Positions 1 to 64,000 of a DNA stretch of 64,000 bases are shown here, piece by piece; the first letter of the stretch is position 1; every line of letters begins with the position of its first letter. A model generated the notes under the pieces. The model made no database searches. It saw only the letters and a program-made list of their open reading frames with translations, and was not told where the DNA came from. Source of the stretch: Crocinitomix algicola (lineage in GTDB: Bacteria; Bacteroidota; Bacteroidia; Flavobacteriales_D; Crocinitomicaceae); contig NZ_LYPF02000001.1 in NCBI RefSeq assembly GCF_001661595.2, positions 1 through 64,000 on the forward strand, read 5' to 3'. The position numbers and the translations under genes were made by a program.

Positions 1-9
1 TTTATTCTG

Positions 10-94
10 CGGAGAATGAGGGATTCGAACCCCCGGTACCTTGCGGTACAATAGTTTTCAAGACTACCGCATTCGACCACTCTGCCAATTCTCC
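10..94 (-). tRNA. tRNA-Ser(UGA)
   Basis: The reverse complement folds as a class II tRNA. A 7-bp acceptor stem (GGAGAAT with ATTCTCC) is followed by a G discriminator. The anticodon loop CTTGAAA has anticodon TGA, a long variable arm contains a GTACC/GGTAC stem, and the T arm has GGTTCGAATCC. The long variable arm and UGA anticodon identify tRNA-Ser. The 3' CCA is not encoded, because GCAG follows the acceptor stem. Confidence 0.95.
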
Positions 95-266
95 GCGGCA
101 AAGATAGCTGTTTTTTTTTATTCACAAATAAAAATTTTGTAATTATTAAAAATGGGATTGTTTTATACATAATCATGTCTAAAAGTGGTTGGACTAATGA
201 CTTGTAAATGAATTTTATAAACACAATTTTTTACGCAGTATTATTAAATTAATTAAATTCGTTTTT

Positions 267-650
267 ATGAAGAATATCTTAGTTTTTAGTGTTGTAATCA
301 TTCTTTTTTCATGCAGTAAAACACCTTTATTGGAGCAGACGGATGATCTTGTTGGAATTTGGAAACATTATAATTCTAAAAAACATGCTCACGTTTTAAT
401 AATATCAGAGGATGGTAGTGGGAAAATTGAATGGGAGGAAAGCGGCCAAATTGTTAAAGCAACTAAAGAACGTGATTGGTATATCAAAGGTAATACGTTG
501 TTTTTTGGGAAGGCATCTTTTAATGGCGAACGTTATACTGTTGATGAATATCCCCAAGTTGCTTGGGATGAAATGATTAATTATTATGATACAATTCATG
601 AAACTAAAAAGTATATTATTTTAGATGGAAATTATTACGTAGAGCAATAA
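267..650 (+). CDS. small lipoprotein of unknown function
   Basis: The 127-residue protein begins with a lipoprotein signal peptide. A hydrophobic stretch (residues 4-14) leads to the lipobox LFSC, with Cys16 as the predicted lipidated residue. The mature part is about 110 residues and probably beta-rich. A GIWKHY segment just after the signal resembles the start of lipocalin-like stress lipoproteins, but this is weak. It lies 34 nt upstream of the cytochrome c lipoprotein, which has its own promoter-like box, so the two need not form an operon. I do not recognise a family. The coding call rests on the convincing signal peptide and an intact frame. Confidence 0.75.
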   Translation: MKNILVFSVVIILFSCSKTPLLEQTDDLVGIWKHYNSKKHAHVLIISEDGSGKIEWEESGQIVKATKERDWYIKGNTLFFGKASFNGERYTVDEYPQVAWDEMINYYDTIHETKKYIILDGNYYVEQ

Positions 651-659
651 TTAATTTTC

Positions 660-667
660 TAGTTTTG
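660..667 (+). promoter_or_regulatory. Bacteroidetes -7 promoter box for the cytochrome c gene
   Basis: TAGTTTTG matches the Bacteroidetes -7 consensus TAnnTTTG and ends 17 nt before the ATG at 685. No clear TTG was seen at the -33 spacing, so support is moderate. Confidence 0.45.
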
Positions 668-684
668 CATAGAAATTCAACAGA

Positions 685-1107
685 ATGACACGAAAAATCT
701 CTTCCTTTATTCTTTTTTTATTCCTTTTAGCATGTGGAAGTCAACCTACCGCTAATGATTCAGATTTGGACACCGAAAATCCGAGTATTGCTCGAGGTAA
801 AGAGGTGTATATGAAGTCATGTGTTGCTTGTCACCAGGCTAATGGTCAAGGTGTTGAGGGAGCATTTCCTCCTTTGGCAAATTCTGATTTTTTATTGGCT
901 GATAAAAAAAGAGCTATAGCTATTGCGGCAAATGGAATGGAAGGTGAGATAACGGTTAATGGCGTAAAATACAATGCAATAATGGCACCACAATCCTTGA
1001 GTAAAAAAGAAGTAAAAGATGTTGTCAATTATATTCTAAATGCTTGGGGAAATAACGGGGGTGAGGTTACAATGCAAGAGGTACATGATGTATTAACAGG
1101 AGAATAG
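685..1107 (+). CDS. cytochrome c lipoprotein, single heme
   Basis: This 140-residue protein is an exported class I cytochrome c. It has a lipoprotein signal ending LLAC (Cys17). A CVACH heme-binding motif lies near residues 47-51, inside the usual GKEVYMKSCVACHQANGQG context. A methionine ligand candidate lies in IMAPQS near residue 99. The fold closes with the C-terminal helix KDVVNYILNAWG. The lipid anchor would place it on the periplasmic side of a membrane, where such domains carry electrons in respiratory chains. The partner is unknown because no oxidase or dehydrogenase lies nearby. Confidence 0.9.
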   Translation: MTRKISSFILFLFLLACGSQPTANDSDLDTENPSIARGKEVYMKSCVACHQANGQGVEGAFPPLANSDFLLADKKRAIAIAANGMEGEITVNGVKYNAIMAPQSLSKKEVKDVVNYILNAWGNNGGEVTMQEVHDVLTGE

Positions 1108-1139
1108 CCCTTTTCAACGCTTAAAATCGTTTTTTTTCT

Positions 1140-1147
1140 TATTTTTG
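1140..1147 (+). promoter_or_regulatory. Bacteroidetes -7 promoter box for folD
   Basis: TATTTTTG fits TAnnTTTG and ends 16 nt before the folD ATG, nearly the same spacing as the box upstream of the preceding cytochrome gene. Confidence 0.45.
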
Positions 1148-1163
1148 GATGCATTAAATTTAA

Positions 1164-2042
1164 ATGCTCATGATCCTTTTAGACGGTAAGAAAACATCCA
1201 ACGATATTAAACAAGAAATCGCAGAAAAAGTTGCGGAATTAAAAAAACACGGCAAAAAGACGCCCCATTTAGCAGCAGTAATTGTAGGTTCAAATGGAGC
1301 GAGTGTTACTTATGTTAATGCAAAAGTGAAGGCTTGTGAAAAAGTGGGGTTTGATTCGACCCTAATACAATTACCAGCAGATGTTTCAGAAGTTGAATTA
1401 TTAAAGAAGATTGATGCGTTAAATAATGACGATAATATCGATGGTTTTATTGTTCAATTACCTTTACCAAAGCACATTAATGAGCATAAAATTACACTCG
1501 CTATAAATCCAGCAAAGGATGTAGATGGTTTTCATCCTGAAAACTTAGGCAGAATGGTATTGGATTTACCTGGTTTTCTTCCTGCAACGCCGTATGGTAT
1601 AGTTCAATTACTTGATCGCTATGAGATTGAAACTTCAGGTAAAAATTGTGTTGTTATAGGACGTAGTCATATTGTGGGGTCACCAATGAGTATTTTGATG
1701 GCAAGAAATACTAAAGTTGGGAATTGTACAGTTACATTAACGCATTCAAGAACTAAAAATTTGGAAGAAATCACAAGGAAAGCTGATATAATTATTGTTG
1801 CTTTAGGTAAGACCGAATTTTTAACGGGTGACATGGTGAAAGAGGGGGTAGTTGTAGTGGATGTTGGAATCACAAGAGTTGAAGATGCGTCCAAAAAATC
1901 AGGTTTTAGATTGTTAGGTGATGTTAATTTTGAAGAAGTTTCGAAAAAAGCTTCGCACATAACACCAGTACCTGGAGGAGTTGGTCCAATGACAATTGCA
2001 TCTTTATTGATGAATACGCTTCAAGCTGTAGATTTAAAATAA
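1164..2042 (+). CDS. folD: methylenetetrahydrofolate dehydrogenase/cyclohydrolase FolD
   Basis: FolD is a bifunctional cytosolic enzyme. It oxidises 5,10-methylene-THF with NADP and hydrolyses methenyl-THF to 10-formyl-THF, supplying one-carbon units for purine and formyl-Met synthesis. The sequence has the catalytic region [15 protein letters not shown] (the Tyr and Lys are the known catalytic residues) and the [11 protein letters not shown] signature. Also present are the [12 protein letters not shown] substrate loop, the [13 protein letters not shown] nucleotide-binding loop and the C-terminal [10 protein letters not shown] motif. At 292 residues it has the normal family length. The start is ATG 1164 or the second ATG at 1170, which would begin MILLDGK as in many homologues. 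Confidence 0.97.
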
Positions 2043-2060
2043 TCAGATTGGAAAATACTT

Positions 2061-2738
2061 ATGCCTGTAAAAAAGCTAATCGGTATTTTTATTCTCGTTT
2101 TAGGTTTGGGACTATGCTATTTATTAATTTCTAAACATTCGACGTTCTGCCATTTGCAATCAAAAACAATTGGTTTAGTACCTTTTGGTAATATCTCAGA
2201 AGCTGAAGTTGATTCAGTAAAATCTTCGATAAAAAGAATGTATAAGACTGATGTCGTGATTTTAAACTCAGAAAAAATGCCGGCTATGGCTTATACTACA
2301 ATACGTTATCCTCGATATCGAGCTGATTCTTTGCTAAATTGGTTGACGAATTATTGTCCAGATACACTAAGGATGGTCGTGGGGCTGACGAATAAAGATA
2401 TTTCTATAACCAAATATAATAAGGGTACCAAAGAGATTAAGGAACCAAAATGGAAGTATAAGGATTTTGGGATTTTTGGACTCGGTCGAATACGAGGTAA
2501 TGCTTGTATTGTCTCTTCAAATCGACTTCATAAAAATGTTTCGAAAAATGTTTTTTATGAGCGATTAAATCGAATTGCTTGTCACGAAGTTGGGCATGTT
2601 CACGGACTTCGCCATTGTCCGAACAAAAACTGCTTAATGAATGATGCGAATGAATCGATTAAAACAATTGATCAAAGTACAGGAGATTTATGTAAAACAT
2701 GTTGGAAAGAATTGAACTTATCATCCTTTTACAATTGA
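2061..2738 (+). CDS. archaemetzincin-like zinc metalloprotease, membrane-anchored
   Basis: The 225-residue protein has an N-terminal hydrophobic anchor (residues 7-24) and a catalytic site near residue 175, HEVGHVHGLRHC. The spacing exactly follows the archaemetzincin (peptidase M54) pattern. HExxHxxG is followed by three residues and Cys, four residues and Cys, then a Met two residues later. Seventeen residues after that Met comes CKTC. The first motif binds the catalytic zinc; in this family the four cysteines bind a second, structural zinc. The anchor suggests activity outside the cytoplasm, unlike typical cytosolic archaeal members. It lies 18 nt after folD and may be co-transcribed. The substrate is unknown. 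Confidence 0.88.
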   Translation: MPVKKLIGIFILVLGLGLCYLLISKHSTFCHLQSKTIGLVPFGNISEAEVDSVKSSIKRMYKTDVVILNSEKMPAMAYTTIRYPRYRADSLLNWLTNYCPDTLRMVVGLTNKDISITKYNKGTKEIKEPKWKYKDFGIFGLGRIRGNACIVSSNRLHKNVSKNVFYERLNRIACHEVGHVHGLRHCPNKNCLMNDANESIKTIDQSTGDLCKTCWKELNLSSFYN

Positions 2739-2773
2739 ATATAGTCGAATTGAAGAAAAAGCGAAGCTGCTAT

Positions 2774-3793
2774 TTATTCATAATACAAACATCCACCATC
2801 TATCCGTAACGAACTATCCGTGTTATTTGTAAACAGCTGTCCGGTACCTAATCCTTGTGGCATAGGGTTTTTCTTTGTAAATGTATATTGAGCAATTGCA
2901 TTTAAACCAATATTGCTTTCTAATGCGGATGTTATCCACCATTTAATGTCATTACTTTCAGCAGCTTTTATCCATTCATCTGTTCCGCTGAACCCACCAA
3001 TCAAACTTGGTTTCAGTATAATGTATTGCGGTCGTATTTCATCTAAGAGTTTGGTTTTTTCAATTGGATTAGTGATTCCAATTAATTCTTCATCCAACGC
3101 AATAGGCAATGGAGTATTCGAACATAAGTCTTTCATGTCATCAATTTGACCTTGTTTAATCGGTTGTTCAATAGAATGTAAATCAAATTTTGCAAGAGCT
3201 TTTAATTTAGACAATGCAACTTCAGGATGAAATGCGCCATTTGCATCAACTCTTATTTCAATCTCATTAGCGGTGTAGTTTGATCGTATAAAGGCCAATA
3301 ATCGCAGTTCTTCTTCGAAATCAATAGCTCCAATTTTTAACTTAATGCAATTAAATCCGGCATCAATTTTTTCCTTTATTTGTTGAAGCATGTAATCTGG
3401 TTTTCCCATCCAAATTAAACCATTGATTGATATGGGTGCCTTTCCATGGGTAAAAGCACTTGGGAAAATCAATCCATTACCGCCATTCTTTAAATCGAGT
3501 AGCGCAGTTTCAATGGCAAAATGAATTGAAGGGAAGGCGATCAATTCATTTTTTAACGTATCGATATAGTCATTTATATTTTCTACAACATGTTCAATAA
3601 ACGCTGGATATTCATCGTTCCAGTCAGGTGATAATGTCTGAATTATTGAGGCTTCTCCAATACCTATAATATCGGGCTGATTTTGTTTCCAAATTTTGAT
3701 AAACCAAGCATCCTTTGTGGTAAGTACCCCTCTCGATGTACCGCTAGGAACTTTAAAGTTTAATTGATGAAAATGAAGACTTGCTTGATACAT
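2774..3793 (-). CDS. menC: o-succinylbenzoate synthase MenC (enolase superfamily)
   Basis: An enolase-superfamily barrel enzyme of 339 residues. Active-site elements occur in order: the KxK pair in CIKLKIG (acid/base lysine), the metal ligands Asp in VDANGAF, Glu in IEQPI and Asp in ALDEEL, then the second catalytic Lys in ILKPSLIGG. The N-terminal PSGTSRGVLTTK and C-terminal MPQGLGTGQLFTNN segments match the Bacteroidetes MenC subgroup rather than dipeptide epimerases. MenC dehydrates SHCHC to o-succinylbenzoate in menaquinone biosynthesis, the main quinone of this phylum. No other men gene lies in the window. The dipeptide epimerase alternative is less likely. Confidence 0.88.
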   Translation of the reverse strand: MYQASLHFHQLNFKVPSGTSRGVLTTKDAWFIKIWKQNQPDIIGIGEASIIQTLSPDWNDEYPAFIEHVVENINDYIDTLKNELIAFPSIHFAIETALLDLKNGGNGLIFPSAFTHGKAPISINGLIWMGKPDYMLQQIKEKIDAGFNCIKLKIGAIDFEEELRLLAFIRSNYTANEIEIRVDANGAFHPEVALSKLKALAKFDLHSIEQPIKQGQIDDMKDLCSNTPLPIALDEELIGITNPIEKTKLLDEIRPQYIILKPSLIGGFSGTDEWIKAAESNDIKWWITSALESNIGLNAIAQYTFTKKNPMPQGLGTGQLFTNNTDSSLRIDGGCLYYE

Positions 3794-3798
3794 AAAAA

Positions 3799-3829
3799 CA
3801 AAACTACCGGAATTTTATCGTTTGAACAA
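3799..3829 (-). promoter_or_regulatory. promoter of menC (leaderless arrangement)
   Basis: On the minus strand, TTG (3829-3827) is separated by 20 nt from TAGTTTTG (3806-3799), fitting the Bacteroidetes TTG-N19-21-TAnnTTTG promoter. The -7 box ends only 5 nt before the menC ATG, so the transcript is predicted to have little or no leader. Confidence 0.6.
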
Positions 3830-3866
3830 TTCAAAACAATTTTTGTTGATAATTATTATTGGATCT

Positions 3867-3897
3867 TTGTACCATGCGATTCAATAACGTAAATTTG
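3867..3897 (+). promoter_or_regulatory. promoter of recR (leaderless arrangement)
   Basis: TTG at 3867-3869 is followed after 20 nt by TAAATTTG at 3890-3897, a full match to the Bacteroidetes promoter. The box ends 6 nt before the recR ATG, again predicting a leaderless mRNA. Confidence 0.65.
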
Positions 3898-3903
3898 TAA
3901 TTT

Positions 3904-4524
3904 ATGAATATTCCGTCAAAACATATCGAAGAATTGGTTGAACATTTTTCGTCTTTACCAGGTATTGGAAAAAAAACGGCCTTACGACTTGTTTTAAATC
4001 TGCTTAAAAGGGATGTCGAAGAGATTCAAGCTTTCTCATTAGCTCTTGGCGAGATGCATCAAAAGATTACATCGTGTAAATTGTGTGGGAATATTTCAGA
4101 GGAGGAATTATGTACTATTTGCATCCAAAACTCGCGAAAGAAAGAAATTATTTGTGTAGTCGAAGATATTCGAGATATAATGGCTATTGAATCAACAGAA
4201 CAGTATTTTGGAGTTTATCATGTTTTGGGGGGAGTAATATCACCTATGGAAGGTATTGGACCTCATGATTTGAATATAGACGCTCTCGTTGAAAGAGTAA
4301 AATCTGGTGAAGTGGAAGAAGTTCTTTTGGCTTTAAATGCTTCAATGGAAGGCGATACGACTAATTTTTACATCTACCGAAAACTTGCCGATTCAGGTGT
4401 AAAGGTGACAACGCTTTCGAGAGGTGTTGCAGTAGGAACAGAATTACATTATACTGATGAGTTGACGCTTGGGCGTTCCATTTTAAATAGAATGCCTTTT
4501 GATTCTAGTTTTGTCCGTAAATAA
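3904..4524 (+). CDS. recR: recombination mediator RecR
   Basis: RecR (206 residues) acts with RecO and RecF to load RecA on gapped DNA. In order it has the helix-hairpin-helix region LPGIGKKTALRL, a four-cysteine zinc finger (CKLCG and CTIC), and the Toprim domain beginning ICVVEDIRDI. The usual C-terminal segment includes VTTLSRGVAVGTELHYTDELTLGRS. Length and all domains are normal. It ends in a terminator shared with the convergent trxB. Confidence 0.97.
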   Translation: MNIPSKHIEELVEHFSSLPGIGKKTALRLVLNLLKRDVEEIQAFSLALGEMHQKITSCKLCGNISEEELCTICIQNSRKKEIICVVEDIRDIMAIESTEQYFGVYHVLGGVISPMEGIGPHDLNIDALVERVKSGEVEEVLLALNASMEGDTTNFYIYRKLADSGVKVTTLSRGVAVGTELHYTDELTLGRSILNRMPFDSSFVRK

Positions 4525-4553
4525 AAAAAGTCGCCTGAAAACAAGCGACTTTT
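4525..4553. terminator. bidirectional terminator between recR and trxB
   Basis: The hairpin has an AAAAGTCGC arm and a GCGACTTTT arm around a short loop, with A-runs on the left and T-runs on the right. It can therefore end transcription from both convergent genes. Confidence 0.8.
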
Positions 4554-4574
4554 AGAGATAAGTTTTTAATTTAA

Positions 4575-5522
4575 TTATCCTTCTTTTGCAGCCAAATATC
4601 TTTCAGCATCTAAGGCAGCCATACATCCAGTTCCTGCTGCAGTAATCGCTTGGCGATATACATGGTCGGCAGCATCTCCTGAAACAAAAACACCATCAAT
4701 ATTAGTTTTAGAGGATCCTGGTTTATTAATGATATAACCTGTTTCATCCATGTCTAACCATCCTTTAAAAATATCAGTATTCGGCTTATGACCAATTGCA
4801 ACGAAGAACCCTGTTGCAGGAATTTCTTTCGTCTCTCCAGTTACATTATTTTTCACCTTAACACCGGTTACGCCATTTCCATCTCCTAATACTTCTTCCG
4901 TTTCAGTATTGTATAAGATTTCAATATTCTCAGTGTTTTTTACACGATTAGCCATAATTTTCGAAGCACGGAATTCATCTCGGCGAACTAACATGGTAAC
5001 CTTGGTACAAAGTTTTGACAAATAATGGGCTTCTTCACATGCCGAATCTCCAGCTCCAACTATCACAGTCTCTTGCCCTCTATAAAAGAAACCATCACAA
5101 ACAGCACATGCCGAAACTCCTCCGCCTATTTTTAAATAATGCTGCTCTGATTCAAGTCCTAAATATTTTGCCGATGCACCTGTTGAAATAATTATGGTGT
5201 CCGCATGAATTTCAGTTGTTTCATCCACCCAAACTTTGTGAACAGGTCCTGTAAAGTCAACCTTAGAAACCCAGCCTGAACGTACATCTGTATTGAATCG
5301 TTCTGCTTGTTTTTGGAGTTCAATCATCATTTCTGGTCCAGTGATTCCAGAAGGATAACCTGGGAAATTCTCAACCTCGTTAGTTGTTGTTAATTGACCA
5401 CCTGGTTGTAGTCCTTGATATAAAACCGGAGACATATTTGCACGCGCTGCATAGATCGCAGCTGTATATCCCGCAGGTCCTGATCCTATTATAAGGCATT
5501 TTACTCTTTCGATTCCACTCAT
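4575..5522 (-). CDS. trxB: thioredoxin-disulfide reductase TrxB
   Basis: A 315-residue low-molecular-weight thioredoxin reductase that passes electrons from NADPH through FAD to thioredoxin. Visible motifs are the N-terminal FAD-binding GSGPAGYTAAIYAARA, the redox-active CAVCDG near residues 140-145, and the NADPH-binding GAGDSACEEAHYL. The second FAD motif is GVFVSGDAAD. The redox CxxC lies in the NADPH domain as expected. A TATCTTTG box precedes it. Confidence 0.97.
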   Translation of the reverse strand: MSGIERVKCLIIGSGPAGYTAAIYAARANMSPVLYQGLQPGGQLTTTNEVENFPGYPSGITGPEMMIELQKQAERFNTDVRSGWVSKVDFTGPVHKVWVDETTEIHADTIIISTGASAKYLGLESEQHYLKIGGGVSACAVCDGFFYRGQETVIVGAGDSACEEAHYLSKLCTKVTMLVRRDEFRASKIMANRVKNTENIEILYNTETEEVLGDGNGVTGVKVKNNVTGETKEIPATGFFVAIGHKPNTDIFKGWLDMDETGYIINKPGSSKTNIDGVFVSGDAADHVYRQAITAAGTGCMAALDAERYLAAKEG

Positions 5523-5550
5523 TTCTTACGGTTTGATTTATTTAGTCGTA

Positions 5551-5558
5551 CAAAGATA
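5551..5558 (-). promoter_or_regulatory. Bacteroidetes -7 promoter box for trxB
   Basis: On the minus strand TATCTTTG fits TAnnTTTG and lies 28 nt before the trxB ATG. No clear -33 TTG was seen. Confidence 0.45.
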
Positions 5559-5665
5559 ATAGGAATGGAACTTATTAGGAGTGATTTTAACGGAAAGTTC
5601 AATTGAAATAATTGCTAGCTATTCAATAATACTGGCATTAATTTTTTATTTCAAGATAAAGGTGC

Positions 5666-5673
5666 TATTTTTG
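5666..5673 (+). promoter_or_regulatory. Bacteroidetes -7 promoter box for the helicase gene
   Basis: TATTTTTG fits TAnnTTTG, 28 nt upstream of the ATG at 5702. Confidence 0.4.
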
Positions 5674-5701
5674 CACCGCTCAAAAAATTGAGAATACCGA
5701 T

Positions 5702-7216
5702 ATGATAGATCAAAGCCTTTTCAAAAAGAAAGAATTATACCCATTTCAGAAAAAGATTGTAAATCAAATAATTAAAGAGCTTAACGACGAAGGTCCTAAC
5801 TTTAATTTGCTTTTTCAATTACCAACTGGAGGCGGAAAAACGGTCATCTTTTCAAATATTGCAAAGGAATATATCAATCGAACAAAGAAAAAAGTGCTGA
5901 TTCTTACGCATAGAATTGAGCTTTGTGTGCAAACTTCAAAACAGCTTATCGCCTTGGGTATCGAAAATAAGGTGGTAAATAGCATGGTGAAAAACCTTGA
6001 CGATCAGGATAAATATAATTCCTTTACGGCAATGGTTGAAACACTAAATAATCGTCTTCAGGATGATAGTGAATTTATAAAAAACATTGGATTGGTAATC
6101 GTAGATGAGGCACACAATAACTCATTCAGAAAAATCTTTCAATATTTTCAAGAAGTCAATATTCTAGGGGTTACTGCAACACCTCTAAGTTCAAATAAAA
6201 CATTGCCGTTAAAGGATAATTACGATAAATTAATCGTTGGTGAAAGTATAAAGTCCTTAATAGAAAATGGATACCTTTCCGATGCCGAAACTTATACTTA
6301 TGACGTAAACCTGCACGGACTCAAAATTGGAGTAAATGGTGATTTTACTGTAAGTTCATCCGATAAAGTGTACAGTAATTATTTCATGCAAGAAAAATTA
6401 TTATTTGCTTATGAAGAGGTTGCAGTCGGTAAAAAAACCTTAATTTTTAATAGTGGAATTGAATCGTCTCGTTCGGTATACGAATTGTTCAAAAAACACA
6501 ATTATAAAGTACGCCATCTGGACAGTACTTTCGGTGAAACGGAACGAAAAGAGATTCTAAAATGGTTCAAAGTGACACCTGGTGCAGTTTTAACTTCAGT
6601 TGGTATTTTAACCACTGGGTTTGATGAACCAACTGTTGAAACCATCATTTTAAATAGAGCAACAAGGTCATTAACCCTTTATCACCAAATGATCGGAAGA
6701 GGTTCTCGAAAACTTGAAAACAAAAGCTCTTTCCAAGTCATTGATCTAGGAAATAATGTTCGAAGATTTGGTTATTGGCAAGAATATATTGATTGGCAAG
6801 ACGCCTTTAACTATCCAGATCGCTTTTTAGAAGCGAGATTAAGTGAAGAGGATGATATGATGTTTGAAGCAGCATATGAATTGCCTCGAAATCTAAAAGA
6901 TCGCATTAAATCTCCGGCAAAATTGGAAGAATTTTCAATGAAACAGGTTTACGAAGAATGTATTGATGCCGGTAAAAAAGGTAAAGATGCAGTAGATATC
7001 TCATTGGATAATCACTTTGAAGTTGTTGCTGAAAATTCGGAAGATATGTATGATGGCTTACTTCTATTAGAGGCGCTTCAAGACGATATCGAAAGAAGAT
7101 TAAAGCATTACACCAAATGCATTACAAAAGCAACTGACAGTTATCTAAATTGGTTAAAAGAAACGTATAACCGTCAATTGAGTCAACGTATTCGGTCTGA
7201 ACTGGATGCCGAATAA
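5702..7216 (+). CDS. DEAD/DEAH-box superfamily 2 helicase
   Basis: A 504-residue SF2 helicase of the SSL2/type III restriction helicase-like group. It has a Q-motif-like start (LYPFQKKIV), Walker A PTGGGKT near residue 44, motif Ia LTHRIEL, DEAH Walker B VIVDEAHN and motif III GVTATPL. The second RecA domain has TLIFNSG and TTGFDEP, and motif VI is HQMIGRGSR. A C-terminal tail of about 130 residues has no recognisable domain. No methylase, nuclease or other defence partner is adjacent, so a role in DNA or RNA metabolism is as likely as defence. The specific substrate is unknown. Confidence 0.9.
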   Translation: MIDQSLFKKKELYPFQKKIVNQIIKELNDEGPNFNLLFQLPTGGGKTVIFSNIAKEYINRTKKKVLILTHRIELCVQTSKQLIALGIENKVVNSMVKNLDDQDKYNSFTAMVETLNNRLQDDSEFIKNIGLVIVDEAHNNSFRKIFQYFQEVNILGVTATPLSSNKTLPLKDNYDKLIVGESIKSLIENGYLSDAETYTYDVNLHGLKIGVNGDFTVSSSDKVYSNYFMQEKLLFAYEEVAVGKKTLIFNSGIESSRSVYELFKKHNYKVRHLDSTFGETERKEILKWFKVTPGAVLTSVGILTTGFDEPTVETIILNRATRSLTLYHQMIGRGSRKLENKSSFQVIDLGNNVRRFGYWQEYIDWQDAFNYPDRFLEARLSEEDDMMFEAAYELPRNLKDRIKSPAKLEEFSMKQVYEECIDAGKKGKDAVDISLDNHFEVVAENSEDMYDGLLLLEALQDDIERRLKHYTKCITKATDSYLNWLKETYNRQLSQRIRSELDAE

Positions 7217-7231
7217 AAGTGTATTCAATGA

Positions 7232-7366
7232 AGTAGGGTAGGGCGTTCCGCTTCCCATAAATGGTTAATCGGCGGGCTATTCGCACTCGCCCTTAATTTT
7301 ATTGCCTCTTATAGGCAAAAAAATTAAGGGCTCAAACAGTTGCTACTATCCCTAACGCAAACACGC
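7232..7366. repeat. structured extragenic element, probably a dispersed Bacteroidetes repeat or ncRNA
   Basis: This is most of the 329-nt gene-free stretch after the helicase. Conserved-looking outer blocks (GGGCGTTCCG at 7241 and CTATCCCTAACGCAAACACG ending near 7365) can pair through GCGTT/AACGC. They enclose an 11-bp perfect stem, CCCTTAATTTT (7290-7300) with AAAATTAAGGG (7320-7330). That stem has an inner TGCC/GGCA pair. No open frame is convincing. From memory, this block arrangement recurs between genes in many Bacteroidetes genomes; I do not know an accepted name, and the transcribed strand is undetermined. Confidence 0.55.
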
Positions 7367-7487
7367 TAGTACCATCTAATTTTGGCTTTTACAGTGAGTT
7401 GACCTCAACTTTAATAGGATTACTATTTCAATTTTTAAATGCATCAAAATATACATTTATAGTCCTAGTAAGCATGAAAAATGAGCA

Positions 7488-7522
7488 TAAAAAAAGCCAC
7501 CGCTTTGACAAGGGTGGCTTTT
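7488..7522 (-). terminator. terminator of the DUF5689/TonB receptor operon
   Basis: A 10-bp stem AAAAGCCACC (7492-7501) pairs with GGTGGCTTTT (7513-7522). A run of A on the left becomes the U-tract for minus-strand transcripts. It lies 24 nt downstream of the last gene of the operon. Confidence 0.8.
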
Positions 7523-7545
7523 AGTATTTTAATGAAAAGGTCCTA

Positions 7546-8895
7546 CTATTTTACCATTAACTTATGTGTAGTTGTAGCAGCATCATTTCTAACGATGATT
7601 TGATAAATACCTGTTTCAAATTGAGCCACATTAATTTGTTTTACATTTCCATTTGCCGAATATACTTTTTCTCCGGTCATTGAAAAGATTTCAATTTGAG
7701 CATTAGGATTTACAGCAACTGTGATAAAATCACTCGCAGGATTCGGGAAAAAAGATAGTGCTGCTTCATTTTCTTCAACACCTACAGCACCAGTTGTTAC
7801 CACGTCTTCTTCCATTCTAGGAAATATTTTCACTTCGTCAAACGATAGGAAAGTTACCCCAGTTATATTATAGAAATTACCCATTGTTGCCGTGTAAGAA
7901 TAGATTTGATCATCAATTAATCGAGCTCCTGATCCATCATTCACTTCAAATTGACCAAATCCAGCATCAGCATTCGTGCATTCTGCGTCTAGAACTCGAA
8001 CTAGTACTGCTTCATATTCTTCATTTGCAGCATCCAAAGTACTTACATCAACCGGTGCAGGTAATTCGTTATCAGAACTTAGAACATTGATCTCTGAAAC
8101 ATAACTCATCTCAGTTAAACCGTAGTATTCAACAACTTTTCCTGTTACCGTTACTTCATCTCCTAAACTTAATTCAGACCCGTCAGCATAAACATAAATT
8201 CCATTCCAAGCTCCTTCACCGTCTTGAATAAAGAATTTACCTTCATCACTTCCAAATTGGAAAACTCCGGTTACAATTCCTGTCGTCTTAACAACCTCCT
8301 CAGCGTATGGAGAATCGTGTGGTGCGTCTGGAGCATATTGGATATCATAAATTGAAACTTCCTCCACAATAACAGGTTCTCCAACTCCAATAGCAACTGA
8401 ATCAATCATTATTCCAATTAATTCATCTGTATTTCTTACTGATAGAATAAATTCTGCAGCTTCACAACCTTCAGGCATAGTAACAGATTGACTAACCATT
8501 GTAATTTCACCGGCAGTTTCCGCATAAACATCAATGTAATCATTATAAAACCATCCCTCTTCCGTTGCGTTATAGAATCCAGATCTTAATTCGGACCCTT
8601 CAGCTCCAGTTAACCAAATTTTAATTTCATAGGTTAATAACTCCGTTACAGCAACTTCTTCAGTTGTAAATCTTTTATGACTTCCTGATGCATTAATCAA
8701 TTGAGCCATAGAAGTTCCGTGTTCCGCGCCCATATCAATTTCTGTTACATTTTCTGGATCAATACTTGTTTTTGACCCCATCCATCCATCAGGATTTCCG
8801 TCTGTCCAAGAGCTAAGATCACTCTCGAAAACCATTTGTCCATAACTTGTAAATCCAAGCGCTAGAACAGCTATAGAAGTAAATAATTTATTCAT
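7546..8895 (-). CDS. type IX-secreted protein with OB-fold domain
   Basis: The 449-residue protein has a signal peptide ending GFTSYGQ and is predicted to cross the outer membrane by type IX secretion. Its C-terminal domain (about residues 375-449) has the type A pattern FFPNPASD, GEKVYS and GIYQIIV, ending HKLMVK. The middle (about residues 180-290) looks like the OB-fold modules found in exported nucleases such as ExeM/NucH: TTGIVTGVF, GKFFIQDG, LGDEVTVTGKV. Residues 20-170 resemble a carbohydrate-binding-like jelly roll. It has no nuclease motif. It is the last gene of the receptor operon, 32 nt after the DUF5689 lipoprotein, suggesting a secreted binding protein. Confidence 0.82.
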   Translation of the reverse strand: MNKLFTSIAVLALGFTSYGQMVFESDLSSWTDGNPDGWMGSKTSIDPENVTEIDMGAEHGTSMAQLINASGSHKRFTTEEVAVTELLTYEIKIWLTGAEGSELRSGFYNATEEGWFYNDYIDVYAETAGEITMVSQSVTMPEGCEAAEFILSVRNTDELIGIMIDSVAIGVGEPVIVEEVSIYDIQYAPDAPHDSPYAEEVVKTTGIVTGVFQFGSDEGKFFIQDGEGAWNGIYVYADGSELSLGDEVTVTGKVVEYYGLTEMSYVSEINVLSSDNELPAPVDVSTLDAANEEYEAVLVRVLDAECTNADAGFGQFEVNDGSGARLIDDQIYSYTATMGNFYNITGVTFLSFDEVKIFPRMEEDVVTTGAVGVEENEAALSFFPNPASDFITVAVNPNAQIEIFSMTGEKVYSANGNVKQINVAQFETGIYQIIVRNDAATTTHKLMVK

Positions 8896-8927
8896 AATCT
8901 ATCATTTTAATTTAACATTTAAAGCCT

Positions 8928-10169
8928 TTATCCTCGTATAACAATATTGTCTAATTCCCAGGTACTTCCGTCTGATCCTGATCCAGTATATTTAAAGCCA
9001 ACGTAAACATTTTCCCCAATGAACGCTCCCAAAGGAATGTCGGTCGAATTAGCCCATGTGAACCCGCCTCCAGAGGCCGTAAAAGGAACTTCCGTCCAAG
9101 TACCTTGATCATTAGGATTACTTGATCCATCGTAATCAGTCGAGATATAACATTGTAAAGCCGGTCCTGTATAATTCATCGCATTGTCAAAATTAAGTAC
9201 AGGACTGTCTCCAGCTGTTAAATCAACAGGAGAAGAAATCAACCAATTTTCACAAGCAATATTTGTTCCGTCAATATAATTTTTAATTACGGCATAATCG
9301 TTCGGTGCACCACCGGCACTACTAGTTTCCCAAAATACTTCAGGTCCTAATACAGAATAGGTTGTCCATCCCGAAGAAGTGATTTCACCATCATCGAAAT
9401 TTTTGGTTAATAGTAATCCTGGGAAGCGTGCGCCGTTGAGATTAATCTCGTTAAACGAACGAATAAGTAATTGAACTTCTCCATTAAAGTGGTTAACAAT
9501 ACACACCAGATTTCCTGAACCATTTGGGATTTCCTCATCGGCAAAAGCGGCGTAACCACTAGTCCTTACTTTCACGGTGTTCCCATCAGCATCTTCTAAA
9601 TAACGATCTTCGGAAATCAGGTTTTCGCCATCAGCAAAAGTCTTATTTAAATCTGGTTTAATGAATTGCACATTTTCCAATTTAACTAATTGAGACTCCT
9701 TTAATGCTGTAATTTCACCAATCTCTACAACCTCAGGGGTTAACCCATTATTTGTAGATTGTTTAATCACATTTAAATCAACGTCAACAGAATCTATTTG
9801 CAAAACTCCATTGTACTGATTTAAAATAGTTCCCTTTAAATAAATCCGAACCGAGTCTCCTTCATAAAGTCCCCCTCCATTTAACATTCGAACGTTTACA
9901 GCTCCTGTATGATCCTGCATGTATACATTCTTATATATGTTTCCGTCAGTTTCATCCATCGTTATAATTCCGTAAACCGATAAATCAGTTGATATCGAAA
10001 TAATTCCCCCTTCGGTCGCTTGCCACTCTCTTAATTCTGAAATTGTCATTGTTTCAGTCTCAGGAATGGTCGGTAATGGAGGTGTGTCGAATTCTCTTTT
10101 ACACCCTGCTACAAGTAATACAAGACTAAATAGTACCGGAATGAGATTGTTTATTTTTCTAATTTTCAT
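8928..10169 (-). CDS. DUF5689 lipoprotein, paralogue B
   Basis: A 413-residue lipoprotein (lipobox VAGC, Cys22). The N-terminal half (about residues 40-240) fits DUF5689, an OB-like module with SVYGIITMDETDGNIYKNVY and GDSVRIYLKGTI. The C-terminal part, from about residue 250, resembles choice-of-anchor J or MAM-like beta-sandwich domains (PVLNFDNAMNYTG, VGFKYTGSG). No enzyme motif is visible. It starts directly at the end of its paralogue without spacing and shares its complete architecture. A location on the outer membrane, probably surface-exposed and serving the receptor encoded upstream, is inferred from the operon. Confidence 0.82.
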   Translation of the reverse strand: MKIRKINNLIPVLFSLVLLVAGCKREFDTPPLPTIPETETMTISELREWQATEGGIISISTDLSVYGIITMDETDGNIYKNVYMQDHTGAVNVRMLNGGGLYEGDSVRIYLKGTILNQYNGVLQIDSVDVDLNVIKQSTNNGLTPEVVEIGEITALKESQLVKLENVQFIKPDLNKTFADGENLISEDRYLEDADGNTVKVRTSGYAAFADEEIPNGSGNLVCIVNHFNGEVQLLIRSFNEINLNGARFPGLLLTKNFDDGEITSSGWTTYSVLGPEVFWETSSAGGAPNDYAVIKNYIDGTNIACENWLISSPVDLTAGDSPVLNFDNAMNYTGPALQCYISTDYDGSSNPNDQGTWTEVPFTASGGGFTWANSTDIPLGAFIGENVYVGFKYTGSGSDGSTWELDNIVIRG

Positions 10170-11405
10170 TTAACCGTTTATTATAATATTATCAATTTCC
10201 CAAGTTCTACCGCTACTATCAGTCCCAACATATTTAAAAGCAATATGAACATTATTTGAAAGGTACGCTGATAAATCAATTAGACCAGAATTTACAAATT
10301 CAAAATCACCTGATGACCATGTAGCGGATAGTTCAGTCCATGAGTAATCGTTTGGGTTACCCGTACCTGGATAATCAGTGGAAACTAAAATTTTTAAAGG
10401 ATCACCACTGTAGTTGTAGGCATTGTCAAAGCTTAATGAAGCCGATTCGGAAAGGCTTAAGTCCATACTCGGAGATACAAACCAACTCTCACAAGCCGTA
10501 TTACCTCCATCATAATTAGAAATTACACCGTATGGTTTATCTTCCCAGCTACCTAATGTGCCAATTTCCCACTCATGAGAACCGATAACCTGTTGAACTG
10601 TCCATCCACCAGAGGTTAGGTCGTCATCATTAAAATCTTTTACTAAAAACTCTCCCGGTCCACGAGGCCCTTCTAATTTACTTTCTTCAGGAGATCGCAG
10701 AATAAGCTGTAAATCCCCATTGTACTCACTTACAATGCAGACCATCGAACCACTTCCAGTAGGTAAGGTGTCGCCTGCAAAATCAGCAAATCCACTCGTA
10801 CGTATGTAAAGACTGTTGCCATCAAAATCTTCGAAATACCTGTTTTGGGCATATTGGTTCACAACATCCGCAAATGTTTTATTGAACTCAGAAGCTTTGA
10901 ATTGAACATCATTTAATTGAATTAATCGTGATTCGTGTATACTTAAATCAATTTCTGGAATTGTTAAAACTAATGGAGCAAGTGCAACATCACTTTTTTG
11001 AACAATGATGTTTTTATCGGTATCAACATTATCAAGTTGAACAACTCCACTGAATTCACTTAAAATTGCTCCATTTAAGGCAATTCTTACGGAGTCACCT
11101 TGTTGTAAGTTTGATGAACGGGTTAAGCGAACATTTATCGCGGCATCACCATCTTGAAGATAAATGTTTTTGTAAATATTACCGTTGTTTTCATCCATCG
11201 AAACAATTCCAAAAACAGATATTGAATCTTCAAAAACCAATGATCCGTATTGCGCTTGCCATGCACGCAAAGTATCTATTGTCACAATATCACCATCTGA
11301 CAATTTCTTTACAGGTGGTGTATCAGGTTCCTTTTTGCAGCTTTCCAATAATGGTAAAAGTGCTAAGAATAATAAGGCGTATTTATTGATTATTTTCATG
11401 TTCAT
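10170..11405 (-). CDS. DUF5689 lipoprotein, paralogue A
   Basis: A 411-residue lipoprotein (lipobox LESC) with the same order of domains as the downstream gene. The DUF5689 OB-like module has SVFGIVSMDENNGNIYKNIY and GDSVRIALNGAI. A beta-sandwich follows, ending with the shared (T/R)WE(L/I)DNI motif. The two proteins are clearly tandem paralogues that have diverged. The start is either the first ATG (11405) or the second at 11399, giving MKIINKY. The gene lies 4 nt after the TonB-dependent receptor, so a receptor-lipoprotein partnership like SusC/SusD is plausible, although there is no SusD homology. Confidence 0.82.
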   Translation of the reverse strand: MNMKIINKYALLFLALLPLLESCKKEPDTPPVKKLSDGDIVTIDTLRAWQAQYGSLVFEDSISVFGIVSMDENNGNIYKNIYLQDGDAAINVRLTRSSNLQQGDSVRIALNGAILSEFSGVVQLDNVDTDKNIIVQKSDVALAPLVLTIPEIDLSIHESRLIQLNDVQFKASEFNKTFADVVNQYAQNRYFEDFDGNSLYIRTSGFADFAGDTLPTGSGSMVCIVSEYNGDLQLILRSPEESKLEGPRGPGEFLVKDFNDDDLTSGGWTVQQVIGSHEWEIGTLGSWEDKPYGVISNYDGGNTACESWFVSPSMDLSLSESASLSFDNAYNYSGDPLKILVSTDYPGTGNPNDYSWTELSATWSSGDFEFVNSGLIDLSAYLSNNVHIAFKYVGTDSSGRTWEIDNIIING

Positions 11406-11409
11406 GCTA

Positions 11410-13932
11410 TTAGAATCGTAATGTTGCCATTATAAAATAATTAAGTCCATATAAATACCCAAGTTTTGGAGGGAATTTATTGATATTCTGTGTGTCAAAT
11501 CGTAATTGCTCATATCCACCTGTAATAAAACTAGTGTTGTTGGTAAGGTTTGAAACATTTACGTTGATATTTAGAAAGTAGTTGTTAATCTTAAATGATT
11601 TACCAGCGAATAAATTGAGGGAATAACCATTCTCGAGTTTTGTTTGCTCAATGGTTTCAAGGTATTGAGGGTCAGACTCAACAAATCCAGCAATGGATTC
11701 TTCCGTTCTTCTGTCTGGATTGGGATCCAAGTAGATATCTGCAAAATAGTTGAAGTTTACACCGGCAAACCAATATTTCTTACCGCTATACTTCAAACCA
11801 AACGAAGCTGCGGATTGAGGCATTCCTCCAATTTTATAGTTTTGTAAGTAGATGGTTTTATCTTTTGCCAACTGCTCGGCAGAGTTGTCAACATAAATCG
11901 ATGCAGTAGGTCTCGAGTTGTACAAATGTTGTCCAACAGCAACCACCGCGTTACCAGTTAAACCACCGAAAATGGTTCCATCTACACCAAATTCAATCCC
12001 TTGATGAAAATAATCAACGTCTTCCATTACATAATTAATGAATGAATTGTATTCATCATGATAAAAACTTCTCGACCAAATGGCATCTTTACGTTCGGTG
12101 TAATAGTAGGTGAAACGTAATTTCAGTTTAGGGTAACGCAAGATGTAATTAAGATCTCCAGTATAAATGGTTTCATTTTTTAAATCATCCACCATTACAT
12201 TTCTTGTTCTTGGAGAGATAAAAGCTGATCGTGAAGTTGGTGCTTCTGTAAGATAAGCAGCATTTGCTGTGATGTATTGACGACCTGATAGCTTGTATGT
12301 CGCGCCCCCTTTAACAGCATAGTTCACAAAGTTTTTACTTTCAGATTTTCCTAATGAATTGTCTGGAAATAATCCGGTTTGAAATAACCCTTCTCTATAA
12401 AAATGTTCATTCGAAAGTTCAAGTGCTGCATAATAGTCAATTTTCTTTGTGGTATAATTGAGTTGGCCAAAAGCAGTAGCATTAATATTGTAGATATAAT
12501 AATTATTGGCGTAAACATCCCCTTCTTTCACAATTCTATTTGGATTCTGAAGATCGCTTTGTGCTGCATTTGGATCTATAAAATCCTGTTCAGCAAATCG
12601 ATTTACGTCTACCCAAAAATCACCGCCCAATAAATCGTCTATGGTGTTATAATAATGGTTTCGTTGAGCCTGTCCAAATACTCCTGTATGAATTGATAAA
12701 TTGTCTTTTTCATAATTGTACACCGAAGAAATTCCTCCCGATAGTAGGTTGTTCCAACGAGTTTCTACAATGTATTTTGATCGTAATCCCTCAGCTAGAA
12801 CTGTACCATTTTCATCTTTTAAAGTGTACAAATTTTTACTATTAGCAAAATACAATGCATCCCATTGAATTTGACGCGATTCCTCATTTTGCCAATTCAT
12901 AAACATTCTTTGAGCATTTACATCATCGTTAATACTTTCATAATAAGAGGGTAAATACTTATAATAATCTGGTCTCGGATCTTTTGCATCGTACCAGTTC
13001 AACGCCGTTTGGCCATATTTCCCAAAACTACTGCTGAGAGAGGTTTTTAACGAAGAATTCGTGTTGATTTTCCAATCATGACTCAACGCAATTATTGGCA
13101 TGTGCGAGTCAGTGTTTCTAGAGTTCCTTTTTACTTTTGTTCCATCTTCTTGGGTTTGATATCCCCAATATGAATTGTAGAAGTTATCACCAGAAAGCTC
13201 ATAAGTTTCAAGCGTTGATATACTCGATTTACCTCGTTTGGTAGGCGCTCCCAAAATAGATAGATTTAAACTATGATTTGCGTTAATCTTTTTCTCTGCG
13301 GCTAAAAAGTAACCATATGCTTCGTAATAAGTTCCGTCAACATATCCTTCTTTCGCGAAACGAGATGATAGAGAAAAGGCAAATGCCCAACCATTAGCTT
13401 GCATTCCTGTACCGTACGTGTACATTAATCTGTTCCGATATGCTCGATTTGTTGCAGCATATGAAAGACGTGACCCTTTTCGAACCCCTGTTGCTTTTGC
13501 ATTGATGTTCGAATAACCTCCAATTCCACCAAAATGGTAGGGATTGTCGGTTAACCAATTTTTTGTCTCTGAGTAACGGGTAATATCATTCAAACCACCC
13601 CATTTATACCATGTACCGTACCCAGTTTCCAAGTCATTCATAGGGATACCATTTAATAAAATCATTGTCTTATCGGATTGGTAACCACGAATTTTAAATC
13701 GAGCAGGACTGAAGTTAAATCCAGCAGTTGCAGCGAAAACATCCCGCGAGCTTTGTAAAAGTCCGGAAATATTACCAGCGCTACCACTGCTATTTTCACC
13801 GTCTTCTAATGTGGTGACAAAAACAGGAGTGTTGGTTAATAATGTGTCTTCCTTTTCTTCTGTTGTTGTTTGTGAAAAATTAACAGAACTGAAGGTAATC
13901 AGTGAAAATACAAGCGTAAGTTTCTTATTCAT
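11410..13932 (-). CDS. TonB-dependent outer membrane receptor, first gene of the DUF5689 operon
   Basis: An 840-residue outer membrane beta-barrel. A signal peptide ends at SSVNFSQ. The plug domain follows, with FVTTLEDGE, FKIRGYQSDKTMILLNGIPM and the region up to about residue 190. The remainder alternates aromatic beta-strands and ends with the barrel signature MATLRF, terminal Phe included. It lacks the N-terminal carboxypeptidase-regulatory-like domain common in SusC. Such receptors import large or scarce substrates using TonB energy. The neighbouring secreted nuclease and nucleotidase genes suggest nucleic-acid fragments or a phosphate-containing substrate; this is inferred from context only. 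Confidence 0.9.
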   Translation of the reverse strand: MNKKLTLVFSLITFSSVNFSQTTTEEKEDTLLTNTPVFVTTLEDGENSSGSAGNISGLLQSSRDVFAATAGFNFSPARFKIRGYQSDKTMILLNGIPMNDLETGYGTWYKWGGLNDITRYSETKNWLTDNPYHFGGIGGYSNINAKATGVRKGSRLSYAATNRAYRNRLMYTYGTGMQANGWAFAFSLSSRFAKEGYVDGTYYEAYGYFLAAEKKINANHSLNLSILGAPTKRGKSSISTLETYELSGDNFYNSYWGYQTQEDGTKVKRNSRNTDSHMPIIALSHDWKINTNSSLKTSLSSSFGKYGQTALNWYDAKDPRPDYYKYLPSYYESINDDVNAQRMFMNWQNEESRQIQWDALYFANSKNLYTLKDENGTVLAEGLRSKYIVETRWNNLLSGGISSVYNYEKDNLSIHTGVFGQAQRNHYYNTIDDLLGGDFWVDVNRFAEQDFIDPNAAQSDLQNPNRIVKEGDVYANNYYIYNINATAFGQLNYTTKKIDYYAALELSNEHFYREGLFQTGLFPDNSLGKSESKNFVNYAVKGGATYKLSGRQYITANAAYLTEAPTSRSAFISPRTRNVMVDDLKNETIYTGDLNYILRYPKLKLRFTYYYTERKDAIWSRSFYHDEYNSFINYVMEDVDYFHQGIEFGVDGTIFGGLTGNAVVAVGQHLYNSRPTASIYVDNSAEQLAKDKTIYLQNYKIGGMPQSAASFGLKYSGKKYWFAGVNFNYFADIYLDPNPDRRTEESIAGFVESDPQYLETIEQTKLENGYSLNLFAGKSFKINNYFLNINVNVSNLTNNTSFITGGYEQLRFDTQNINKFPPKLGYLYGLNYFIMATLRF

Positions 13933-13981
13933 ATTTGATTTGCTAAAATCACTTTTTATTATGCGTGAATAAAAAGCAGTG

Positions 13982-13989
13982 CAAATTTA
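13982..13989 (-). promoter_or_regulatory. Bacteroidetes -7 promoter box for the receptor operon
   Basis: On the minus strand TAAATTTG fits TAnnTTTG, 49 nt upstream of the receptor ATG, in the 159-nt divergent gap shared with the exported nuclease gene. Confidence 0.45.
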
Positions 13990-14091
13990 CGAATAATATT
14001 TTCTTTGTGCTGGAATGGGTTTTATTTTTGTGGATAACTTAATCGTTTGTTAACATAGTATTAAGGTGTGTAGATTTTAAGTTAAATTATT

Positions 14092-15183
14092 ATGTATAAA
14101 TTTGAACTCTTAAAAAAAACAGAATTAATGATACGCATGAATTATCTTATTATTGGAATCCTAACAATTTTTTATACAGGTTTTCAAAAGCAAGTTTATG
14201 GTCAAGAACAAAAGTCTTACAAAGTTGCCTGTGTCGGTTTTTATAATCTCGAAAATTTGTTTGACACAGAGGACGATCCAAAGATAAAGGATGAAGAATT
14301 TATGCCCAACGGTAGGTATGCATGGACAAACGAAAAATACAACAATAAGCTAAACAACATGGCTGATGTTATTGCAGATCTTGGGACATCTAGTTCACCA
14401 GACGGAATGGCTGTGCTTGGAGTAAGCGAAGTAGAAAATAAAAAAGTTCTTGAAGATTTAGTAAAGCAGGAAAAAATTGCTCACCGGAATTATAAAATTA
14501 TTCATTTTGATTCTCCCGACAGAAGGGGTATTGATGTTGGATTGTTATATCAAGAAAAATATTTCAAACCGACCAATTCCGTTTCGTACGAATTAAAATT
14601 TAAAGATTTTCCGGATTATTACACGCGAGATCAGTTGGTTGTTTCAGGTGAATTGGATGGGGATAAGATTACTTTTATAGTGGTACATTGGCCATCCCGT
14701 AGTGGTGGTCAGGCTGCTTCCGAACCAAGAAGGGTAGATGCCGCTAACCTTGGAAGACATATTGTAGATTCGTTATTGTTGAATGATCCAAACGCTCGAA
14801 TTGTTTTAATGGGGGATCTCAATGATGATCCAGTAGATAAAAGTGTTAAAGAAGCTTTGAGCGCAAAAGGAAAAATTTCAAAATTAAAAGAGAAAGACCT
14901 CTTTAATCCAATGTTTAGAAAATTTAAAACAGGGGATTGTACTTTAGCTTATCGTGATGCTTGGAACCTATTTGATCAGTTAATCATAAGCCAAGGTTTG
15001 CTTTCAAGAGATGAAACTGAATTTGTGTATCATCGAGCTTATGTATATAGTAAAGACTATCTTAAGCAAAAAGAAGGTCGATACAAAGGGTATCCGCTGA
15101 GAACGCATGCAGGAGGGGAGTATTTAAACGGGTATTCAGATCATTTTCCAGTGTACATGGTGTTGAAAAAATTGGCTAATTAA
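14092..15183 (+). CDS. exported endonuclease/exonuclease/phosphatase family protein
   Basis: A 363-residue enzyme of the EEP (DNase I/exonuclease III-like) fold with an export signal. Catalytic elements occur in order: VGFYNLENLFDTED, the metal-binding Glu in GVSEVEN, the His in VHWPSRSGG, Asp and Asn in MGDLNDDP, and the general-base pair in SDHFPVY. These residues suit Mg-dependent phosphodiester hydrolysis. The first ATG leaves 15 charged residues before the signal, so translation probably starts at the ATG at 14137 (MNYLIIGIL). It begins a three-gene run with the split nucleotidase, zero to one nucleotide apart, opposite the TonB receptor operon. Confidence 0.9.
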   Translation: MYKFELLKKTELMIRMNYLIIGILTIFYTGFQKQVYGQEQKSYKVACVGFYNLENLFDTEDDPKIKDEEFMPNGRYAWTNEKYNNKLNNMADVIADLGTSSSPDGMAVLGVSEVENKKVLEDLVKQEKIAHRNYKIIHFDSPDRRGIDVGLLYQEKYFKPTNSVSYELKFKDFPDYYTRDQLVVSGELDGDKITFIVVHWPSRSGGQAASEPRRVDAANLGRHIVDSLLLNDPNARIVLMGDLNDDPVDKSVKEALSAKGKISKLKEKDLFNPMFRKFKTGDCTLAYRDAWNLFDQLIISQGLLSRDETEFVYHRAYVYSKDYLKQKEGRYKGYPLRTHAGGEYLNGYSDHFPVYMVLKKLAN

Positions 15184-15942
15184 ATGATTCGACCTATTAA
15201 ATACGGACTGCTTACCATTCTCGTTTTTTTCTTAAGTTGTTCGACAAATGAATATACGCATTATCAAAGTAAGAACAACGATATTATAAGCGACACTAGT
15301 AACGTTGCTCTTGATCAATTAATTTCACCGTATCGTACAGCTGTTTCAGCTAAAATGGATCAGAGAATAGGTTATGCTAAAACGTCTATGTTTAACGGTT
15401 CTCCTGAATCAATTCTTGGAAATTTCGCAGTAGATGTGGTGTATAAATGTGGTGTTAACCTTCAGCAACCGTTTTATGAAGAAATGACCAAAGACAATAC
15501 AATTGCCTTGATTAATTTTGGAGGTCTTCGATCACCAATAAATGAAGGGAATATTAGTGTAGGAAATATTTTCGAATTAATGCCATTTGATAATACAATT
15601 AGTTTCGTTAAAGTTCCGCCAAATGGAATTCTCCAAATGTTAAGTTATCTCAAAGAAAAAAATGGACAACCAATCAGTAATGGAATTGTTAAGGTATTTG
15701 ATCATAAAATTGAGTTATATGTAAACGACAAATTGTTTGCCGTTGAAAATGAAGATCTTTATATCATAACGTCGGACTATCTTGCTGGTGGTGGTGATAA
15801 AATGACGTTTTTAAAACAAGCATCGAAAAAATATGATTCAGGTGTCCTAATGCGGGATGCATTCATCAATCATATTGTAGAATGTGATACAGTTGAGATT
15901 CCGAAAATCGAGGGACGTATACAATTTAATTCAGGGATCTGA
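15184..15942 (+). CDS. 5'-nucleotidase C-terminal (substrate-binding) domain lipoprotein
   Basis: A 252-residue lipoprotein (lipobox FLSC, near residue 19) matching only the C-terminal domain of 5'-nucleotidases. It has the signature around INFGGLRSPINEGNISV, then a VGNIFELMPFDNTI segment and the closing SDYLAGGGDKM loop. In one-piece nucleotidases this domain binds the nucleoside and follows the catalytic metallophosphatase domain. Here it is a separate gene placed before its catalytic partner and overlapping it by one nucleotide. The lipid anchor suggests the partner assembles with it at a membrane surface. Confidence 0.88.
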   Translation: MIRPIKYGLLTILVFFLSCSTNEYTHYQSKNNDIISDTSNVALDQLISPYRTAVSAKMDQRIGYAKTSMFNGSPESILGNFAVDVVYKCGVNLQQPFYEEMTKDNTIALINFGGLRSPINEGNISVGNIFELMPFDNTISFVKVPPNGILQMLSYLKEKNGQPISNGIVKVFDHKIELYVNDKLFAVENEDLYIITSDYLAGGGDKMTFLKQASKKYDSGVLMRDAFINHIVECDTVEIPKIEGRIQFNSGI

Positions 15943-16862
15943 TGGAAAGAAGAAAGTTTATTCGTAGTTTATCAGGAGCAACCATTGGGTTAGCCACTGT
16001 ATCAAGTGTTGGATTTTTTAGGAATCATAAAAAGCTTACAATTCTCCATACAAATGACACCCACTCACATATCGATCCCTTCCCTTTAAGTCATAGTAAA
16101 TATCCTGGTAAAGGTGGAGTAGAAAACCGGCTAAAGTTAATTCAAGATATTCGTGCTCAAAATAAACACGTTTTATTATTAGATGCTGGAGATATATTTC
16201 AAGGAACTCCATACTTTAATGTACATAAGGGCGAACTTGAATTAAAGTTGATGACTGCAATGGGGTATGACGCAGCCACAATGGGAAATCACGATTTTGA
16301 TGCTGGTATTGACGGTTTTGAACGGGTAATGCATCATGCCAAATTTCCATTTTTATGCAGTAATTACGATTTTCGAAATACAATCCTAAAGGACAAAACC
16401 AAACCTTATCAAATATTTAAAAAAGGAAGCATAAAGGTGGGAGTTTTTGGTGTAGGAGTCGAGCTGGATGGCCTTGTTTCCCCCGATTTGTATAAGGAAA
16501 CACAATACATTAATCCAATAGAAAAAGCAAATCAAATTGCGAATCATCTCAAAAAAGAAGAAAAATGTAATTTGGTGATCTGTCTTTCACACTTGGGGTA
16601 TTCACCTCGGTTTAATAAATTCTGTGATCCTTTGTTGGCAAAAGAAACCGAAGGGATTGATTTAATTATTGGCGGTCATTCTCACACTTTTATGGAAAAA
16701 GCAGAAATGCATAAGAATAAAAATGGGTCACCAGTGCTCATTAATCAAGTTGGTTGGGCTGGATTATTTTTAGGTAGAATTGATTTTTATTTTGATGAAA
16801 AGGACGAACTCAATTCATTTTCAGGACTCCAGCTGAATACTAATTATGAATTAAAAACTTAG
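15942..16862 (+). CDS. 5'-nucleotidase catalytic metallophosphatase domain
   Basis: A 306-residue calcineurin-like metallophosphatase. The N-terminus MERRKFIRSLSG is a twin-arginine-type signal. The catalytic domain has every metal-binding motif: HTNDTHSH, DAGDIFQG, MGNHDFD, SHLG and GGHSHTF. It lacks the C-terminal nucleotide-binding domain, which is encoded by the preceding gene. The ATG overlaps the upstream TGA by one nucleotide, implying translational coupling and roughly equal amounts. With the neighbour it would dephosphorylate extracellular nucleotides or nucleotide sugars. The Tat-like signal suggests folding and metal loading before export. Confidence 0.9.
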   Translation: MERRKFIRSLSGATIGLATVSSVGFFRNHKKLTILHTNDTHSHIDPFPLSHSKYPGKGGVENRLKLIQDIRAQNKHVLLLDAGDIFQGTPYFNVHKGELELKLMTAMGYDAATMGNHDFDAGIDGFERVMHHAKFPFLCSNYDFRNTILKDKTKPYQIFKKGSIKVGVFGVGVELDGLVSPDLYKETQYINPIEKANQIANHLKKEEKCNLVICLSHLGYSPRFNKFCDPLLAKETEGIDLIIGGHSHTFMEKAEMHKNKNGSPVLINQVGWAGLFLGRIDFYFDEKDELNSFSGLQLNTNYELKT

Positions 16863-16950
16863 GTTGATAATTAGTCAATTAATTTTTTCACAAATAGGCA
16901 TCCATACTGTTAAATTAACGTTACCTTAGTAGTAATACTTATTTATTAGA

Positions 16951-19900
16951 ATGAAAAAGCTGTTTTATTTGTGTGTAATTGTTTTATTTTCAAATGTTTT
17001 ACATGCTCAAGGTCCGTGGATAGATGCAGGACCAGATACATTAACTTGTCCACCTGACTGTATTGAATTGGAAGCTACTTTCGAAGGTACTGGGGCGACG
17101 ACAGATTATACTGTAGAAACCATTCCATTTGCTCCGGACACGCCAGGTGGTATTACACGTTCATTAACGGATGACTCAGGGGTCTCTGATATTGCAATTG
17201 GATTTGATTTTTGTTTTTATGGAAGTACATACTCTACTTTTAGTGTAAGTCCAAATGGTTGGCTAGGTTTTGGCGCCTTATCAACAATGTATGGTCCCGT
17301 TGCAATTCCCGATGCCGGATTTTCAACACCTAAAAATTGTATCATGGGTCCATGGCAAGATTTGAATCCTGGACTTGGAGGAACTGTAACAACTCAGACT
17401 TTGGGGGTTGCTCCAAATCGAAGATTAGTCGTGACTTGGGATGATGTCCCATACTTTTCATGTACAGGTGAACGAGGTACGCAACAAATCATTTTATACG
17501 AATCGACGAATATTATAGAAAACCACATCAGTGAAAAAATTATCTGTGCTGGTTGGGTTGGCGGAAGAGCGGTGCAAGGCATTCACAATGCGGCCGGAAC
17601 TGAAGCCGTGGCAGTCGCAGGAAGAAATAATACAGTTTGGGATGCCACGAATGAGTCTGTTCGGTATACACCTACTGGTGTTCCTGAAATAGAGTGGTAT
17701 GATGAAGCAGGCGTTTTAGTAGGAACTGGAGCGGAGTTTTCAGCATGTCCAGATGAACCGACAACTTACACCGTCCGTTTAATTTCTTGTGATGTTGAAG
17801 TAGCATCAGACGAAATTTTTATCGACATTGAATGTTGTGATCCTCCTTTAACTTCTTTTACTCCTCCGACTTGTTTTGGTGATTGTGATGGAACAGCTAC
17901 AGCGGAAGGTGTTGGTGTAGCTCCTTTCACGTATACTTGGGATGCTGCTGCTGGTGGTCAAACAACACCTACTGCAACGGGGTTGTGTGCAGGTACATAC
18001 GAAGTAACCGTGGTAGATGCTGAAGGATGTACGACTGTAACTCCGGTAACGGTTGAAGAGCCTTCAGAAATTACTGGTGGAGCAACTGAACTTTTAAACA
18101 TCTCTTGTTTTGGTCTAACAGACGGTTCTGTAAATGTTTTAGGAGCAGGAGGAACAGGTGAACTAACTTATGATATTGGCGCTGGACCGCAACCAACAGG
18201 GGTTTTTACAGACTTGGCTGCTGGAACGTATACAGTAACAATAGAAGATGCTAACGGTTGTACAGGAGAAGTTATTTTTGATATAGAAGAACCTGCTTTA
18301 CTAGAGTTTGATCTTGTAAGTGTAAACGATGTCTTATGTAATGGGGGGGCTGATGGAGAAGTAGTGATTAACGGAATTGGTGGAACCGGAGTTTATGAAT
18401 TTCAAATAGACGGTGGTGGGTATATGCCTTCAGGAACATTTGGTGGCCTTGCAGCAGGAACATATTTATTTGAAGTTAGAGATGAAAGAGGGTGTTTGGC
18501 CTCAATGGATGTTACGGTGAATGAGCCGACACCTTTGGTGCTAGATATTGTTAGTACTATAAATATTACTTGTTTTGAGGGGAATGATGGTGTAATTGAA
18601 GTTGCTGGGTCAGGTGGATTCGGTGCATTAACTTATTCAATTGATGGGGGGGAATTTGTACCGTCAGGACTTTTTGATGGGTTAACTGCCGGAACATATA
18701 CAATTGAATTAAAAGATGAAAACGATTGTTCAACCACTCAAACGATTGAATTAACCGAAGCGCCTGCGGTAGAAGTTACAGAGGTTTTAACGCATGAAAC
18801 CTGTGAATATGATTGTACTGGGCAGATTGAATTAATCCCTGAAGTTGGAGTAGCTCCTTATGAATTTAGTATTGATGGTTGTGCAACAAGTTCACCTTCT
18901 GGGTTATTTACAGGACTTTGTGCAGGTGATTACGATATTTGTGTGGTCGATGCAAACGGTTGTGAATACACGAGTACAGTAACAATTAATCTTGGAGCAC
19001 CGCCTTCATCAGCAGTAATTTATGAGTTCGGTAGAGATTTTTGTGTAGATGATGATCCTGTTCCAGTAAGTGCAGATTCTCCAGGAGGAGTTTATACAGG
19101 GCCTGGAATGGTTGGAAATATTTTTAACCCAGGATTAGCAGGTGTTGGAACGCATACCATTACTTATACTATTTCAGAAGGTTGTGGAGATATAGGGCAT
19201 TATACTTTGACAGTTCATGCTTTACCTAATATTTCATTTTTCGCAAGTGATTCTTCGGGTTGCGAATCTCATGAGGTAGAATTTTATTACACAGGTGAAG
19301 CAGGAATCGAATGTTTTTGGAATTTCGGAGATGGTACATCAGCAACAGTTTGTGGGGATGTAATACATACTTATACTGATGATGATGACTACGATGTAAG
19401 TCTGACAGTAACGACTGCTGCAAATAACTGTGTAGCAACACTTACAAAAACTGACTTTATAGAAGTATATAATCAGCCAATTGCAGATTTTGAATTCGAA
19501 CCAGAAACGACTACAGAATTAAAGACTGAAATTGATTTTATGGATAGGTCTTTTGGTCCTGAAACATGGGAGTGGATTTTTGATACGGAAGGATCATCTA
19601 CTGAGCAAAATCCATCATTTTTCTTCCCTCGAGATGTTGCAGATATATATGATGTAACATTGATGGTGAGTAATGCGGATGGTTGCGCGGATACAATAAC
19701 GAAACCGGTAAAAATAGCGGAGGAATATATGATTTATGTTCCTAATACGATTACGCCTGACGGAGATACTTATAACGAAGTGTTTAAACCTTACTTCAGA
19801 GGAATTGATATTTATAATTATTCGTTAAGAATTTATAATCGTTGGGGAGAATTATTGTTCGAGTCATACGATCCGTCTAAAGGATGGAACGGTACCTATG

Positions 19901-20007
19901 GAGGTGAAGTTGTTCAAACAGGAGTCTATATTTGGCATATTTCAACAGATGAAATTGAGACTGATCGAAAAATAGAGCATCAAGGACATGTAACCGTTTT
20001 AAGGTAA
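16951..20007 (+). CDS. SprB-repeat/PKD surface protein with type B T9SS sorting domain
   Basis: A 1018-residue secreted protein. It has a signal peptide (residues 1-19, ending VLHAQ), an N-terminal beta-sandwich with FSVSPNGWLGFG, and an Ig-like segment near residue 250. Five SprB-type repeats follow (about residues 293-685), then two PKD domains with WNFGDGTSATVCG and WEWIFD near residues 770-925. A gliding motility-associated C-terminal domain closes it: YVPNTITPDGD, LRIYNRWGE, GWNGTYGG, GVYIW. This type B signal targets the protein through type IX secretion, often with attachment by SprF-like partners, which are not in the window. A role as adhesin is likely. Confidence 0.92.
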   Translation: MKKLFYLCVIVLFSNVLHAQGPWIDAGPDTLTCPPDCIELEATFEGTGATTDYTVETIPFAPDTPGGITRSLTDDSGVSDIAIGFDFCFYGSTYSTFSVSPNGWLGFGALSTMYGPVAIPDAGFSTPKNCIMGPWQDLNPGLGGTVTTQTLGVAPNRRLVVTWDDVPYFSCTGERGTQQIILYESTNIIENHISEKIICAGWVGGRAVQGIHNAAGTEAVAVAGRNNTVWDATNESVRYTPTGVPEIEWYDEAGVLVGTGAEFSACPDEPTTYTVRLISCDVEVASDEIFIDIECCDPPLTSFTPPTCFGDCDGTATAEGVGVAPFTYTWDAAAGGQTTPTATGLCAGTYEVTVVDAEGCTTVTPVTVEEPSEITGGATELLNISCFGLTDGSVNVLGAGGTGELTYDIGAGPQPTGVFTDLAAGTYTVTIEDANGCTGEVIFDIEEPALLEFDLVSVNDVLCNGGADGEVVINGIGGTGVYEFQIDGGGYMPSGTFGGLAAGTYLFEVRDERGCLASMDVTVNEPTPLVLDIVSTINITCFEGNDGVIEVAGSGGFGALTYSIDGGEFVPSGLFDGLTAGTYTIELKDENDCSTTQTIELTEAPAVEVTEVLTHETCEYDCTGQIELIPEVGVAPYEFSIDGCATSSPSGLFTGLCAGDYDICVVDANGCEYTSTVTINLGAPPSSAVIYEFGRDFCVDDDPVPVSADSPGGVYTGPGMVGNIFNPGLAGVGTHTITYTISEGCGDIGHYTLTVHALPNISFFASDSSGCESHEVEFYYTGEAGIECFWNFGDGTSATVCGDVIHTYTDDDDYDVSLTVTTAANNCVATLTKTDFIEVYNQPIADFEFEPETTTELKTEIDFMDRSFGPETWEWIFDTEGSSTEQNPSFFFPRDVADIYDVTLMVSNADGCADTITKPVKIAEEYMIYVPNTITPDGDTYNEVFKPYFRGIDIYNYSLRIYNRWGELLFESYDPSKGWNGTYGGEVVQTGVYIWHISTDEIETDRKIEHQGHVTVLR
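17832..19005 (+). repeat. five SprB-type repeats within the surface protein gene
   Basis: Five units of about 75 codons share the pattern C..GxxDG, GxxPYxYxID, SGxFxGLxAGTYxxxVxDxxGC and a final EP or AP. The second to fourth units are most alike. Divergence is high enough that recent duplication is not evident at the DNA level. Confidence 0.8.
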
Positions 20008-20027
20008 GTCTAATACTTATATTGAAT

Positions 20028-20062
20028 AAACGCACGTTTAAATTTAAACGTGCGTTTTTTTT
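20028..20062 (+). terminator. terminator after the SprB-repeat gene
   Basis: A 30-nt perfect palindrome (AAACGCACGTTTAAA and its complement) at 20028-20057 runs into T8. It lies 20 nt after the stop codon. Confidence 0.85.
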
Positions 20063-20144
20063 GTTTTAATCTTTAAGAAATGTGTAGGTATAGTAAGATT
20101 AAGAAACTGAGTTACAGAAAGTCGAGAGTATTAAATCCTTTTAA

Positions 20145-20987
20145 TTAAAGCATTTCGAATTCTTTTCCTTCTTTTACAGTGCCACTTACTTTGGACATTA
20201 AGTTCTTGAAATCATATAAATCTTCATCAAACATATGGCTCGGCGTGATGTTCTTAAGAGCGGTAAACATTATTTCAGAGCGATTTGGGTATTTTTCATC
20301 CCAGGTTGTAAGCATTTTTTTAACAACTTGCCTTTGCAGATTTTCTTGAGCTCCACATAAGTTACAGGGTATGATTGGATAATTTCGATAGTTCGCAAAT
20401 TCAACAATTTGTTCCTCCTTCACAAAAGCTAAAGGACGTAAAACAACAAATCGTTCATCATTGGTGATGTATTTTGCAGGCATCGTTTCAATTTTTCCTG
20501 CAAAGAATAAGTTCAAGAAAAAAGTTTCGAGAATATCATCCCTATGATGTCCTAAACAAATTTTATTACAACCAAGGCGTTCGGCAGCTTCGTACAACGT
20601 TCCTCTTCTTAATCGAGAACATAAGCTACATGTTGTTTTGCCTTCTGGTACTTTTTCTTTGACTATGCTATAGGTGTCTCGCTCAATAATTTCAAAGTTA
20701 GCTCCAACTTCTTTTAAGTATTTAGGTAAAATCTCCTCAGGAAAACCCGGTTGTTTTTGATCAAGATTAACCGCTATTATCTCAAAGTTAAATACCGACG
20801 CTTTTTGAATCTGCATCAATATGTCTAACATCGTATAGCTGTCTTTACCTCCAGATAAACAAACCATCAATTTATCTCCATCCTCGATCATGTCAAAATC
20901 GTTAATCGCATTCCAGACTGTTTTTTTTATCTTGCGATTTAATTTCTCTTCTGCAGCTTTTAAATCTTCTTTTGAGGTAGTGTTCAT
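20145..20987 (-). CDS. ttcA: tRNA 2-thiocytidine(32) biosynthesis protein TtcA
   Basis: TtcA thiolates C32 of certain tRNAs, using ATP and an iron-sulfur cluster. The protein has the PP-loop [10 protein letters not shown], the first cysteine pair CSLC (followed by SRLRRG), the [12 protein letters not shown] motif and the second pair CNLCG. These features separate TtcA from TilS. I chose the ATG at 20987, which overlaps the stop of the upstream methylase as ATGA, giving 280 residues. The longer frame starting at 21035 would overlap that gene by 52 nt and adds a basic stretch absent from the family. It ends a three-gene minus-strand operon. Confidence 0.92.
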
Positions 20988-21451
20988 AGTTGTTCCCATT
21001 TTTGAATTCGATCGTAAATAACGATACTTCCGCATGCGGCAACGTTTAAAGAGGATTTACCCGGTAATTTTACCAAGTGATGACATCGATTTAAAACCTT
21101 TTCTGGTAAACCGTTGTCTTCTGCTCCTAATAAATAAGCTGCTCTTAGCGGATGTGCAAATGTACAAATAGATTGTGATTTTTCATTTAATTCAATTCCT
21201 ACAAGTTGTGTCGAATAGGGGAGTGACTTATAAAAGTGTTCCATGTCCGAATATCGAAAGAAAGGAATTTTTGACCAAGATTTAGCGGTATCAGAATGTT
21301 GATGCTTGTACTTTCCATCAATTATAAATATGAATGAAGCTCCAAGAATGTATGCAGTTCTCCATAAAGTACCAATGTTGTGACTCGTTTTTGGTTGATA
21401 AATTCCAATACCAAAAAAAGACTCCTCTTTATTCTCCCATTGTTTTTTCAT
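20984..21451 (-). CDS. TrmH/SpoU-family RNA 2'-O-methyltransferase
   Basis: A 155-residue protein with the SPOUT trefoil-knot motifs. Motif 1 is [14 protein letters not shown], motif 2 is [11 protein letters not shown] and motif 3 is [19 protein letters not shown]. The family uses S-adenosylmethionine to methylate ribose 2'-OH in tRNA or rRNA. The compact size without an added RNA-binding domain is like TrmL (tRNA wobble position 34), but the target cannot be read from the sequence. The stop overlaps the ttcA start (ATGA), so both RNA-modification genes are probably coupled, and the ABC exporter gene lies 4 nt upstream. Confidence 0.9.
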
Positions 21452-21455
21452 TGCA

Positions 21456-23291
21456 TTAGGATTCTGATTCGCTTTTTTGAACTTCTTGTCTTCTGTAGGT
21501 CTCGAAATATATACCTTCTTTCTTCATCAGTTCATCATGATTTCCCTCTTCAACTAATTCACCATTATCTAATACAATTATTTTGTCGGTATATTTAATA
21601 CTCGAAATTCGATGGCTAATGATTAAACCTGTTTTAGCAGTTAAGTCTTTACGAATAGCTTGTAAAATGAATTCTTCCGTTTCGTTATCTACCGCGGATA
21701 AACAATCATCAAAGACCAAAATTTCTGGTTTTTTTATTAAAGCCCGTGCAATGGATAGTCGTTGCTTTTGTCCACCTGACAAATTGATGCCTCGCTCTCC
21801 TAAAATAGTATCATATTTTTTTGGGAATCGCTGAATGGTTTCATGAATACCTGCATTTTCAGCATACTTATATAAAGTAGCGTCATCAATTTCATCTGTT
21901 TTGGCACCAAAAACTATATTGTTGCGAATTGTATCTGAAAACAAAAAATGCTCTTGAGGAACATATCCTAATAAGTGACGCCAAGCAGTTAAGTTAAGTT
22001 TATCAAGCGGTTTTCCATCGACAATAATTTTCCCTGAAGTAGGATCTACCAGTCGCATGATTAAATACGCAAGTGCTGACTTTCCAGAACCTGTTTTACC
22101 AATAATTCCAATAGTTTCCCCCTTTTTTATTGTGAGGTTAATATTTTTTAAGGCTTGCACACCCGAGTTTTCAAAGGTAAGACTGACATTTTCTAATTGA
22201 ATGGTATCGTTGAAATGAATTTCTTTGGCTTCATTTTCATTAAAATCCATTTCAGCTTCCTCAGCTAAAAATTCATTAATCCTCTTTTGGGAAGCTGCGG
22301 CATGCTGCACAATGGAAGTCACCCAACCAACAGAAGCGAATGGCCAGGTTAACATGTTGACATAGATAACAAATTCTGCTATTTCTCCTGGATTAATCTC
22401 TCCATTGTTTGCTTGTAATCCACCAATATAAATGGTTAAAATCGTACTAACACCAATCAACAAAGTAATTGTTGGCATAAAAAAAGCATTCGTAATTGCC
22501 AGTCGCATTGAAAAATCTTTATAGCCATTAGCGGCTTCATTAAATTTTTCCTCAACTTGTTGCTCCTTTACATGGGATTTAATGACTCTTATACCTGAAA
22601 ACGATTCTTGAACGATTGTAGAAAGGTAGGATTGTTGATATTGTACGCGTTCACTTTTTTTGTTTAAAATTTTACTGACATAATAAATTAAGATAGACAT
22701 TATGGGTAAAGGCAGTAAAACATAAAGTGTAAGTTCTGGATTTTTAGACACCATTTTGTAAAGAACCAAACAAAAGAGAACTACTAAGTTAATTGTATAC
22801 ATTATGCCTGGACCAAGATACATCCTGACTTTAGAAACATCTTCACTAATTCGGTTCATTAAGTCACCAGTAGCATTTTTCTTGTAAAAATTAAAAGTTA
22901 GTCTTTGGTATTGGTGGTAGATTTCATTTTTAAGATCATACTCAATAAAGCGGGACATTATAATTATGGTCTGGCGCGTTAGAAAAAGGAAAATCCCTTT
23001 TAAAATGGATAACAACATGTATAATCCTGCCAAACTTAAACCAACATATATAACCGTTTTTGTGTCAATTCCGTCATAACTATCTGTGGATATTACATCA
23101 TCGATAATATTTGAGTCATTATCTGTAATTTTTTGAGAAGGTAAATAACTTGTTATTTCATTAATTGCATCACCAACAATTTCAGGTTGTTGAACGGAAA
23201 AGATATTTGAAATGATAATAAAAACAGTGCCTAGTATTAAGCGCCATTTATATTTGAGCAAATATTTATTTAAATAGAATAATGAAGACAT
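21456..23291 (-). CDS. ABC exporter, fused membrane and ATPase domains (MsbA-like)
   Basis: About 611 residues from the ATG at 23291; an upstream TTG at 23318 is less likely. The N-terminal part (to about residue 330) has six transmembrane helices of the type I exporter fold, with a 50-residue extracytoplasmic loop after helix 1. The ATPase domain has Walker A GKTGSGKSALAYL, Q-loop YVPQEHFLFS, signature LSGGQKQRL, Walker B ILVFDDCLSAVD and a switch His in ISHR. The Walker B is followed by Asp rather than the usual catalytic Glu (FDDCLS), a feature of the degenerate half of heterodimeric exporters. A partner gene is not adjacent. The substrate may be lipid or drug. Confidence 0.9.
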   Translation of the reverse strand: MSSLFYLNKYLLKYKWRLILGTVFIIISNIFSVQQPEIVGDAINEITSYLPSQKITDNDSNIIDDVISTDSYDGIDTKTVIYVGLSLAGLYMLLSILKGIFLFLTRQTIIIMSRFIEYDLKNEIYHQYQRLTFNFYKKNATGDLMNRISEDVSKVRMYLGPGIMYTINLVVLFCLVLYKMVSKNPELTLYVLLPLPIMSILIYYVSKILNKKSERVQYQQSYLSTIVQESFSGIRVIKSHVKEQQVEEKFNEAANGYKDFSMRLAITNAFFMPTITLLIGVSTILTIYIGGLQANNGEINPGEIAEFVIYVNMLTWPFASVGWVTSIVQHAAASQKRINEFLAEEAEMDFNENEAKEIHFNDTIQLENVSLTFENSGVQALKNINLTIKKGETIGIIGKTGSGKSALAYLIMRLVDPTSGKIIVDGKPLDKLNLTAWRHLLGYVPQEHFLFSDTIRNNIVFGAKTDEIDDATLYKYAENAGIHETIQRFPKKYDTILGERGINLSGGQKQRLSIARALIKKPEILVFDDCLSAVDNETEEFILQAIRKDLTAKTGLIISHRISSIKYTDKIIVLDNGELVEEGNHDELMKKEGIYFETYRRQEVQKSESES

Positions 23292-23302
23292 GTAAAAATT
23301 AG

Positions 23303-23310
23303 TACTTTTG
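23303..23310 (+). promoter_or_regulatory. plus-strand -7 promoter box toward leucine dehydrogenase
   Basis: TACTTTTG fits TAnnTTTG. It lies 163 nt before the leucine dehydrogenase ATG, implying a long leader with no gene inside. It faces a minus-strand box 19 nt away. Confidence 0.35.
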
Positions 23311-23328
23311 TAGCGCAAAAATCGAATG

Positions 23329-23336
23329 CAAAGTTA
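23329..23336 (-). promoter_or_regulatory. minus-strand -7 promoter box for the ABC exporter operon
   Basis: On the minus strand TAACTTTG fits TAnnTTTG. It lies 37 nt before the ATG at 23291, and supports that start over the TTG at 23318. Confidence 0.45.
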
Positions 23337-23473
23337 CGATTAAAGATTCGGAATAAAACTATGTTCAAAGATTTAATTTATTAACCTTTTGTGTCGATTT
23401 TAGGAAGATGTTAAGGGAAACTGTGTGAAAAACAATTGATTAATCGGATAGTAGAAAAAAATTACCTCACCTT

Positions 23474-24571
23474 ATGTTAGAAATTAAAGACATTAACAAT
23501 ACGACATTTACTGATAATCCAGTTATTGAAAGAATGTCACAATACAACCATGAACAATTGTTGTTTTGTAATGATAATGCAACTGGTTTAAAGGCAATCA
23601 TCGCCGTGCACGACACAACCTTAGGTCCTGCATTAGGAGGAACAAGAATGTGGCGTTACACTAATGAATTAGAAGCCTTGAATGATGTGTTGAGACTCTC
23701 AAGAGGGATGACGTATAAAAATTCCATTTCAGGATTGAACCTTGGAGGCGGTAAGGCTGTTATCATTGGAGATTCACGCGCAGATAAAAGTGAAGCGTTA
23801 TTTCGTCGCTTCGGAAAATTCGTAGAATCGTTAGGCGGTAAATACATTACTGCTGAGGATGTTGGGATTTCGCCTCAAGATATGACATGGGTAAATATGG
23901 AAACAAATAATGTTGTTGGTTTACCCGGAAAAAGTGGTGATCCATCTCCTGTTACTGCCTACGGTGTTTACATGGGGATGAAAGCAGCAGCTAAAGTCCA
24001 GTTTGGGTCTGATTCTTTGTCTGGAAAAAAAGTAGCTGTCCAGGGTGTAGGTCACGTTGGAGAGTATCTCGTTTCGCATTTAGCTAAGGAAGGTGCTGAA
24101 GTTTTTATTACTGACATTCATGAGGATACATTGAAATCTGTATCAAGCAAATATGGAGCAAAAGTAGTAGGGTTAGATGAAATTTATGAGATTGAAATGG
24201 ATATTTATGCTCCATGTGCTTTAGGAGCGACAGTAAATGACGATACCTTATCTAAACTAAAATGTTCAATCATTGCTGGTGCTGCAAATAATCAATTGCA
24301 AGATGAAAAAATCCATGGCGAATTAGTTAAGAGTAGAGGAATGATTTATGTACCGGATTACATGTTAAATGCTGGAGGAGTAATTAATTGTTATGCCGAA
24401 GTGAAAGGCTTGTCGAGTGAATGGGCTATGAACAAAGCTGAAGAAATTTACAATACAACTTTAAATATTATTGAACGTTCAAATTCTACTAACGAACCAA
24501 CTTATAAAATTGCGAATCAAATGGCTGAGGAACGTATCGCGTCAATCGGTCAGGTAAAATTACCAATGTAG
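23474..24571 (+). CDS. leucine dehydrogenase (Glu/Leu/Phe/Val dehydrogenase family)
   Basis: A 365-residue cytosolic enzyme that reversibly deaminates branched-chain amino acids using NAD. The sequence shows the substrate-binding LGGTRMWRY, the lysine motif GLNLGGGKAVI, the catalytic region around TAEDVGIS, and DPSPVTAYGVYMGM. The Rossmann motif is VQGVGHVGEYL and the conserved tail is NAGGVINCYAE. The length and the absence of the longer GdhA N-terminus favour leucine over glutamate dehydrogenase; valine or phenylalanine preference is possible. It begins a plus-strand run with nusB 10 nt downstream. Confidence 0.92.
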   Translation: MLEIKDINNTTFTDNPVIERMSQYNHEQLLFCNDNATGLKAIIAVHDTTLGPALGGTRMWRYTNELEALNDVLRLSRGMTYKNSISGLNLGGGKAVIIGDSRADKSEALFRRFGKFVESLGGKYITAEDVGISPQDMTWVNMETNNVVGLPGKSGDPSPVTAYGVYMGMKAAAKVQFGSDSLSGKKVAVQGVGHVGEYLVSHLAKEGAEVFITDIHEDTLKSVSSKYGAKVVGLDEIYEIEMDIYAPCALGATVNDDTLSKLKCSIIAGAANNQLQDEKIHGELVKSRGMIYVPDYMLNAGGVINCYAEVKGLSSEWAMNKAEEIYNTTLNIIERSNSTNEPTYKIANQMAEERIASIGQVKLPM

Positions 24572-24581
24572 AGAAATAAAC

Positions 24582-25535
24582 ATGTTAAATAGACGTCATT
24601 TACGTATTAAGGTACTACAGGTACTTTACGCATTTTTTCAAACGGAAGATGCTGATATATTGAAAACCGAGAAAGAATTGTTGAATTCAATTGAACGAAT
24701 GTACGACCTGTACCTTTGGTTTTTGTTGACTTTCGAAGAAGTGCATTCGTTTTCAGAACAGCGAATAGAGGATAGAATGAAGAAAGTGCGACCGACAGAG
24801 GAAGACTTGAATCCGAATAGAAAGTTCGTGGATAATCCAATTCTTAAGTTATTAATTCAAAACATCGAATTAAAACGCAAGTCAGAAGAGAAAAAAGTGA
24901 ATTGGACGGGAGCTGTTGAAAACGATATCATGAGAAAATTATTCTTACAAATTGTCGACTCTGAAATTTATAAGAATTATATGTCGTCAGAAGATAACTC
25001 GTTCGAGAACAACCGTCTGTTTTTGATTGAATTATTTAAAAAGGAGATTGCGAATTTTAATTTAATTCACGATTATTTCGAAAACAAAAACATTCTATGG
25101 TTGGATGATATCGATTTGATGTGTTCAATGGTACTGAAAACGATAAAACAATTCAATGAAGATGATGATGAATACAAACCAATTCTAAGTTTGTATAAGG
25201 ATAAAAAGGATGAATTGGATTTTGTTAAGTCTTTAATTCGAGAGACTGCACAAATGGACGATGAAAATACTGAACTGATTGAGGAATTAACTAAGAATTG
25301 GGAAGTAGATCGGATCGCTAAAATGGATGTCATTCTCCTGAAAATGGCCCTAACTGAGCTTAAGGTCCAGCCTTCCATTCCTAAAAAAGTTACGCTCAAT
25401 GAATATATTGAGATTTCAAAGTATTATAGCACTCCAAAAAGCCAAGTTTTTATAAATGGTATTTTAGATAAAGCTATTCCATTATTGGAGGAAAGAGGAG
25501 AATTAAAGAAAACAGGAAGAGGTTTAATGAATTAA
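24582..25535 (+). CDS. nusB: transcription antitermination factor NusB, long form
   Basis: At 317 residues this is about twice the E. coli protein, as is usual in Bacteroidetes. It begins MLNRRHLRIKVLQVLYAF, which corresponds to the NusB start. A helical, charged insertion of about 170 residues follows. The canonical C-terminal part is VDRIAKMDVILLKMALTEL, LNEYIEISKYYS and FINGILDKA. NusB with NusE binds boxA RNA to prevent premature termination of rRNA operons. The function of the insertion is unknown. Confidence 0.93.
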   Translation: MLNRRHLRIKVLQVLYAFFQTEDADILKTEKELLNSIERMYDLYLWFLLTFEEVHSFSEQRIEDRMKKVRPTEEDLNPNRKFVDNPILKLLIQNIELKRKSEEKKVNWTGAVENDIMRKLFLQIVDSEIYKNYMSSEDNSFENNRLFLIELFKKEIANFNLIHDYFENKNILWLDDIDLMCSMVLKTIKQFNEDDDEYKPILSLYKDKKDELDFVKSLIRETAQMDDENTELIEELTKNWEVDRIAKMDVILLKMALTELKVQPSIPKKVTLNEYIEISKYYSTPKSQVFINGILDKAIPLLEERGELKKTGRGLMN

Positions 25536-25546
25536 AAAAATATAAA

Positions 25547-25978
25547 ATGAAGAAGATTTTTCTAGTACTTGCTCTTGGACTTTTTATGGTAAATTGTACT
25601 ACTAATCAAGGAGAACAAGCAGAAGAGCGAAAAACTGAATTTGCTGAATTAATTGATGAACCGACCGAAATTACGTTCGAACAGCCTGTTTATGAATTTG
25701 GTTCGGTCGTGGATGGGGAGATGGTTAAACATACTTTCAAATTCACGAATACAGGAGAAAAAAACCTTGTATTATTTAATGTACAAACTACATGTGGTTG
25801 TACTGTTCCAGAGGATTGGCCTAAACATCCCATTGCTCCAGGAGAGTCGGGTGAGATTAAAGTGATTTTTAATTCCAATAATCGAGTAGGAGCAGTGAAT
25901 AAAACTGTTCGTGTTGAAGCAAATACAAATCCAACCGTAACTACTGTTAAATTGGTTGGCGAGGTAACTGAAATTTAA
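25547..25978 (+). CDS. DUF1573 lipoprotein
   Basis: A 143-residue exported lipoprotein (lipobox MVNC, near Cys17). A single DUF1573 immunoglobulin-like domain covers about residues 45-143. Signature segments are YEFGSVVDGEMVKHTFKFTN, the paired cysteines in TTCGCTVP and the GESGEIKVIFN strand. The family is common beside yajC in Bacteroidetes, and here yajC starts 15 nt later. The molecular role is not established; an accessory role in secretion or envelope assembly is only inferred from the context. Confidence 0.88.
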   Translation: MKKIFLVLALGLFMVNCTTNQGEQAEERKTEFAELIDEPTEITFEQPVYEFGSVVDGEMVKHTFKFTNTGEKNLVLFNVQTTCGCTVPEDWPKHPIAPGESGEIKVIFNSNNRVGAVNKTVRVEANTNPTVTTVKLVGEVTEI

Positions 25979-25993
25979 ACAAGAAAACAAGAT

Positions 25994-26314
25994 ATGAAAA
26001 ACCAAATTATATTATTACAAAATGCGACCGGAGGAGGTCAGGATTATTCAGGATTAATCATGATTGGACTTGTAGGAATCGTTTTCTACTTTTTTATGAT
26101 TCGTCCTCAAATGAAAAGAACGAAAGAGGCAAAGGCGTTTAGAGAAAACCTTTCGCAAGGTGATAAAGTTGTTACGATAGGTGGTATCCATGGTAAAATA
26201 TTGGAAGTTGCAGAATCAACAGTATTGTTGTCATCTGATGGCACGAAAATTAGAGTTGAAAAATCAGCAATTAGTCCAAATGCTGATGCTGCTTTAGCGA
26301 ATCAACAACGCTAG
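25994..26314 (+). CDS. yajC: preprotein translocase subunit YajC
   Basis: A 106-residue inner membrane protein with one transmembrane helix (about residues 16-35, LIMIGLVGIVFYFFMIRP). The conserved cytosolic motif RPQMKRTKE follows. The beta-rich domain includes GDKVVTIGGIHGKI and KIRVEKSAIS. YajC associates with SecDF and assists SecYEG; secDF is not in the window. Confidence 0.95.
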   Translation: MKNQIILLQNATGGGQDYSGLIMIGLVGIVFYFFMIRPQMKRTKEAKAFRENLSQGDKVVTIGGIHGKILEVAESTVLLSSDGTKIRVEKSAISPNADAALANQQR

Positions 26315-26337
26315 AAATAAATACTAACAATCATTCT

Positions 26338-26371
26338 AAACCGCTTTTGACATTGTCTTAAGCGGTTTTTT
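26338..26371. terminator. bidirectional terminator between yajC and dnaX
   Basis: AAACCGCT (26338-26345) pairs with AGCGGTTT (26361-26368) and continues into a T-run. The stem is flanked by A on the left, so it can serve both convergent transcription units. Confidence 0.75.
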
Positions 26372-26372
26372 G

Positions 26373-26993
26373 TTAGAATTCAATATCGAGATTGAATAAT
26401 TTTCGGAATTTGTTGAGCGATGAATTTTCTTCTGCCAACTTATCAAATACTCCTTTGTTATCCATGATTTGAACCTTTTCAGTTTCTACGATGGAAAAGT
26501 TCAATCCAATAGAATAGTTTCTAAGCTCTTTTCTTAAAAAATCCAACAATTCACCTTTTTCTCTTTCCAATTCAGCTGCCTGAACAGAGTTGATTATCTC
26601 TAAGTGAATCTGATAATCTGATGACATCGTCATCTTAGAGTTTTCTAGTGTTGAATAAAAGCTGTCCCTTTTTTCTCGTTTCACAGCTAAACTAAAGGAC
26701 TTCCAAGCTCTTTCTAAATCTTCAAACGTAAAATCATCTCGCAAATCTGCGTTTACTTCGGCTTGATTTTTATTTGTCCTTCTTTTTGGAGGATTTAATG
26801 TACTATTAATGCCTATATTATTCGTACTTAGCTTTCCACTTGGTTGACTTAATTGACGTCTTACCGCGGGTCGAGCTCCAGCATTTCTAGGTGCTGATTT
26901 TTGCTTTGCCGCGTTCGTGTTTTGAACTACAGATTTTGTACCCTGTCCCTCAAAAGGAATAATTACTATGTCTTTTGCACTTAAGATACAGCT
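26373..26993 (-). pseudogene. dnaX C-terminal (tau tail) frame, separated by a frameshift
   Basis: This frame is open for 621 nt directly after the dnaX core but lies in the -1 frame. It begins after an in-frame TAA at 26996-26994 and contains no ATG before the conserved tail. The tail resembles Bacteroidetes DnaX C-termini: FTFEDLERAWKSF, LEREKGELLDFLRKEL and NKFRKLFNLDIEF. The upstream part (VIIPFEGQG onward) is a basic, Pro/Ser/Asn-rich linker as in other DnaX proteins. Restoring one base, for example one T in TCTTAAG at 26986-26980, would give a continuous 575-residue DnaX. Sequencing error, mutation and programmed shift are all possible. Confidence 0.7.
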
Positions 26994-28099
26994 TTAGATT
27001 TTAAAGTTGAAGGAATTGAACACAGCTTCATTAAAGTAATCTCTATTGAAAGCCTTTTATTCTTACTTGCTTTGTAATGGATTTCAGTATCTCTCAATAA
27101 ATCTAAGGCTAGGAGTATAAATTCTTGAGAGCTATGCGACGATTGTTGAATGTATTGTTCTTTAATCTCTGCAGGAACTTCGAGCAATTCAACAGTCGCT
27201 TGATCTTTACATACTAATAGATTTCTTAAATGTTCTGAAAGGCCAACTAAAAATTGACTTCCATCAAATCCTTTTGTCAGAATTGTGTTATAGAGTAACA
27301 ATGCTTCTGCAATATTCTCGTTTCTTGCAATATCAACAATTTTGAAGTAATAATCATAATCAAGAACATTCAAATTGTCCAACACCGATTGGTAAGTCAC
27401 CTCGTTATTGCTGAATGAAACGATTTGATCGAAAATTGAAAGAGCGTCTCTCAATGCACCATCAGCTTTGTTCGCAATAACGTGCAAAGCTTTTGGGTCG
27501 GCTTTAATTTTCTCTTCTGCTGCAATTTTCATCAAGTGATTGACGATATCATCGATTTTTATACGATGAAAATCAAAGATCTGACAGCGAGAAAGAATTG
27601 TAGGCAAAATTTTATGCTTTTCCGTTGTGGCTAAGATGAAAATAGCATGTTTGGGAGGTTCTTCCAATGTCTTTAAAAAAGCATTAAAGGCAGATAAAGA
27701 AAGCATGTGAACCTCATCAATTATGAATATTTTATATTGACCAACTTGAGGAGCCATTCTTACCTGATCTATCAAGTTTCGAATATCTTCAACACTGTTG
27801 TTTGATGCCCCATCCAACTCTAAAATATTAAAAGAATGTCCTTCATTGAATGAAGTACAGGACTCACATGAATTACAAGGTTCAATTGAGTCATCAAGAT
27901 TCATGCAATTAATCGTTTTTGCAAGAATTCTTGCGGTAGTGGTTTTACCTACTCCTCTCGAACCAAAAAACAAAAACGCCTGCGCTAAATGATCATTTTT
28001 AATCGCATTTTTTAGCGTTGTGGTAATTGATGATTGACCAACAACTGTATCAAATGTTTGAGGCCTATATTTACGGGCTGAAACAACAAAATTACTCAT
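26981..28099 (-). CDS. dnaX: DNA polymerase III gamma/tau subunit DnaX, core only
   Basis: The clamp-loader ATPase core, 372 residues. It has the N-terminal ARKYRPQTFDTVVGQ, Walker A GSRGVGKTTTAR, and the four-cysteine zinc finger (C..CNSCESC). Walker B is IIDEVHML, the SRC motif is LSRCQIFDF, and domain III ends at MKLCSIPSTLKSK. It stops at 26981 before the linker and tail that bind other replisome parts in longer forms; that tail continues in the -1 frame downstream. A gamma-like protein would load clamps but lack the tail contacts. It has a -7 box 16 nt upstream of its ATG. Confidence 0.93.
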   Translation of the reverse strand: MSNFVVSARKYRPQTFDTVVGQSSITTTLKNAIKNDHLAQAFLFFGSRGVGKTTTARILAKTINCMNLDDSIEPCNSCESCTSFNEGHSFNILELDGASNNSVEDIRNLIDQVRMAPQVGQYKIFIIDEVHMLSLSAFNAFLKTLEEPPKHAIFILATTEKHKILPTILSRCQIFDFHRIKIDDIVNHLMKIAAEEKIKADPKALHVIANKADGALRDALSIFDQIVSFSNNEVTYQSVLDNLNVLDYDYYFKIVDIARNENIAEALLLYNTILTKGFDGSQFLVGLSEHLRNLLVCKDQATVELLEVPAEIKEQYIQQSSHSSQEFILLALDLLRDTEIHYKASKNKRLSIEITLMKLCSIPSTLKSKAVS

Positions 28100-28115
28100 A
28101 GAAAAATTTGAAGAA

Positions 28116-28123
28116 CAAATATA
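28116..28123 (-). promoter_or_regulatory. Bacteroidetes -7 promoter box for dnaX
   Basis: On the minus strand TATATTTG fits TAnnTTTG and ends 16 nt before the dnaX ATG. No -33 TTG at the normal spacing was seen. Confidence 0.45.
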
Positions 28124-28272
28124 ATATAATCCTTACTTTCACCCGTTGTAACCAATACGTTTTTATCAACAAGATGACGAATTAAAGCGGTTTCATCTTT
28201 ATTGACTTAGCAATGCGGGCCTAAGAGAATTAAAATATTCTTTCTTTCTAGTGCTATCTTCAAAAAATAGAC

Positions 28273-28280
28273 TATCTTTG
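28273..28280 (+). promoter_or_regulatory. Bacteroidetes -7 promoter box for rpsF-rpsR-rplI
   Basis: TATCTTTG fits TAnnTTTG. It predicts a transcript start near 28286 and a leader of about 50 nt that begins just before the hairpin at 28290-28314. Confidence 0.5.
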
Positions 28281-28289
28281 CGCTCTCAT

Positions 28290-28314
28290 TCGCCAAAACA
28301 TAGTGTTGCGGCGA
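28290..28314 (+). promoter_or_regulatory. possible ribosomal-protein leader hairpin upstream of rpsF
   Basis: TCGCC (28290-28294) pairs with GGCGA (28310-28314), with an upper AACA/TGTT helix closed by a three-base loop and an internal loop between. S6:S18 complexes are known to bind a leader hairpin upstream of rpsF in many bacteria, so this position and order of genes are suggestive. I cannot confirm the known consensus nucleotides. Confidence 0.35.
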
Positions 28315-28335
28315 TAATAATTTAATTTTTTACAT

Positions 28336-28668
28336 ATGAATAGGTACGAAACTGTTTTCATTTTAACTCCCGTTTTGTCTGAAGAGCAGACAAAGGAAGC
28401 AGTAAAAGTGTATGAAGATTTTATCACCTCTAATGGAGGAACGATTAAACACAACGAATTTTGGGGCCTTAAAAAAATGGCTTACCAAATTCAAAAGAAA
28501 TCTAATGGCTTTTACAATCTAGTAGAATTTGAAGCTGCTGGTGATTTAATTAGCAAATTAGAAGTTGCTTTTAAACGTGATGAGCGCATCATGCGATTTT
28601 TAACCGTAAAAATGGACAAAGATCACATCGCTTTTGCAGAGAAAACAAGAAATGCTGCTAAAGCATAA
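28336..28668 (+). CDS. rpsF: 30S ribosomal protein S6
   Basis: A 110-residue S6, the central-domain protein of the small subunit that pairs with S18. It has the N-terminal strand YETVFILTPVLSEEQ, the LKKMAYQIQKKSNGFYNLVEFE core, and FKRDERIMRFLTVKMD. It is the first gene of the classic rpsF-rpsR-rplI operon; unlike E. coli, no priB lies between. Length is normal. Confidence 0.97.
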   Translation: MNRYETVFILTPVLSEEQTKEAVKVYEDFITSNGGTIKHNEFWGLKKMAYQIQKKSNGFYNLVEFEAAGDLISKLEVAFKRDERIMRFLTVKMDKDHIAFAEKTRNAAKA

Positions 28669-28704
28669 TTAAAGCAAGTGTTTAATTAAAAAAGATTATT
28701 AAAA

Positions 28705-28968
28705 ATGGCACAATCAGAAATTAGATATTTAACTCCAATTAATATAGAAATTAAAAAGGAGAAATATTGTCGATTCAAAAAAAGTGGGATCAAATATGTA
28801 GATTACAAAAATCCTGACTTTTTAATCAAATTTATTAACGAGCAAGGTAAAATTTTACCAAGACGAGTTACTGGAACTTCTCAAAAATTTCAGAAAAAAG
28901 TAAACAAGGCAGTGAAAAGAGCAAGACACCTTGCAATCCTTCCTTATGTTGCTGATTTGATGAAATAA
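28705..28968 (+). CDS. rpsR: 30S ribosomal protein S18
   Basis: An 87-residue S18 with [20 protein letters not shown] and the conserved C-terminal region [12 protein letters not shown], followed by the RNA-binding [12 protein letters not shown]. It lies 36 nt after rpsF. The motif CRFKK has a single cysteine, so a zinc-binding form is not indicated. Confidence 0.97.
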
Positions 28969-28999
28969 ATAGATTGTTGAATTTTAAATTCATTTGAAA

Positions 29000-29446
29000 A
29001 TGGAAGTTATATTAAAAAAAAACGTAGATAAGCTAGGATATAAAGATGAAGTAGTAACTGTTAAAGATGGATATGGAAGAAATTTCTTAATTCCTCAAGG
29101 TTACGCTGTACTAGCGACTGAGTCAGCATTAAAATCTCATGAAGAAGTAATGCGTCAAAGAGCTCACAAAGAATCAAAAGTAAAAGAAGAAGCAGAGGCA
29201 ATCGCAGCTAAACTAAACGGTTTAACTGTTGCTATTAAGGCAAAAGTCGGTGAAAGTGGAAAAATCTTCGGATCTATCAATACTATCGCAATTTCTGAAG
29301 CCTTAAAAAGTGAAGGAATTGAGGTTGATCGTAAATCATTAGTAATTACTGAAGATTCAATTAAAGAAGTAGGAACTTACGAAGCAATAGCAAATCTACA
29401 CAAAGAAGTTAAGCAATCTTTTAACTTTGAAGTTGTAGGAGAGTAA
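29000..29446 (+). CDS. rplI: 50S ribosomal protein L9
   Basis: L9 has an N-terminal rRNA-binding domain (MEVILKKNVDKLGYKDE, VKDGYGRNFLIPQGYAVLAT), a long connecting helix (about residues 42-75) and a C-terminal domain with GKIFGSINTIAISEAL and VGTYEAIANLHKEV. I chose ATG 29000, which gives the usual MEVIL start and 148 residues; a TTG at 28994 would add two residues and is unlikely. It closes the S6-S18-L9 operon and is followed by a strong terminator. Confidence 0.97.
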   Translation: MEVILKKNVDKLGYKDEVVTVKDGYGRNFLIPQGYAVLATESALKSHEEVMRQRAHKESKVKEEAEAIAAKLNGLTVAIKAKVGESGKIFGSINTIAISEALKSEGIEVDRKSLVITEDSIKEVGTYEAIANLHKEVKQSFNFEVVGE

Positions 29447-29470
29447 AAACAATACTTAATAAGATTGATA

Positions 29471-29502
29471 AGCCATTCTGATTACAGAATGGCTTTTTTT
29501 TG
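29471..29502 (+). terminator. terminator of the rpsF-rpsR-rplI operon
   Basis: A 10-bp stem, AGCCATTCTG with CAGAATGGCT around loop ATTA, is followed by T8. It lies 25 nt after rplI. Confidence 0.9.
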
Positions 29503-29580
29503 TGTTCTTTTTAAAAAAAACCATAACCAAATTTCGCAAAATCACGTTAAGAAAAGATTAATTGGTTATATTTATTTTTA

Positions 29581-32500
29581 GTGATCGAAAACCGCAAAAA
29601 ACTTCAAATGCCACAAAACTATTTCCTTTGTAAAAAATGGTCAAGAATTATTTGTGCCCTGATTTTTGCATGCTTTCATACTTATTATGGTGCGGCGCAA
29701 CAAGAGTTTGACCGAATTGATAGCTTGATAATGGAATTATCGCTACTGGATCAAAATAAGGAAAAGGCCAGTGTATTGTTCGAATTGTCGGAAGCATATG
29801 AAGATACGGATTGTGAGTTCGCAAAAAAGTATGCCCGTTTATCACTAAATCTTTCTCATAGAATTGATGATCCCTTCGGTGAAATTGCCGCCGCAAATAA
29901 ATTAGGGGAACTCTTTATGTATTGTGATATGAACATTATTGGGGCAATTGAAAAATTCAATAGAGCCATTCGCGTTGCAAACAAAATTGGAGCAATTGAA
30001 TATGAGCCCGTAATATTATCAAATATTGCTTATGCGAACTATTTAAATGAAAATTATACTGCTTCAATAGAGTATTTTGAAGATGTAATATCTTTAACGA
30101 GCGATTATGACTCTCTAGGTAATTATAGTTACGTTACTGGTTTTATAGGTAGAATATATATAGAAATGGGAGATACGCTTCGTGGAATGAGTTATTATAA
30201 CCAACTGTATTCTTCGATGGACAATGATGCTTTAAAAAATATTTCATTTCCTAACCATTTTTTTATTTCCGATTATTTTCTGATTAAAGGCGCTTATGAT
30301 GAAGCGGAAAGGGTTGTTCGAAGAGCTATACATAATATCGAAACACTTAAGAAGTACCGCTGGACTGCTTTTGGTTATTACTTGTTAGGTAAAATACACT
30401 ACTATAAGGGAGATCTTTTATCTGCAATTGCATATGGCCGACAAAGCTTAGATATAGCTGAAAGTAAGAAGTATTATCGTGAACGAATTTTGAACTACTT
30501 TTTATTGGCAGATGCATTTCGAGCAAATACGAATTATTTGAAGAGTTTGGATTACTTAAACAAGGGCTACGCATTAACCGACTCATTAGGCAAAATAGAA
30601 AAGAAAAGTTTGGAATTTGTCTACCGGCAAGAGGTCGATGAAGTGCTAGCGCAGAAGGAAGCAGATAATACCATGAACAGACTGCTTGCTAAAGAATTGG
30701 AAACAGAAAATGATCAATTGATTATTCGGTTTGCGGCAATTGGACTAGTGATAACTTTTATTTTCGTATTTATTCTTTATCGGAGACTTAGAAAAACAAA
30801 AAAATTATACGGCCGCTTGGAAAAGCAAAAGGAAGAATTGCAAAAACTATCAATCGTTGCGGCAAATATCGAGCAGATGGTAATGATTGTTGGTAAGGAC
30901 GATCGGATAAAATGGGTAAACAGAGCATTTGAGAAGAAGTTTGGTTATTTAAAATTAGAAGTAATCAATAAAACGCCTTTTGAAGTGTTGAAAGGTGAAA
31001 AAACAGATACTCAAACGATTAAAGATATTGAGAATCAGATTTTTGAAAAGAAAGTTGCTTTTGAGACGAAACTTTATCAGTATGCAAAAAATAAACAGGC
31101 CTTTTTAACGCACATACACATTACACCAATACTTGATGAAAATAATTTTATTGAACGTTACATTATCATCGCCCACGACATTACGGAAGAGCAAAAAATA
31201 GCAGAAAATATAAAAGAATTGTCGCTAGTGGCTAGTAATACCACGAATTCAATTGTCATTTTAGATCAAGAGCAGAAAGTAAGTTGGGTGAATAATAGTT
31301 TTACCGAGTTAACTGGTTTAACCACAGAAAATGTGAGAGGACGACACGCAATGGAGCTGTACAACGCACCATTCTTAAATCTCCAAGAAAAAATTGAGTT
31401 GCAAGATAAATACAGTGACTTAGAGTCGTTTACAGTTCAAGTCGAATCGGTGAATAGACTTACTGATCAGAAAGCAGTACTTTCAATGAATGTAACGCCT
31501 GTTTTTGACGATAATGGTAGTTTCTATAAGTATATTTCTGTCGCTACAGATATTTCTGACTTAAAAAGATTAGAAGAGCAATACGAAAGTCTTGTAGAAG
31601 GTTCGGCAGATATGATAAGCGAATTGTCACTAGACGGATATTTTACCTTTGTTAATGATGTTGTTGCGCACACTCTAGGTTATGAAAAAGATGAATTAAT
31701 TGGAATGTATTTTGTCGAATTAGTAGCGCCAGATCACAAAAGAAGAGTTGAAAAATTTTATGCATATCAAGTACGTACCAATAAGTCCACATCTCATTTG
31801 GAATTTGAGGTAGTTAAGAAGAATGGGGAAAAAATATGGGTAGGACAACGTGCAAAACTTATTGTTAATCATAAAGAGCAAGCTACAGGATTGAGTATAG
31901 TAACTCGAGAAATAACGGAGCAAAAAAATGCTGAAAATGCCCTAAAGAAAACCTATGATAACGCTAACTTGTTGAGTGAGATAGGGATGCAAATTACATC
32001 CACTTTATCCATTGAGGATATCATTCATCAACTCTATGAGAATATAAATAAAATAATGGATGCCAGTGTATTTGGTATTGCCATTCCTAATGAGGATTAT
32101 AGTAGCCTTAACTTTTTACAAATTATTGAGAAAGGAGAACCGTTAAAAGATTTAAAATTTGACTTAAAAGATGATTCAAAACTTTCAGTGATATGTTACA
32201 AAAAAAGTAAAGAAATATATATATCAAATTTTGAGGTTGAGATAGGGGAATATGTTGAGGGAGAGGTTGATACGAACGCTGTCGCGGGAGGGGATACTGT
32301 TTCTGTAATCTATTTACCGCTTATTATTCAGAATCGTACCATTGGAGTTTTAACTGTTCAAAGTTTTAACGAAAACGCATACGATAAATTTCAAAAAAGT
32401 TTGGTAAAAAGTTTAGCGACATTTGTAGCTATTGCCCTAGAAAATGCCACGTTATACGAAACGATGGAAGAAAAGATATCCGAAAGAACACAAGAAGTAA

Positions 32501-33840
32501 GGATACAAAAAGAAGAGTTAGAGATTAATTATAGCAATACGCGGTTATTGAGTGAAATTGGACAATTTATTTCTTCCACCCTCAACTTAAATGAAATTTT
32601 CGAAGAACTGTATGAAAAGGTGGGACAATTAATGCGAGTTGATTTATTTGGAATTAGAATTTATGATCAAAAGGTACAAAAGATCCACGCACATCTCACT
32701 GCAGAAAAGGGTAATCGTTTAGCCCCTAAATTTATTGATTTAACAAATGAAAATGATTATAATGTTTGGTGTGTCAATAATCGAAAAGAAATTTTTATTA
32801 ACGATAATGAAGTAGAGTATAAAAATTATGTCAAAGAATTTATTCCTTTACATGGAGTTAAAATGAGTTCTTTGCTTTATTATCCAATGATTGTAGAACA
32901 AAAATTAATTGGAGTTCTTACGATTCAAAGCTATCAGAAGAATGCATATCAAGATTATCATTTAGACATTTTGAAAACATTAGCTTCTTATATTGGAACT
33001 GTTATTGACAATGCTGCACTCTATGACACGCTAGAGCGTAAGGTTGAAGAGAGAACCTTAGCATTAAAGGAAAAAAATGAAGACATCACTGCCAGTATCA
33101 ATTACGCGCAAAGGCTGCAACGAGGTATACTTCCGTCACGTCATTTTATGGAACAATTATTACCTGATTCATTTGTCTTCTTCAGGCCAAAGGATATTGT
33201 AAGTGGTGATTTTTATTGGATCGATCGTACACAAAATAAAATATTTTTTGCAGTAGTAGATTGTACTGGACATGGCGTCCCAGGTGCAATGATGAGTATT
33301 ATCGGTCGGAATTTATTGGATCAGGCTTTGAATGAAAAAGGATTAACTTTACCTGCACATATACTTAATTTCCTTCAAGTGGCGCTATCGACTGCTTTCG
33401 GTCAAAATGAAGATCAACAAACGGAGTTGTATGATGGTATGGATCTCGGGTTGGTGTCAATTGATTTAAAAACCAATATGCTTGATTTTGCAGGTGCAAA
33501 TAGCTCTCTTTACCTGATTCAAGATGATGAATTAATAGTTTTAAAGGGGGATAAAACAAGTATTTCTGCAGAATATAAAATTGAAAATAGCTATACGCAT
33601 ACCGAAATAGAAATCAAGTCAGGAGACATGCTTTATCTTTCATCAGACGGGTTCCCTGACCAATTCGGAGGTAGTCGTTACAAAAAATTCACCTACAATA
33701 GAATGTATAGTTTATTTAAGGAAATTCATAATCTGCCAATTGATGATCAATACGATGAAGTAAAAAATAGCTTTACAGAATGGAAAAGTGATCATGCTCA
33801 GATAGATGATATTTGTGTTATGGGAGTAAGGATTCCATAA
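29581..33840 (+). CDS. PAS/GAF sensor protein with SpoIIE-type phosphatase output
   Basis: A 1419-residue single-chain sensor. In order it has a signal-like hydrophobic segment (residues 22-40, ending GAAQQ) and a TPR-like helical region in the periplasm (about 45-345). A transmembrane helix follows near 381-401. There are then three PAS domains (about 420-540, 545-660, 665-785), two GAF domains starting with related LLSEIG motifs (near 797 and 987), and a PP2C/SpoIIE serine phosphatase (about 1170-1419). Phosphatase motifs are YAQRLQRGILPS, DIVSGDFYW, VVDCTGHGVPGAMMS and SSDGFPDQFGG. Such outputs usually act on anti-sigma-antagonist proteins. The start is GTG 29581 or, more likely, ATG 29608. 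No partner gene is adjacent. Confidence 0.92.
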   Translation: MIENRKKLQMPQNYFLCKKWSRIICALIFACFHTYYGAAQQEFDRIDSLIMELSLLDQNKEKASVLFELSEAYEDTDCEFAKKYARLSLNLSHRIDDPFGEIAAANKLGELFMYCDMNIIGAIEKFNRAIRVANKIGAIEYEPVILSNIAYANYLNENYTASIEYFEDVISLTSDYDSLGNYSYVTGFIGRIYIEMGDTLRGMSYYNQLYSSMDNDALKNISFPNHFFISDYFLIKGAYDEAERVVRRAIHNIETLKKYRWTAFGYYLLGKIHYYKGDLLSAIAYGRQSLDIAESKKYYRERILNYFLLADAFRANTNYLKSLDYLNKGYALTDSLGKIEKKSLEFVYRQEVDEVLAQKEADNTMNRLLAKELETENDQLIIRFAAIGLVITFIFVFILYRRLRKTKKLYGRLEKQKEELQKLSIVAANIEQMVMIVGKDDRIKWVNRAFEKKFGYLKLEVINKTPFEVLKGEKTDTQTIKDIENQIFEKKVAFETKLYQYAKNKQAFLTHIHITPILDENNFIERYIIIAHDITEEQKIAENIKELSLVASNTTNSIVILDQEQKVSWVNNSFTELTGLTTENVRGRHAMELYNAPFLNLQEKIELQDKYSDLESFTVQVESVNRLTDQKAVLSMNVTPVFDDNGSFYKYISVATDISDLKRLEEQYESLVEGSADMISELSLDGYFTFVNDVVAHTLGYEKDELIGMYFVELVAPDHKRRVEKFYAYQVRTNKSTSHLEFEVVKKNGEKIWVGQRAKLIVNHKEQATGLSIVTREITEQKNAENALKKTYDNANLLSEIGMQITSTLSIEDIIHQLYENINKIMDASVFGIAIPNEDYSSLNFLQIIEKGEPLKDLKFDLKDDSKLSVICYKKSKEIYISNFEVEIGEYVEGEVDTNAVAGGDTVSVIYLPLIIQNRTIGVLTVQSFNENAYDKFQKSLVKSLATFVAIALENATLYETMEEKISERTQEVRIQKEELEINYSNTRLLSEIGQFISSTLNLNEIFEELYEKVGQLMRVDLFGIRIYDQKVQKIHAHLTAEKGNRLAPKFIDLTNENDYNVWCVNNRKEIFINDNEVEYKNYVKEFIPLHGVKMSSLLYYPMIVEQKLIGVLTIQSYQKNAYQDYHLDILKTLASYIGTVIDNAALYDTLERKVEERTLALKEKNEDITASINYAQRLQRGILPSRHFMEQLLPDSFVFFRPKDIVSGDFYWIDRTQNKIFFAVVDCTGHGVPGAMMSIIGRNLLDQALNEKGLTLPAHILNFLQVALSTAFGQNEDQQTELYDGMDLGLVSIDLKTNMLDFAGANSSLYLIQDDELIVLKGDKTSISAEYKIENSYTHTEIEIKSGDMLYLSSDGFPDQFGGSRYKKFTYNRMYSLFKEIHNLPIDDQYDEVKNSFTEWKSDHAQIDDICVMGVRIP

Positions 33841-33843
33841 AAA

Positions 33844-33871
33844 AAGAGACCGCTATGTCTAGCAGTCTCTT
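33844..33871 (-). terminator. terminator of the second TonB receptor gene
   Basis: AAGAGAC pairs with GTCTCTT and GCTA with TAGC around a TGTC loop. A seven-A run at the left end, reaching into the preceding stop codon, forms the U-tract for minus-strand transcripts. It lies 22 nt after the receptor stop and 3 nt after the convergent sensor gene. Confidence 0.7.
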
Positions 33872-33893
33872 ATGCGAATGATTTTTTCTTCTC

Positions 33894-36296
33894 TTAAAAA
33901 ATTGCTTTGAGTGAAAGTATTACATTTCTTCCGGATGATACAATCCCTGAACTGTATGGCCGGTACCGTTGATCTGTAATGTTTTCAATTCCGCCACTCA
34001 CACTTAGGTGATCTGTGAAGCGATACATTGCTTTTAAATTAATCGTATACCATGCCGGTGAATAGGGATTCCCATTATCATCAATTGCATACATATAATC
34101 TTTAGATATTTCTTCGATTGACATATCTTCAAACGCCTTTTCTCCGCTGTATTGACTGTTGAATTCAATCGATAAATGATTCTTTTGATATTTTAGACGA
34201 CTAATACCAAACCAAGGTGCTGCATGTCGAGATGGACTTATGCTTCCATCATCTAACTCTTCTTCACCCAATTGATAGTTAAAACGTGAGTTTATTGAGA
34301 ATCCTCCTCCTAATTTTAACTCAAACCCTGCTTGAAGGCCATAAACTGTAGCAACAGCGGCGTTTTGAATGGCTTGGACTTTACTCATTTCACCATCATA
34401 ATTGATACTGTCGGCGCCGTTAAGCTGATAATCCCTTCGTACCAAGGCATTGTCCAAAAGTGTATAAAAACCTGTGATATCCAATTTTAACGTGTTGCCG
34501 AAAATTTTTGTGATACTTAATTCGCCATTATAAGCATATTCTGCTTCTAAATTGGGGTTGGGTACTACTACTGCACCAGGTTCAGAATCAAAAACTTTTC
34601 CAATATCATCAACATTTGGCGCCCGATATGCTGTTGAAAAATTTGCTGAAATAGACCAGTTTTTGGTTGGATGATAGACAGTTCCTATACTTCCTGTTAA
34701 AGCTCCATTATTTAGTGAAGCCGAGGTAAAAGGGAAATCATAAAAGCTTGTATCAAAATCAGCGTTTATTTGAAACTGACTGTACCTTATACCTGCAGTT
34801 AAAATTAGCTTTTCATTTGCTTTGAACTCATTCGTAATGTATATGCCTGTAGACATCCAATCTGCTTGTGGATATCGAGATGGTCCAGCACTTTGTTCAC
34901 CAGTAGAAATATCTTCGTTAATTCCGCGTGAATCAACTTCGTTTAAAACAAATTCTCCACCGTACTTTAAGGTATTTCTCTTTCCTAAAGACTTTATAAA
35001 ATCAATATTTCCACTATAGGCTATTACATTTTCGATTCGGGTTTCACGGTCATTTTTATTAAAATCACGACTGATTCTACTTTCTTCAAAACTTTGTTGT
35101 GCAAGTCTAATCGACATTTGATCGTAAATTTTATTACCATGAGAATGAGTAATATTTAAATTATTCATCATCCATTTTTGAGGACCATAACTCCATTCTC
35201 CATATCTTGGTAGACCATCTTTGTAACGAATGTGCCGATCGTATCGTGAATAACTTGAACTTTCTGATAAATGGAAGCCATATTCGAAATTCCAATTCTT
35301 ATTCGGTTTAAATCTTACCTTTTGCATAAGATTAATTTGGCTATAACCAGTTGGATTTTGGATCAAAGGATCTTCGTTTTCTACAATCACATCCATACTA
35401 TCCTGCCGTTGAACATAAAACGGTCTCAAATATTCATCAGGTCCATGAGAACCCATTCGCAAATCGCCAAATTCACTTGAGGTAAAACTGGTTACCATAG
35501 CCCACTTTTTCCAACCAACATTCACATCAAAATGTACTGTTTTTTCATTGCTTGAACTGGCATATCGGCTTACCGCACTTCCATTAATTAGTGGCTTGTC
35601 TGTATAGGATAGTTCAGGTGTTCTTGTTCTAAAACTCATAACAGCACCTATCGCATCACTTCCGTATATAACCGATCCCGGTCCGAATAGAATTTCAGTT
35701 GCCTCCATCGAAAAAGCGTCTAAAGAAATTACGTTTTGTATGTTTCCACCTCTAAATATCGCATTGTTCATTCGAACTCCGTCAATAGTGTAGAGTAGTC
35801 GGTTTGTAGCAAACCCTCTAATCATTGGGCTACCACCACCAAGTTGACTCTTTTGAATGAATACTTCTCCTGAACTGCCTAGTAAATCTGCTGCTGTTTG
35901 TGGGTTTTGCAAGGCAATTTCACGAGGTGAAATCCCTACAATTCTTGCTGGGATATCATCTACATTTTGAGCCCACTTGCTAGCTGATACAATTACAGCA
36001 TCACCTGAAAACGCGAATGGTTCCAGTTGTATTATACGATCATTACTAATTAAATCTTGGTACGATTTGACTTGACGCTTGTAACCAATTTTCAACAATT
36101 GAATGTAATCAAGATTTTCAAATTCAGAAATGTCTACTTGACCCAAAGAATTGGTCATAGTTATCAAACTTGGGGTATTACTTATTATTGAAGCATCCTG
36201 TATTGGATCCCCCGTGTTTTTATCAATAAGTGTAATCACTTGTGCGTTTACGTTGTTGCACACGATTAACACCATAAAAAAAAATATTTTTTTCAT
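33894..36296 (-). CDS. TonB-dependent outer membrane receptor (heme/metal receptor-like)
   Basis: An 800-residue receptor. A signal peptide ends NNVNAQ. An N-terminal carboxypeptidase-regulatory-like domain (about residues 20-95) is followed by the plug, with TAADLLGSSGEVFIQKSQLGG, PMIRGFATNRLLYTIDGVRM and GPGSVIYGSDAIGAVM. The beta-barrel ends in LSLKAIF with terminal Phe. The plug motif resembles heme or hemoglobin receptors such as HmuR, but no heme lyase or hemophore genes are adjacent. The gene lies downstream of a small protein of a family that, from memory, is often found beside metal-related receptors. The substrate is therefore unresolved. Confidence 0.9.
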   Translation of the reverse strand: MKKIFFFMVLIVCNNVNAQVITLIDKNTGDPIQDASIISNTPSLITMTNSLGQVDISEFENLDYIQLLKIGYKRQVKSYQDLISNDRIIQLEPFAFSGDAVIVSASKWAQNVDDIPARIVGISPREIALQNPQTAADLLGSSGEVFIQKSQLGGGSPMIRGFATNRLLYTIDGVRMNNAIFRGGNIQNVISLDAFSMEATEILFGPGSVIYGSDAIGAVMSFRTRTPELSYTDKPLINGSAVSRYASSSNEKTVHFDVNVGWKKWAMVTSFTSSEFGDLRMGSHGPDEYLRPFYVQRQDSMDVIVENEDPLIQNPTGYSQINLMQKVRFKPNKNWNFEYGFHLSESSSYSRYDRHIRYKDGLPRYGEWSYGPQKWMMNNLNITHSHGNKIYDQMSIRLAQQSFEESRISRDFNKNDRETRIENVIAYSGNIDFIKSLGKRNTLKYGGEFVLNEVDSRGINEDISTGEQSAGPSRYPQADWMSTGIYITNEFKANEKLILTAGIRYSQFQINADFDTSFYDFPFTSASLNNGALTGSIGTVYHPTKNWSISANFSTAYRAPNVDDIGKVFDSEPGAVVVPNPNLEAEYAYNGELSITKIFGNTLKLDITGFYTLLDNALVRRDYQLNGADSINYDGEMSKVQAIQNAAVATVYGLQAGFELKLGGGFSINSRFNYQLGEEELDDGSISPSRHAAPWFGISRLKYQKNHLSIEFNSQYSGEKAFEDMSIEEISKDYMYAIDDNGNPYSPAWYTINLKAMYRFTDHLSVSGGIENITDQRYRPYSSGIVSSGRNVILSLKAIF

Positions 36297-36376
36297 GTAT
36301 ATATTTTATTTAACAATAATTGTGGACTGTCCTTTTATGAACAGTAATTTTTTTCGAATTCAATCGAATTTATTGA

Positions 36377-36790
36377 TTAAATAAATTGAGGCGGAGGGGT
36401 GGGAGGTGAGTTTTTGTATTGGTAGTGAATTGGAACATAAAAATAGCTCTGCTTTTTGCTAATTATTTTTGGTGGAATGATTGCGACATTTGATTTCGGG
36501 ATAAATAACGATAGTGAAAGTCGGTCGAGTTGTTTCTTTTGATTCTTTTTACTAGCTCCATAAAGTAAATTACTAATTAGCTTATCCAAGGCTTGGTTTT
36601 CAGCCGATTCTTTAACATCTTTCCAGCAAATTAGTTCCCATTTGCCTTGTCTATATGAACGTCGTACAACATCATACATTATTCCGTTAAATTCAAATTC
36701 TTCTGAATGTTCCCAATACAATTCTTTCAGCTCGTCATCTGTAAATTCAAAATGAGTAAGCTCTTCATCCTCCATGCCATTGAGAATCAT
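36377..36790 (-). CDS. small Bacteroidetes-specific protein preceding a TonB receptor; start uncertain
   Basis: From the first ATG the protein has 137 residues with EELTHFEFTDDEL, then WEHSEEFEFNGIMYDVVRRS and a C-terminal PPTPPPQFI. The frame is open upstream of this ATG and codes for a hydrophobic helix (GSFVGLICVFGYIIHGI) and then a basic stretch. From memory, members of this small family carry just such a transmembrane helix. The complete protein therefore probably starts near 36889, where an ATA precedes the helix; no in-frame ATG, GTG or TTG was seen there. It lies 80 nt upstream of the TonB receptor on the same strand. Function unknown. Confidence 0.7.
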   Translation of the reverse strand: MILNGMEDEELTHFEFTDDELKELYWEHSEEFEFNGIMYDVVRRSYRQGKWELICWKDVKESAENQALDKLISNLLYGASKKNQKKQLDRLSLSLFIPKSNVAIIPPKIISKKQSYFYVPIHYQYKNSPPTPPPQFI

Positions 36791-36954
36791 TTTTTTTACA
36801 GACTTTTTAATCGCTTTTTTTTCAAGATTAATTCCATGAATTATATAACCAAAAACACAAATCAGGCCAACAAATGAGCCAATCGTTATTTTATTTTGAT
36901 ATTTTCTAAAAAAGAGAAAGATAACGCAATGAAATTCGTAGTTAATAAAAAGAC

Positions 36955-36993
36955 GTAAAAATCCGCTAAAACGTACGTTCAGCGGATTTTAAA
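36955..36993 (-). terminator. terminator of the 3-hydroxyacyl-CoA dehydrogenase gene
   Basis: A 10-bp stem AAAATCCGCT (36958-36967) pairs with AGCGGATTTT (36981-36990), with an ACGTACGT palindrome in the loop. It lies just after the gene's stop at 37000. Confidence 0.8.
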
Positions 36994-36999
36994 ATTTGA

Positions 37000-37890
37000 T
37001 TATTTTTTAAAATTGTCAGCGACAATTAAATCTTTCGTTCCATGTGTCCAGCTGTAAAATCCTTCTCCAGATTTAACTCCTAGCTTTCCAGCGGTTACCA
37101 TATTTACTAATAAAGGGCATGGAGCATATTTATCATTACCTAAACCTTCGTGAAGCACACGTAGAATCGCAAGACAAACATCTAATCCTATAAAATCAGC
37201 AAGTTGTAACGGTCCCATTGGGTGAGCCATTCCTAATTTCATAACAGTATCAATTTCTTCAACACCAGCTACGCCTTCATTTAACGTTATGATTGCTTCA
37301 TTAATCATAGGCATTAAAATCCTATTTGCGACAAAACCAGGATAATCATTAACTTCTACAGGAACTTTAGAAAGTGATTTAGAAACTTCCATGATTGTTT
37401 CTGTTACAGCATCAGAAGTTGAATAGCCTCGAATTATTTCAACCAATTTCATAATAGGCACTGGATTCATAAAGTGCATTCCAATTACGTTTTCAGGTTT
37501 ATTCGTTACTGCAGCAATTTGTGTGATTGATATTGAAGATGTATTGGTGGCTAAAATACATGCGTCATTTGTGTTGTCATCAATATCCTTGAAGATTTTA
37601 AGTTTTAAATCAACATTTTCAGTGGCAGCCTCAACAACCAATTCCGCATTAGAAACTCCCGTTTTTAAGTCGGTTACCGTTTTAATATTATTTAATGTGG
37701 CATCTTTATCAGCAGTGGTTATCTTTTCTTTAGCAACCATTCTATCTAAATTTTTACTGATTTTAGCGATTGCCTTGTCTAGAGCTTCTTGTGATATGTC
37801 AACTAAAGTAACTTGGTAATTGTTTTGTGCAAACACATGTGCAATCCCATTTCCCATTGTTCCTGCTCCAATAACGGTAATATTTTTCAT
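37000..37890 (-). CDS. 3-hydroxybutyryl-CoA dehydrogenase
   Basis: A 296-residue NAD-dependent dehydrogenase of short-chain 3-hydroxyacyl-CoA. It has the N-terminal Rossmann motif VIGAGTMGNGIAHVFAQ, the catalytic segment ATNTSSISITQIAA, and GMHFMNPVPIMKLVEIIRG containing the catalytic His. NDYPGFVANRILMPMINEA and the C-terminal helical domain GPLQLADFIGLDVCL follow. The length fits the single-domain enzyme (Hbd/PaaH), not the fused beta-oxidation protein. It is transcribed alone, with its own -7 box and terminator. A role in fatty acid or butyryl-CoA metabolism is expected. Confidence 0.94.
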   Translation of the reverse strand: MKNITVIGAGTMGNGIAHVFAQNNYQVTLVDISQEALDKAIAKISKNLDRMVAKEKITTADKDATLNNIKTVTDLKTGVSNAELVVEAATENVDLKLKIFKDIDDNTNDACILATNTSSISITQIAAVTNKPENVIGMHFMNPVPIMKLVEIIRGYSTSDAVTETIMEVSKSLSKVPVEVNDYPGFVANRILMPMINEAIITLNEGVAGVEEIDTVMKLGMAHPMGPLQLADFIGLDVCLAILRVLHEGLGNDKYAPCPLLVNMVTAGKLGVKSGEGFYSWTHGTKDLIVADNFKK

Positions 37891-37918
37891 AAAATCCTGT
37901 TTTTCTTTTTTAGATTGC

Positions 37919-37926
37919 CAAATATA
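37919..37926 (-). promoter_or_regulatory. Bacteroidetes -7 promoter box for the hydroxyacyl-CoA dehydrogenase
   Basis: On the minus strand TATATTTG fits TAnnTTTG, 28 nt before the ATG at 37890. Confidence 0.45.
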
Positions 37927-38030
37927 AGGTTTTAATCATATTTTTTTTTCCAAAATGTTTGGAATATTTGGTGAGCCAAGAGGTCTTGTACAATCTTTGT
38001 TAAAATCATAAACTTCTTAATAACATTGTT

Positions 38031-38038
38031 TATTTTTG
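38031..38038 (+). promoter_or_regulatory. Bacteroidetes -7 promoter box abutting a GTG start
   Basis: TATTTTTG fits TAnnTTTG and ends 4 nt before the GTG at 38043, so the transcript would begin at about the start codon. Confidence 0.45.
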
Positions 38039-38042
38039 AGTT

Positions 38043-38984
38043 GTGAAATCAGAAACTGGAATTAAAAATAAGGGTGGTTCGGTGATATTATTGGGAATCG
38101 TATCAGCAATAATTACGATGCCAATATTTATTTTGCTTTATAAATACTTTCCTTCAATAGAAATAGGTAGTATAAGGTTGGATCATATCGTGCTATTTTT
38201 AGTCCTTTTTTTTGTGTTCTATTTTTTGCTTAAAAAGTTAAGGATAATTGTCTATTTTCTTTTAATAGGAGGCTTAGTTTTAGTGACCATAACAAATTTC
38301 TCTGGAACGTATACATTACAAAATCTATATCATGATTATGCTCAACTATTGTATGATTTATCGGATAATTCGCTTCAACAAAAATTTGATAAGCAAGGAA
38401 CATTTTTCAGAAAAGAAAAACAATTGCGAGAATCGATCGACTTTACAAATCCAATTGTCAGAAATTATGCAACAAGTGCGGCAATAAAGCACTTTGAGGA
38501 GGATGCTCACTTGTCCCAAAATAGAAAGTGGGTCCAGTTTTTTAGTGTGTTTAAAGAGATATATACAAATTGGAAATATGTCTATGACCCGATTGATGGA
38601 GATTATTACGCGAAAGCTTCAGAGTCTATAGGGCAACTAAAAGATGATGGCTTTTTTAAAGGGGATTGTGATGATTACTCTATTATGATTGCTGCAGCCA
38701 TAAAAGCAATTGGAGGAGAGGTTCGACTTGTAAGAACTGAAGTGGAACAAAATGGAAGAACGGTTGGTCACATGTATCCCGAAGTGAAAATAGGGGATGA
38801 TAAAGATCTTGAATTTGTTGTCTACTTAATTAAAAATGTATTTTTTGTAGAAGAAGCTAGAGGCAAATCAATTTTTTATTATGAAGATACGAAAGGATTA
38901 ATTTGGCTAAATTTTGATTATAACGATCGCTACCCTGGAGGAAAGTACATGAGTAAAATTCGTGAGAGTGAAATCGTTATATAA
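38043..38984 (+). CDS. membrane protein with transglutaminase-like domain
   Basis: The 313-residue protein begins with two or three transmembrane helices (about residues 15-100: VILLGIVSAIITMPIFILLY and two further segments). A transglutaminase-like fold follows. Its catalytic signature is GDCDDYSIMIAAAIKAIGG, with the candidate Cys near residue 210, then VGHMYPEV supplying the His. In this family such domains act as cysteine proteases or remain inactive. The GTG start is directly behind a promoter box, so the mRNA is predicted leaderless. Function and substrate unknown. Confidence 0.82.
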   Translation: MKSETGIKNKGGSVILLGIVSAIITMPIFILLYKYFPSIEIGSIRLDHIVLFLVLFFVFYFLLKKLRIIVYFLLIGGLVLVTITNFSGTYTLQNLYHDYAQLLYDLSDNSLQQKFDKQGTFFRKEKQLRESIDFTNPIVRNYATSAAIKHFEEDAHLSQNRKWVQFFSVFKEIYTNWKYVYDPIDGDYYAKASESIGQLKDDGFFKGDCDDYSIMIAAAIKAIGGEVRLVRTEVEQNGRTVGHMYPEVKIGDDKDLEFVVYLIKNVFFVEEARGKSIFYYEDTKGLIWLNFDYNDRYPGGKYMSKIRESEIVI

Positions 38985-39074
38985 ATTGTAACAATGTTCG
39001 CAACAATTTAATCAATCATATTATTTGTCTGTAAAGGATTTTGTACTATCTTTTTAATTCCAAATTTTAACTAC

Positions 39075-39437
39075 ATGGATTTAAAGAAGTATAACTTTAC
39101 TTGCCCGCACTGTAAACAAATCCTAAATGAAGGGGATGAAATTGAACTTGTCACCAAGCGTAACCATGGTGATAATGGTCGTATTTATCTTTCAGTTGCT
39201 TTTGGAAATTATACCTATAAACATATTCCAGATACTGATTTCCAAAAAGGAGAATTGGTTGAGTTTCATTGCCCAAAATGCGGGAGTAATTTAGCCTCAA
39301 AAATATATGAAAACTTCGCGTCTCTTAATATGCAAGTCGATACAAATATTAATTTTGAAGTTATTTTTTCAAGAATAGCAGGCGAACGTAAAACATATGT
39401 GGTTACTGAAGATGGAATAGAGACTTATCAAGGTTAA
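39075..39437 (+). CDS. small zinc-ribbon protein
   Basis: A 120-residue cytosolic protein with two cysteine knuckles: CPHCK near residues 10-14 and CPKCG near residues 70-74. The spacing suits a single zinc ribbon split by a beta-rich insertion. The rest (FEVIFSRIAGERKTYVVTEDG) suggests a compact beta domain. I do not recognise a named family or function. It stands alone between the transglutaminase-like gene and the alpha-2-macroglobulin gene. Confidence 0.75.
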   Translation: MDLKKYNFTCPHCKQILNEGDEIELVTKRNHGDNGRIYLSVAFGNYTYKHIPDTDFQKGELVEFHCPKCGSNLASKIYENFASLNMQVDTNINFEVIFSRIAGERKTYVVTEDGIETYQG

Positions 39438-39550
39438 ATCAAATAATTTTAATTTCCCTACAAATAATAAACATCTTTATTTCTTTAAATAGAGTTAAAC
39501 TGTAGTTAGGTTTTTCGTTGTACATTCGTGTAGAACAATAACCTATCGTC

Positions 39551-42500
39551 ATGAAAAATTTAATTTTACCTGCTTTAATTGGAGTATTTCTATATGCTTG
39601 TTCAGGTGCAAAACAAACAGAACAAGGAGAATTTGTTAAAGTAAACCCCGAGTTTGCGGCATACATTTCTTCTTTTACTGGTGGAACTATAGCAACCGAT
39701 GCACAAGTTAAAGTTCAATTTAATCAAGAAATTGATGAATCAATTCGAGCCAAAAATTTAAATGATATTTTTGATTTAGATCCTTATGTTGATGGAGAAG
39801 TTGAATGGGTTGATAATAGTACGATTGCGTTTGTTCCATCTGAATTTCTAGCGCCTGGAACGCGTTACAAAGTGAGTTTAAGCCTCACTGATATAATTGA
39901 AGTGTCGGAGGAACTAGAAGTCTTTGAATTTAATTTTAGAACTTTAAAACCGAGCTTAAAAGTAGAAATTGATCGTTTTCAATCGTATGATGAGTGGAAT
40001 TATTCGAAGCAGAAATTAATTGGCCACGTTAGCTTTACTGGAAATATTGATTCCACCCAAATTAAAAACCTCATAATTGCTAACCAAAATGGTCGCGATT
40101 TGAAAGTAAAATTGAACCGAAAGAGTAAACAATCTTATGGTTTTACGGTAGAGAATATTGTGCGAAATAATCAACGTTCAAATCTCGTTTTTCAATGGGA
40201 TGGTGATAAAATTGGAATTCCAGCCGAGGGTAAAAAAAAGATTCAAATTCCAGCACTTGATGAATTCGTAGTTTTAGATTATGAAGTTATTCAATCGCCT
40301 CAGCAAGCGATTAAAATCCACTTTTCGGATCCTTTAAACAGTGAACAACAACTGGAAGGATTAGTTTATTTGGATAACGAAGATGTCAAAATAGTCGCCG
40401 ATGAACAAGTGGTTATCTTATATCCAGAAAACAGAGTAGTAGGAGATGTGAAATTGAAAATCTCTGGTGACTTAAAGAATTCTAATGGGAAGAGAATTGA
40501 CAATTCAATATCAAGAAATTTTTATTTTGAAGATATTTCACCGGACATAGAATTGGTAGGAGATGGTAATATCGTACCAAAATCGGGGAGTGCCCATTTC
40601 CCTTTTAAAGCAGTTAACCTTACTGACGTAGACCTGACTATCACAAAAATCTATGAAGACAATGTAATTCAGTTTTTGCAAGTCAACAATTATGATGGTA
40701 CATACCAATTAAGACGAGTAGCCAAAGAAGTATTTAAAGAACGGATTGAATTGAACCCTGAAGGTGATTTGGATTTAAGGTACTGGAACCATTTCTCTAT
40801 TGATTTATCTAAATTTGTAAACCTTGATTTAGGAGCAATTTATCGTGTTGAATTAACGGCTCGTAAAGATTATTCATTGTACAACTGTCACGACGAAAAC
40901 ACCCAAGAACAAACCATGACACCATTTAGTTTTGTTTCACAAAACGAACCATGGAATGAAGACGATTGGGGCGATCACTATTATTATTATGACGATTATG
41001 ACTACGATTATAATTATCGCGAGCGAAATGATCCTTGCAAAGATTCTTATTATCGAAATAAAAAATTTGCAAGAAATATTTTAATCTCAGATTTAGGAAT
41101 AATTGCAAAAGCTGGTGCCGATAAAACAATGCATGTTGTTGTTTCAGATTTAAATTCTACGCATCCAATAGCTGGAGCGAAAGTAAGTTTTTATGATTAT
41201 CAACGACAATTTTTAGGAGAATCTACTACCGACGAAGAGGGGATGTTGGCCCTAAAAATTGATAGAAAGCCTTTTGTTTTAATCGCTGAAAAAAATGGGC
41301 AAAAAGGCTACTTAAAACTTAAAGATGGGGAGAGTTTATCTTTGAGTAAATTTGATGTTTCAGGAGCTACAATACAACACGGTGTTAAAGGATTTATCTA
41401 TACAGAAAGAGGGGTTTGGAGACCAGGGGATAGTGTTTATGTATCATTTATGTTACAAGATAAATCAGGTCTTTTGCCCAAAAGTCATCCTGTTAAATTT
41501 GAATTAATCAATCCCAAAGGAATTGTTGTAGACGAACAGTTTTCTACTCACGCTATAAATGGAGTTTACGATTTTAGAACTAATACTAATTCAGAAGATA
41601 TTACAGGTAATTATGGAGCTCGCGTAAAAGTCGGAAATCGAACCTTTTATAAGAATATTAAAGTGGAAGCGGTTAAGCCTAATCGTTTAAAAATCGATTT
41701 AAGCTTTGAAAGTGATTTGATTGATAATAATACCAATAGAAGTGTTAATCTTGAATCAAAATGGTTGCATGGGGCCGTTGCTGGAGACCTAAAAACAAAA
41801 GTTGACGTTCATTTATCTGCTACAAAAACAGCGTTTAAAAAATACCATAATTTCGTTTTTGACGATCCTCTCAAAGAATTTTCAGCAGAAGATAAAACAA
41901 TTTTTGAGGGAAAATTAGATGATGCAGGTAAAACAACTTTTGATCACGGAATTAGATTAGAAGCTAATTCTCCAGGAATGTTAAAAGCCTTTTTTACCAC
42001 CAAAGTTTTTGAAAAAGGAGGGGATTTTAGTATAGATCGAACATCAGTTAATTTTTCGCCGTATGATGAATATGTGGGCATTCGTGTGCCAGAAGGAGAT
42101 TTATATGGCGGAGCACTGGTAACAGATCAAAATCATTTGGTGGATATCGTCACTGTTAATGAAAGAGGGAAACTTGTTGAAAGTAATGTAACTGTAACAA
42201 CTTATAAACTTGCTTGGAGATGGTGGTGGGATTCGTACGACAACGATTTGGCGAGTTTTATCGCTCGCTCCGGAACAGTGCCTTTAGATCGCGAAAATTT
42301 GAGAACCAGATCAGGTAAGGCACAATACAAGTTTAGAGTTGATCAGCCTGAATGGGGTAGGTATCTTATTTTGGTAGAGAATAAAACTTCTGGTCATGTT
42401 ACAGGACAAATCGTTTATGTGGATTGGCCTTATTATGCGAGATCGAATAGAAAAAATTCAGAAAACGCCACGATGTTAACTTTTTCTACCGATAAAGAGA

Positions 42501-45085
42501 AGTATTCTGTTGGTGAAGATGTTAAACTTTCCATTCCAACTCCAGATAAGGGGCGTGCTTTAATTAGCTTGGAAAGCGGAACAAAAATAATTGATAAATT
42601 TTGGGTAGAAACCGAAAAAGGAGAGACATCAATAAGTTTTAAAACTACCGTAGACATGGATCCTAATGTGTTTGTGCATGTCAGTCTTGTTCAACCATAT
42701 GCTTCTATGACAAATGACCTCCCAATTCGTATGTATGGAGTTGTTCCCATATTAGTTGAAGATCCTGATTCTCATTTAAACCCAACCATCTCAATGCCTG
42801 ATGTTTTACGACCAGAATCAAAAGTTAAAATTAAAGTTGGGGAAAAGGATAAAAAACCAATGACCTATACACTTGCTATAGTTGATGAAGGTTTATTAGA
42901 CTTAACGAATTTTAAAACGCCAAATCCTTGGAACTATTTTAATGCGCGAGAAGCCCTTGGTGTTAAAACATGGGATATGTATGATTACGTTCTTGGAACT
43001 TATGCTGATGAATTGGATAAATTACTCGCAATCGGAGGGGATGAGAGTGGGAATGGAAAAAAAGCTGCTCAGGCGAATCGTTTTAAACCGATGGTTTCAT
43101 TTATCGGACCATTTGAATACAAGGGAGGAACAAATGAACATACTATCGATATTCCAAATTATGTTGGTTCAGTTCGTGTAATGGTAGTCGCTGGTCAAAA
43201 TGATCGCTATGGAAGTGAAGAGAAGACGGTGCCTGTTAGAAACCCTTTAATGGTGCTGGGCACGCTGCCCCGCGTTGTTGGACCGGACGAAAATGTTACG
43301 TTACCTGTGAACGTTTTTGCTATGGAAGAGCAAGTTAAAAATGTTTCTGTTCAAGTTAAAACAAATGGGTACTTCGAATTGATTGATGGCGCAAAAAAAT
43401 CATTAAGATTTGATAAAATAGGGGATAAAATCGTGAATTTTAAATTGAAAGTAGCAAAAAAGACGGGTGTTGGCAAAGTAAGTATTATAGCTACTAGCGG
43501 TAATCAAAAAGCGACGTATGATTTTGAAATTGATGTTCGTACGCCTAATGCTCCTCAAACAGTTGTGGCAGAAAAAGTGTTAAATAGTGGTGAAGTATTT
43601 GCAAGTGATGTTGATTATTTCGGGATAGAAGGAACGAATAGTGCTTTTATAGAGGTTTCAAACTTTCCGCCATTGGATTTAAGTCGAAGATTGGATTACT
43701 TAATTACGTATCCCCATGGTTGTGTTGAACAAACTACATCTGGTGTTTTTCCACAATTGTATCTGTCAGATTTACTTGAATTGACTAAAGCGAAAAAAGA
43801 TGCTATTCAACAAAATGTAAATGCAGGCATTGAGCGAATTAGATTGTTTCAAACTACCAATGGTGGATTTGCCTATTGGCCTGGAAATACCTATGATAAT
43901 GAGTGGGGATCTAATTATGCTGGTCACTTTTTATTGGAAGCTGAACGAAAAGGTTACAACGTTCCAACATCCATGAAAAATAAATGGATTGATTTCCAAA
44001 AAAGACAAGCAAAAGCATGGAATAAAGCCAATTCCAATACTGCTGGAGCTCGATATGCCGATAATATACAGGCATATAGACTTTACACATTAGCGCTGGC
44101 AGGTAAAGCAGATCTAGGTTTGATGAATCGCTTGAGAGAACGCGAAGATCTTTCGTTGCCTGCAAAATGGCGATTGGCAGCCGCATACAGATTGGCGGGA
44201 CAAAAAGAGGCGGCCTTGAAACTTGTACAAGGTGTTCGTGTTAATGTTCCTGAATATCGAGAGTTATCCTATTCTTTTGGTTCAAATGTTAGAGATGAAG
44301 CCATGATTTTAGAAACTTTAGTTTTAATGAATATGAGAGAAGACGCAGCAAGTGTTGCGAAAAGAATTGCGGATGAGTTGAATAAAGATCAATGGATGAG
44401 CACACAAACCACGGCTTATTCGTTAATGGCGGTTAGTCAATTTTTAGGAGGAAATGAAGCAGATGATCTGTTGCAGTTCAATTATGTGATGAACGGTCAA
44501 GCAGGACAAAGAAAATCTTCGAAGTCACTCATCAGTTTAGACTTGGGTGCAAAAGGGAAAAACGTTAAAATTGAAAATACTAGTTCAGGTATTCTTTATG
44601 TTCGTTTAGTGACGAAAGGAACTCCACTAGGAGGGAATGAAGTAGCAGCGCAAAGTCATTTAAGTTTAACGGTGAATTATTGGGACATGAATCAAAATAG
44701 AATTAATGTTGAAAATATTGAACAAGGACAAGATTTTATCGCCGAAATAACTGTAGACAATTCTGGTTTGAAGGGGGATTTGAAAGAACTTGCGTTAACA
44801 CACATCGTTCCTTCCGGATGGGAAATTCACAATAATCGAATGGATGAATATAATCGGAACAAATCGTCGTATTTTACATATCAAGATATAAGAGATGATC
44901 GTTTATATACTTATTTTGATTTAAAAGCACACGGTCGAAAAACCTTTCGTGTACAATTAAATGCAAGTTATTTGGGACGTTTTTATTTACCTGGAGTTTA
45001 TGTCGAAGCAATGTATGATAAATCAATTTCTGCGAGAACAAAAGGGCAATGGGTTAGAATAACTTCTAATCACCAATTTAATTAA
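39551..45085 (+). CDS. alpha-2-macroglobulin family lipoprotein
   Basis: At 1844 residues this is the largest protein in the window. It is a lipoprotein (lipobox LYAC, Cys17) of the bacterial alpha-2-macroglobulin family, thought to trap proteases in the periplasm. N-terminal macroglobulin domains come first. The bait-region neighbourhood includes GFIYTERGVWRPGDSVYV near residue 615. The thioester motif CVEQ lies near residue 1391 in the YPHGCVEQTTSG context, followed by the helical thioester domain. The Cys and Gln needed for a thioester are present. An unusual Asp/Tyr-rich insert near residues 470-500 interrupts the N-terminal half. The pbpC gene often paired with this family is absent. Confidence 0.93.
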   Translation: MKNLILPALIGVFLYACSGAKQTEQGEFVKVNPEFAAYISSFTGGTIATDAQVKVQFNQEIDESIRAKNLNDIFDLDPYVDGEVEWVDNSTIAFVPSEFLAPGTRYKVSLSLTDIIEVSEELEVFEFNFRTLKPSLKVEIDRFQSYDEWNYSKQKLIGHVSFTGNIDSTQIKNLIIANQNGRDLKVKLNRKSKQSYGFTVENIVRNNQRSNLVFQWDGDKIGIPAEGKKKIQIPALDEFVVLDYEVIQSPQQAIKIHFSDPLNSEQQLEGLVYLDNEDVKIVADEQVVILYPENRVVGDVKLKISGDLKNSNGKRIDNSISRNFYFEDISPDIELVGDGNIVPKSGSAHFPFKAVNLTDVDLTITKIYEDNVIQFLQVNNYDGTYQLRRVAKEVFKERIELNPEGDLDLRYWNHFSIDLSKFVNLDLGAIYRVELTARKDYSLYNCHDENTQEQTMTPFSFVSQNEPWNEDDWGDHYYYYDDYDYDYNYRERNDPCKDSYYRNKKFARNILISDLGIIAKAGADKTMHVVVSDLNSTHPIAGAKVSFYDYQRQFLGESTTDEEGMLALKIDRKPFVLIAEKNGQKGYLKLKDGESLSLSKFDVSGATIQHGVKGFIYTERGVWRPGDSVYVSFMLQDKSGLLPKSHPVKFELINPKGIVVDEQFSTHAINGVYDFRTNTNSEDITGNYGARVKVGNRTFYKNIKVEAVKPNRLKIDLSFESDLIDNNTNRSVNLESKWLHGAVAGDLKTKVDVHLSATKTAFKKYHNFVFDDPLKEFSAEDKTIFEGKLDDAGKTTFDHGIRLEANSPGMLKAFFTTKVFEKGGDFSIDRTSVNFSPYDEYVGIRVPEGDLYGGALVTDQNHLVDIVTVNERGKLVESNVTVTTYKLAWRWWWDSYDNDLASFIARSGTVPLDRENLRTRSGKAQYKFRVDQPEWGRYLILVENKTSGHVTGQIVYVDWPYYARSNRKNSENATMLTFSTDKEKYSVGEDVKLSIPTPDKGRALISLESGTKIIDKFWVETEKGETSISFKTTVDMDPNVFVHVSLVQPYASMTNDLPIRMYGVVPILVEDPDSHLNPTISMPDVLRPESKVKIKVGEKDKKPMTYTLAIVDEGLLDLTNFKTPNPWNYFNAREALGVKTWDMYDYVLGTYADELDKLLAIGGDESGNGKKAAQANRFKPMVSFIGPFEYKGGTNEHTIDIPNYVGSVRVMVVAGQNDRYGSEEKTVPVRNPLMVLGTLPRVVGPDENVTLPVNVFAMEEQVKNVSVQVKTNGYFELIDGAKKSLRFDKIGDKIVNFKLKVAKKTGVGKVSIIATSGNQKATYDFEIDVRTPNAPQTVVAEKVLNSGEVFASDVDYFGIEGTNSAFIEVSNFPPLDLSRRLDYLITYPHGCVEQTTSGVFPQLYLSDLLELTKAKKDAIQQNVNAGIERIRLFQTTNGGFAYWPGNTYDNEWGSNYAGHFLLEAERKGYNVPTSMKNKWIDFQKRQAKAWNKANSNTAGARYADNIQAYRLYTLALAGKADLGLMNRLREREDLSLPAKWRLAAAYRLAGQKEAALKLVQGVRVNVPEYRELSYSFGSNVRDEAMILETLVLMNMREDAASVAKRIADELNKDQWMSTQTTAYSLMAVSQFLGGNEADDLLQFNYVMNGQAGQRKSSKSLISLDLGAKGKNVKIENTSSGILYVRLVTKGTPLGGNEVAAQSHLSLTVNYWDMNQNRINVENIEQGQDFIAEITVDNSGLKGDLKELALTHIVPSGWEIHNNRMDEYNRNKSSYFTYQDIRDDRLYTYFDLKAHGRKTFRVQLNASYLGRFYLPGVYVEAMYDKSISARTKGQWVRITSNHQFN

Positions 45086-45165
45086 TGTCGACCAGGTCGG
45101 TTTAATTTTGTGAAAATGAAGATTTATTTGTGTTTTTTGTATATTTAACCCAAATATTTGACACC

Positions 45166-45471
45166 ATGAAATTGAAATACTTATTCGGATTTTTAGCTTT
45201 TACTACAATTTTGTTTTCAGCATGTAAAAAGAACAATGGATGTGCTCGTTCAGAAGAGGCAACTGTAATGGACCTTTCAGATTCAGATTCTTGTGGAATC
45301 GTTTTTAAAATTGGTGATGGTACATTTTTAGAAGGGGCGAATCTAAATGAATTTCAAACTTTTGAAGATGGTGATTTGGTATGGATTTCGTATAAAAGCA
45401 CAGCTGGAGCTAGCACATGTGGAATTGGAGAAGTTGTTCAAATACGTTGTGTTGTACCGAGAGAATACTAA
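45166..45471 (+). CDS. small lipoprotein of unknown function
   Basis: From ATG 45166 the protein has 101 residues and starts with a clear lipoprotein signal (MKLKYLFGFLAF to lipobox FSAC). A longer frame from 45130 only adds residues before the signal and is unlikely. The mature part has several further cysteines (NGCARS, DSCGIV, STCGIG, IRCVV), which may form disulfides in a small beta-barrel. Family not recognised; role unknown. Confidence 0.75.
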   Translation: MKLKYLFGFLAFTTILFSACKKNNGCARSEEATVMDLSDSDSCGIVFKIGDGTFLEGANLNEFQTFEDGDLVWISYKSTAGASTCGIGEVVQIRCVVPREY

Positions 45472-45530
45472 TTGTTTTTAGGCATAATTTTTGAAGCCTA
45501 CTAATGGTTGTTGCATTTATTAATTCAACC

Positions 45531-45905
45531 ATGAAAATTGTCACTTACTTAAGTTTATTCTGTATTGTTTTGACTTCCTGTAATCGAAAGGAATTTAAGT
45601 TGTATACAGGTACATACAATTGTGTCAAATCAATTCATACCTGGGAAGAAGGTGAACCCCATGTTTATGAGAATACAACTGATCATGAAATTCAAGTTGA
45701 AAAAAACAAGAAGAGAATTCAAGTATTGGACCTTGTGGTGCCAATTGATGAAATTGAACCTGGACAAGAATATCGTAAAGGTAGCGACACGAAATATCAA
45801 TCTGTTAAATTTGAAAATGATCTGATTTATTTTCTCGAGCATACAAGTGTAGCTGGAGGTGGATATGAAGTTTCGTATATCGGAAAAAAGGTAGAAGAAA
45901 ATTAA
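45531..45905 (+). CDS. small lipoprotein of unknown function
   Basis: From ATG 45531 it has 124 residues; the lipoprotein signal MKIVTYLSLFCIVLTSC has its lipobox Cys at residue 17. An upstream start at 45504 adds nine residues before the signal and is unlikely. The mature region begins with a GTYNC segment as in small lipocalin-like proteins, and may be a beta-barrel. It is convergent with comB, with only 2 nt between stops. Family not recognised. Confidence 0.72.
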   Translation: MKIVTYLSLFCIVLTSCNRKEFKLYTGTYNCVKSIHTWEEGEPHVYENTTDHEIQVEKNKKRIQVLDLVVPIDEIEPGQEYRKGSDTKYQSVKFENDLIYFLEHTSVAGGGYEVSYIGKKVEEN

Positions 45906-45907
45906 AC

Positions 45908-46657
45908 CTAATCGATTAAAACATCCTCTTTTACTAGTTCAAGGCAATCACCATTTAAAACTGGAATAACAGGGGCTTGGTTAGGCGTTAGACAGTATTT
46001 TATATCCTCGTTTAAATTCAAATTCTTTAGTCTTCTTCGGTGTGATGAGGCTTTAAGATAACCCAAAATATTATCCTTTGCGCTTAAAAACAAGTATTTA
46101 GCCGCGATTGACGAATCTTCTTCCGATCTAAAATTACCAGTGTTTACCAAAAAATCAGTAATTGCTCCAGCGCAAATTGTGTCTTCTAGATTGAATTTGT
46201 TTTGCCAACCTGAGCAAAGACAAAGTACATTTTTGTTTTGTTTACTGAGCCAATTATTTAAGACATCTAAATTTGATAAAGATCCTATAACAACCTGACC
46301 GGCATCCTTAGCAATATGAATTGATTTTGTACCATTTGTAGTACTCAAAACTACCGTTTTTCCCTTTAAATCCGGATTTAAATAAGAGTAAGGGGAATTT
46401 CCAAAGTCAAATCCATCAACAATCTTTCCTTGACGTTCTGCTCCGACTAAGTATCCTTTTTCTTGATATGCTTTGGCTTCTTCAATTGTTGATACAGGTA
46501 TTAATCCTTCAACACCATTATGAAAAGCAGCACAAATAGCTGAAGTTGCTCTTAATACATCAATCACAACAATAATTTCAAAATCATCTTTGTATAAAGG
46601 AAAAAGATATGGACTGAAGCAAACTTCAATCTTCTTACGGGTTTCATTACTTGCCAT
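45908..46657 (-). CDS. comB: 2-phosphosulfolactate phosphatase (ComB family)
   Basis: A 249-residue Mg-dependent acid phosphatase-like protein of the ComB family. It carries IDVLRATSAICAA near residue 32, VGAERQGKIVDGFDFGNSP, VLSTTNGTKSIHIA and the CSGWQNKFNLEDTICAGAI motif. In methanogens ComB makes sulfolactate on the way to coenzyme M. In Bacteroidetes it occurs without that pathway, possibly for sulfonate or sulfonolipid metabolism. The last point is inference. No other coenzyme M or sulfolipid gene lies close by. Confidence 0.88.
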   Translation of the reverse strand: MASNETRKKIEVCFSPYLFPLYKDDFEIIVVIDVLRATSAICAAFHNGVEGLIPVSTIEEAKAYQEKGYLVGAERQGKIVDGFDFGNSPYSYLNPDLKGKTVVLSTTNGTKSIHIAKDAGQVVIGSLSNLDVLNNWLSKQNKNVLCLCSGWQNKFNLEDTICAGAITDFLVNTGNFRSEEDSSIAAKYLFLSAKDNILGYLKASSHRRRLKNLNLNEDIKYCLTPNQAPVIPVLNGDCLELVKEDVLID

Positions 46658-46671
46658 TCAACGAAAATACT

Positions 46672-46713
46672 AAAAAAAACAAAATAGGCCTTTATCATGA
46701 ATTGAAAAGCCTA
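46672..46713 (-). terminator. terminator of the ferredoxin gene
   Basis: On the minus strand TAGGC-TTT pairs with AAAG-GCCTA (one bulged G) and is followed by a T-rich run (TTTTG then T8). It lies 28 nt after the ferredoxin stop and just ahead of comB. Confidence 0.6.
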
Positions 46714-46740
46714 CCCCAAATAATTCCTAAAAAAAGGATT

Positions 46741-47094
<354 letters not shown>

Positions 47095-47119
47095 TTATTG
47101 TTTACATTCGTTAACTTTG

Positions 47120-47127
47120 CAAATATA
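47120..47127 (-). promoter_or_regulatory. Bacteroidetes -7 promoter box for ferredoxin
   Basis: On the minus strand TATATTTG fits TAnnTTTG, 28 nt before the ferredoxin ATG. Confidence 0.45.
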
Positions 47128-47229
47128 CTGGTTAGGTTTAGCAATTCGATTATATTAATAAGAATATTTTTTGATTTTTAATCTTAACAATAACGTCGAA
47201 ACTATATAAACTAGCGCATTTGCCTAAAT

Positions 47230-48276
47230 ATGAAATTAGAGGAAAGAATTAATGTATTAACAAAACTCGGTCGAATCATGAATGATATCGGTCTAGAAAG
47301 GCCATGGAAGGGGTTCGAATTAGGTGTGAATAAAGAAGAGTATGAACAACTAGTTGAGTTAGTAAATCGCGTTAAAATATACAATGGATGGTTTACACCT
47401 GCTGCTGTAAGAACGGCGTTTAAAGGAATTTCAAGTTGGTTGAATGAAAAAGATCTACTAGCATGGATAAAGGAATACCCGACTCCTCCAAAACAACCCA
47501 AAACAGTTGCCATAATCATGGCAGGTAACATTCCTTTGGTAGGTTTTCATGATTTTCTTTCTGTGTTCATGGCTGGTCATAAAGCTCAAGTAAAATTGTC
47601 CTCTGATGATCGGCACTTATTCCCTGCTTTGGTTGCTATAATGCGATTATTTCAGCCGAAAATTGATGAATGGATAGATGTGAAAGAACATAAATTAGAA
47701 AGTTTTGATGCGGTTATCGCTACAGGAAGTGATAATTCAGCCAATTACTTTGAAACTTATTTTGGAAAATACCCTCATATCATACGTAAAAATAGAACCT
47801 CAATAGCGGTTATTGAAGGGGATGAATCCAAAGAGGATTTAGAAGCGCTTGGTGAAGATGTCTTTACATTTTATGGATTGGGATGTCGCAACGTTTCCCA
47901 AGTGTGGGTGCCTGAAGATTTTGATGTTAACCGTATATTCGAAGCTTTTTTTAAGTTTGGTGATATTGCAAATCATAATAAGTACGCCAATAACTATGAT
48001 TATAACAAGGCTGTGTACCTGCTCAATTTAGAACACCTATTGGATAATGGTTTTATTTTGTTTAAAGAAGATAAAAAACTAAATAGTCCGTTAGGGATGT
48101 TACATATTGCTCGTTATTCATCCAAAGATGAAGTAGAAAATTATATTTTTGAATATAGGAATAAAATCCAAGCTGTTGTTGGAAAAAATTATGTACCTTT
48201 TGGAAAAGCTCAACAACCAACCCTTGACGATTTTGCAGATGGGGTAAATACGCTTGATTTCGTTACTAAACTTTAA
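47230..48276 (+). CDS. acyl-CoA reductase (LuxC-like)
   Basis: A 348-residue LuxC-like member of the aldehyde dehydrogenase superfamily, predicted to reduce fatty acyl-CoA to aldehyde with NADPH. Visible segments are IIMAGNIPLVGFHDFLSVFMAGH (read in two parts) and VKLSSDDR. The ATGSDNSANYFETYFGKYPHIIRKNR region follows, and then the catalytic Cys neighbourhood YGLGCRNVSQVWVPE. No luxA, B, D or E gene is near, so luminescence is not implied. Function in lipid or storage-lipid metabolism is likely. Confidence 0.87.
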   Translation: MKLEERINVLTKLGRIMNDIGLERPWKGFELGVNKEEYEQLVELVNRVKIYNGWFTPAAVRTAFKGISSWLNEKDLLAWIKEYPTPPKQPKTVAIIMAGNIPLVGFHDFLSVFMAGHKAQVKLSSDDRHLFPALVAIMRLFQPKIDEWIDVKEHKLESFDAVIATGSDNSANYFETYFGKYPHIIRKNRTSIAVIEGDESKEDLEALGEDVFTFYGLGCRNVSQVWVPEDFDVNRIFEAFFKFGDIANHNKYANNYDYNKAVYLLNLEHLLDNGFILFKEDKKLNSPLGMLHIARYSSKDEVENYIFEYRNKIQAVVGKNYVPFGKAQQPTLDDFADGVNTLDFVTKL

Positions 48277-48319
48277 CATTCTTTTTAAATTACAAATAAT
48301 TCAATCTTTAACAGATTTG

Positions 48320-48327
48320 TATATTTG
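48320..48327 (+). promoter_or_regulatory. Bacteroidetes -7 promoter box for the phosphohexomutase
   Basis: TATATTTG fits TAnnTTTG. It overlaps the region where a longer reading frame would start (48325), which supports the downstream ATG at 48349 as the true start. Confidence 0.5.
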
Positions 48328-48348
48328 TTTAAATACTCAAACAGAAAA

Positions 48349-49764
48349 ATGACAAAAATTAAATTCGGAACTGACGGATGGCGTGCCATCATCGCTAAAG
48401 AATATACAGTGGATAATGTTGCTAGAGTGACTCAAGCTACCGCTGATTGGTTGAATCAAAATTTTGATAATCCATCTGTGGTTATTGGTCATGATTGCCG
48501 ATTTGCAGGTCCATTATTTGTGGAAACTGCTATAAAAATATTCGTTCACAAGGGAATTAAAGTGTTTACGACTAAAAAAGGATTCGTTTCTACTCCAATG
48601 ATTTCCTTAGCAACACGTCAATTAAAAGCTTCTCTAGGTGTTGTGATAACCGCTAGTCATAATCCGCCTGAATATAATGGATACAAATTAAAAGGACATT
48701 TTGGTGGTCCGCTATCTCCGGCAGAGGTGAGCGAAATAGAATCAATTATTCCTAATGTAAATGAAATTAATTTAAATATCATTTCAGTCCAAAAGGCAGA
48801 AAAAGAGGGGATGATTCAATATCGGGATTTTGAACAAATTTATATCGATCAGATTAATCAAGTTTTCGATATCGAAGCCATAAAAAAGGCTGATTTTGGT
48901 TTAGCATATGACGCTATGTATGGAGCTGGTCAGAATGTTTTGAAAAGATTGATGCCGGATATGACGTTTTTGCATTGTGAACATAATCCATCATTCATGG
49001 GGCAAGCGCCAGAACCTATCGATAAAAACTTGCAAGAGTTTGCTCAGTTAATGAAATCAAATGACCACCTTCATTGTGGTTTGGCAACAGATGGTGATGC
49101 TGATAGAATTGGATTGTACAACAGTAAGGGTGAATTTGTAGATTCACATCATATCATCTTATTAACGATACATTACCTCGTTAAATACAAAGGCTTAACG
49201 GGTAAAGTAGTTACCGGATTTAGCAGCACACCACGAATTAAACAACTTTGTGCTCATTATGGACTTGAGCATGTTGAAGTGCCTATCGGATTCAAATACA
49301 TTTCAGGAATTATGGCTGATGAAAATGAAGATGTTCTTTTAGGCGGAGAGGAATCGGGAGGCATTGCCTTAAAAACACATATTCCTGAAAGAGATGGTAT
49401 TTGGATGGGGTTAACTGTATGGGAGTTTATGGCAACAACTGGAAAATCACTAGAAGAGCTGATTGAAGAAGTTTATGAAATCGTTGGATTTTTCGCATTC
49501 GAAAGAAATGATTTGCATATCAGTGATGAATTAAAAAGTAAGATCATTGATCAATGTAAAAAAAAGAGCTTCAACCTTTTTGGTAAATATCAAGTTCAAG
49601 CGGTTGAAGATTTGGATGGATTTAAATATATTTTTGATGATAATCGCTGGTTGATGATTCGCCCTTCAGGCACAGAACCTGTACTAAGAACGTACGCTGA
49701 GGCTCCAACGCTTGACGAGGTAAGAGTAATCTTAGAATCATGTAAACTGACGATAGGGGCTTAA
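48349..49764 (+). CDS. phosphoglucomutase/phosphomannomutase family protein
   Basis: A 471-residue alpha-D-phosphohexomutase from ATG 48349 (MTKIKFGTDGWR). Motifs are the N-terminal FGTDGWRAII, the phospho-serine loop ITASHNPPEYNGYKLKG, the Mg-binding DGDADRIG, the sugar-binding GGEESGGI and the C-terminal phosphate-binding PSGTEPVLRTYAEAP. The enzyme interconverts hexose 1- and 6-phosphates for sugar nucleotide synthesis. Sequence alone does not separate glucose, mannose and glucosamine preference. It lies 16 nt upstream of aroC and is probably co-transcribed. Confidence 0.93.
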   Translation: MTKIKFGTDGWRAIIAKEYTVDNVARVTQATADWLNQNFDNPSVVIGHDCRFAGPLFVETAIKIFVHKGIKVFTTKKGFVSTPMISLATRQLKASLGVVITASHNPPEYNGYKLKGHFGGPLSPAEVSEIESIIPNVNEINLNIISVQKAEKEGMIQYRDFEQIYIDQINQVFDIEAIKKADFGLAYDAMYGAGQNVLKRLMPDMTFLHCEHNPSFMGQAPEPIDKNLQEFAQLMKSNDHLHCGLATDGDADRIGLYNSKGEFVDSHHIILLTIHYLVKYKGLTGKVVTGFSSTPRIKQLCAHYGLEHVEVPIGFKYISGIMADENEDVLLGGEESGGIALKTHIPERDGIWMGLTVWEFMATTGKSLEELIEEVYEIVGFFAFERNDLHISDELKSKIIDQCKKKSFNLFGKYQVQAVEDLDGFKYIFDDNRWLMIRPSGTEPVLRTYAEAPTLDEVRVILESCKLTIGA

Positions 49765-49780
49765 CGTGTAAACCAAGCTA

Positions 49781-50860
49781 ATGGCAGGGAATTCCTTTGG
49801 AACAATTTTTAAGTTGACGAGCTTTGGAGAGTCGCATGGAAAGGCTATCGGAGGTATTATTGATGGATGTCCTGCGAATTTTAAGATTGACCTCGAGCAA
49901 ATCCAACAAGAATTAGACCGAAGAAAACCTGGTCAATCAGATTTAACCACTCAACGGAAAGAAAGCGATCAAGTTGAGTTTTATTCGGGTATATTAGATG
50001 GAGTAACATTAGGTACACCGATTGGGTTTATCCTAAAAAATACCAACCAAAAAAGTAAAGATTATTCTCGTTTGGGAGAATTGTATCGACCGTCACACGC
50101 AGACTTTACTTATGAAAAAAAGTTTGGTATTCGTGATAAGAGAGGTGGTGGAAGAAGTAGTGCTAGAGAAACTGCGGCTCGTGTAGTTGCAGGGGCCATA
50201 GCCAAACAAATACTTAAGTCTTTGGGTGTTTCAATCTATAGCTATGTCTCTCAAGTAGGAGATATTGAAATGGATAAAGGTATTGATTCAGTTGACTTTG
50301 AGCTTATTGATCAGAATGCGGTTCGTTGCCCAGACGATGAAAGTGCAGAAAAAATGATGGAGCTCATTAAGTCCGTCAGAAAAGATGGAGACTCGATTGG
50401 AGGGAAAATAACAACGGTTGTGCTGAATACCCCAGTTGGAATTGGTGAGCCTGTTTTTGATCGTTTAAATGCGGATTTAGCTAAAGCAATGTTTTCAATT
50501 ATGGCTGTTAAAGGATTTGAAATTGGCAGTGGTTTTGAAGCAATCAAAATGCGAGGTAGCGAACATAATGATGCGTTTTTTAACAATGAAGGGGTAATTC
50601 GAACTAAGACGAATCATTCTGGTGGTATACAGGGCGGAATTTCAAATGGTGAGCCCATTTATTTTAATGTAGCTTTTAAACCGGTTGCAACAATTATTAA
50701 ATCGCAAAATTCGGTAAATGTTAAAGGTGAGAATGTGGAATATAAAGGGGAGGGGAGACATGATCCATGTGTGGTTCCACGTGCAGTACCAATCGTAGAT
50801 GCAATGACGGCTATCACAATTTTAGATCATTATTTAAAAGCAAAAACAAATTCGCTGTAA
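49781..50860 (+). CDS. aroC: chorismate synthase AroC
   Basis: Chorismate synthase (359 residues) uses reduced FMN to convert EPSP to chorismate, the final shared step to aromatic amino acids, folate and menaquinone. Signature regions are [33 protein letters not shown], the flavin-binding [18 protein letters not shown], and [13 protein letters not shown]. The C-terminal [15 protein letters not shown] is also intact. The length is normal. It links to the menaquinone enzyme MenC elsewhere in the window by pathway only. Confidence 0.97.
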
Positions 50861-50863
50861 ATA

Positions 50864-50897
50864 AAAAGGGTGAAACTAAAGTTAGTTTCACCCTTTT
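50864..50897. terminator. bidirectional terminator between aroC and the VOC gene
   Basis: A 14-bp perfect stem AAAAGGGTGAAACT pairs with AGTTTCACCCTTTT around AAAGTT. A runs on one side and T runs on the other allow termination in both directions. Confidence 0.9.
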
Positions 50898-50916
50898 GCG
50901 TTGAAATTTCAATGGC

Positions 50917-51978
50917 CTATTTAACACGATTCATACCCATTGCCTTGAGCATCCAATTAGGAAGTCGTTTTTTAGGATCTCGTTTTTTAAGGTTGATGTA
51001 CCAGCCTAAACTTTTTATAACAGGCACTTTATGAGTTTCTACAAATTCAATCCAAGTTCCATCAGGATCCTCAATATACGAAAAGCGACCTCCCGCTTCT
51101 CCCATGTCAAAAGTCTCACCGCTATCCACAGTAAAAGGGAATCCTGCAGATTCACATTCCGCTTTTAAGGCATCCATTCCCTGAACATCGAAACATAAAT
51201 GGATGAATCCCCAATCTCCCCAAAAACGATCTTGGAAAATCTTTTTTGGTTGACGATCTAAGGCTTGAACTAATTCTATTTTTGTAGGTCCCAGCAATTT
51301 TGAAAATGGACCTTGTCTTTCGGATTTATGCGAGAGTAATACTCTTCTAAATTTTTGATCACCTGAAAGCAGTCCCTTAAAACAATCAAATGTTCCAGTT
51401 TCATCGTACTCCACAGTTTCGTATTCTAAAACGTCTCTGTATAATTTTAATGAAGCTTCCATGTCGCTTACGCCAATTATTGTTCCTGCTACTGCTCCAG
51501 TTTTTGCAGGATGTTTTGTGTCTTTGAACCAACCTTTCCCTTCAACAATGTTGAATATATTACCGTTAGGATCTTCTAAAAAATAATTCCATTCACCAGA
51601 AGGCGTTTGGCTAAGTTCACCTAAAATAGTTACCCCTTTCGCTTGGTGAAAAGCATAACTCGCCTTTACATCTTTTGATTTAATTTTACAGGCATACAAA
51701 CCTAAATCACCAAGTTGAATTGCAAAATCGGCTCTTTCCGTCGGGCGACTGGTGTATTGCCATATTTCAAACCCTCCACCACTTTCCATACTTAAAGCTA
51801 AAGTTGCCGTTCTACTCTGAACGGTGTCACCGGTGTATCGAGTCATTAAAGGAGCTTCTGCCGCATCTTCAAAAAGTCGTATGTCAATTCCAAACATTTC
51901 ACGATACCATTTCCAAATTTCTTGAACGTCTGGAACACCAATACCCATTTGTTGAATGCCCGATATAATCTTTTCCAT
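50917..51978 (-). CDS. two-domain VOC (glyoxalase-fold) protein
   Basis: A 353-residue protein with two vicinal-oxygen-chelate halves. The first half (about residues 5-150) starts GIQQMGIGVPDVQEIWKWY and includes FLEDPNGNIFNIVEG. The second (about 160-330) starts TIIGVSDMEASLKLYRDVL and includes FIHLCFDV and DPDGTWIEFVE with the terminal metal-binding Glu. The pattern suits a metal-dependent dioxygenase, isomerase or lyase similar to 4-hydroxyphenylpyruvate dioxygenase relatives. The substrate cannot be assigned. It stands alone, convergent with aroC. Confidence 0.85.
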   Translation of the reverse strand: MEKIISGIQQMGIGVPDVQEIWKWYREMFGIDIRLFEDAAEAPLMTRYTGDTVQSRTATLALSMESGGGFEIWQYTSRPTERADFAIQLGDLGLYACKIKSKDVKASYAFHQAKGVTILGELSQTPSGEWNYFLEDPNGNIFNIVEGKGWFKDTKHPAKTGAVAGTIIGVSDMEASLKLYRDVLEYETVEYDETGTFDCFKGLLSGDQKFRRVLLSHKSERQGPFSKLLGPTKIELVQALDRQPKKIFQDRFWGDWGFIHLCFDVQGMDALKAECESAGFPFTVDSGETFDMGEAGGRFSYIEDPDGTWIEFVETHKVPVIKSLGWYINLKKRDPKKRLPNWMLKAMGMNRVK

Positions 51979-52060
51979 GTGAATTAATTTTTGCTGCGAA
52001 TTTAAGGATAATCTTCTTGAATTGTGAAAAACTATTCAAAAAGCATGGTCTAATTTTTGC

Positions 52061-52068
52061 TACATTTG
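52061..52068 (+). promoter_or_regulatory. Bacteroidetes -7 promoter box abutting the beta-repeat gene
   Basis: TACATTTG fits TAnnTTTG and ends 4 nt before the ATG at 52073, so the transcript is predicted to be leaderless. Confidence 0.45.
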
Positions 52069-52072
52069 GCTC

Positions 52073-52543
52073 ATGAGAAAATTACTTCTTATAATGACAA
52101 TTGTATATGCAACCATCGGGTTTAGCCAAATTCGATTTTATCGGGGTGATGGGAGGTTTGATACAGACATCGTATACACAATTGATGATAAGGGGACCGT
52201 TTATCACGGCGATAATCGTTTTTCCCCAATTATTCGTTATACAATATCAAATAATAAAGTTTATCTCGGTAGAGGAACTAATCCTTTCAATTGTCTTTAT
52301 ACAATACGTCAAAATAAAGTTTACAAAGGTGACACAAATTTTTCTGGAGATGTTGTGTACACAATTGAAGGGCAAAAGGTTTATCGAGGGAACTCTACTT
52401 TTTCTTCTGAATGTGTTTTGACTTTTGACAATAACCAAGTCTTTATGGGAAGTTCAACTTTTAGTAATGATTTACTTTTTACAATTTCCGGAGAAACAAA
52501 TTTTTCAATAGCCATTCTGGCTTGCATAATAGGACCATATTAA
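52073..52543 (+). CDS. exported tandem-repeat beta protein
   Basis: A 156-residue protein with a short signal peptide (ending IGFSQ) followed by six repeats of about 20 residues, with consensus VYxGxxxFxxDxxYTIxxNK (residues 21-141). Each repeat holds two predicted strands, suggesting a small symmetric propeller or beta-flower-like fold. The final residues SIAILACIIGPY are hydrophobic. The function is unknown; a match to the 4-fold beta flower domain is my best guess. It is the first gene of a five-gene plus-strand run, 1 nt before the DUF819 gene. Confidence 0.75.
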   Translation: MRKLLLIMTIVYATIGFSQIRFYRGDGRFDTDIVYTIDDKGTVYHGDNRFSPIIRYTISNNKVYLGRGTNPFNCLYTIRQNKVYKGDTNFSGDVVYTIEGQKVYRGNSTFSSECVLTFDNNQVFMGSSTFSNDLLFTISGETNFSIAILACIIGPY

Positions 52544-52544
52544 T

Positions 52545-54164
52545 ATGATAAAACGATTAATTTTTTTCGCGGCAATAATCTTTGCTGCTCAAAATCTAAC
52601 GGCTAAGAATAATGAGGTAAGAGGAGTTCTCGACTCAGATATCGATAGTTTGTATACATTGGTGAACTTTTCAGATTTAGAAGGATTGTATTATGCTTCT
52701 GAAACACCAAATTTAAAAGTGTATTTTCACGATTCATTATCCAATTTAAATGTGTTTTTTGATGGTCAGAAAACTAATTATCTTGCCAATGACACGTTGG
52801 TGATTGCTGAATTAAAAAGAGGTGATCACGTTTTATCAGTAGCCAACGGTCTTAATGGGGCTGAGAAAGTGGAAATCGCAAAGAACTTAAAAATTAAAGC
52901 GCGACCGCCCTTTATAAAAAATGACGCCGTTGTTTTTGGACTGTTAATGATTGTCCTTTATTTTGTGTTTAGGACATCGAGCAGCAATCGATCTTACTTA
53001 AAGAAATTTTATCGTATAGTTCCTGCTCTACTTCTTTGTTATTTTATTCCTGCCATATTAAATTCAGTTGGACTTATATCTTCAGAAGAATCGAATTTAT
53101 ATTATATCGCTTCACGTTATTTATTGCCTGCGAGTTTAATTTTACTTTGTTTAAGTATTGATATTCCAGCAATTAAAAGGTTGGGATCAAAAGCAATTAT
53201 AATGTTTTTTGCAGCGACATTAGGGATTGTTGTTGGGGGACCAGTAGCTTTATGGTGTGTCTCATTAATTTCTCCTGAAGTTTTAGAAGGAGATATTTGG
53301 AGAGGATTATCAACCGTTGCAGGTTCTTGGATTGGTGGAGGAGCGAATCAAACAGCTATGAAAGAGATTTACGAAGCCCCTGATCAATTATTTTCAGCCA
53401 TGATTGTAGTTGATGTTTTTATTGCAAATGTATTTATGTCCGTATTATTATTCGGAACGGGAATGAATGATAAATTGAATCGATTTTTTAAAGCGGATGA
53501 TTCAGCTATTGAGGCTTTGAAAAAGAAAATGGAAGATTTTCAAGCAAGTGTATCAAAAGTGACTTCTTTTAATGATTTAGTGAACATGATGGGAATAACG
53601 TTTTTTCTAGTTGGTTTAGCTCACTTTTTATCAGGATATATTGCACCTTGGATTAAAAAAGGGTTAAATGCCATGGATAATACGGCTGCCGATTTAATGG
53701 TTTCATTTGGAAGCGGATTCTTTTGGCTTGTTGTTTTTTCAACAATTTTTGGAGTAATTCTTTCATTTACAAAGTTTAGAAAATTTGAAGGTGTCGGTGC
53801 TTCAAAATTTGGAAGCTTGTTCCTGTATGTTTTAGTGGCAACAATAGGAATGAAGATGGACATTATGGAACTTATTGCGAATTGGGGCGTGTTTAAATAC
53901 TTACTCCTGATTGGATTAATTTGGATTTCTATTCACGCCTTATTTTTATTCATCGTTGCAAAACTCATTCGTGCTCCTTTCTTTTTTGTTGCAGTTGGAA
54001 GTCAGGCAAATGTAGGTGGAGCTGCATCGGCTCCTATTGTGGCAAGCGCCTTTAGTCCTTCACTAGCGCCTGTAGGGGTTTTACTTGCTGTTTTAGGATA
54101 TGCTGTTGGAACTTTTGGAGCTATCATGTGTACTTTTTTAATGCAATGGCTATCTCAAGGTTAA
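52545..54164 (+). CDS. DUF819 family membrane protein with exported N-terminal domain
   Basis: A 539-residue integral membrane protein. The signal-like N-terminus (residues 1-21) and an exported beta-rich domain (about 22-120) precede the DUF819 body (about 125-539). The body has around eleven hydrophobic helices, the GGGANQTAMKEIY motif near residue 265 and the closing ASAFSPSLAPVGVLLAVLGYAVGT. A charged cytosolic loop (about 310-345) divides the body into two halves. DUF819 belongs to transporter-like folds of unknown substrate. Fusion to an extra exported domain is unusual. It overlaps neither neighbour but sits 1 and 4 nt from them, so it is co-transcribed. Confidence 0.85.
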   Translation: MIKRLIFFAAIIFAAQNLTAKNNEVRGVLDSDIDSLYTLVNFSDLEGLYYASETPNLKVYFHDSLSNLNVFFDGQKTNYLANDTLVIAELKRGDHVLSVANGLNGAEKVEIAKNLKIKARPPFIKNDAVVFGLLMIVLYFVFRTSSSNRSYLKKFYRIVPALLLCYFIPAILNSVGLISSEESNLYYIASRYLLPASLILLCLSIDIPAIKRLGSKAIIMFFAATLGIVVGGPVALWCVSLISPEVLEGDIWRGLSTVAGSWIGGGANQTAMKEIYEAPDQLFSAMIVVDVFIANVFMSVLLFGTGMNDKLNRFFKADDSAIEALKKKMEDFQASVSKVTSFNDLVNMMGITFFLVGLAHFLSGYIAPWIKKGLNAMDNTAADLMVSFGSGFFWLVVFSTIFGVILSFTKFRKFEGVGASKFGSLFLYVLVATIGMKMDIMELIANWGVFKYLLLIGLIWISIHALFLFIVAKLIRAPFFFVAVGSQANVGGAASAPIVASAFSPSLAPVGVLLAVLGYAVGTFGAIMCTFLMQWLSQG

Positions 54165-54168
54165 AATT

Positions 54169-56109
54169 ATGGTAAGGTATTGTTGCTCGTTTATCTTATT
54201 CTTGTTCATGACTAGCAATGTCATGAGTCAAATACGTGTAGCAAAACCCTTAAAAGATTTAGGTGATATTTTTGAACATAGTGGACTCGTGAAAGCTAAG
54301 TTTGATTTACAAAACCCTTATCGGACTGATACGATAAGAATTTTGAATATCGAAACCTCTTGCGGATGTACAGCAGTACTTACAAATGATACGATTATTC
54401 CACCTCAATCAACGATTGAACTGGAGGTGAGTTATGATCCTTCTGGTCGTCTTGGACTTTTTGTGAAAAGCATTGAAATAACTACACTCACTGGAAACGA
54501 TGAACGCAATAAACTTTATCTGAAGATAATGGGAAATGTAGTTGCGGAAAACTTTAATGTTCAAAAAGTTGATCAAGAATTAATTAATTATAAAGTTGCA
54601 CCTATATATTTTTATCCCGTCACAGCTTTTGATACCTCGTATTTAGATTTTAATTTTATCCAAGATTTTGTCAATGACTTAACCTATGAAGTCGATTTTT
54701 ATCAATTTGCAACCGTAGGTGTAGAGGTGATGGTAAGGTCTCATCGTCAAATAGAACGACTGGAAAACTTAATATTATACGTTGAAGATAAATTGAAAAG
54801 AGAGTTTAAAAGACGCGGGTTTTCGGAAAAACACATTTTTTTTGAAGAGCCAATTTTTATTCAATCGAATTCAATTCCACCATGGGCGCAAGCTTCTTTT
54901 AGGGTACATTCGGCAAATTTTGACTTGTCAAATGGCGCTCTCTCTGAAATTGAAATTGCATCTAATGAAAAAGAGCGAGAAACTAAAATGTTACTGGATT
55001 ACCAAAGATTCGCTTTGCCAGAAGTAGAAGAGGTATTGAAAGAGGTAAACTTTGAACAAATAGAAGGTAAATTGTTCTTAGACGGCGAACTCTCATTAAA
55101 AGGAATGATTCTGACTCCTTGGAAAAAAAGTGAAAAGTTAAAACAAAAACTGGCAAAAGACCTTGAGAAATCAATTGCAAAGGAAATCAAAACATCAACA
55201 GGTGCGGGTAAAAAAGTGGTTTCAGTCAGTTTTGATTCTCTTGGAGTGCATCCAGAAGATAAATACCGATTTGTATTATGGGATGAAAAAGATGTGGAGA
55301 AAGACGAGAGATTAAAATTTGAAATTAAAGAAGATAAAATAACACCTCCTTTGTTACCAACTTATGCTCAAACTTTTTATAAAGGGGACAAAATAGATTA
55401 TAATTCGGAGGATTTCATTCATTTTTGGGATAACTTGATAAGGAACCAGAAACTTGGTAATACAATAAAAATTCTTATTGAATCCTCAGTCGAATTTGAT
55501 GCTGTTGCGAATAATATAGTATTGTCAAAATCAAATGCTGAATTGGTTAAACGGGAATTGCAAGAAAAATTTTTTAGAGAGACAGGGGACAGTATTGAAT
55601 ATGTTATAAAACCAAATTTGCGGGGTCCAAGACATGCTGTACAAAGAAAAAAGTTCAACGATAACAATAATTACATCGCTCTAATACCACTTGTAAATCA
55701 AAGCCTTAATCCAGAATTAAAAACGGCAAAACCTTATATGGTTAATTTTGATTTTTACTTTACCGGTATTGATGTTGGGGCGTGGGGATTCCAGCGATTT
55801 GCCAATTATATCGCTCAATCTGTCTTGAGTGACGGTTATATTGAGCTTCGTATCGAATCTAGTATCTCAAAAATACCCGTTGAAAAAAAGAAGAGTAACG
55901 AAGATTTGGCTTATCAAAGGTTAAGTGAAAGTATAATTCGTTTGAAAAATGAAATGTCGCGGAGATTGATTGATCCTAATCGAATTATTTTTGTCGATGA
56001 ACGGGTCATAAAACAAGGGCCTGAATATGATGGGTCTTTACCAATATTAGCATATAAAAAGTTTCATTACATTAGAATTATACCGGAAAAATCTTTAAAA
56101 ACGAACTGA
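54169..56109 (+). CDS. DUF1573 protein with degenerate OmpA-like modules
   Basis: A 646-residue exported protein (signal ending SNVMSQ). Residues 22-125 form a DUF1573 domain with LKDLGDIFEHSG, NIETSCGCTAVL and LEVSYDPSGR. Three later segments share a pattern similar to OmpA-family peptidoglycan-binding domains: FATVGVEVMVRSHRQIERLENL, KILIESSVEFDAVANNIVLS and LRIESSISKIP followed by a long helix. Their usual Asp and Arg contacts are not all present, so binding is uncertain. It lies 4 nt after the DUF819 gene and 2 nt before the DUF6702 gene, implying an envelope role. The exact function is unknown. Confidence 0.75.
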   Translation: MVRYCCSFILFLFMTSNVMSQIRVAKPLKDLGDIFEHSGLVKAKFDLQNPYRTDTIRILNIETSCGCTAVLTNDTIIPPQSTIELEVSYDPSGRLGLFVKSIEITTLTGNDERNKLYLKIMGNVVAENFNVQKVDQELINYKVAPIYFYPVTAFDTSYLDFNFIQDFVNDLTYEVDFYQFATVGVEVMVRSHRQIERLENLILYVEDKLKREFKRRGFSEKHIFFEEPIFIQSNSIPPWAQASFRVHSANFDLSNGALSEIEIASNEKERETKMLLDYQRFALPEVEEVLKEVNFEQIEGKLFLDGELSLKGMILTPWKKSEKLKQKLAKDLEKSIAKEIKTSTGAGKKVVSVSFDSLGVHPEDKYRFVLWDEKDVEKDERLKFEIKEDKITPPLLPTYAQTFYKGDKIDYNSEDFIHFWDNLIRNQKLGNTIKILIESSVEFDAVANNIVLSKSNAELVKRELQEKFFRETGDSIEYVIKPNLRGPRHAVQRKKFNDNNNYIALIPLVNQSLNPELKTAKPYMVNFDFYFTGIDVGAWGFQRFANYIAQSVLSDGYIELRIESSISKIPVEKKKSNEDLAYQRLSESIIRLKNEMSRRLIDPNRIIFVDERVIKQGPEYDGSLPILAYKKFHYIRIIPEKSLKTN

Positions 56110-56111
56110 TA

Positions 56112-56618
56112 ATGATTAGAATTTTGAGTTTTTTTACATTTCTTTTATTCGTAAACTCAGCATGGTCGCATAAATTTTATGTTTCTATTACAGACTTAGT
56201 TTACAATGAAAGTAAAGACCGAATTGAAGGAAGCATTAAACTTACTGCGCATGATTTTGAAAAAATACTTTCTGAGAAATTTAATAAAAAAATTGTACTG
56301 GAAGAAGTCAATGATTCATCGGAAATAGGTCGTTACATTCAATACTATTTGTATGAAAACTTTAAATTAAAGTCGAAAGGAATAGCTGCAGCACCGAATT
56401 ATTTTGGGAAAGAAATTACTTTAGAACAAGATCTCTATATCTACTTTACTTTCACAAACATTGCAGATCCGAAATTAGTCGAAATTAAAAACACCGTTTT
56501 GCTCTATCACTTTCCACAACAGCAAAATATTGTGCATTATCGCTACAAAGAATTAACGAAAACCATTACATTAGTAGCTGACAAAGTCCATGAAAAAATT
56601 ACATTCGATGAGGAATAA
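56112..56618 (+). CDS. DUF6702 family exported protein
   Basis: A 168-residue exported protein with a signal peptide ending NSAWS, followed by HKFYVSITDLVYN. This N-terminal His-rich strand and the later HYFPQQQNIVHYR-like segment are typical of DUF6702. The mature domain is predicted beta-rich. In Flavobacteria this family is, from memory, regularly encoded just upstream of an M1 peptidase, as here. Its stop lies inside the next gene (overlap of 11 or 29 nt depending on the start), so translational coupling is likely. Function unknown. Confidence 0.82.
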   Translation: MIRILSFFTFLLFVNSAWSHKFYVSITDLVYNESKDRIEGSIKLTAHDFEKILSEKFNKKIVLEEVNDSSEIGRYIQYYLYENFKLKSKGIAAAPNYFGKEITLEQDLYIYFTFTNIADPKLVEIKNTVLLYHFPQQQNIVHYRYKELTKTITLVADKVHEKITFDEE

Positions 56619-58899
56619 GTATCCGTTTTTACCCCTATTATTATTGTTGGTTTCTTTTACTTTTTTTTCGGTAAAAGGTCAATTACAGGAAAATCAAAAC
56701 AACAATAAATTCAAACAGTTAAAAGAAGAGTTGGCTACGCCAAATGTTTTTAGAAATGCTGCTGGTGCTCCAGGACCACAATATTATCAGCAAAAAGCAG
56801 ATTATCAAATGAATTTGATTTTGGATGATCAAAATCAAAAATTAACAGGTGAAGAACTGATTACCTATACCAATAACTCTCCAGACCCTTTAACCTACTT
56901 ATGGCTCCAATTAGACCAAAATGTAAGAAAACCTGGTTCTGCTAGTCAGTTGACCAGAACAAGCACGATCGAATCGCTCTCCTCACCATGGGCTTTAACA
57001 AGAACGTTTAATGCAACTGAATTTGAGGGTGGATTTAATATTGAAAAAGTCACCGATGCAGGAGGAAACAAAATTCCGTACACAATTGTGGGTACAATGA
57101 TGCGCATTGATTTAGATAAAGCACTAATGAATGGAGATTCTTATAAGTTCAAAATAAATTGGTGGTATAATATCAATAATCGCATGGAAATTGGCGGACG
57201 ATCAGGCTATGAATATTTCGAAGAAGATGAGAATTACTTATACACAATAGCGCAGTTTTTTCCAAGGATGTGCGTATACAATGATGTTGAGGGGTGGCAA
57301 AACAAACAGTTTTTAGGAGCAGGTGAGTTTGCTCTTCCTTTTGGAGATTACGATGTGAAAATAACTGTTCCAGCAGATCATGTTGTAGCTTCAACTGGTG
57401 TTTTGATGAATGCGAAAAGTATCTTATCTAAAGAGCAATTAAAACGACTCGATCAAGCTAAAGATTCAGACCAACCAGTTTTTATCATCAATCAAGAAGA
57501 AGCTGAAAATGCCGAAAAATCGAGAAGTAAGGCGAATAAGACTTGGCACTTTACTGCTAAAAATGTGAGAGATTTTGCTTTTGCATCGTCAAGAAAATTT
57601 ATCTGGGATGCGCAAGCCGTTGAATTAGAAACGAAAACGGTTATGGCAATGTCTTATTATCCAAAAGAAGGTAACCCTTTATGGGAAAAATATTCAACAC
57701 GGGTGGTCGCTCAAACGCTTAAAACTTATTCTAAACATACATTTGATTATCCTTACCCAGTGGCTATTTCAGTGCATGCAAAATCTATTGGTATGGAATA
57801 TCCAATGATTTGTTTTAATGGTGGGAGACCAAATCCTGATGGTACCTACAGTGCAAGAACTAAATATGGTATGCACTCAGTAATAATCCATGAAGTTGGA
57901 CATAATTATTTCCCCATGATAATTAATTCCGATGAACGTCAATGGACATGGATGGATGAAGGTTTAAATACTTTTCTTCAATTTTTAACAGAGCAAGAAT
58001 GGCAACGTGATTATCCTTCTCGACGAGGACCAGCTCATTTAATTGTTGATTATATGAAAGGTGATAAATCCAATATATCCCCAATTATGACCAACTCAGA
58101 GTCTATTCATCAATTTGGAAATAATGCCTACGGAAAACCTGCAACAGCGCTCAATATTTTAAGAGAAACGGTCTTAGGTCGAGAATTATTTGATTACGCC
58201 TTTAAAGTTTATGCGCAGCGTTGGAAGTTTAAGCACCCAACACCAGCTGACTTTTTTAGAACGATGGAGGATGCAAGTGGCGTTGACTTAGATTGGTTTT
58301 GGAGAGGATGGTTTTATACTAATGATCATGTTGATATTGCTATTGAAAATGTAAAATGGTTTCAATTAAATACCTTAAATCCGGAAAAGGAAAAGGAATT
58401 CTTAAAAAAGGCTAATGAGATCAACCCTAAAGGTATTTCTTCAATTCGAAATAAAGAAGAAATTAAAGAAACGGTAAATGAAAGGCAACCAGAGCTCGAT
58501 GATCAATATAATACAGGTGACCCTTTCGCTGTAACAGAAGCTGACAAAGAAGTCTACCAAAAGTTTTTAGCTGAGCTCTCCGAAAGTGATAGAGAATTGT
58601 TGGAAAAAGGGTATCAATTTTATCAGCTAGATTTTGAGAATAAAGGAGGACTTGTAATGCCGATTATACTGCAATTTGTATTCACAGATGGAACTAACGA
58701 ATTGATTAGAATACCTGCAGAAATTTGGAGAAAAAACGACAAGAATATTTCAAAAGTATTTTTCTTTAAAAAAGAAGTACTCTCTGTCATATTAGATCCA
58801 TTCTTGGAAACAGCAGATTGTGAAATTTATGACAATTACTGGCCAAGAAAAATGGTTCCTTCAAGGTTTGAAATTTTCGAACAGCAACAAGGAAGATAA
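56590..58899 (+). CDS. M1 family metallopeptidase
   Basis: A 769-residue exported zinc aminopeptidase-like enzyme. It has a signal peptide (PFLPLLLLLVSFTFFSVKGQ region) and an N-terminal beta-saddle (about residues 60-300). The catalytic domain has the HEVGHNYF zinc motif near residue 435 and the second zinc Glu 19 residues later in WTWMDEGLNTF. The aminopeptidase GAMEN-like segment reads GMEYPMICFNGG. Residues 600-650 form a low-complexity charged insertion. The start may be 56590 or the later ATG 56608 (MRNKYPF), which gives a more typical signal peptide. It likely trims peptides in the periplasm. Confidence 0.92.
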   Translation: MKKLHSMRNKYPFLPLLLLLVSFTFFSVKGQLQENQNNNKFKQLKEELATPNVFRNAAGAPGPQYYQQKADYQMNLILDDQNQKLTGEELITYTNNSPDPLTYLWLQLDQNVRKPGSASQLTRTSTIESLSSPWALTRTFNATEFEGGFNIEKVTDAGGNKIPYTIVGTMMRIDLDKALMNGDSYKFKINWWYNINNRMEIGGRSGYEYFEEDENYLYTIAQFFPRMCVYNDVEGWQNKQFLGAGEFALPFGDYDVKITVPADHVVASTGVLMNAKSILSKEQLKRLDQAKDSDQPVFIINQEEAENAEKSRSKANKTWHFTAKNVRDFAFASSRKFIWDAQAVELETKTVMAMSYYPKEGNPLWEKYSTRVVAQTLKTYSKHTFDYPYPVAISVHAKSIGMEYPMICFNGGRPNPDGTYSARTKYGMHSVIIHEVGHNYFPMIINSDERQWTWMDEGLNTFLQFLTEQEWQRDYPSRRGPAHLIVDYMKGDKSNISPIMTNSESIHQFGNNAYGKPATALNILRETVLGRELFDYAFKVYAQRWKFKHPTPADFFRTMEDASGVDLDWFWRGWFYTNDHVDIAIENVKWFQLNTLNPEKEKEFLKKANEINPKGISSIRNKEEIKETVNERQPELDDQYNTGDPFAVTEADKEVYQKFLAELSESDRELLEKGYQFYQLDFENKGGLVMPIILQFVFTDGTNELIRIPAEIWRKNDKNISKVFFFKKEVLSVILDPFLETADCEIYDNYWPRKMVPSRFEIFEQQQGR

Positions 58900-58905
58900 A
58901 AAATA

Positions 58906-60099
58906 CTAAATTTTATCAAAGGCTGAGAGTATTATGTCTCCAGCCTTTTTTACTTCGTCCATAGTAATGGAAATAGGGGGGGAGAGTCTAAAACTTCCCG
59001 GACATGAAAGGAACCAGAACCCAATTAATCCTTGATCTAAACAATCGTCTACTACACTTTTGACTTCATCAAAGTTGTTTAAATCAATTGCAAACATTAG
59101 ACCTGCCCTGCGTATTGCCTTGACTTTTGGATGATCGATAAGTAGTTGTTCCAAATAAGCTCCTTTGGATTCAACTTCGGCTATCCAATTCTCTTCTTTC
59201 AATACTTCAATGCAAGCATTTGCTGCAGCGCAAACAACAGGATGACCTCCAAAAGTGGTAATATGGCTAAGCATCGGATTATGTGTCAATTCATGCATCT
59301 TTTCATAGCTCGATATAAAGGCGCCAATAGGCATTCCACCGCCTAAAGCTTTTCCCAGGGTTAAGATATCTGGTATTACTTTAAATCTTTCAAATGCAAA
59401 AAAAGTTCCTGTTCGTCCAATACCAGTTTGAACTTCATCGAAAATTAATTGAGCACCAACGGCGCTGCATTTTTCCCGCAATGCAAGCATGTAATCCAAA
59501 GATGGAATTCTTACACCAGCGTCTCCCTGAATGGGTTCAACAATAACTCCTGCAGTTTTTTCAGTAATATATTTTAAATCTTCAAGTTGGTTGAATTCAA
59601 TATGTTTAATACTCGGTAAAAGTGGTCTAAAAGAGGCTTTTTTAACTTCATTTCCAGAAATACTCATTGAGCCGTGGGTGCTACCATGATACGATTTTTT
59701 GAAAGCTATAATTTCATTACGGTTGGTATATCGCTTTGCGAGTTTAATGGCTGCCTCATTCGCTTCAGTTCCCGAATTGACAATATAAGAACAGTCTAGC
59801 TCCTCAGGAAGAATACTTTTTAAGTTGTCGGCTAGTGCTATTTGGGAATCTTGTAAAAATTCGCCATAAACCATAACATGTAAATGCGAGTCGACTTGGT
59901 TTTTTATTGCTTCAACAACTTTAGGATGACGATGACCAATATTATTAACAGCTACACCGGCAATCATATCCATATAAGACTTGCCGTTTTTGTCCCAGAT
60001 ATAAATACCTTCAGCCTTGGCTACATCAATTAAATATGGTGATTGATTGGTTTGTCCTTGATGCTTTAGAAATGTGTCAATTCGTTTTTGTGAGGTCAT
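58906..60099 (-). CDS. class III aminotransferase (acetylornithine/ornithine-like)
   Basis: A 397-residue PLP-dependent enzyme. It shows YMDMIAGVAVNNIGHRHPKV at the N-terminus, SGTEANEAAIKLAKRYT, HGSTHGSMSISG, LIFDEVQTGIGRTG with the PLP Asp, and ILTLGKALGGGMPIGAF with the Schiff-base Lys. THITTFGGHPVVCAAA follows. Family members transfer amino groups from ornithine, acetylornithine, lysine or GABA. No arginine pathway genes are near, so the substrate is undefined. It is convergent with the M1 peptidase gene, with 6 nt between stops. Confidence 0.9.
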   Translation of the reverse strand: MTSQKRIDTFLKHQGQTNQSPYLIDVAKAEGIYIWDKNGKSYMDMIAGVAVNNIGHRHPKVVEAIKNQVDSHLHVMVYGEFLQDSQIALADNLKSILPEELDCSYIVNSGTEANEAAIKLAKRYTNRNEIIAFKKSYHGSTHGSMSISGNEVKKASFRPLLPSIKHIEFNQLEDLKYITEKTAGVIVEPIQGDAGVRIPSLDYMLALREKCSAVGAQLIFDEVQTGIGRTGTFFAFERFKVIPDILTLGKALGGGMPIGAFISSYEKMHELTHNPMLSHITTFGGHPVVCAAANACIEVLKEENWIAEVESKGAYLEQLLIDHPKVKAIRRAGLMFAIDLNNFDEVKSVVDDCLDQGLIGFWFLSCPGSFRLSPPISITMDEVKKAGDIILSAFDKI

Positions 60100-60129
60100 A
60101 GTTCAAATTAAAACCTCAAAATTAAGAAA

Positions 60130-60600
60130 TTATTCTCCTGGAGGAGGATGGTGACCTCGATCATTTTTGAATTTTTTCATCAACTCACGCTTAAAATTTT
60201 CCTCAGCAATAAACACTTTAGCTGCTTTGGTTTTTCCAAGTTCATCGGCGAATAATTTTAAGTATTTTTGACGTACATCGGACTCTTTTTTTTCTGTAGC
60301 AAAAATAGCTTCAAATATATTATACCCTTGATCCCCCGAATTACCCTCTAAAGATTTTAATTCACGATGGTATTTTCTTCGCTCCATTCTAAGGTTGTGA
60401 ATTTCTTCTTCGTACGCATTGTAAATTGGCCAAAATCGCTGGGCCTCATCCGCTGTTAAATTTATTTCTGTGGCAATAAAAGCAATCTTTTCCGCGTGTA
60501 TTTTTTCGCGCATTTCTTCCCGTTTATTTTTGTCAGGTTGTCCAAATAAATTTATTGTCAAAAGCGTAAAAGCAAATAAAATTATGTATTTAGTGTGCAT
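60130..60600 (-). CDS. Spy/CpxP-like periplasmic protein
   Basis: A 156-residue exported protein with a signal peptide ending LFGQ. The mature part is charged and almost entirely helical: a segment with LTADEAQRFWPIYNAYEEEI and another with MERRKYHREL. The LTxDEAxxFWPxYxxY pattern is the one seen in Bacteroidetes Spy/CpxP/periplasmic-sensor-like proteins. It ends with a His/Pro-rich tail (GHHPPPGE). It lies 10 nt after the anti-sigma-like gene and belongs to the ECF sigma operon, suggesting a role in sensing or buffering envelope stress. Confidence 0.8.
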   Translation of the reverse strand: MHTKYIILFAFTLLTINLFGQPDKNKREEMREKIHAEKIAFIATEINLTADEAQRFWPIYNAYEEEIHNLRMERRKYHRELKSLEGNSGDQGYNIFEAIFATEKKESDVRQKYLKLFADELGKTKAAKVFIAEENFKRELMKKFKNDRGHHPPPGE

Positions 60601-60610
60601 AGCTTATAAT

Positions 60611-61228
60611 TTAATAATCAAGATAAATGTCGGTTAAATCGGTTGTGGAATAATCATAATATTCAACAACTTCATCTAACGTTATGGACTCTTCAGTATT
60701 TTCATCGAGAAGAAATTCCACTAAATCATATTCGTCCATGTAAGTTAATAAAAGTTCTGAAGAATCTTCGGTTGTTTCAATGGTTCCTTGTTTAACTACT
60801 TCTTCGTTCGGTTCAAGCCCTTCAATGCTTACCATATTAAAAATAATTAGAAAGGCAGCAGCTATTGAACTTGCAGCGATTATCCATTTTAGACGAATAA
60901 TCGGAGTTTTTGTGTTTTTTTTGTTTTGAACTTTAGTTAGGAGCTGGTTTGCGTTATGATCAAAATAATTTTCAGGTAAATAGGGCTTTTCTGTTTTAAC
61001 CATTTCATCCAATAAAAAGTTATTCTTAGGTTTGGATGCAAGAGCAGAATTAAAGTAATTCGAAGGAATTTCGGGTAATTTAGATTTGTGTAAGTCTTTT
61101 AGAAAAGGAGGCTCATTTCCTTCGATTTTCTCTAAAATGTTATATTGAAAATTTTCAAAAAAATCAGCTGGAACAGCAGGTTTTCCTGTGTGTTTTAATT
61201 GGTTCAATATGTTATTTTGATCATTCAT
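60611..61228 (-). CDS. probable anti-sigma or ECF-associated membrane protein
   Basis: A 205-residue protein. Residues 1-105 are cytosolic and carry three degenerate repeats with a xPxxYF core: VPADFFENF, IPSNYFNSA and LPENYFDHN. A single transmembrane helix (about residues 111-128, IIAASSIAAAFLIIFNM) follows. The outer part is acidic, with TEDSSELLLTYMDEYDLVEFLLDENTEES in pieces, and ends DIYLDY. Position directly after an ECF sigma gene (32 nt) fits an anti-sigma factor, though it has no recognisable zinc-binding anti-sigma fold. The assignment rests on context. Confidence 0.7.
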   Translation of the reverse strand: MNDQNNILNQLKHTGKPAVPADFFENFQYNILEKIEGNEPPFLKDLHKSKLPEIPSNYFNSALASKPKNNFLLDEMVKTEKPYLPENYFDHNANQLLTKVQNKKNTKTPIIRLKWIIAASSIAAAFLIIFNMVSIEGLEPNEEVVKQGTIETTEDSSELLLTYMDEYDLVEFLLDENTEESITLDEVVEYYDYSTTDLTDIYLDY

Positions 61229-61260
61229 TTTAAGTTTAGACTAGTCTTTTTAAAATAGGT

Positions 61261-61803
61261 TTAAATTGTTTTTATGTAGTCCTCAATTTTTTTTGCAGCC
61301 AAATGGTAAGAAGCTTTTAAGGCTCCTTCACTCGTACCGGTTAATTCTGATATCTCTGAAAATTTTAATTCATCAAAGTAACGGAGGTTAAAAACGAGCA
61401 ATTGTTTTTCAGGAAGCTGTTCAAGTGCACGTTTTAGAATTTCTTCAATTTCTTCAGGTTCAAATGATTTCCCTGCTATTTGAATGTTATTTTCAAATAA
61501 AGGTGGATCTAGATCAACGGTTTGATGTCTTGAAGCTTTACTCAGAAAAGTATGGGTTTCATTGAATGTAATTCTAAAAATCCAAGTATACAATGTTGAA
61601 TCCTCTCTAAATTTAGGCAAGCCTTTCCAAACTTTGAGGAATACATTTTGCATTACATCTTCAGCATCTTGATGATTCTTGGTATAGCGTCGAATCTGCC
61701 AATAAACGCGTTCTTGGAATTTTTTTACAATTTCATGAAAACCCAAGGTTTGATCCTCCTTGAAAAGTAGAATTAATTCGTTATCTGTTTTCGGTTTTCT
61801 CAT
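61261..61803 (-). CDS. RNA polymerase ECF sigma factor
   Basis: A 180-residue group 4 sigma factor with only regions 2 and 4. Region 2 includes YWQIRRYTKNHQDAEDVMQNVFLKVWKGL and FRITFNETHTF (each shown in pieces). Region 4 includes LEQLPEKQLLVFNLRYFDELKFSEI, then LTGTSEGALKASYHLAAKKI, which forms the -35-recognising helix-turn-helix. The next two genes, anti-sigma-like and Spy-like, are on the same strand 10-32 nt apart, the usual layout for envelope-stress regulation. It is expected to control its own operon. Confidence 0.93.
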   Translation of the reverse strand: MRKPKTDNELILLFKEDQTLGFHEIVKKFQERVYWQIRRYTKNHQDAEDVMQNVFLKVWKGLPKFREDSTLYTWIFRITFNETHTFLSKASRHQTVDLDPPLFENNIQIAGKSFEPEEIEEILKRALEQLPEKQLLVFNLRYFDELKFSEISELTGTSEGALKASYHLAAKKIEDYIKTI

Positions 61804-61841
61804 CTTTATATTAGTTCAACCTCAAACAGCAAATTATTAAG

Positions 61842-62795
61842 TTATTTTCTCGAAATAACCTTTTCAGCTGCTCGAACAATGTCAGCGGTGTTGATGTTGT
61901 ACTTTGTGAGAAGTTCTTCACCTTTACCACTTTCACCAAAGCTGTCATCTACTGCAACCATTTCTAATGGTGTAGGTATTTTTTTTGCTAAAAGTTGAGC
62001 AATAGAGTCACCTAACCCTCCATTCATCATATGTTCCTCTGCAGTGACAACACACTTTGTTTTATTTATAGATTCTAAGACTGCCTTTTCATCCAAAGGT
62101 TTAATCGTATGAATATTTATTATTTCGGGGTTGATTCCTTTTTCTAATAAAATTTCTGAAGCTTCGATAGCTTTCCAAACCATATGACCAGTTGCAATTA
62201 TTGTTACATCTTTACCTTCACTTAGAATGTCTGCTTTTCCTATTTCAAATTTCTTGTTTGGATCTGTGAAATTTGGAACTTTGGGACGTCCGAACCGCAA
62301 ATATACAGGGCCTTCATATTCTGCGATAGCAATAGTAGCTGCTTTGGTTTCATTATAATCACAGGGTGAAATCACAGTCATATTAGGGAGCATTTTCATC
62401 AACCCTATATCCTCAAGAATCTGATGCGTAGCTCCATCTTCTCCTAAAGTAAGGCCGGCGTGAGAGGCACAGATTTTCACATTTTTATTCGAATAGGCAA
62501 CAGATTGTCTTATTTGATCATAAACTCGACCAGTTGAAAAGTTTGCAAATGTTCCAGTAAAAGGAATTTTGCCACCAATGGTTAAACCAGCAGCCATCCC
62601 TATCATATTCGCTTCCGCAATACCAACTTGAAAAAAACGTTCGGGATGAGCATCCTGAAAATCATTCATTTTTAAGGAGCCAGTAAGATCGGCACATAAT
62701 GCTACAACATTTTCATTCGTTTTCCCTAATTCACTTAATCCTGCACCGAATCCTGATCGGGTATCTTTATGGTTTTGAATTTCAAATTTTTTCAT
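61842..62795 (-). CDS. transketolase C-terminal subunit
   Basis: A 317-residue protein equal to the second half of transketolase: the pyrimidine-binding domain and the C-terminal domain. It shows [41 protein letters not shown], the region [16 protein letters not shown], and [15 protein letters not shown]. The ETK-type C-terminal domain follows with [19 protein letters not shown]. In Bacteroidetes the N-terminal half, which binds the diphosphate, is usually encoded next door. Here both neighbours are unrelated (VWA protein upstream, sigma factor downstream), so the other subunit must be elsewhere. The pair would act in the pentose phosphate pathway. Confidence 0.9.
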
Positions 62796-62834
62796 GTCCT
62801 AATTGTTTCGCTTTATATGATTCTAAATCAATTC

Positions 62835-64000
62835 TTATAAGTTAACTATCGTGTTCTCTCCAGAAAGTATTCTAAATTCTTTAACACTTGTGTAATCCGT
62901 GGAAACCGCAGATTTTGGTCGATATACAAATTTGTAACTTCCTGGCTGTAAATAAAAATAATCGGTTAATTTTTCGGGGTCTAAATCACAAACCCACTCA
63001 TCTTTATCAGAACCATCAACTTTAAATATTTGACCAACTATCGGATTATAAGTTTTGTATTTTAAATACCCAGAACCCGGTATTTCAATATACGTATGCG
63101 CACTTTGGTTAACCGCAACGTCTTTGTGGTAAATCCTAGGCAAAGTCAAAATTTCTAAGTCGTAATTGCCTACGATATAATTTTGAACTTCATTAACTTC
63201 TTGAACGTTTAAAGTAATTGATTTACCTGCTTGACTAACTCGCACTTTTACTTCTGTTTTCTTTGTTGGTCCTTTAATACGGGTCACTAATTTACCTTGC
63301 GGACAATAAGCGGGAATTATATTATGTGTGTTTCGTTGGATAGTAATATTCTTAACCTCAACTTTTGGTAAAGTGTTGACTAACATGTCATATTTCATTG
63401 TTGGTTCAATCACAGTTAATGTATCAGGATTCCCCTTAAAGTTTAAGGTATGCATAAAAGTATACTTTAAATTATTTGTTCCTGCTTCGTACAAAAATAC
63501 GGTTACGTTTGTTTCACTCGGCTTTTTGTAGGTATCATTTAAGTTAATTTGAACGGTTGTGTTTAGTAATGCATCACTAATAACGGATTTCATTACTTTT
63601 CTAAAAGACTCAAGTGTAGAGGCCTCATAGAATCGACCGATGCAATCGAAATCATTTAAATATTTCAAATCGATTCCTAATCCAACAACAAAAGGAGTTA
63701 CATTTATTCCTTTTGATTTTAATTTTCTTGCCACTTCGCAGGGAAATTGATCACAAGCTTCTTGACCATCAGTAATAAGAATGATAATGTTTCTTGCATT
63801 TTTATCAGGAAAATCTTCTGCTGCCGCTTCTAACGATCTTGCGATTGGTGTAGTTCCCTTTGGCTCCACCATATTGATGAAGTTCTTTATTTTAGAGTGA
63901 TTATTCGGACCAAAAGGGACCTCTAGTTTAGTGTCGTTACAGTCTTGATATGTTGGTGTAATAGGGGACTGGTGCCCATAGACTCTAAGTGCAATATCTA
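62835..64000 (-). CDS. VWA domain protein, 5' end beyond the window
   Basis: The reading frame is open from 63872 through the right window edge, so the protein continues beyond it; the visible part has about 387 residues. Upstream of the first visible ATG the frame reads ALRVYGHQSP, DCNDTKLEVPFG and PKGTTPIARSLEAAA, then IILITDGQEACDQ. These are the later parts of a von Willebrand factor A domain; its DxSxS metal site should lie off the window. After the VWA domain come about 270 residues of beta-rich repeats (TVQINLNDTYKKPSETNVTV and following). Function unknown; an export or adhesion role is possible. Confidence 0.8.
   Translation of the reverse strand, partial: DIALRVYGHQSPITPTYQDCNDTKLEVPFGPNNHSKIKNFINMVEPKGTTPIARSLEAAAEDFPDKNARNIIILITDGQEACDQFPCEVARKLKSKGINVTPFVVGLGIDLKYLNDFDCIGRFYEASTLESFRKVMKSVISDALLNTTVQINLNDTYKKPSETNVTVFLYEAGTNNLKYTFMHTLNFKGNPDTLTVIEPTMKYDMLVNTLPKVEVKNITIQRNTHNIIPAYCPQGKLVTRIKGPTKKTEVKVRVSQAGKSITLNVQEVNEVQNYIVGNYDLEILTLPRIYHKDVAVNQSAHTYIEIPGSGYLKYKTYNPIVGQIFKVDGSDKDEWVCDLDPEKLTDYFYLQPGSYKFVYRPKSAVSTDYTSVKEFRILSGENTIVNL

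What the first reader, a model, noticed from the sequence alone, without database searches (positions are those of the whole stretch)
7546..16862. Possible extracellular nucleic-acid or nucleotide capture locus
Seen: a minus-strand operon (TonB-dependent receptor, two DUF5689 OB-like lipoproteins, type IX-secreted OB-fold protein) faces a plus-strand operon (exported EEP-fold phosphodiesterase with intact catalytic motifs, then both halves of a 5'-nucleotidase). Known: EEP enzymes cut DNA or phospholipids; 5'-nucleotidases release nucleosides and phosphate; OB-like modules occur in exported nucleases. Inference: the block binds, cuts, dephosphorylates and imports nucleic-acid products, a DNA counterpart of a polysaccharide utilisation locus without a SusD protein. 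The receptor substrate is unproven.
Basis: partly seen in the sequence, partly recalled or inferred. Interest (0 to 1): 0.72.

Follow-up and report, generated by a model that had tools for sequence, protein, structure and literature searches.

The report
Bacteroidota outer-membrane DNA-uptake gene cluster
This gene cluster is most likely a pilus-free door through which a bacterium pulls outside DNA into the cell: its receptor and likely DNA-binding lipoprotein are relatives of two genes that a duck bacterium needs in order to take up and use foreign DNA.

Summary
All seven genes are real and correctly placed. Nucleic acid as substrate is well supported; a nutrient locus is probably not the main story. 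The receptor and DUF5689 lipoproteins are homologous to RA0C_RS04915 and RA0C_RS04920 of Riemerella anatipestifer, whose deletion abolishes natural transformation (PMC8459023). The phosphodiesterase (EEP), divergent from the receptor, belongs to the conserved unit: 30 of 30 loci read in the window's order and 79 of 80 named Weeksellaceae/near loci, R. anatipestifer included. The window's genome has ComEC, DprA and DUF1343 genes but no secretin; its ComEC lacks the nuclease domain, so the EEP is my candidate for the missing strand-degrading nuclease (untested). A second architecture pairs another TonB receptor with DUF5689 fused to nucleases; it alternates with the first at one chromosomal site in two genera, and in the window's family both carry a 5'-nucleotidase pair. 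Best reading: a TonB-dependent, pilus-independent DNA-uptake module with a salvage add-on, a new variant of a little-studied published system. Against it: seven of 37 type-1 genomes show no ComEC. Feeding on DNA remains a serious rival; both may be true.

The parts
11410..13932 (-). TonB-dependent receptor (type 1), homologue of R. anatipestifer RA0C_RS04915; predicted outer-membrane DNA channel
   Evidence: Plug 24.7 bits; 32% identity over 863 columns, 390 bits to the R. anatipestifer protein; groups with it, apart from type-2 receptors, SH-aLRT 100, quick tree
10170..11405 (-). DUF5689 + choice-of-anchor J lipoprotein 1, homologue of RA0C_RS04920; predicted surface DNA-binding partner of the receptor
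   Evidence: 25% identity, 84 bits, to the R. anatipestifer protein
8928..10169 (-). DUF5689 + choice-of-anchor J lipoprotein 2, a paralogue (47% identical to lipoprotein 1)
   Evidence: two full-length copies in 5 of 30 order-level loci by the rows (window, L102, L103, L116, L120); one search printed 6 because L126 has one lipoprotein in two pieces
7546..8895 (-). type IX-secreted protein with a stretch like the N-terminal OB region of ExeM/NucH DNases but no nuclease domain detected
   Evidence: relative downstream of the receptor in 21 of 30 order-level loci
13933..14091 (.). 159-bp divergent intergenic region shared by the receptor operon and the EEP operon
   Evidence: the TTTG-N16-22-TANNTTTG pattern I tried gave no match here
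14092..15183 (+). exported EEP phosphodiesterase (PF19580), conserved divergent partner of the receptor; candidate strand-degrading nuclease
15184..15942 (+). 5'-nucleotidase C-terminal half (beside the locus only in the window's own family)
15942..16862 (+). 5'-nucleotidase N-terminal metallophosphatase half (beside the locus only in the window's own family)

Best explanation
The locus is the outer-membrane DNA-uptake module of a type-IV-pilus-independent natural transformation system of Bacteroidota, with a salvage add-on. The DUF5689/OB lipoproteins (and the T9SS-secreted OB-like protein) bind duplex DNA at the surface; the TonB-dependent receptor passes it through the outer membrane with TonB energy; the exported EEP trims it or degrades one strand in the periplasm; ComEC takes the other strand inward. 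In the window's family the 5'-nucleotidase pair turns released nucleotides into nucleosides and phosphate. Shown by others in a relative: receptor and lipoprotein are essential for transformation, and TonB affects it. Shown here: homology, synteny, the conserved EEP, presence of ComEC and DprA, no secretin found. Inferred: DNA passing through the receptor, DNA binding by DUF5689, surface position of the lipoproteins, the EEP acting on this DNA, and activity in the window's species.
For: R. anatipestifer markerless deletions of RA0C_RS04915 and RA0C_RS04920 fell below detection (PMC8459023). Named R. anatipestifer locus L162 reads ComEC - 145-aa ORF - 542-aa ORF - EEP <> receptor - DUF5689 lipoprotein, which fits the published tag numbers RS04895 to RS04920. 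EEP divergent from the receptor: 30 of 30 order-level loci, 16 of the 19 class-level loci with a receptor, 79 of 80 named loci; lipoprotein next to the receptor 30/30, 19/19, 80/80. Window receptor groups with the Riemerella receptor and apart from type 2. Own genome has ComEC, DprA and DUF1343 (weak evidence, since the ComEC and DprA families also ring in 10 and 11 of 14 control genomes) and no secretin. tonBA or tonBB mutants transform less (PMC8383284 passages). Neither the own nor the R. anatipestifer ComEC hits Lactamase_B, and 0 of 31 ComEC ORFs checked has an HxHxDH-type motif, so a separate nuclease is expected. DUF5689 is fused to nuclease domains in type 2.
Against: No experiment on this species. 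Identities to R. anatipestifer are modest (32%, 25%, 41%). Seven of 37 type-1 genomes of the order show no ComEC match against 3 of the other 83 (p = 0.009); all seven are assemblies of one family, 84-95% complete, but a strict competence role would want ComEC. F. johnsoniae has the homologues yet was not transformable under the conditions tried, and another paper of the group suggests that its homologues might suffice for a pilus-type system (PMC7965970 passages). The authors ascribe the tonBB effect to iron. The EEP does not appear among the hits of the published transposon screen, and three class-level loci lack it beside the receptor. ComEC without the nuclease domain is not specific to type-1 genomes: the 31 ORFs include type-2 genomes. 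The 5'-nucleotidases have no obvious role in transformation.
Confidence: 0.62

Rival explanations
1. Nutritional DNA foraging: the locus binds, cuts, dephosphorylates and imports DNA fragments as phosphorus, carbon and nitrogen, without a genetic role.
For: 5'-nucleotidase pair attached in the window's family to type 1 (5 of 5 loci read) and to nuclease-armed type 2 (14 of 14 loci read); T9SS-secreted EEP next to the first EEP in 20 of 30 order-level loci; nucleases fused to DUF5689 in type 2; Bacteroidota reported as DNA degraders in sediment (PMC8289736 passages); ComEC not found in 7 of 37 type-1 genomes.
Against: The only tested homologues that I found are essential for transformation; the 5'-nucleotidase pair is not found in 25 of 30 order-level type-1 loci nor in any of the 80 named loci (stretches of up to about 20 kb); no nucleoside transporter among the seven genes.
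Confidence: 0.28
2. Phospholipid or organophosphate scavenging: the EEP acts like a sphingomyelinase and the receptor imports the products or another ligand.
For: Bacillus cereus sphingomyelinase and SmcL are among the top 50 fold matches of the EEP; the receptor substrate is unproven; the C-terminal domain of the lipoprotein resembles carbohydrate-binding jelly rolls.
Against: The best fold matches are TDP2 DNA phosphodiesterases (model pLDDT only 68.9); the partner receptor and lipoprotein have transformation phenotypes in R. anatipestifer; sister loci carry DNA/RNA nuclease domains.
Confidence: 0.06
3. Surface DNA clearance (detachment from DNA-rich matrix, or a barrier to phage or plasmid DNA) with no import.
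For: Nuclease and OB themes, T9SS-secreted parts.
Against: A TonB-dependent receptor is, with its lipoprotein, the most constant member; no PADLOC defence family hit in the seven proteins at E up to 0.01.
Confidence: 0.04

Closest known systems
RA0C_RS04915/RA0C_RS04920 transformation operon of Riemerella anatipestifer (PMC8459023)
   Same: TonB-dependent receptor followed by a DUF5689 + choice-of-anchor J lipoprotein; divergent EEP upstream in R. anatipestifer too (L162); the receptors group together apart from type 2.
   Different: No carboxypeptidase-regulatory domain detected in the window receptor, which the Riemerella protein has; two lipoproteins instead of one; extra T9SS OB-like protein; 5'-nucleotidase pair; ComEC lies on another contig of the window's genome instead of in the neighbourhood.
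Type-2 loci found here: LTD-domain protein, TonB receptor, DUF5689-Endonuclease I or DUF5689-PLD protein
   Same: TonB receptor next to a DUF5689 protein; 5'-nucleotidase pair attached in the window's family; EEP attached in one genus.
   Different: Receptor in a separate group; DUF5689 joined to a nuclease domain, with a T9SS tail in the four proteins scanned; no EEP in 29 of the 31 stretches read, and in the other two (L245, L246) it runs in the receptor's direction.
Sus-like polysaccharide utilisation loci (recalled)
   Same: Outer-membrane TonB receptor with lipoproteins and exported hydrolases.
   Different: No SusD family hit and no glycan-active enzyme family hit.
Type-IV-pilus DNA uptake of Gram-negative bacteria (recalled; PMC7965970 passages)
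   Same: Ends in ComEC and DprA.
   Different: No secretin match in the window's genome (pilus ATPases not searched); uptake predicted through a TonB receptor.

Membership tests
R. anatipestifer-type TonB-receptor transformation module | receptor homologous to RA0C_RS04915 | tested here: met
   32% identity over 863 columns; grouped apart from type 2. L162 is another strain (CCUG25054); that its receptor is RA0C_RS04915 rests on gene order and domains
R. anatipestifer-type TonB-receptor transformation module | adjacent downstream DUF5689 + choice-of-anchor J lipoprotein | tested here: met
   below the NF052645 subfamily cut-off (172 bits against 475), so the same kind but not the M949_1556 subfamily
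R. anatipestifer-type TonB-receptor transformation module | required for transformation of the host | not testable with these tools
   no experiment on this species
R. anatipestifer-type TonB-receptor transformation module | ComEC, DprA and DUF1343 genes in the same genome | tested here: met
   one match each; these families are widespread (recA and comF not searched)
R. anatipestifer-type TonB-receptor transformation module | periplasmic helix-hairpin-helix protein like RA0C_RS02645 | tested here: inconclusive
   a 287-aa ORF on contig C7 with two HHH_3 stretches (one under the cut-off) is a candidate; orthology not tested
R. anatipestifer-type TonB-receptor transformation module | no type IV pilus secretin | tested here: met
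   no PF00263 match; six of 14 control genomes ring. Pilus ATPases were not searched
Sus-like polysaccharide utilisation locus | SusC/SusD pair | tested here: not met
   no SusD family among the Pfam/NCBIfam hits of the seven proteins
Sus-like polysaccharide utilisation locus | glycan-active enzymes | tested here: not met
   the enzymes found are EEP and nucleotidase families; one carbohydrate-binding model, CBM_4_9, gives 14.5 bits on the T9SS protein, under its cut-off of 25.9
Extracellular DNA foraging locus | growth on DNA or induction by phosphate limitation | not testable with these tools
   needs culture

The most novel reading that the evidence does not exclude
Bacteroidota run natural transformation through a dedicated TonB-powered DNA importer instead of a pilus, and the divergent EEP is its strand-degrading entry nuclease, standing in for the beta-lactamase nuclease domain that their ComEC lacks. 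The importer exists in two interchangeable versions, one with a DNA-binding lipoprotein (type 1) and one with a secreted DUF5689-nuclease (type 2), which replace each other at the same chromosomal site, so that a lineage can switch between importing long DNA for recombination and chopping DNA for food.
Probability: 0.3. Interest if true: 0.85.

Novelty: new variant of a known kind. Interest (0 to 1): 0.62.

Why it matters
How DNA crosses the outer membrane in Bacteroidota without a type IV pilus is open; one 2021 screen named a receptor and a lipoprotein, and left the step from duplex to single strand to an unidentified protein, with ComEC as a possible nuclease (PMC8459023). This locus shows that the pair has a third near-constant partner, an exported EEP, in the loci read across the class, which makes the missing-nuclease question testable by one deletion. 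The second architecture and the swaps at one site tie DNA uptake for recombination to DNA uptake for food, in a phylum reported to be a widespread DNA degrader in marine sediments (PMC8289736 passages).

Tried and rejected
Considered and dropped: a SusC/SusD locus (no SusD); a defence locus (no PADLOC hit in the seven proteins); a shared Bacteroidetes-type promoter pattern (recalled; 6 matches in the window against 5.8 expected, none in the divergent region). Sequence search of solved structures gave no convincing match for the EEP or the receptor. The EEP model is poor in parts (mean pLDDT 68.9, three stretches under 50), so its fold ranking (TDP2 first, sphingomyelinases also listed) is weak evidence. 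The fold search of the lipoprotein lists tandem-OB proteins (P. abyssi RPA, Teb1, LEF-3, p204 HIN with dsDNA) beside jelly rolls (CBMs, Eph ligand-binding domains); query-normalised TM-scores are 0.31 at most in the 50 rows shown: compatible with DNA binding, not proof. A clade test that I tried at the end did not run.

Literature: 1 paper; 37 papers, 20 listed; 12; 12; 12; 5; 37, 20 listed; 4; 60, 12 listed. In these listings I saw no later paper on the receptor mechanism or on the EEP partner; those are my only grounds for saying that I did not meet it in print, and bioRxiv and most subscription journals are not in the library.

Rows dropped before counts: the order-level set is 30 of the 39 type-1 genomes (nine not fetched as long stretches); the class-level set is the 20 best NF052645 scores of 103 genomes with a match among 395. 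The tree used 29 of 30 order-level receptors (L129 is split), 19 of 20 class-level (L098 has no receptor in its 20 kb), 8 of 80 named loci, 30 of 31 type-2 (L246 is split). Type-2 gene order was read in 31 of the 52 genomes with a weak DUF5689 match, picked by hand. The first lipoprotein counts (28/30, 74/80) were an artefact of stop-to-stop ORF overlap and were recounted (30/30, 80/80). The one named locus without EEP (L187) has only 1.1 kb of contig before the receptor. ComEC motifs were checked in the own genome and in 30 of the 110 genomes with a match, on the longest ORF of each stretch, one of them short (525 aa).
Full report
WHAT IS THERE. Seven ORFs lie at the stated places. Four run on the minus strand: a TonB-dependent receptor (11410-13932), two lipoproteins with DUF5689 and a choice-of-anchor J domain (10170-11405, 8928-10169) and a type IX-secreted protein of which residues 204-301 match the first 108 positions of the ExeM/NucH DNase model (7546-8895). 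Three run on the plus strand: an exported EEP phosphodiesterase of PF19580 (14092-15183) and the two halves of a 5'-nucleotidase as separate genes, C-terminal half first (15184-15942, 15942-16862). A 159-bp region separates the divergent operons. DUF5689 occurs twice in the genome, both times here; PF19580 occurs twice, once here. Export of the EEP and the lipid anchors are my reading of the N-termini; no signal predictor was run.

THE LEAD. NCBIfam places both lipoproteins near a Riemerella anatipestifer family, M949_1556 (172 bits each, under that subfamily's cut-off of 475). A full-text search for DUF5689 returned one paper: a transposon screen for natural transformation in R. anatipestifer (PMC8459023; I read its Results and Discussion sections, and passages). 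Markerless deletions of RA0C_RS04915 (receptor-like outer-membrane protein) and RA0C_RS04920 (DUF5689 plus choice-of-anchor J) brought transformation below detection. The authors speculate that the lipoprotein binds DNA and the barrel passes it, and say that the duplex is turned into single strand by an unidentified protein, mentioning ComEC as a possible nuclease.

IS IT THE SAME THING. A scan of named genomes with an alignment of seven Weeksellaceae receptors kept the best 80 of 181 relatives, the first being R. anatipestifer CCUG25054 (L162) and R. columbina (L163). In L162 the order is ComEC, a 145-aa ORF, a 542-aa ORF (carboxyltransferase-like by eye, not scanned), EEP, then the receptor and the DUF5689 lipoprotein in the other direction. 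This fits the published tags from RS04895 (ComEC) to RS04920, so RS04910 should be the EEP (inference from order; the paper names RS04910 once, as the unaffected upstream gene). Window against L162: receptor 32% identity over 863 columns, 390 bits; lipoprotein 25%, 84 bits; EEP 41%, 271 bits. In a quick tree of 86 receptors the window's receptor falls with those of Riemerella and of other members of the class, apart from the type-2 receptors described below (SH-aLRT 100, midpoint root). In the window receptor no carboxypeptidase-regulatory domain is detected, which the Riemerella protein has; conversely Plug is detected only in the window protein.

HOW CONSERVED IS THE UNIT. In 120 genomes of the window's order, 39 have this receptor type (over 300 bits) and 37 have a strong DUF5689 match (over 98 bits), all of them among the 39. 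In 37 of the 39 the EEP match lies 175-581 bp from the receptor match; the two misses are receptor pieces on contigs of 3-5 kb. The EEP family alone is common (104 of 120 genomes). In fetched loci the EEP is divergent from the receptor in 30 of 30 order-level loci (of the 39 type-1 genomes), in 16 of the 19 class-level loci that have a receptor (of 20 taken for their lipoprotein score; three lack the EEP there, one lacks the receptor) and in 79 of 80 named Weeksellaceae/near loci; the lipoprotein is beside the receptor in 30/30, 19/19 and 80/80. EEP was not used to choose any of these sets. A second, T9SS-secreted EEP (PF03372) follows the first in 20 of 30 order-level loci, 1 of 20 class-level and 0 of 80 named loci (domains checked in two); the window has none. 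A relative of the OB-like T9SS protein is downstream in 21 of 30 order-level loci, the 5'-nucleotidase pair in 5 of 30, all five in the window's own family.

A SECOND ARCHITECTURE AT THE SAME PLACE. Fifty-two of the 120 genomes have a weak DUF5689 match; only one genome has both kinds (one-sided Fisher p = 1e-10, which ignores shared ancestry). I read 31 of these loci. All 31 have another TonB receptor beside a DUF5689 protein with a nuclease domain, Endonuclease-I-like in 16 and PLD-like in 15 (by similarity to two query segments; four proteins confirmed by Pfam; in L136 the protein is in two ORFs), and an LTD-domain protein that by its position lies beside the receptor; the two of these scanned carry T9SS tails. 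In the window's family the same kind of 5'-nucleotidase pair is attached (14 of 14 type-2 loci read, of 18 such genomes) just as it is to type 1 (5 of 5); in the other 17 type-2 loci it is not. In genus g23 two genomes have type 1 (L105, L106) and two have type 2 (L245, L246) between the same flanking genes (mostly 84-98% identical) with the EEP kept (87-88% identical); in genus g3 of the window's family, L113 and L123 (type 1) and L134 (type 2) share a flanking gene (67-71% identical; dipeptidyl-peptidase domains in L113) and the 5'-nucleotidase pair, while the EEP is missing from L134. So the two receptor cassettes seem to have replaced each other at one site at least twice; the direction is not known. 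In L246 the type-2 receptor is broken into pieces.

THE REST OF THE PATHWAY. The window's genome (99.94% complete) has one ComEC, one DprA and one DUF1343 match and no secretin match, and a 287-aa ORF with two HHH_3 stretches, one under the cut-off, that could play the part of RA0C_RS02645. ComEC and DprA are widespread families (110 of 120 genomes of the order for ComEC), so their presence says little alone. ComEC here and in R. anatipestifer has DUF4131 and Competence domains but no Lactamase_B hit at E up to 1, and none of 31 ComEC ORFs checked has the HxHxDH-type motif; these include type-2 genomes, so the lack is not tied to type 1. Published passages say that the beta-lactamase domain degrades the non-translocating strand and that S. 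pneumoniae uses the separate nuclease EndA instead (PMC12455585 passages), and that in Bacteroidetes DUF4131 was gained and mostly retained (PMC6299819 passages). A separate nuclease is therefore expected, and the EEP is the only enzyme nearly constant in the unit; its D242, N244 and H351 are invariant in 125 of 125. TonB matters in R. anatipestifer: tonBA or tonBB mutants transform less, though the authors explain tonBB by iron and suspect nutrient transport for tonBA (PMC8383284 passages). R. columbina is reported to prefer its own DNA (PMC7965970 passages).

STRUCTURE. The lipoprotein model (mean pLDDT 81.9) lists tandem-OB single-strand binders and a HIN-dsDNA complex as well as carbohydrate-binding and Eph-type jelly rolls among its fold matches, at low query-normalised TM-scores; two OB-like barrels and a jelly roll is my reading. 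The EEP model (68.9) is closest to TDP2 DNA phosphodiesterases, with a Bacteroides EEP (3mpr) and sphingomyelinases further down.

AGAINST. Seven of 37 type-1 genomes show no ComEC match against 3 of 83 others (p = 0.009); all seven are from one family, as assemblies 84-95% complete. F. johnsoniae, which has the homologues, was not transformable as tested, and its pilus-like homologues were thought possibly sufficient for a pilus-type system (PMC7965970 passages). The EEP is not among the hits of the published screen. The nucleotidases, the secreted second EEP and the nuclease domains of type 2 all point to digestion. I therefore keep DNA foraging at 0.28 and note that one uptake door can serve both ends.

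VERDICT. Observation confirmed; substrate class supported; purpose most likely DNA uptake of the transformation kind with a family-specific salvage add-on. The receptor-lipoprotein pair is published; the near-constant EEP partner, the spread beyond the order of Riemerella, the nuclease-armed alternative and the swaps at one site were not met in the searches named in Tried and rejected.

Noticed in passing
L245 and L246 against L105 and L106; L134 against L113 and L123: Two different TonB-receptor/DUF5689 cassettes occupy the same chromosomal site in genomes of one genus, keeping the neighbouring EEP (g23) or 5'-nucleotidase pair (g3).
   Followed up: partly
L131-L141 and L245-L264: Type-2 loci: an LTD-domain protein, a TonB receptor and a DUF5689-Endonuclease I or DUF5689-PLD protein, in all 31 loci read of 52 candidate genomes.
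   Followed up: partly
window 4575-5522: A thioredoxin-reductase-like gene lies about 6 kb from the receptor; a similar gene also lies near the locus in L102, L105, L245 and L246.
   Followed up: no
window 5702-7216: Helicase-like protein with matches (59 bits at best) to restriction and defence helicases in PADLOC; among the 60 loci a strong relative lies near the locus only in L102.
   Followed up: no
window 16951-20007: 1018-aa protein with SprB repeats, PKD domains and a type B T9SS signal, a likely surface adhesin directly downstream.
   Followed up: no
L246 11280-13926: Type-2 receptor split into several ORF pieces in one genome, a possible decayed copy or assembly error.
   Followed up: no
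L126 6747-8032: The DUF5689 lipoprotein of this type-1 locus lies in two ORF pieces.
   Followed up: no
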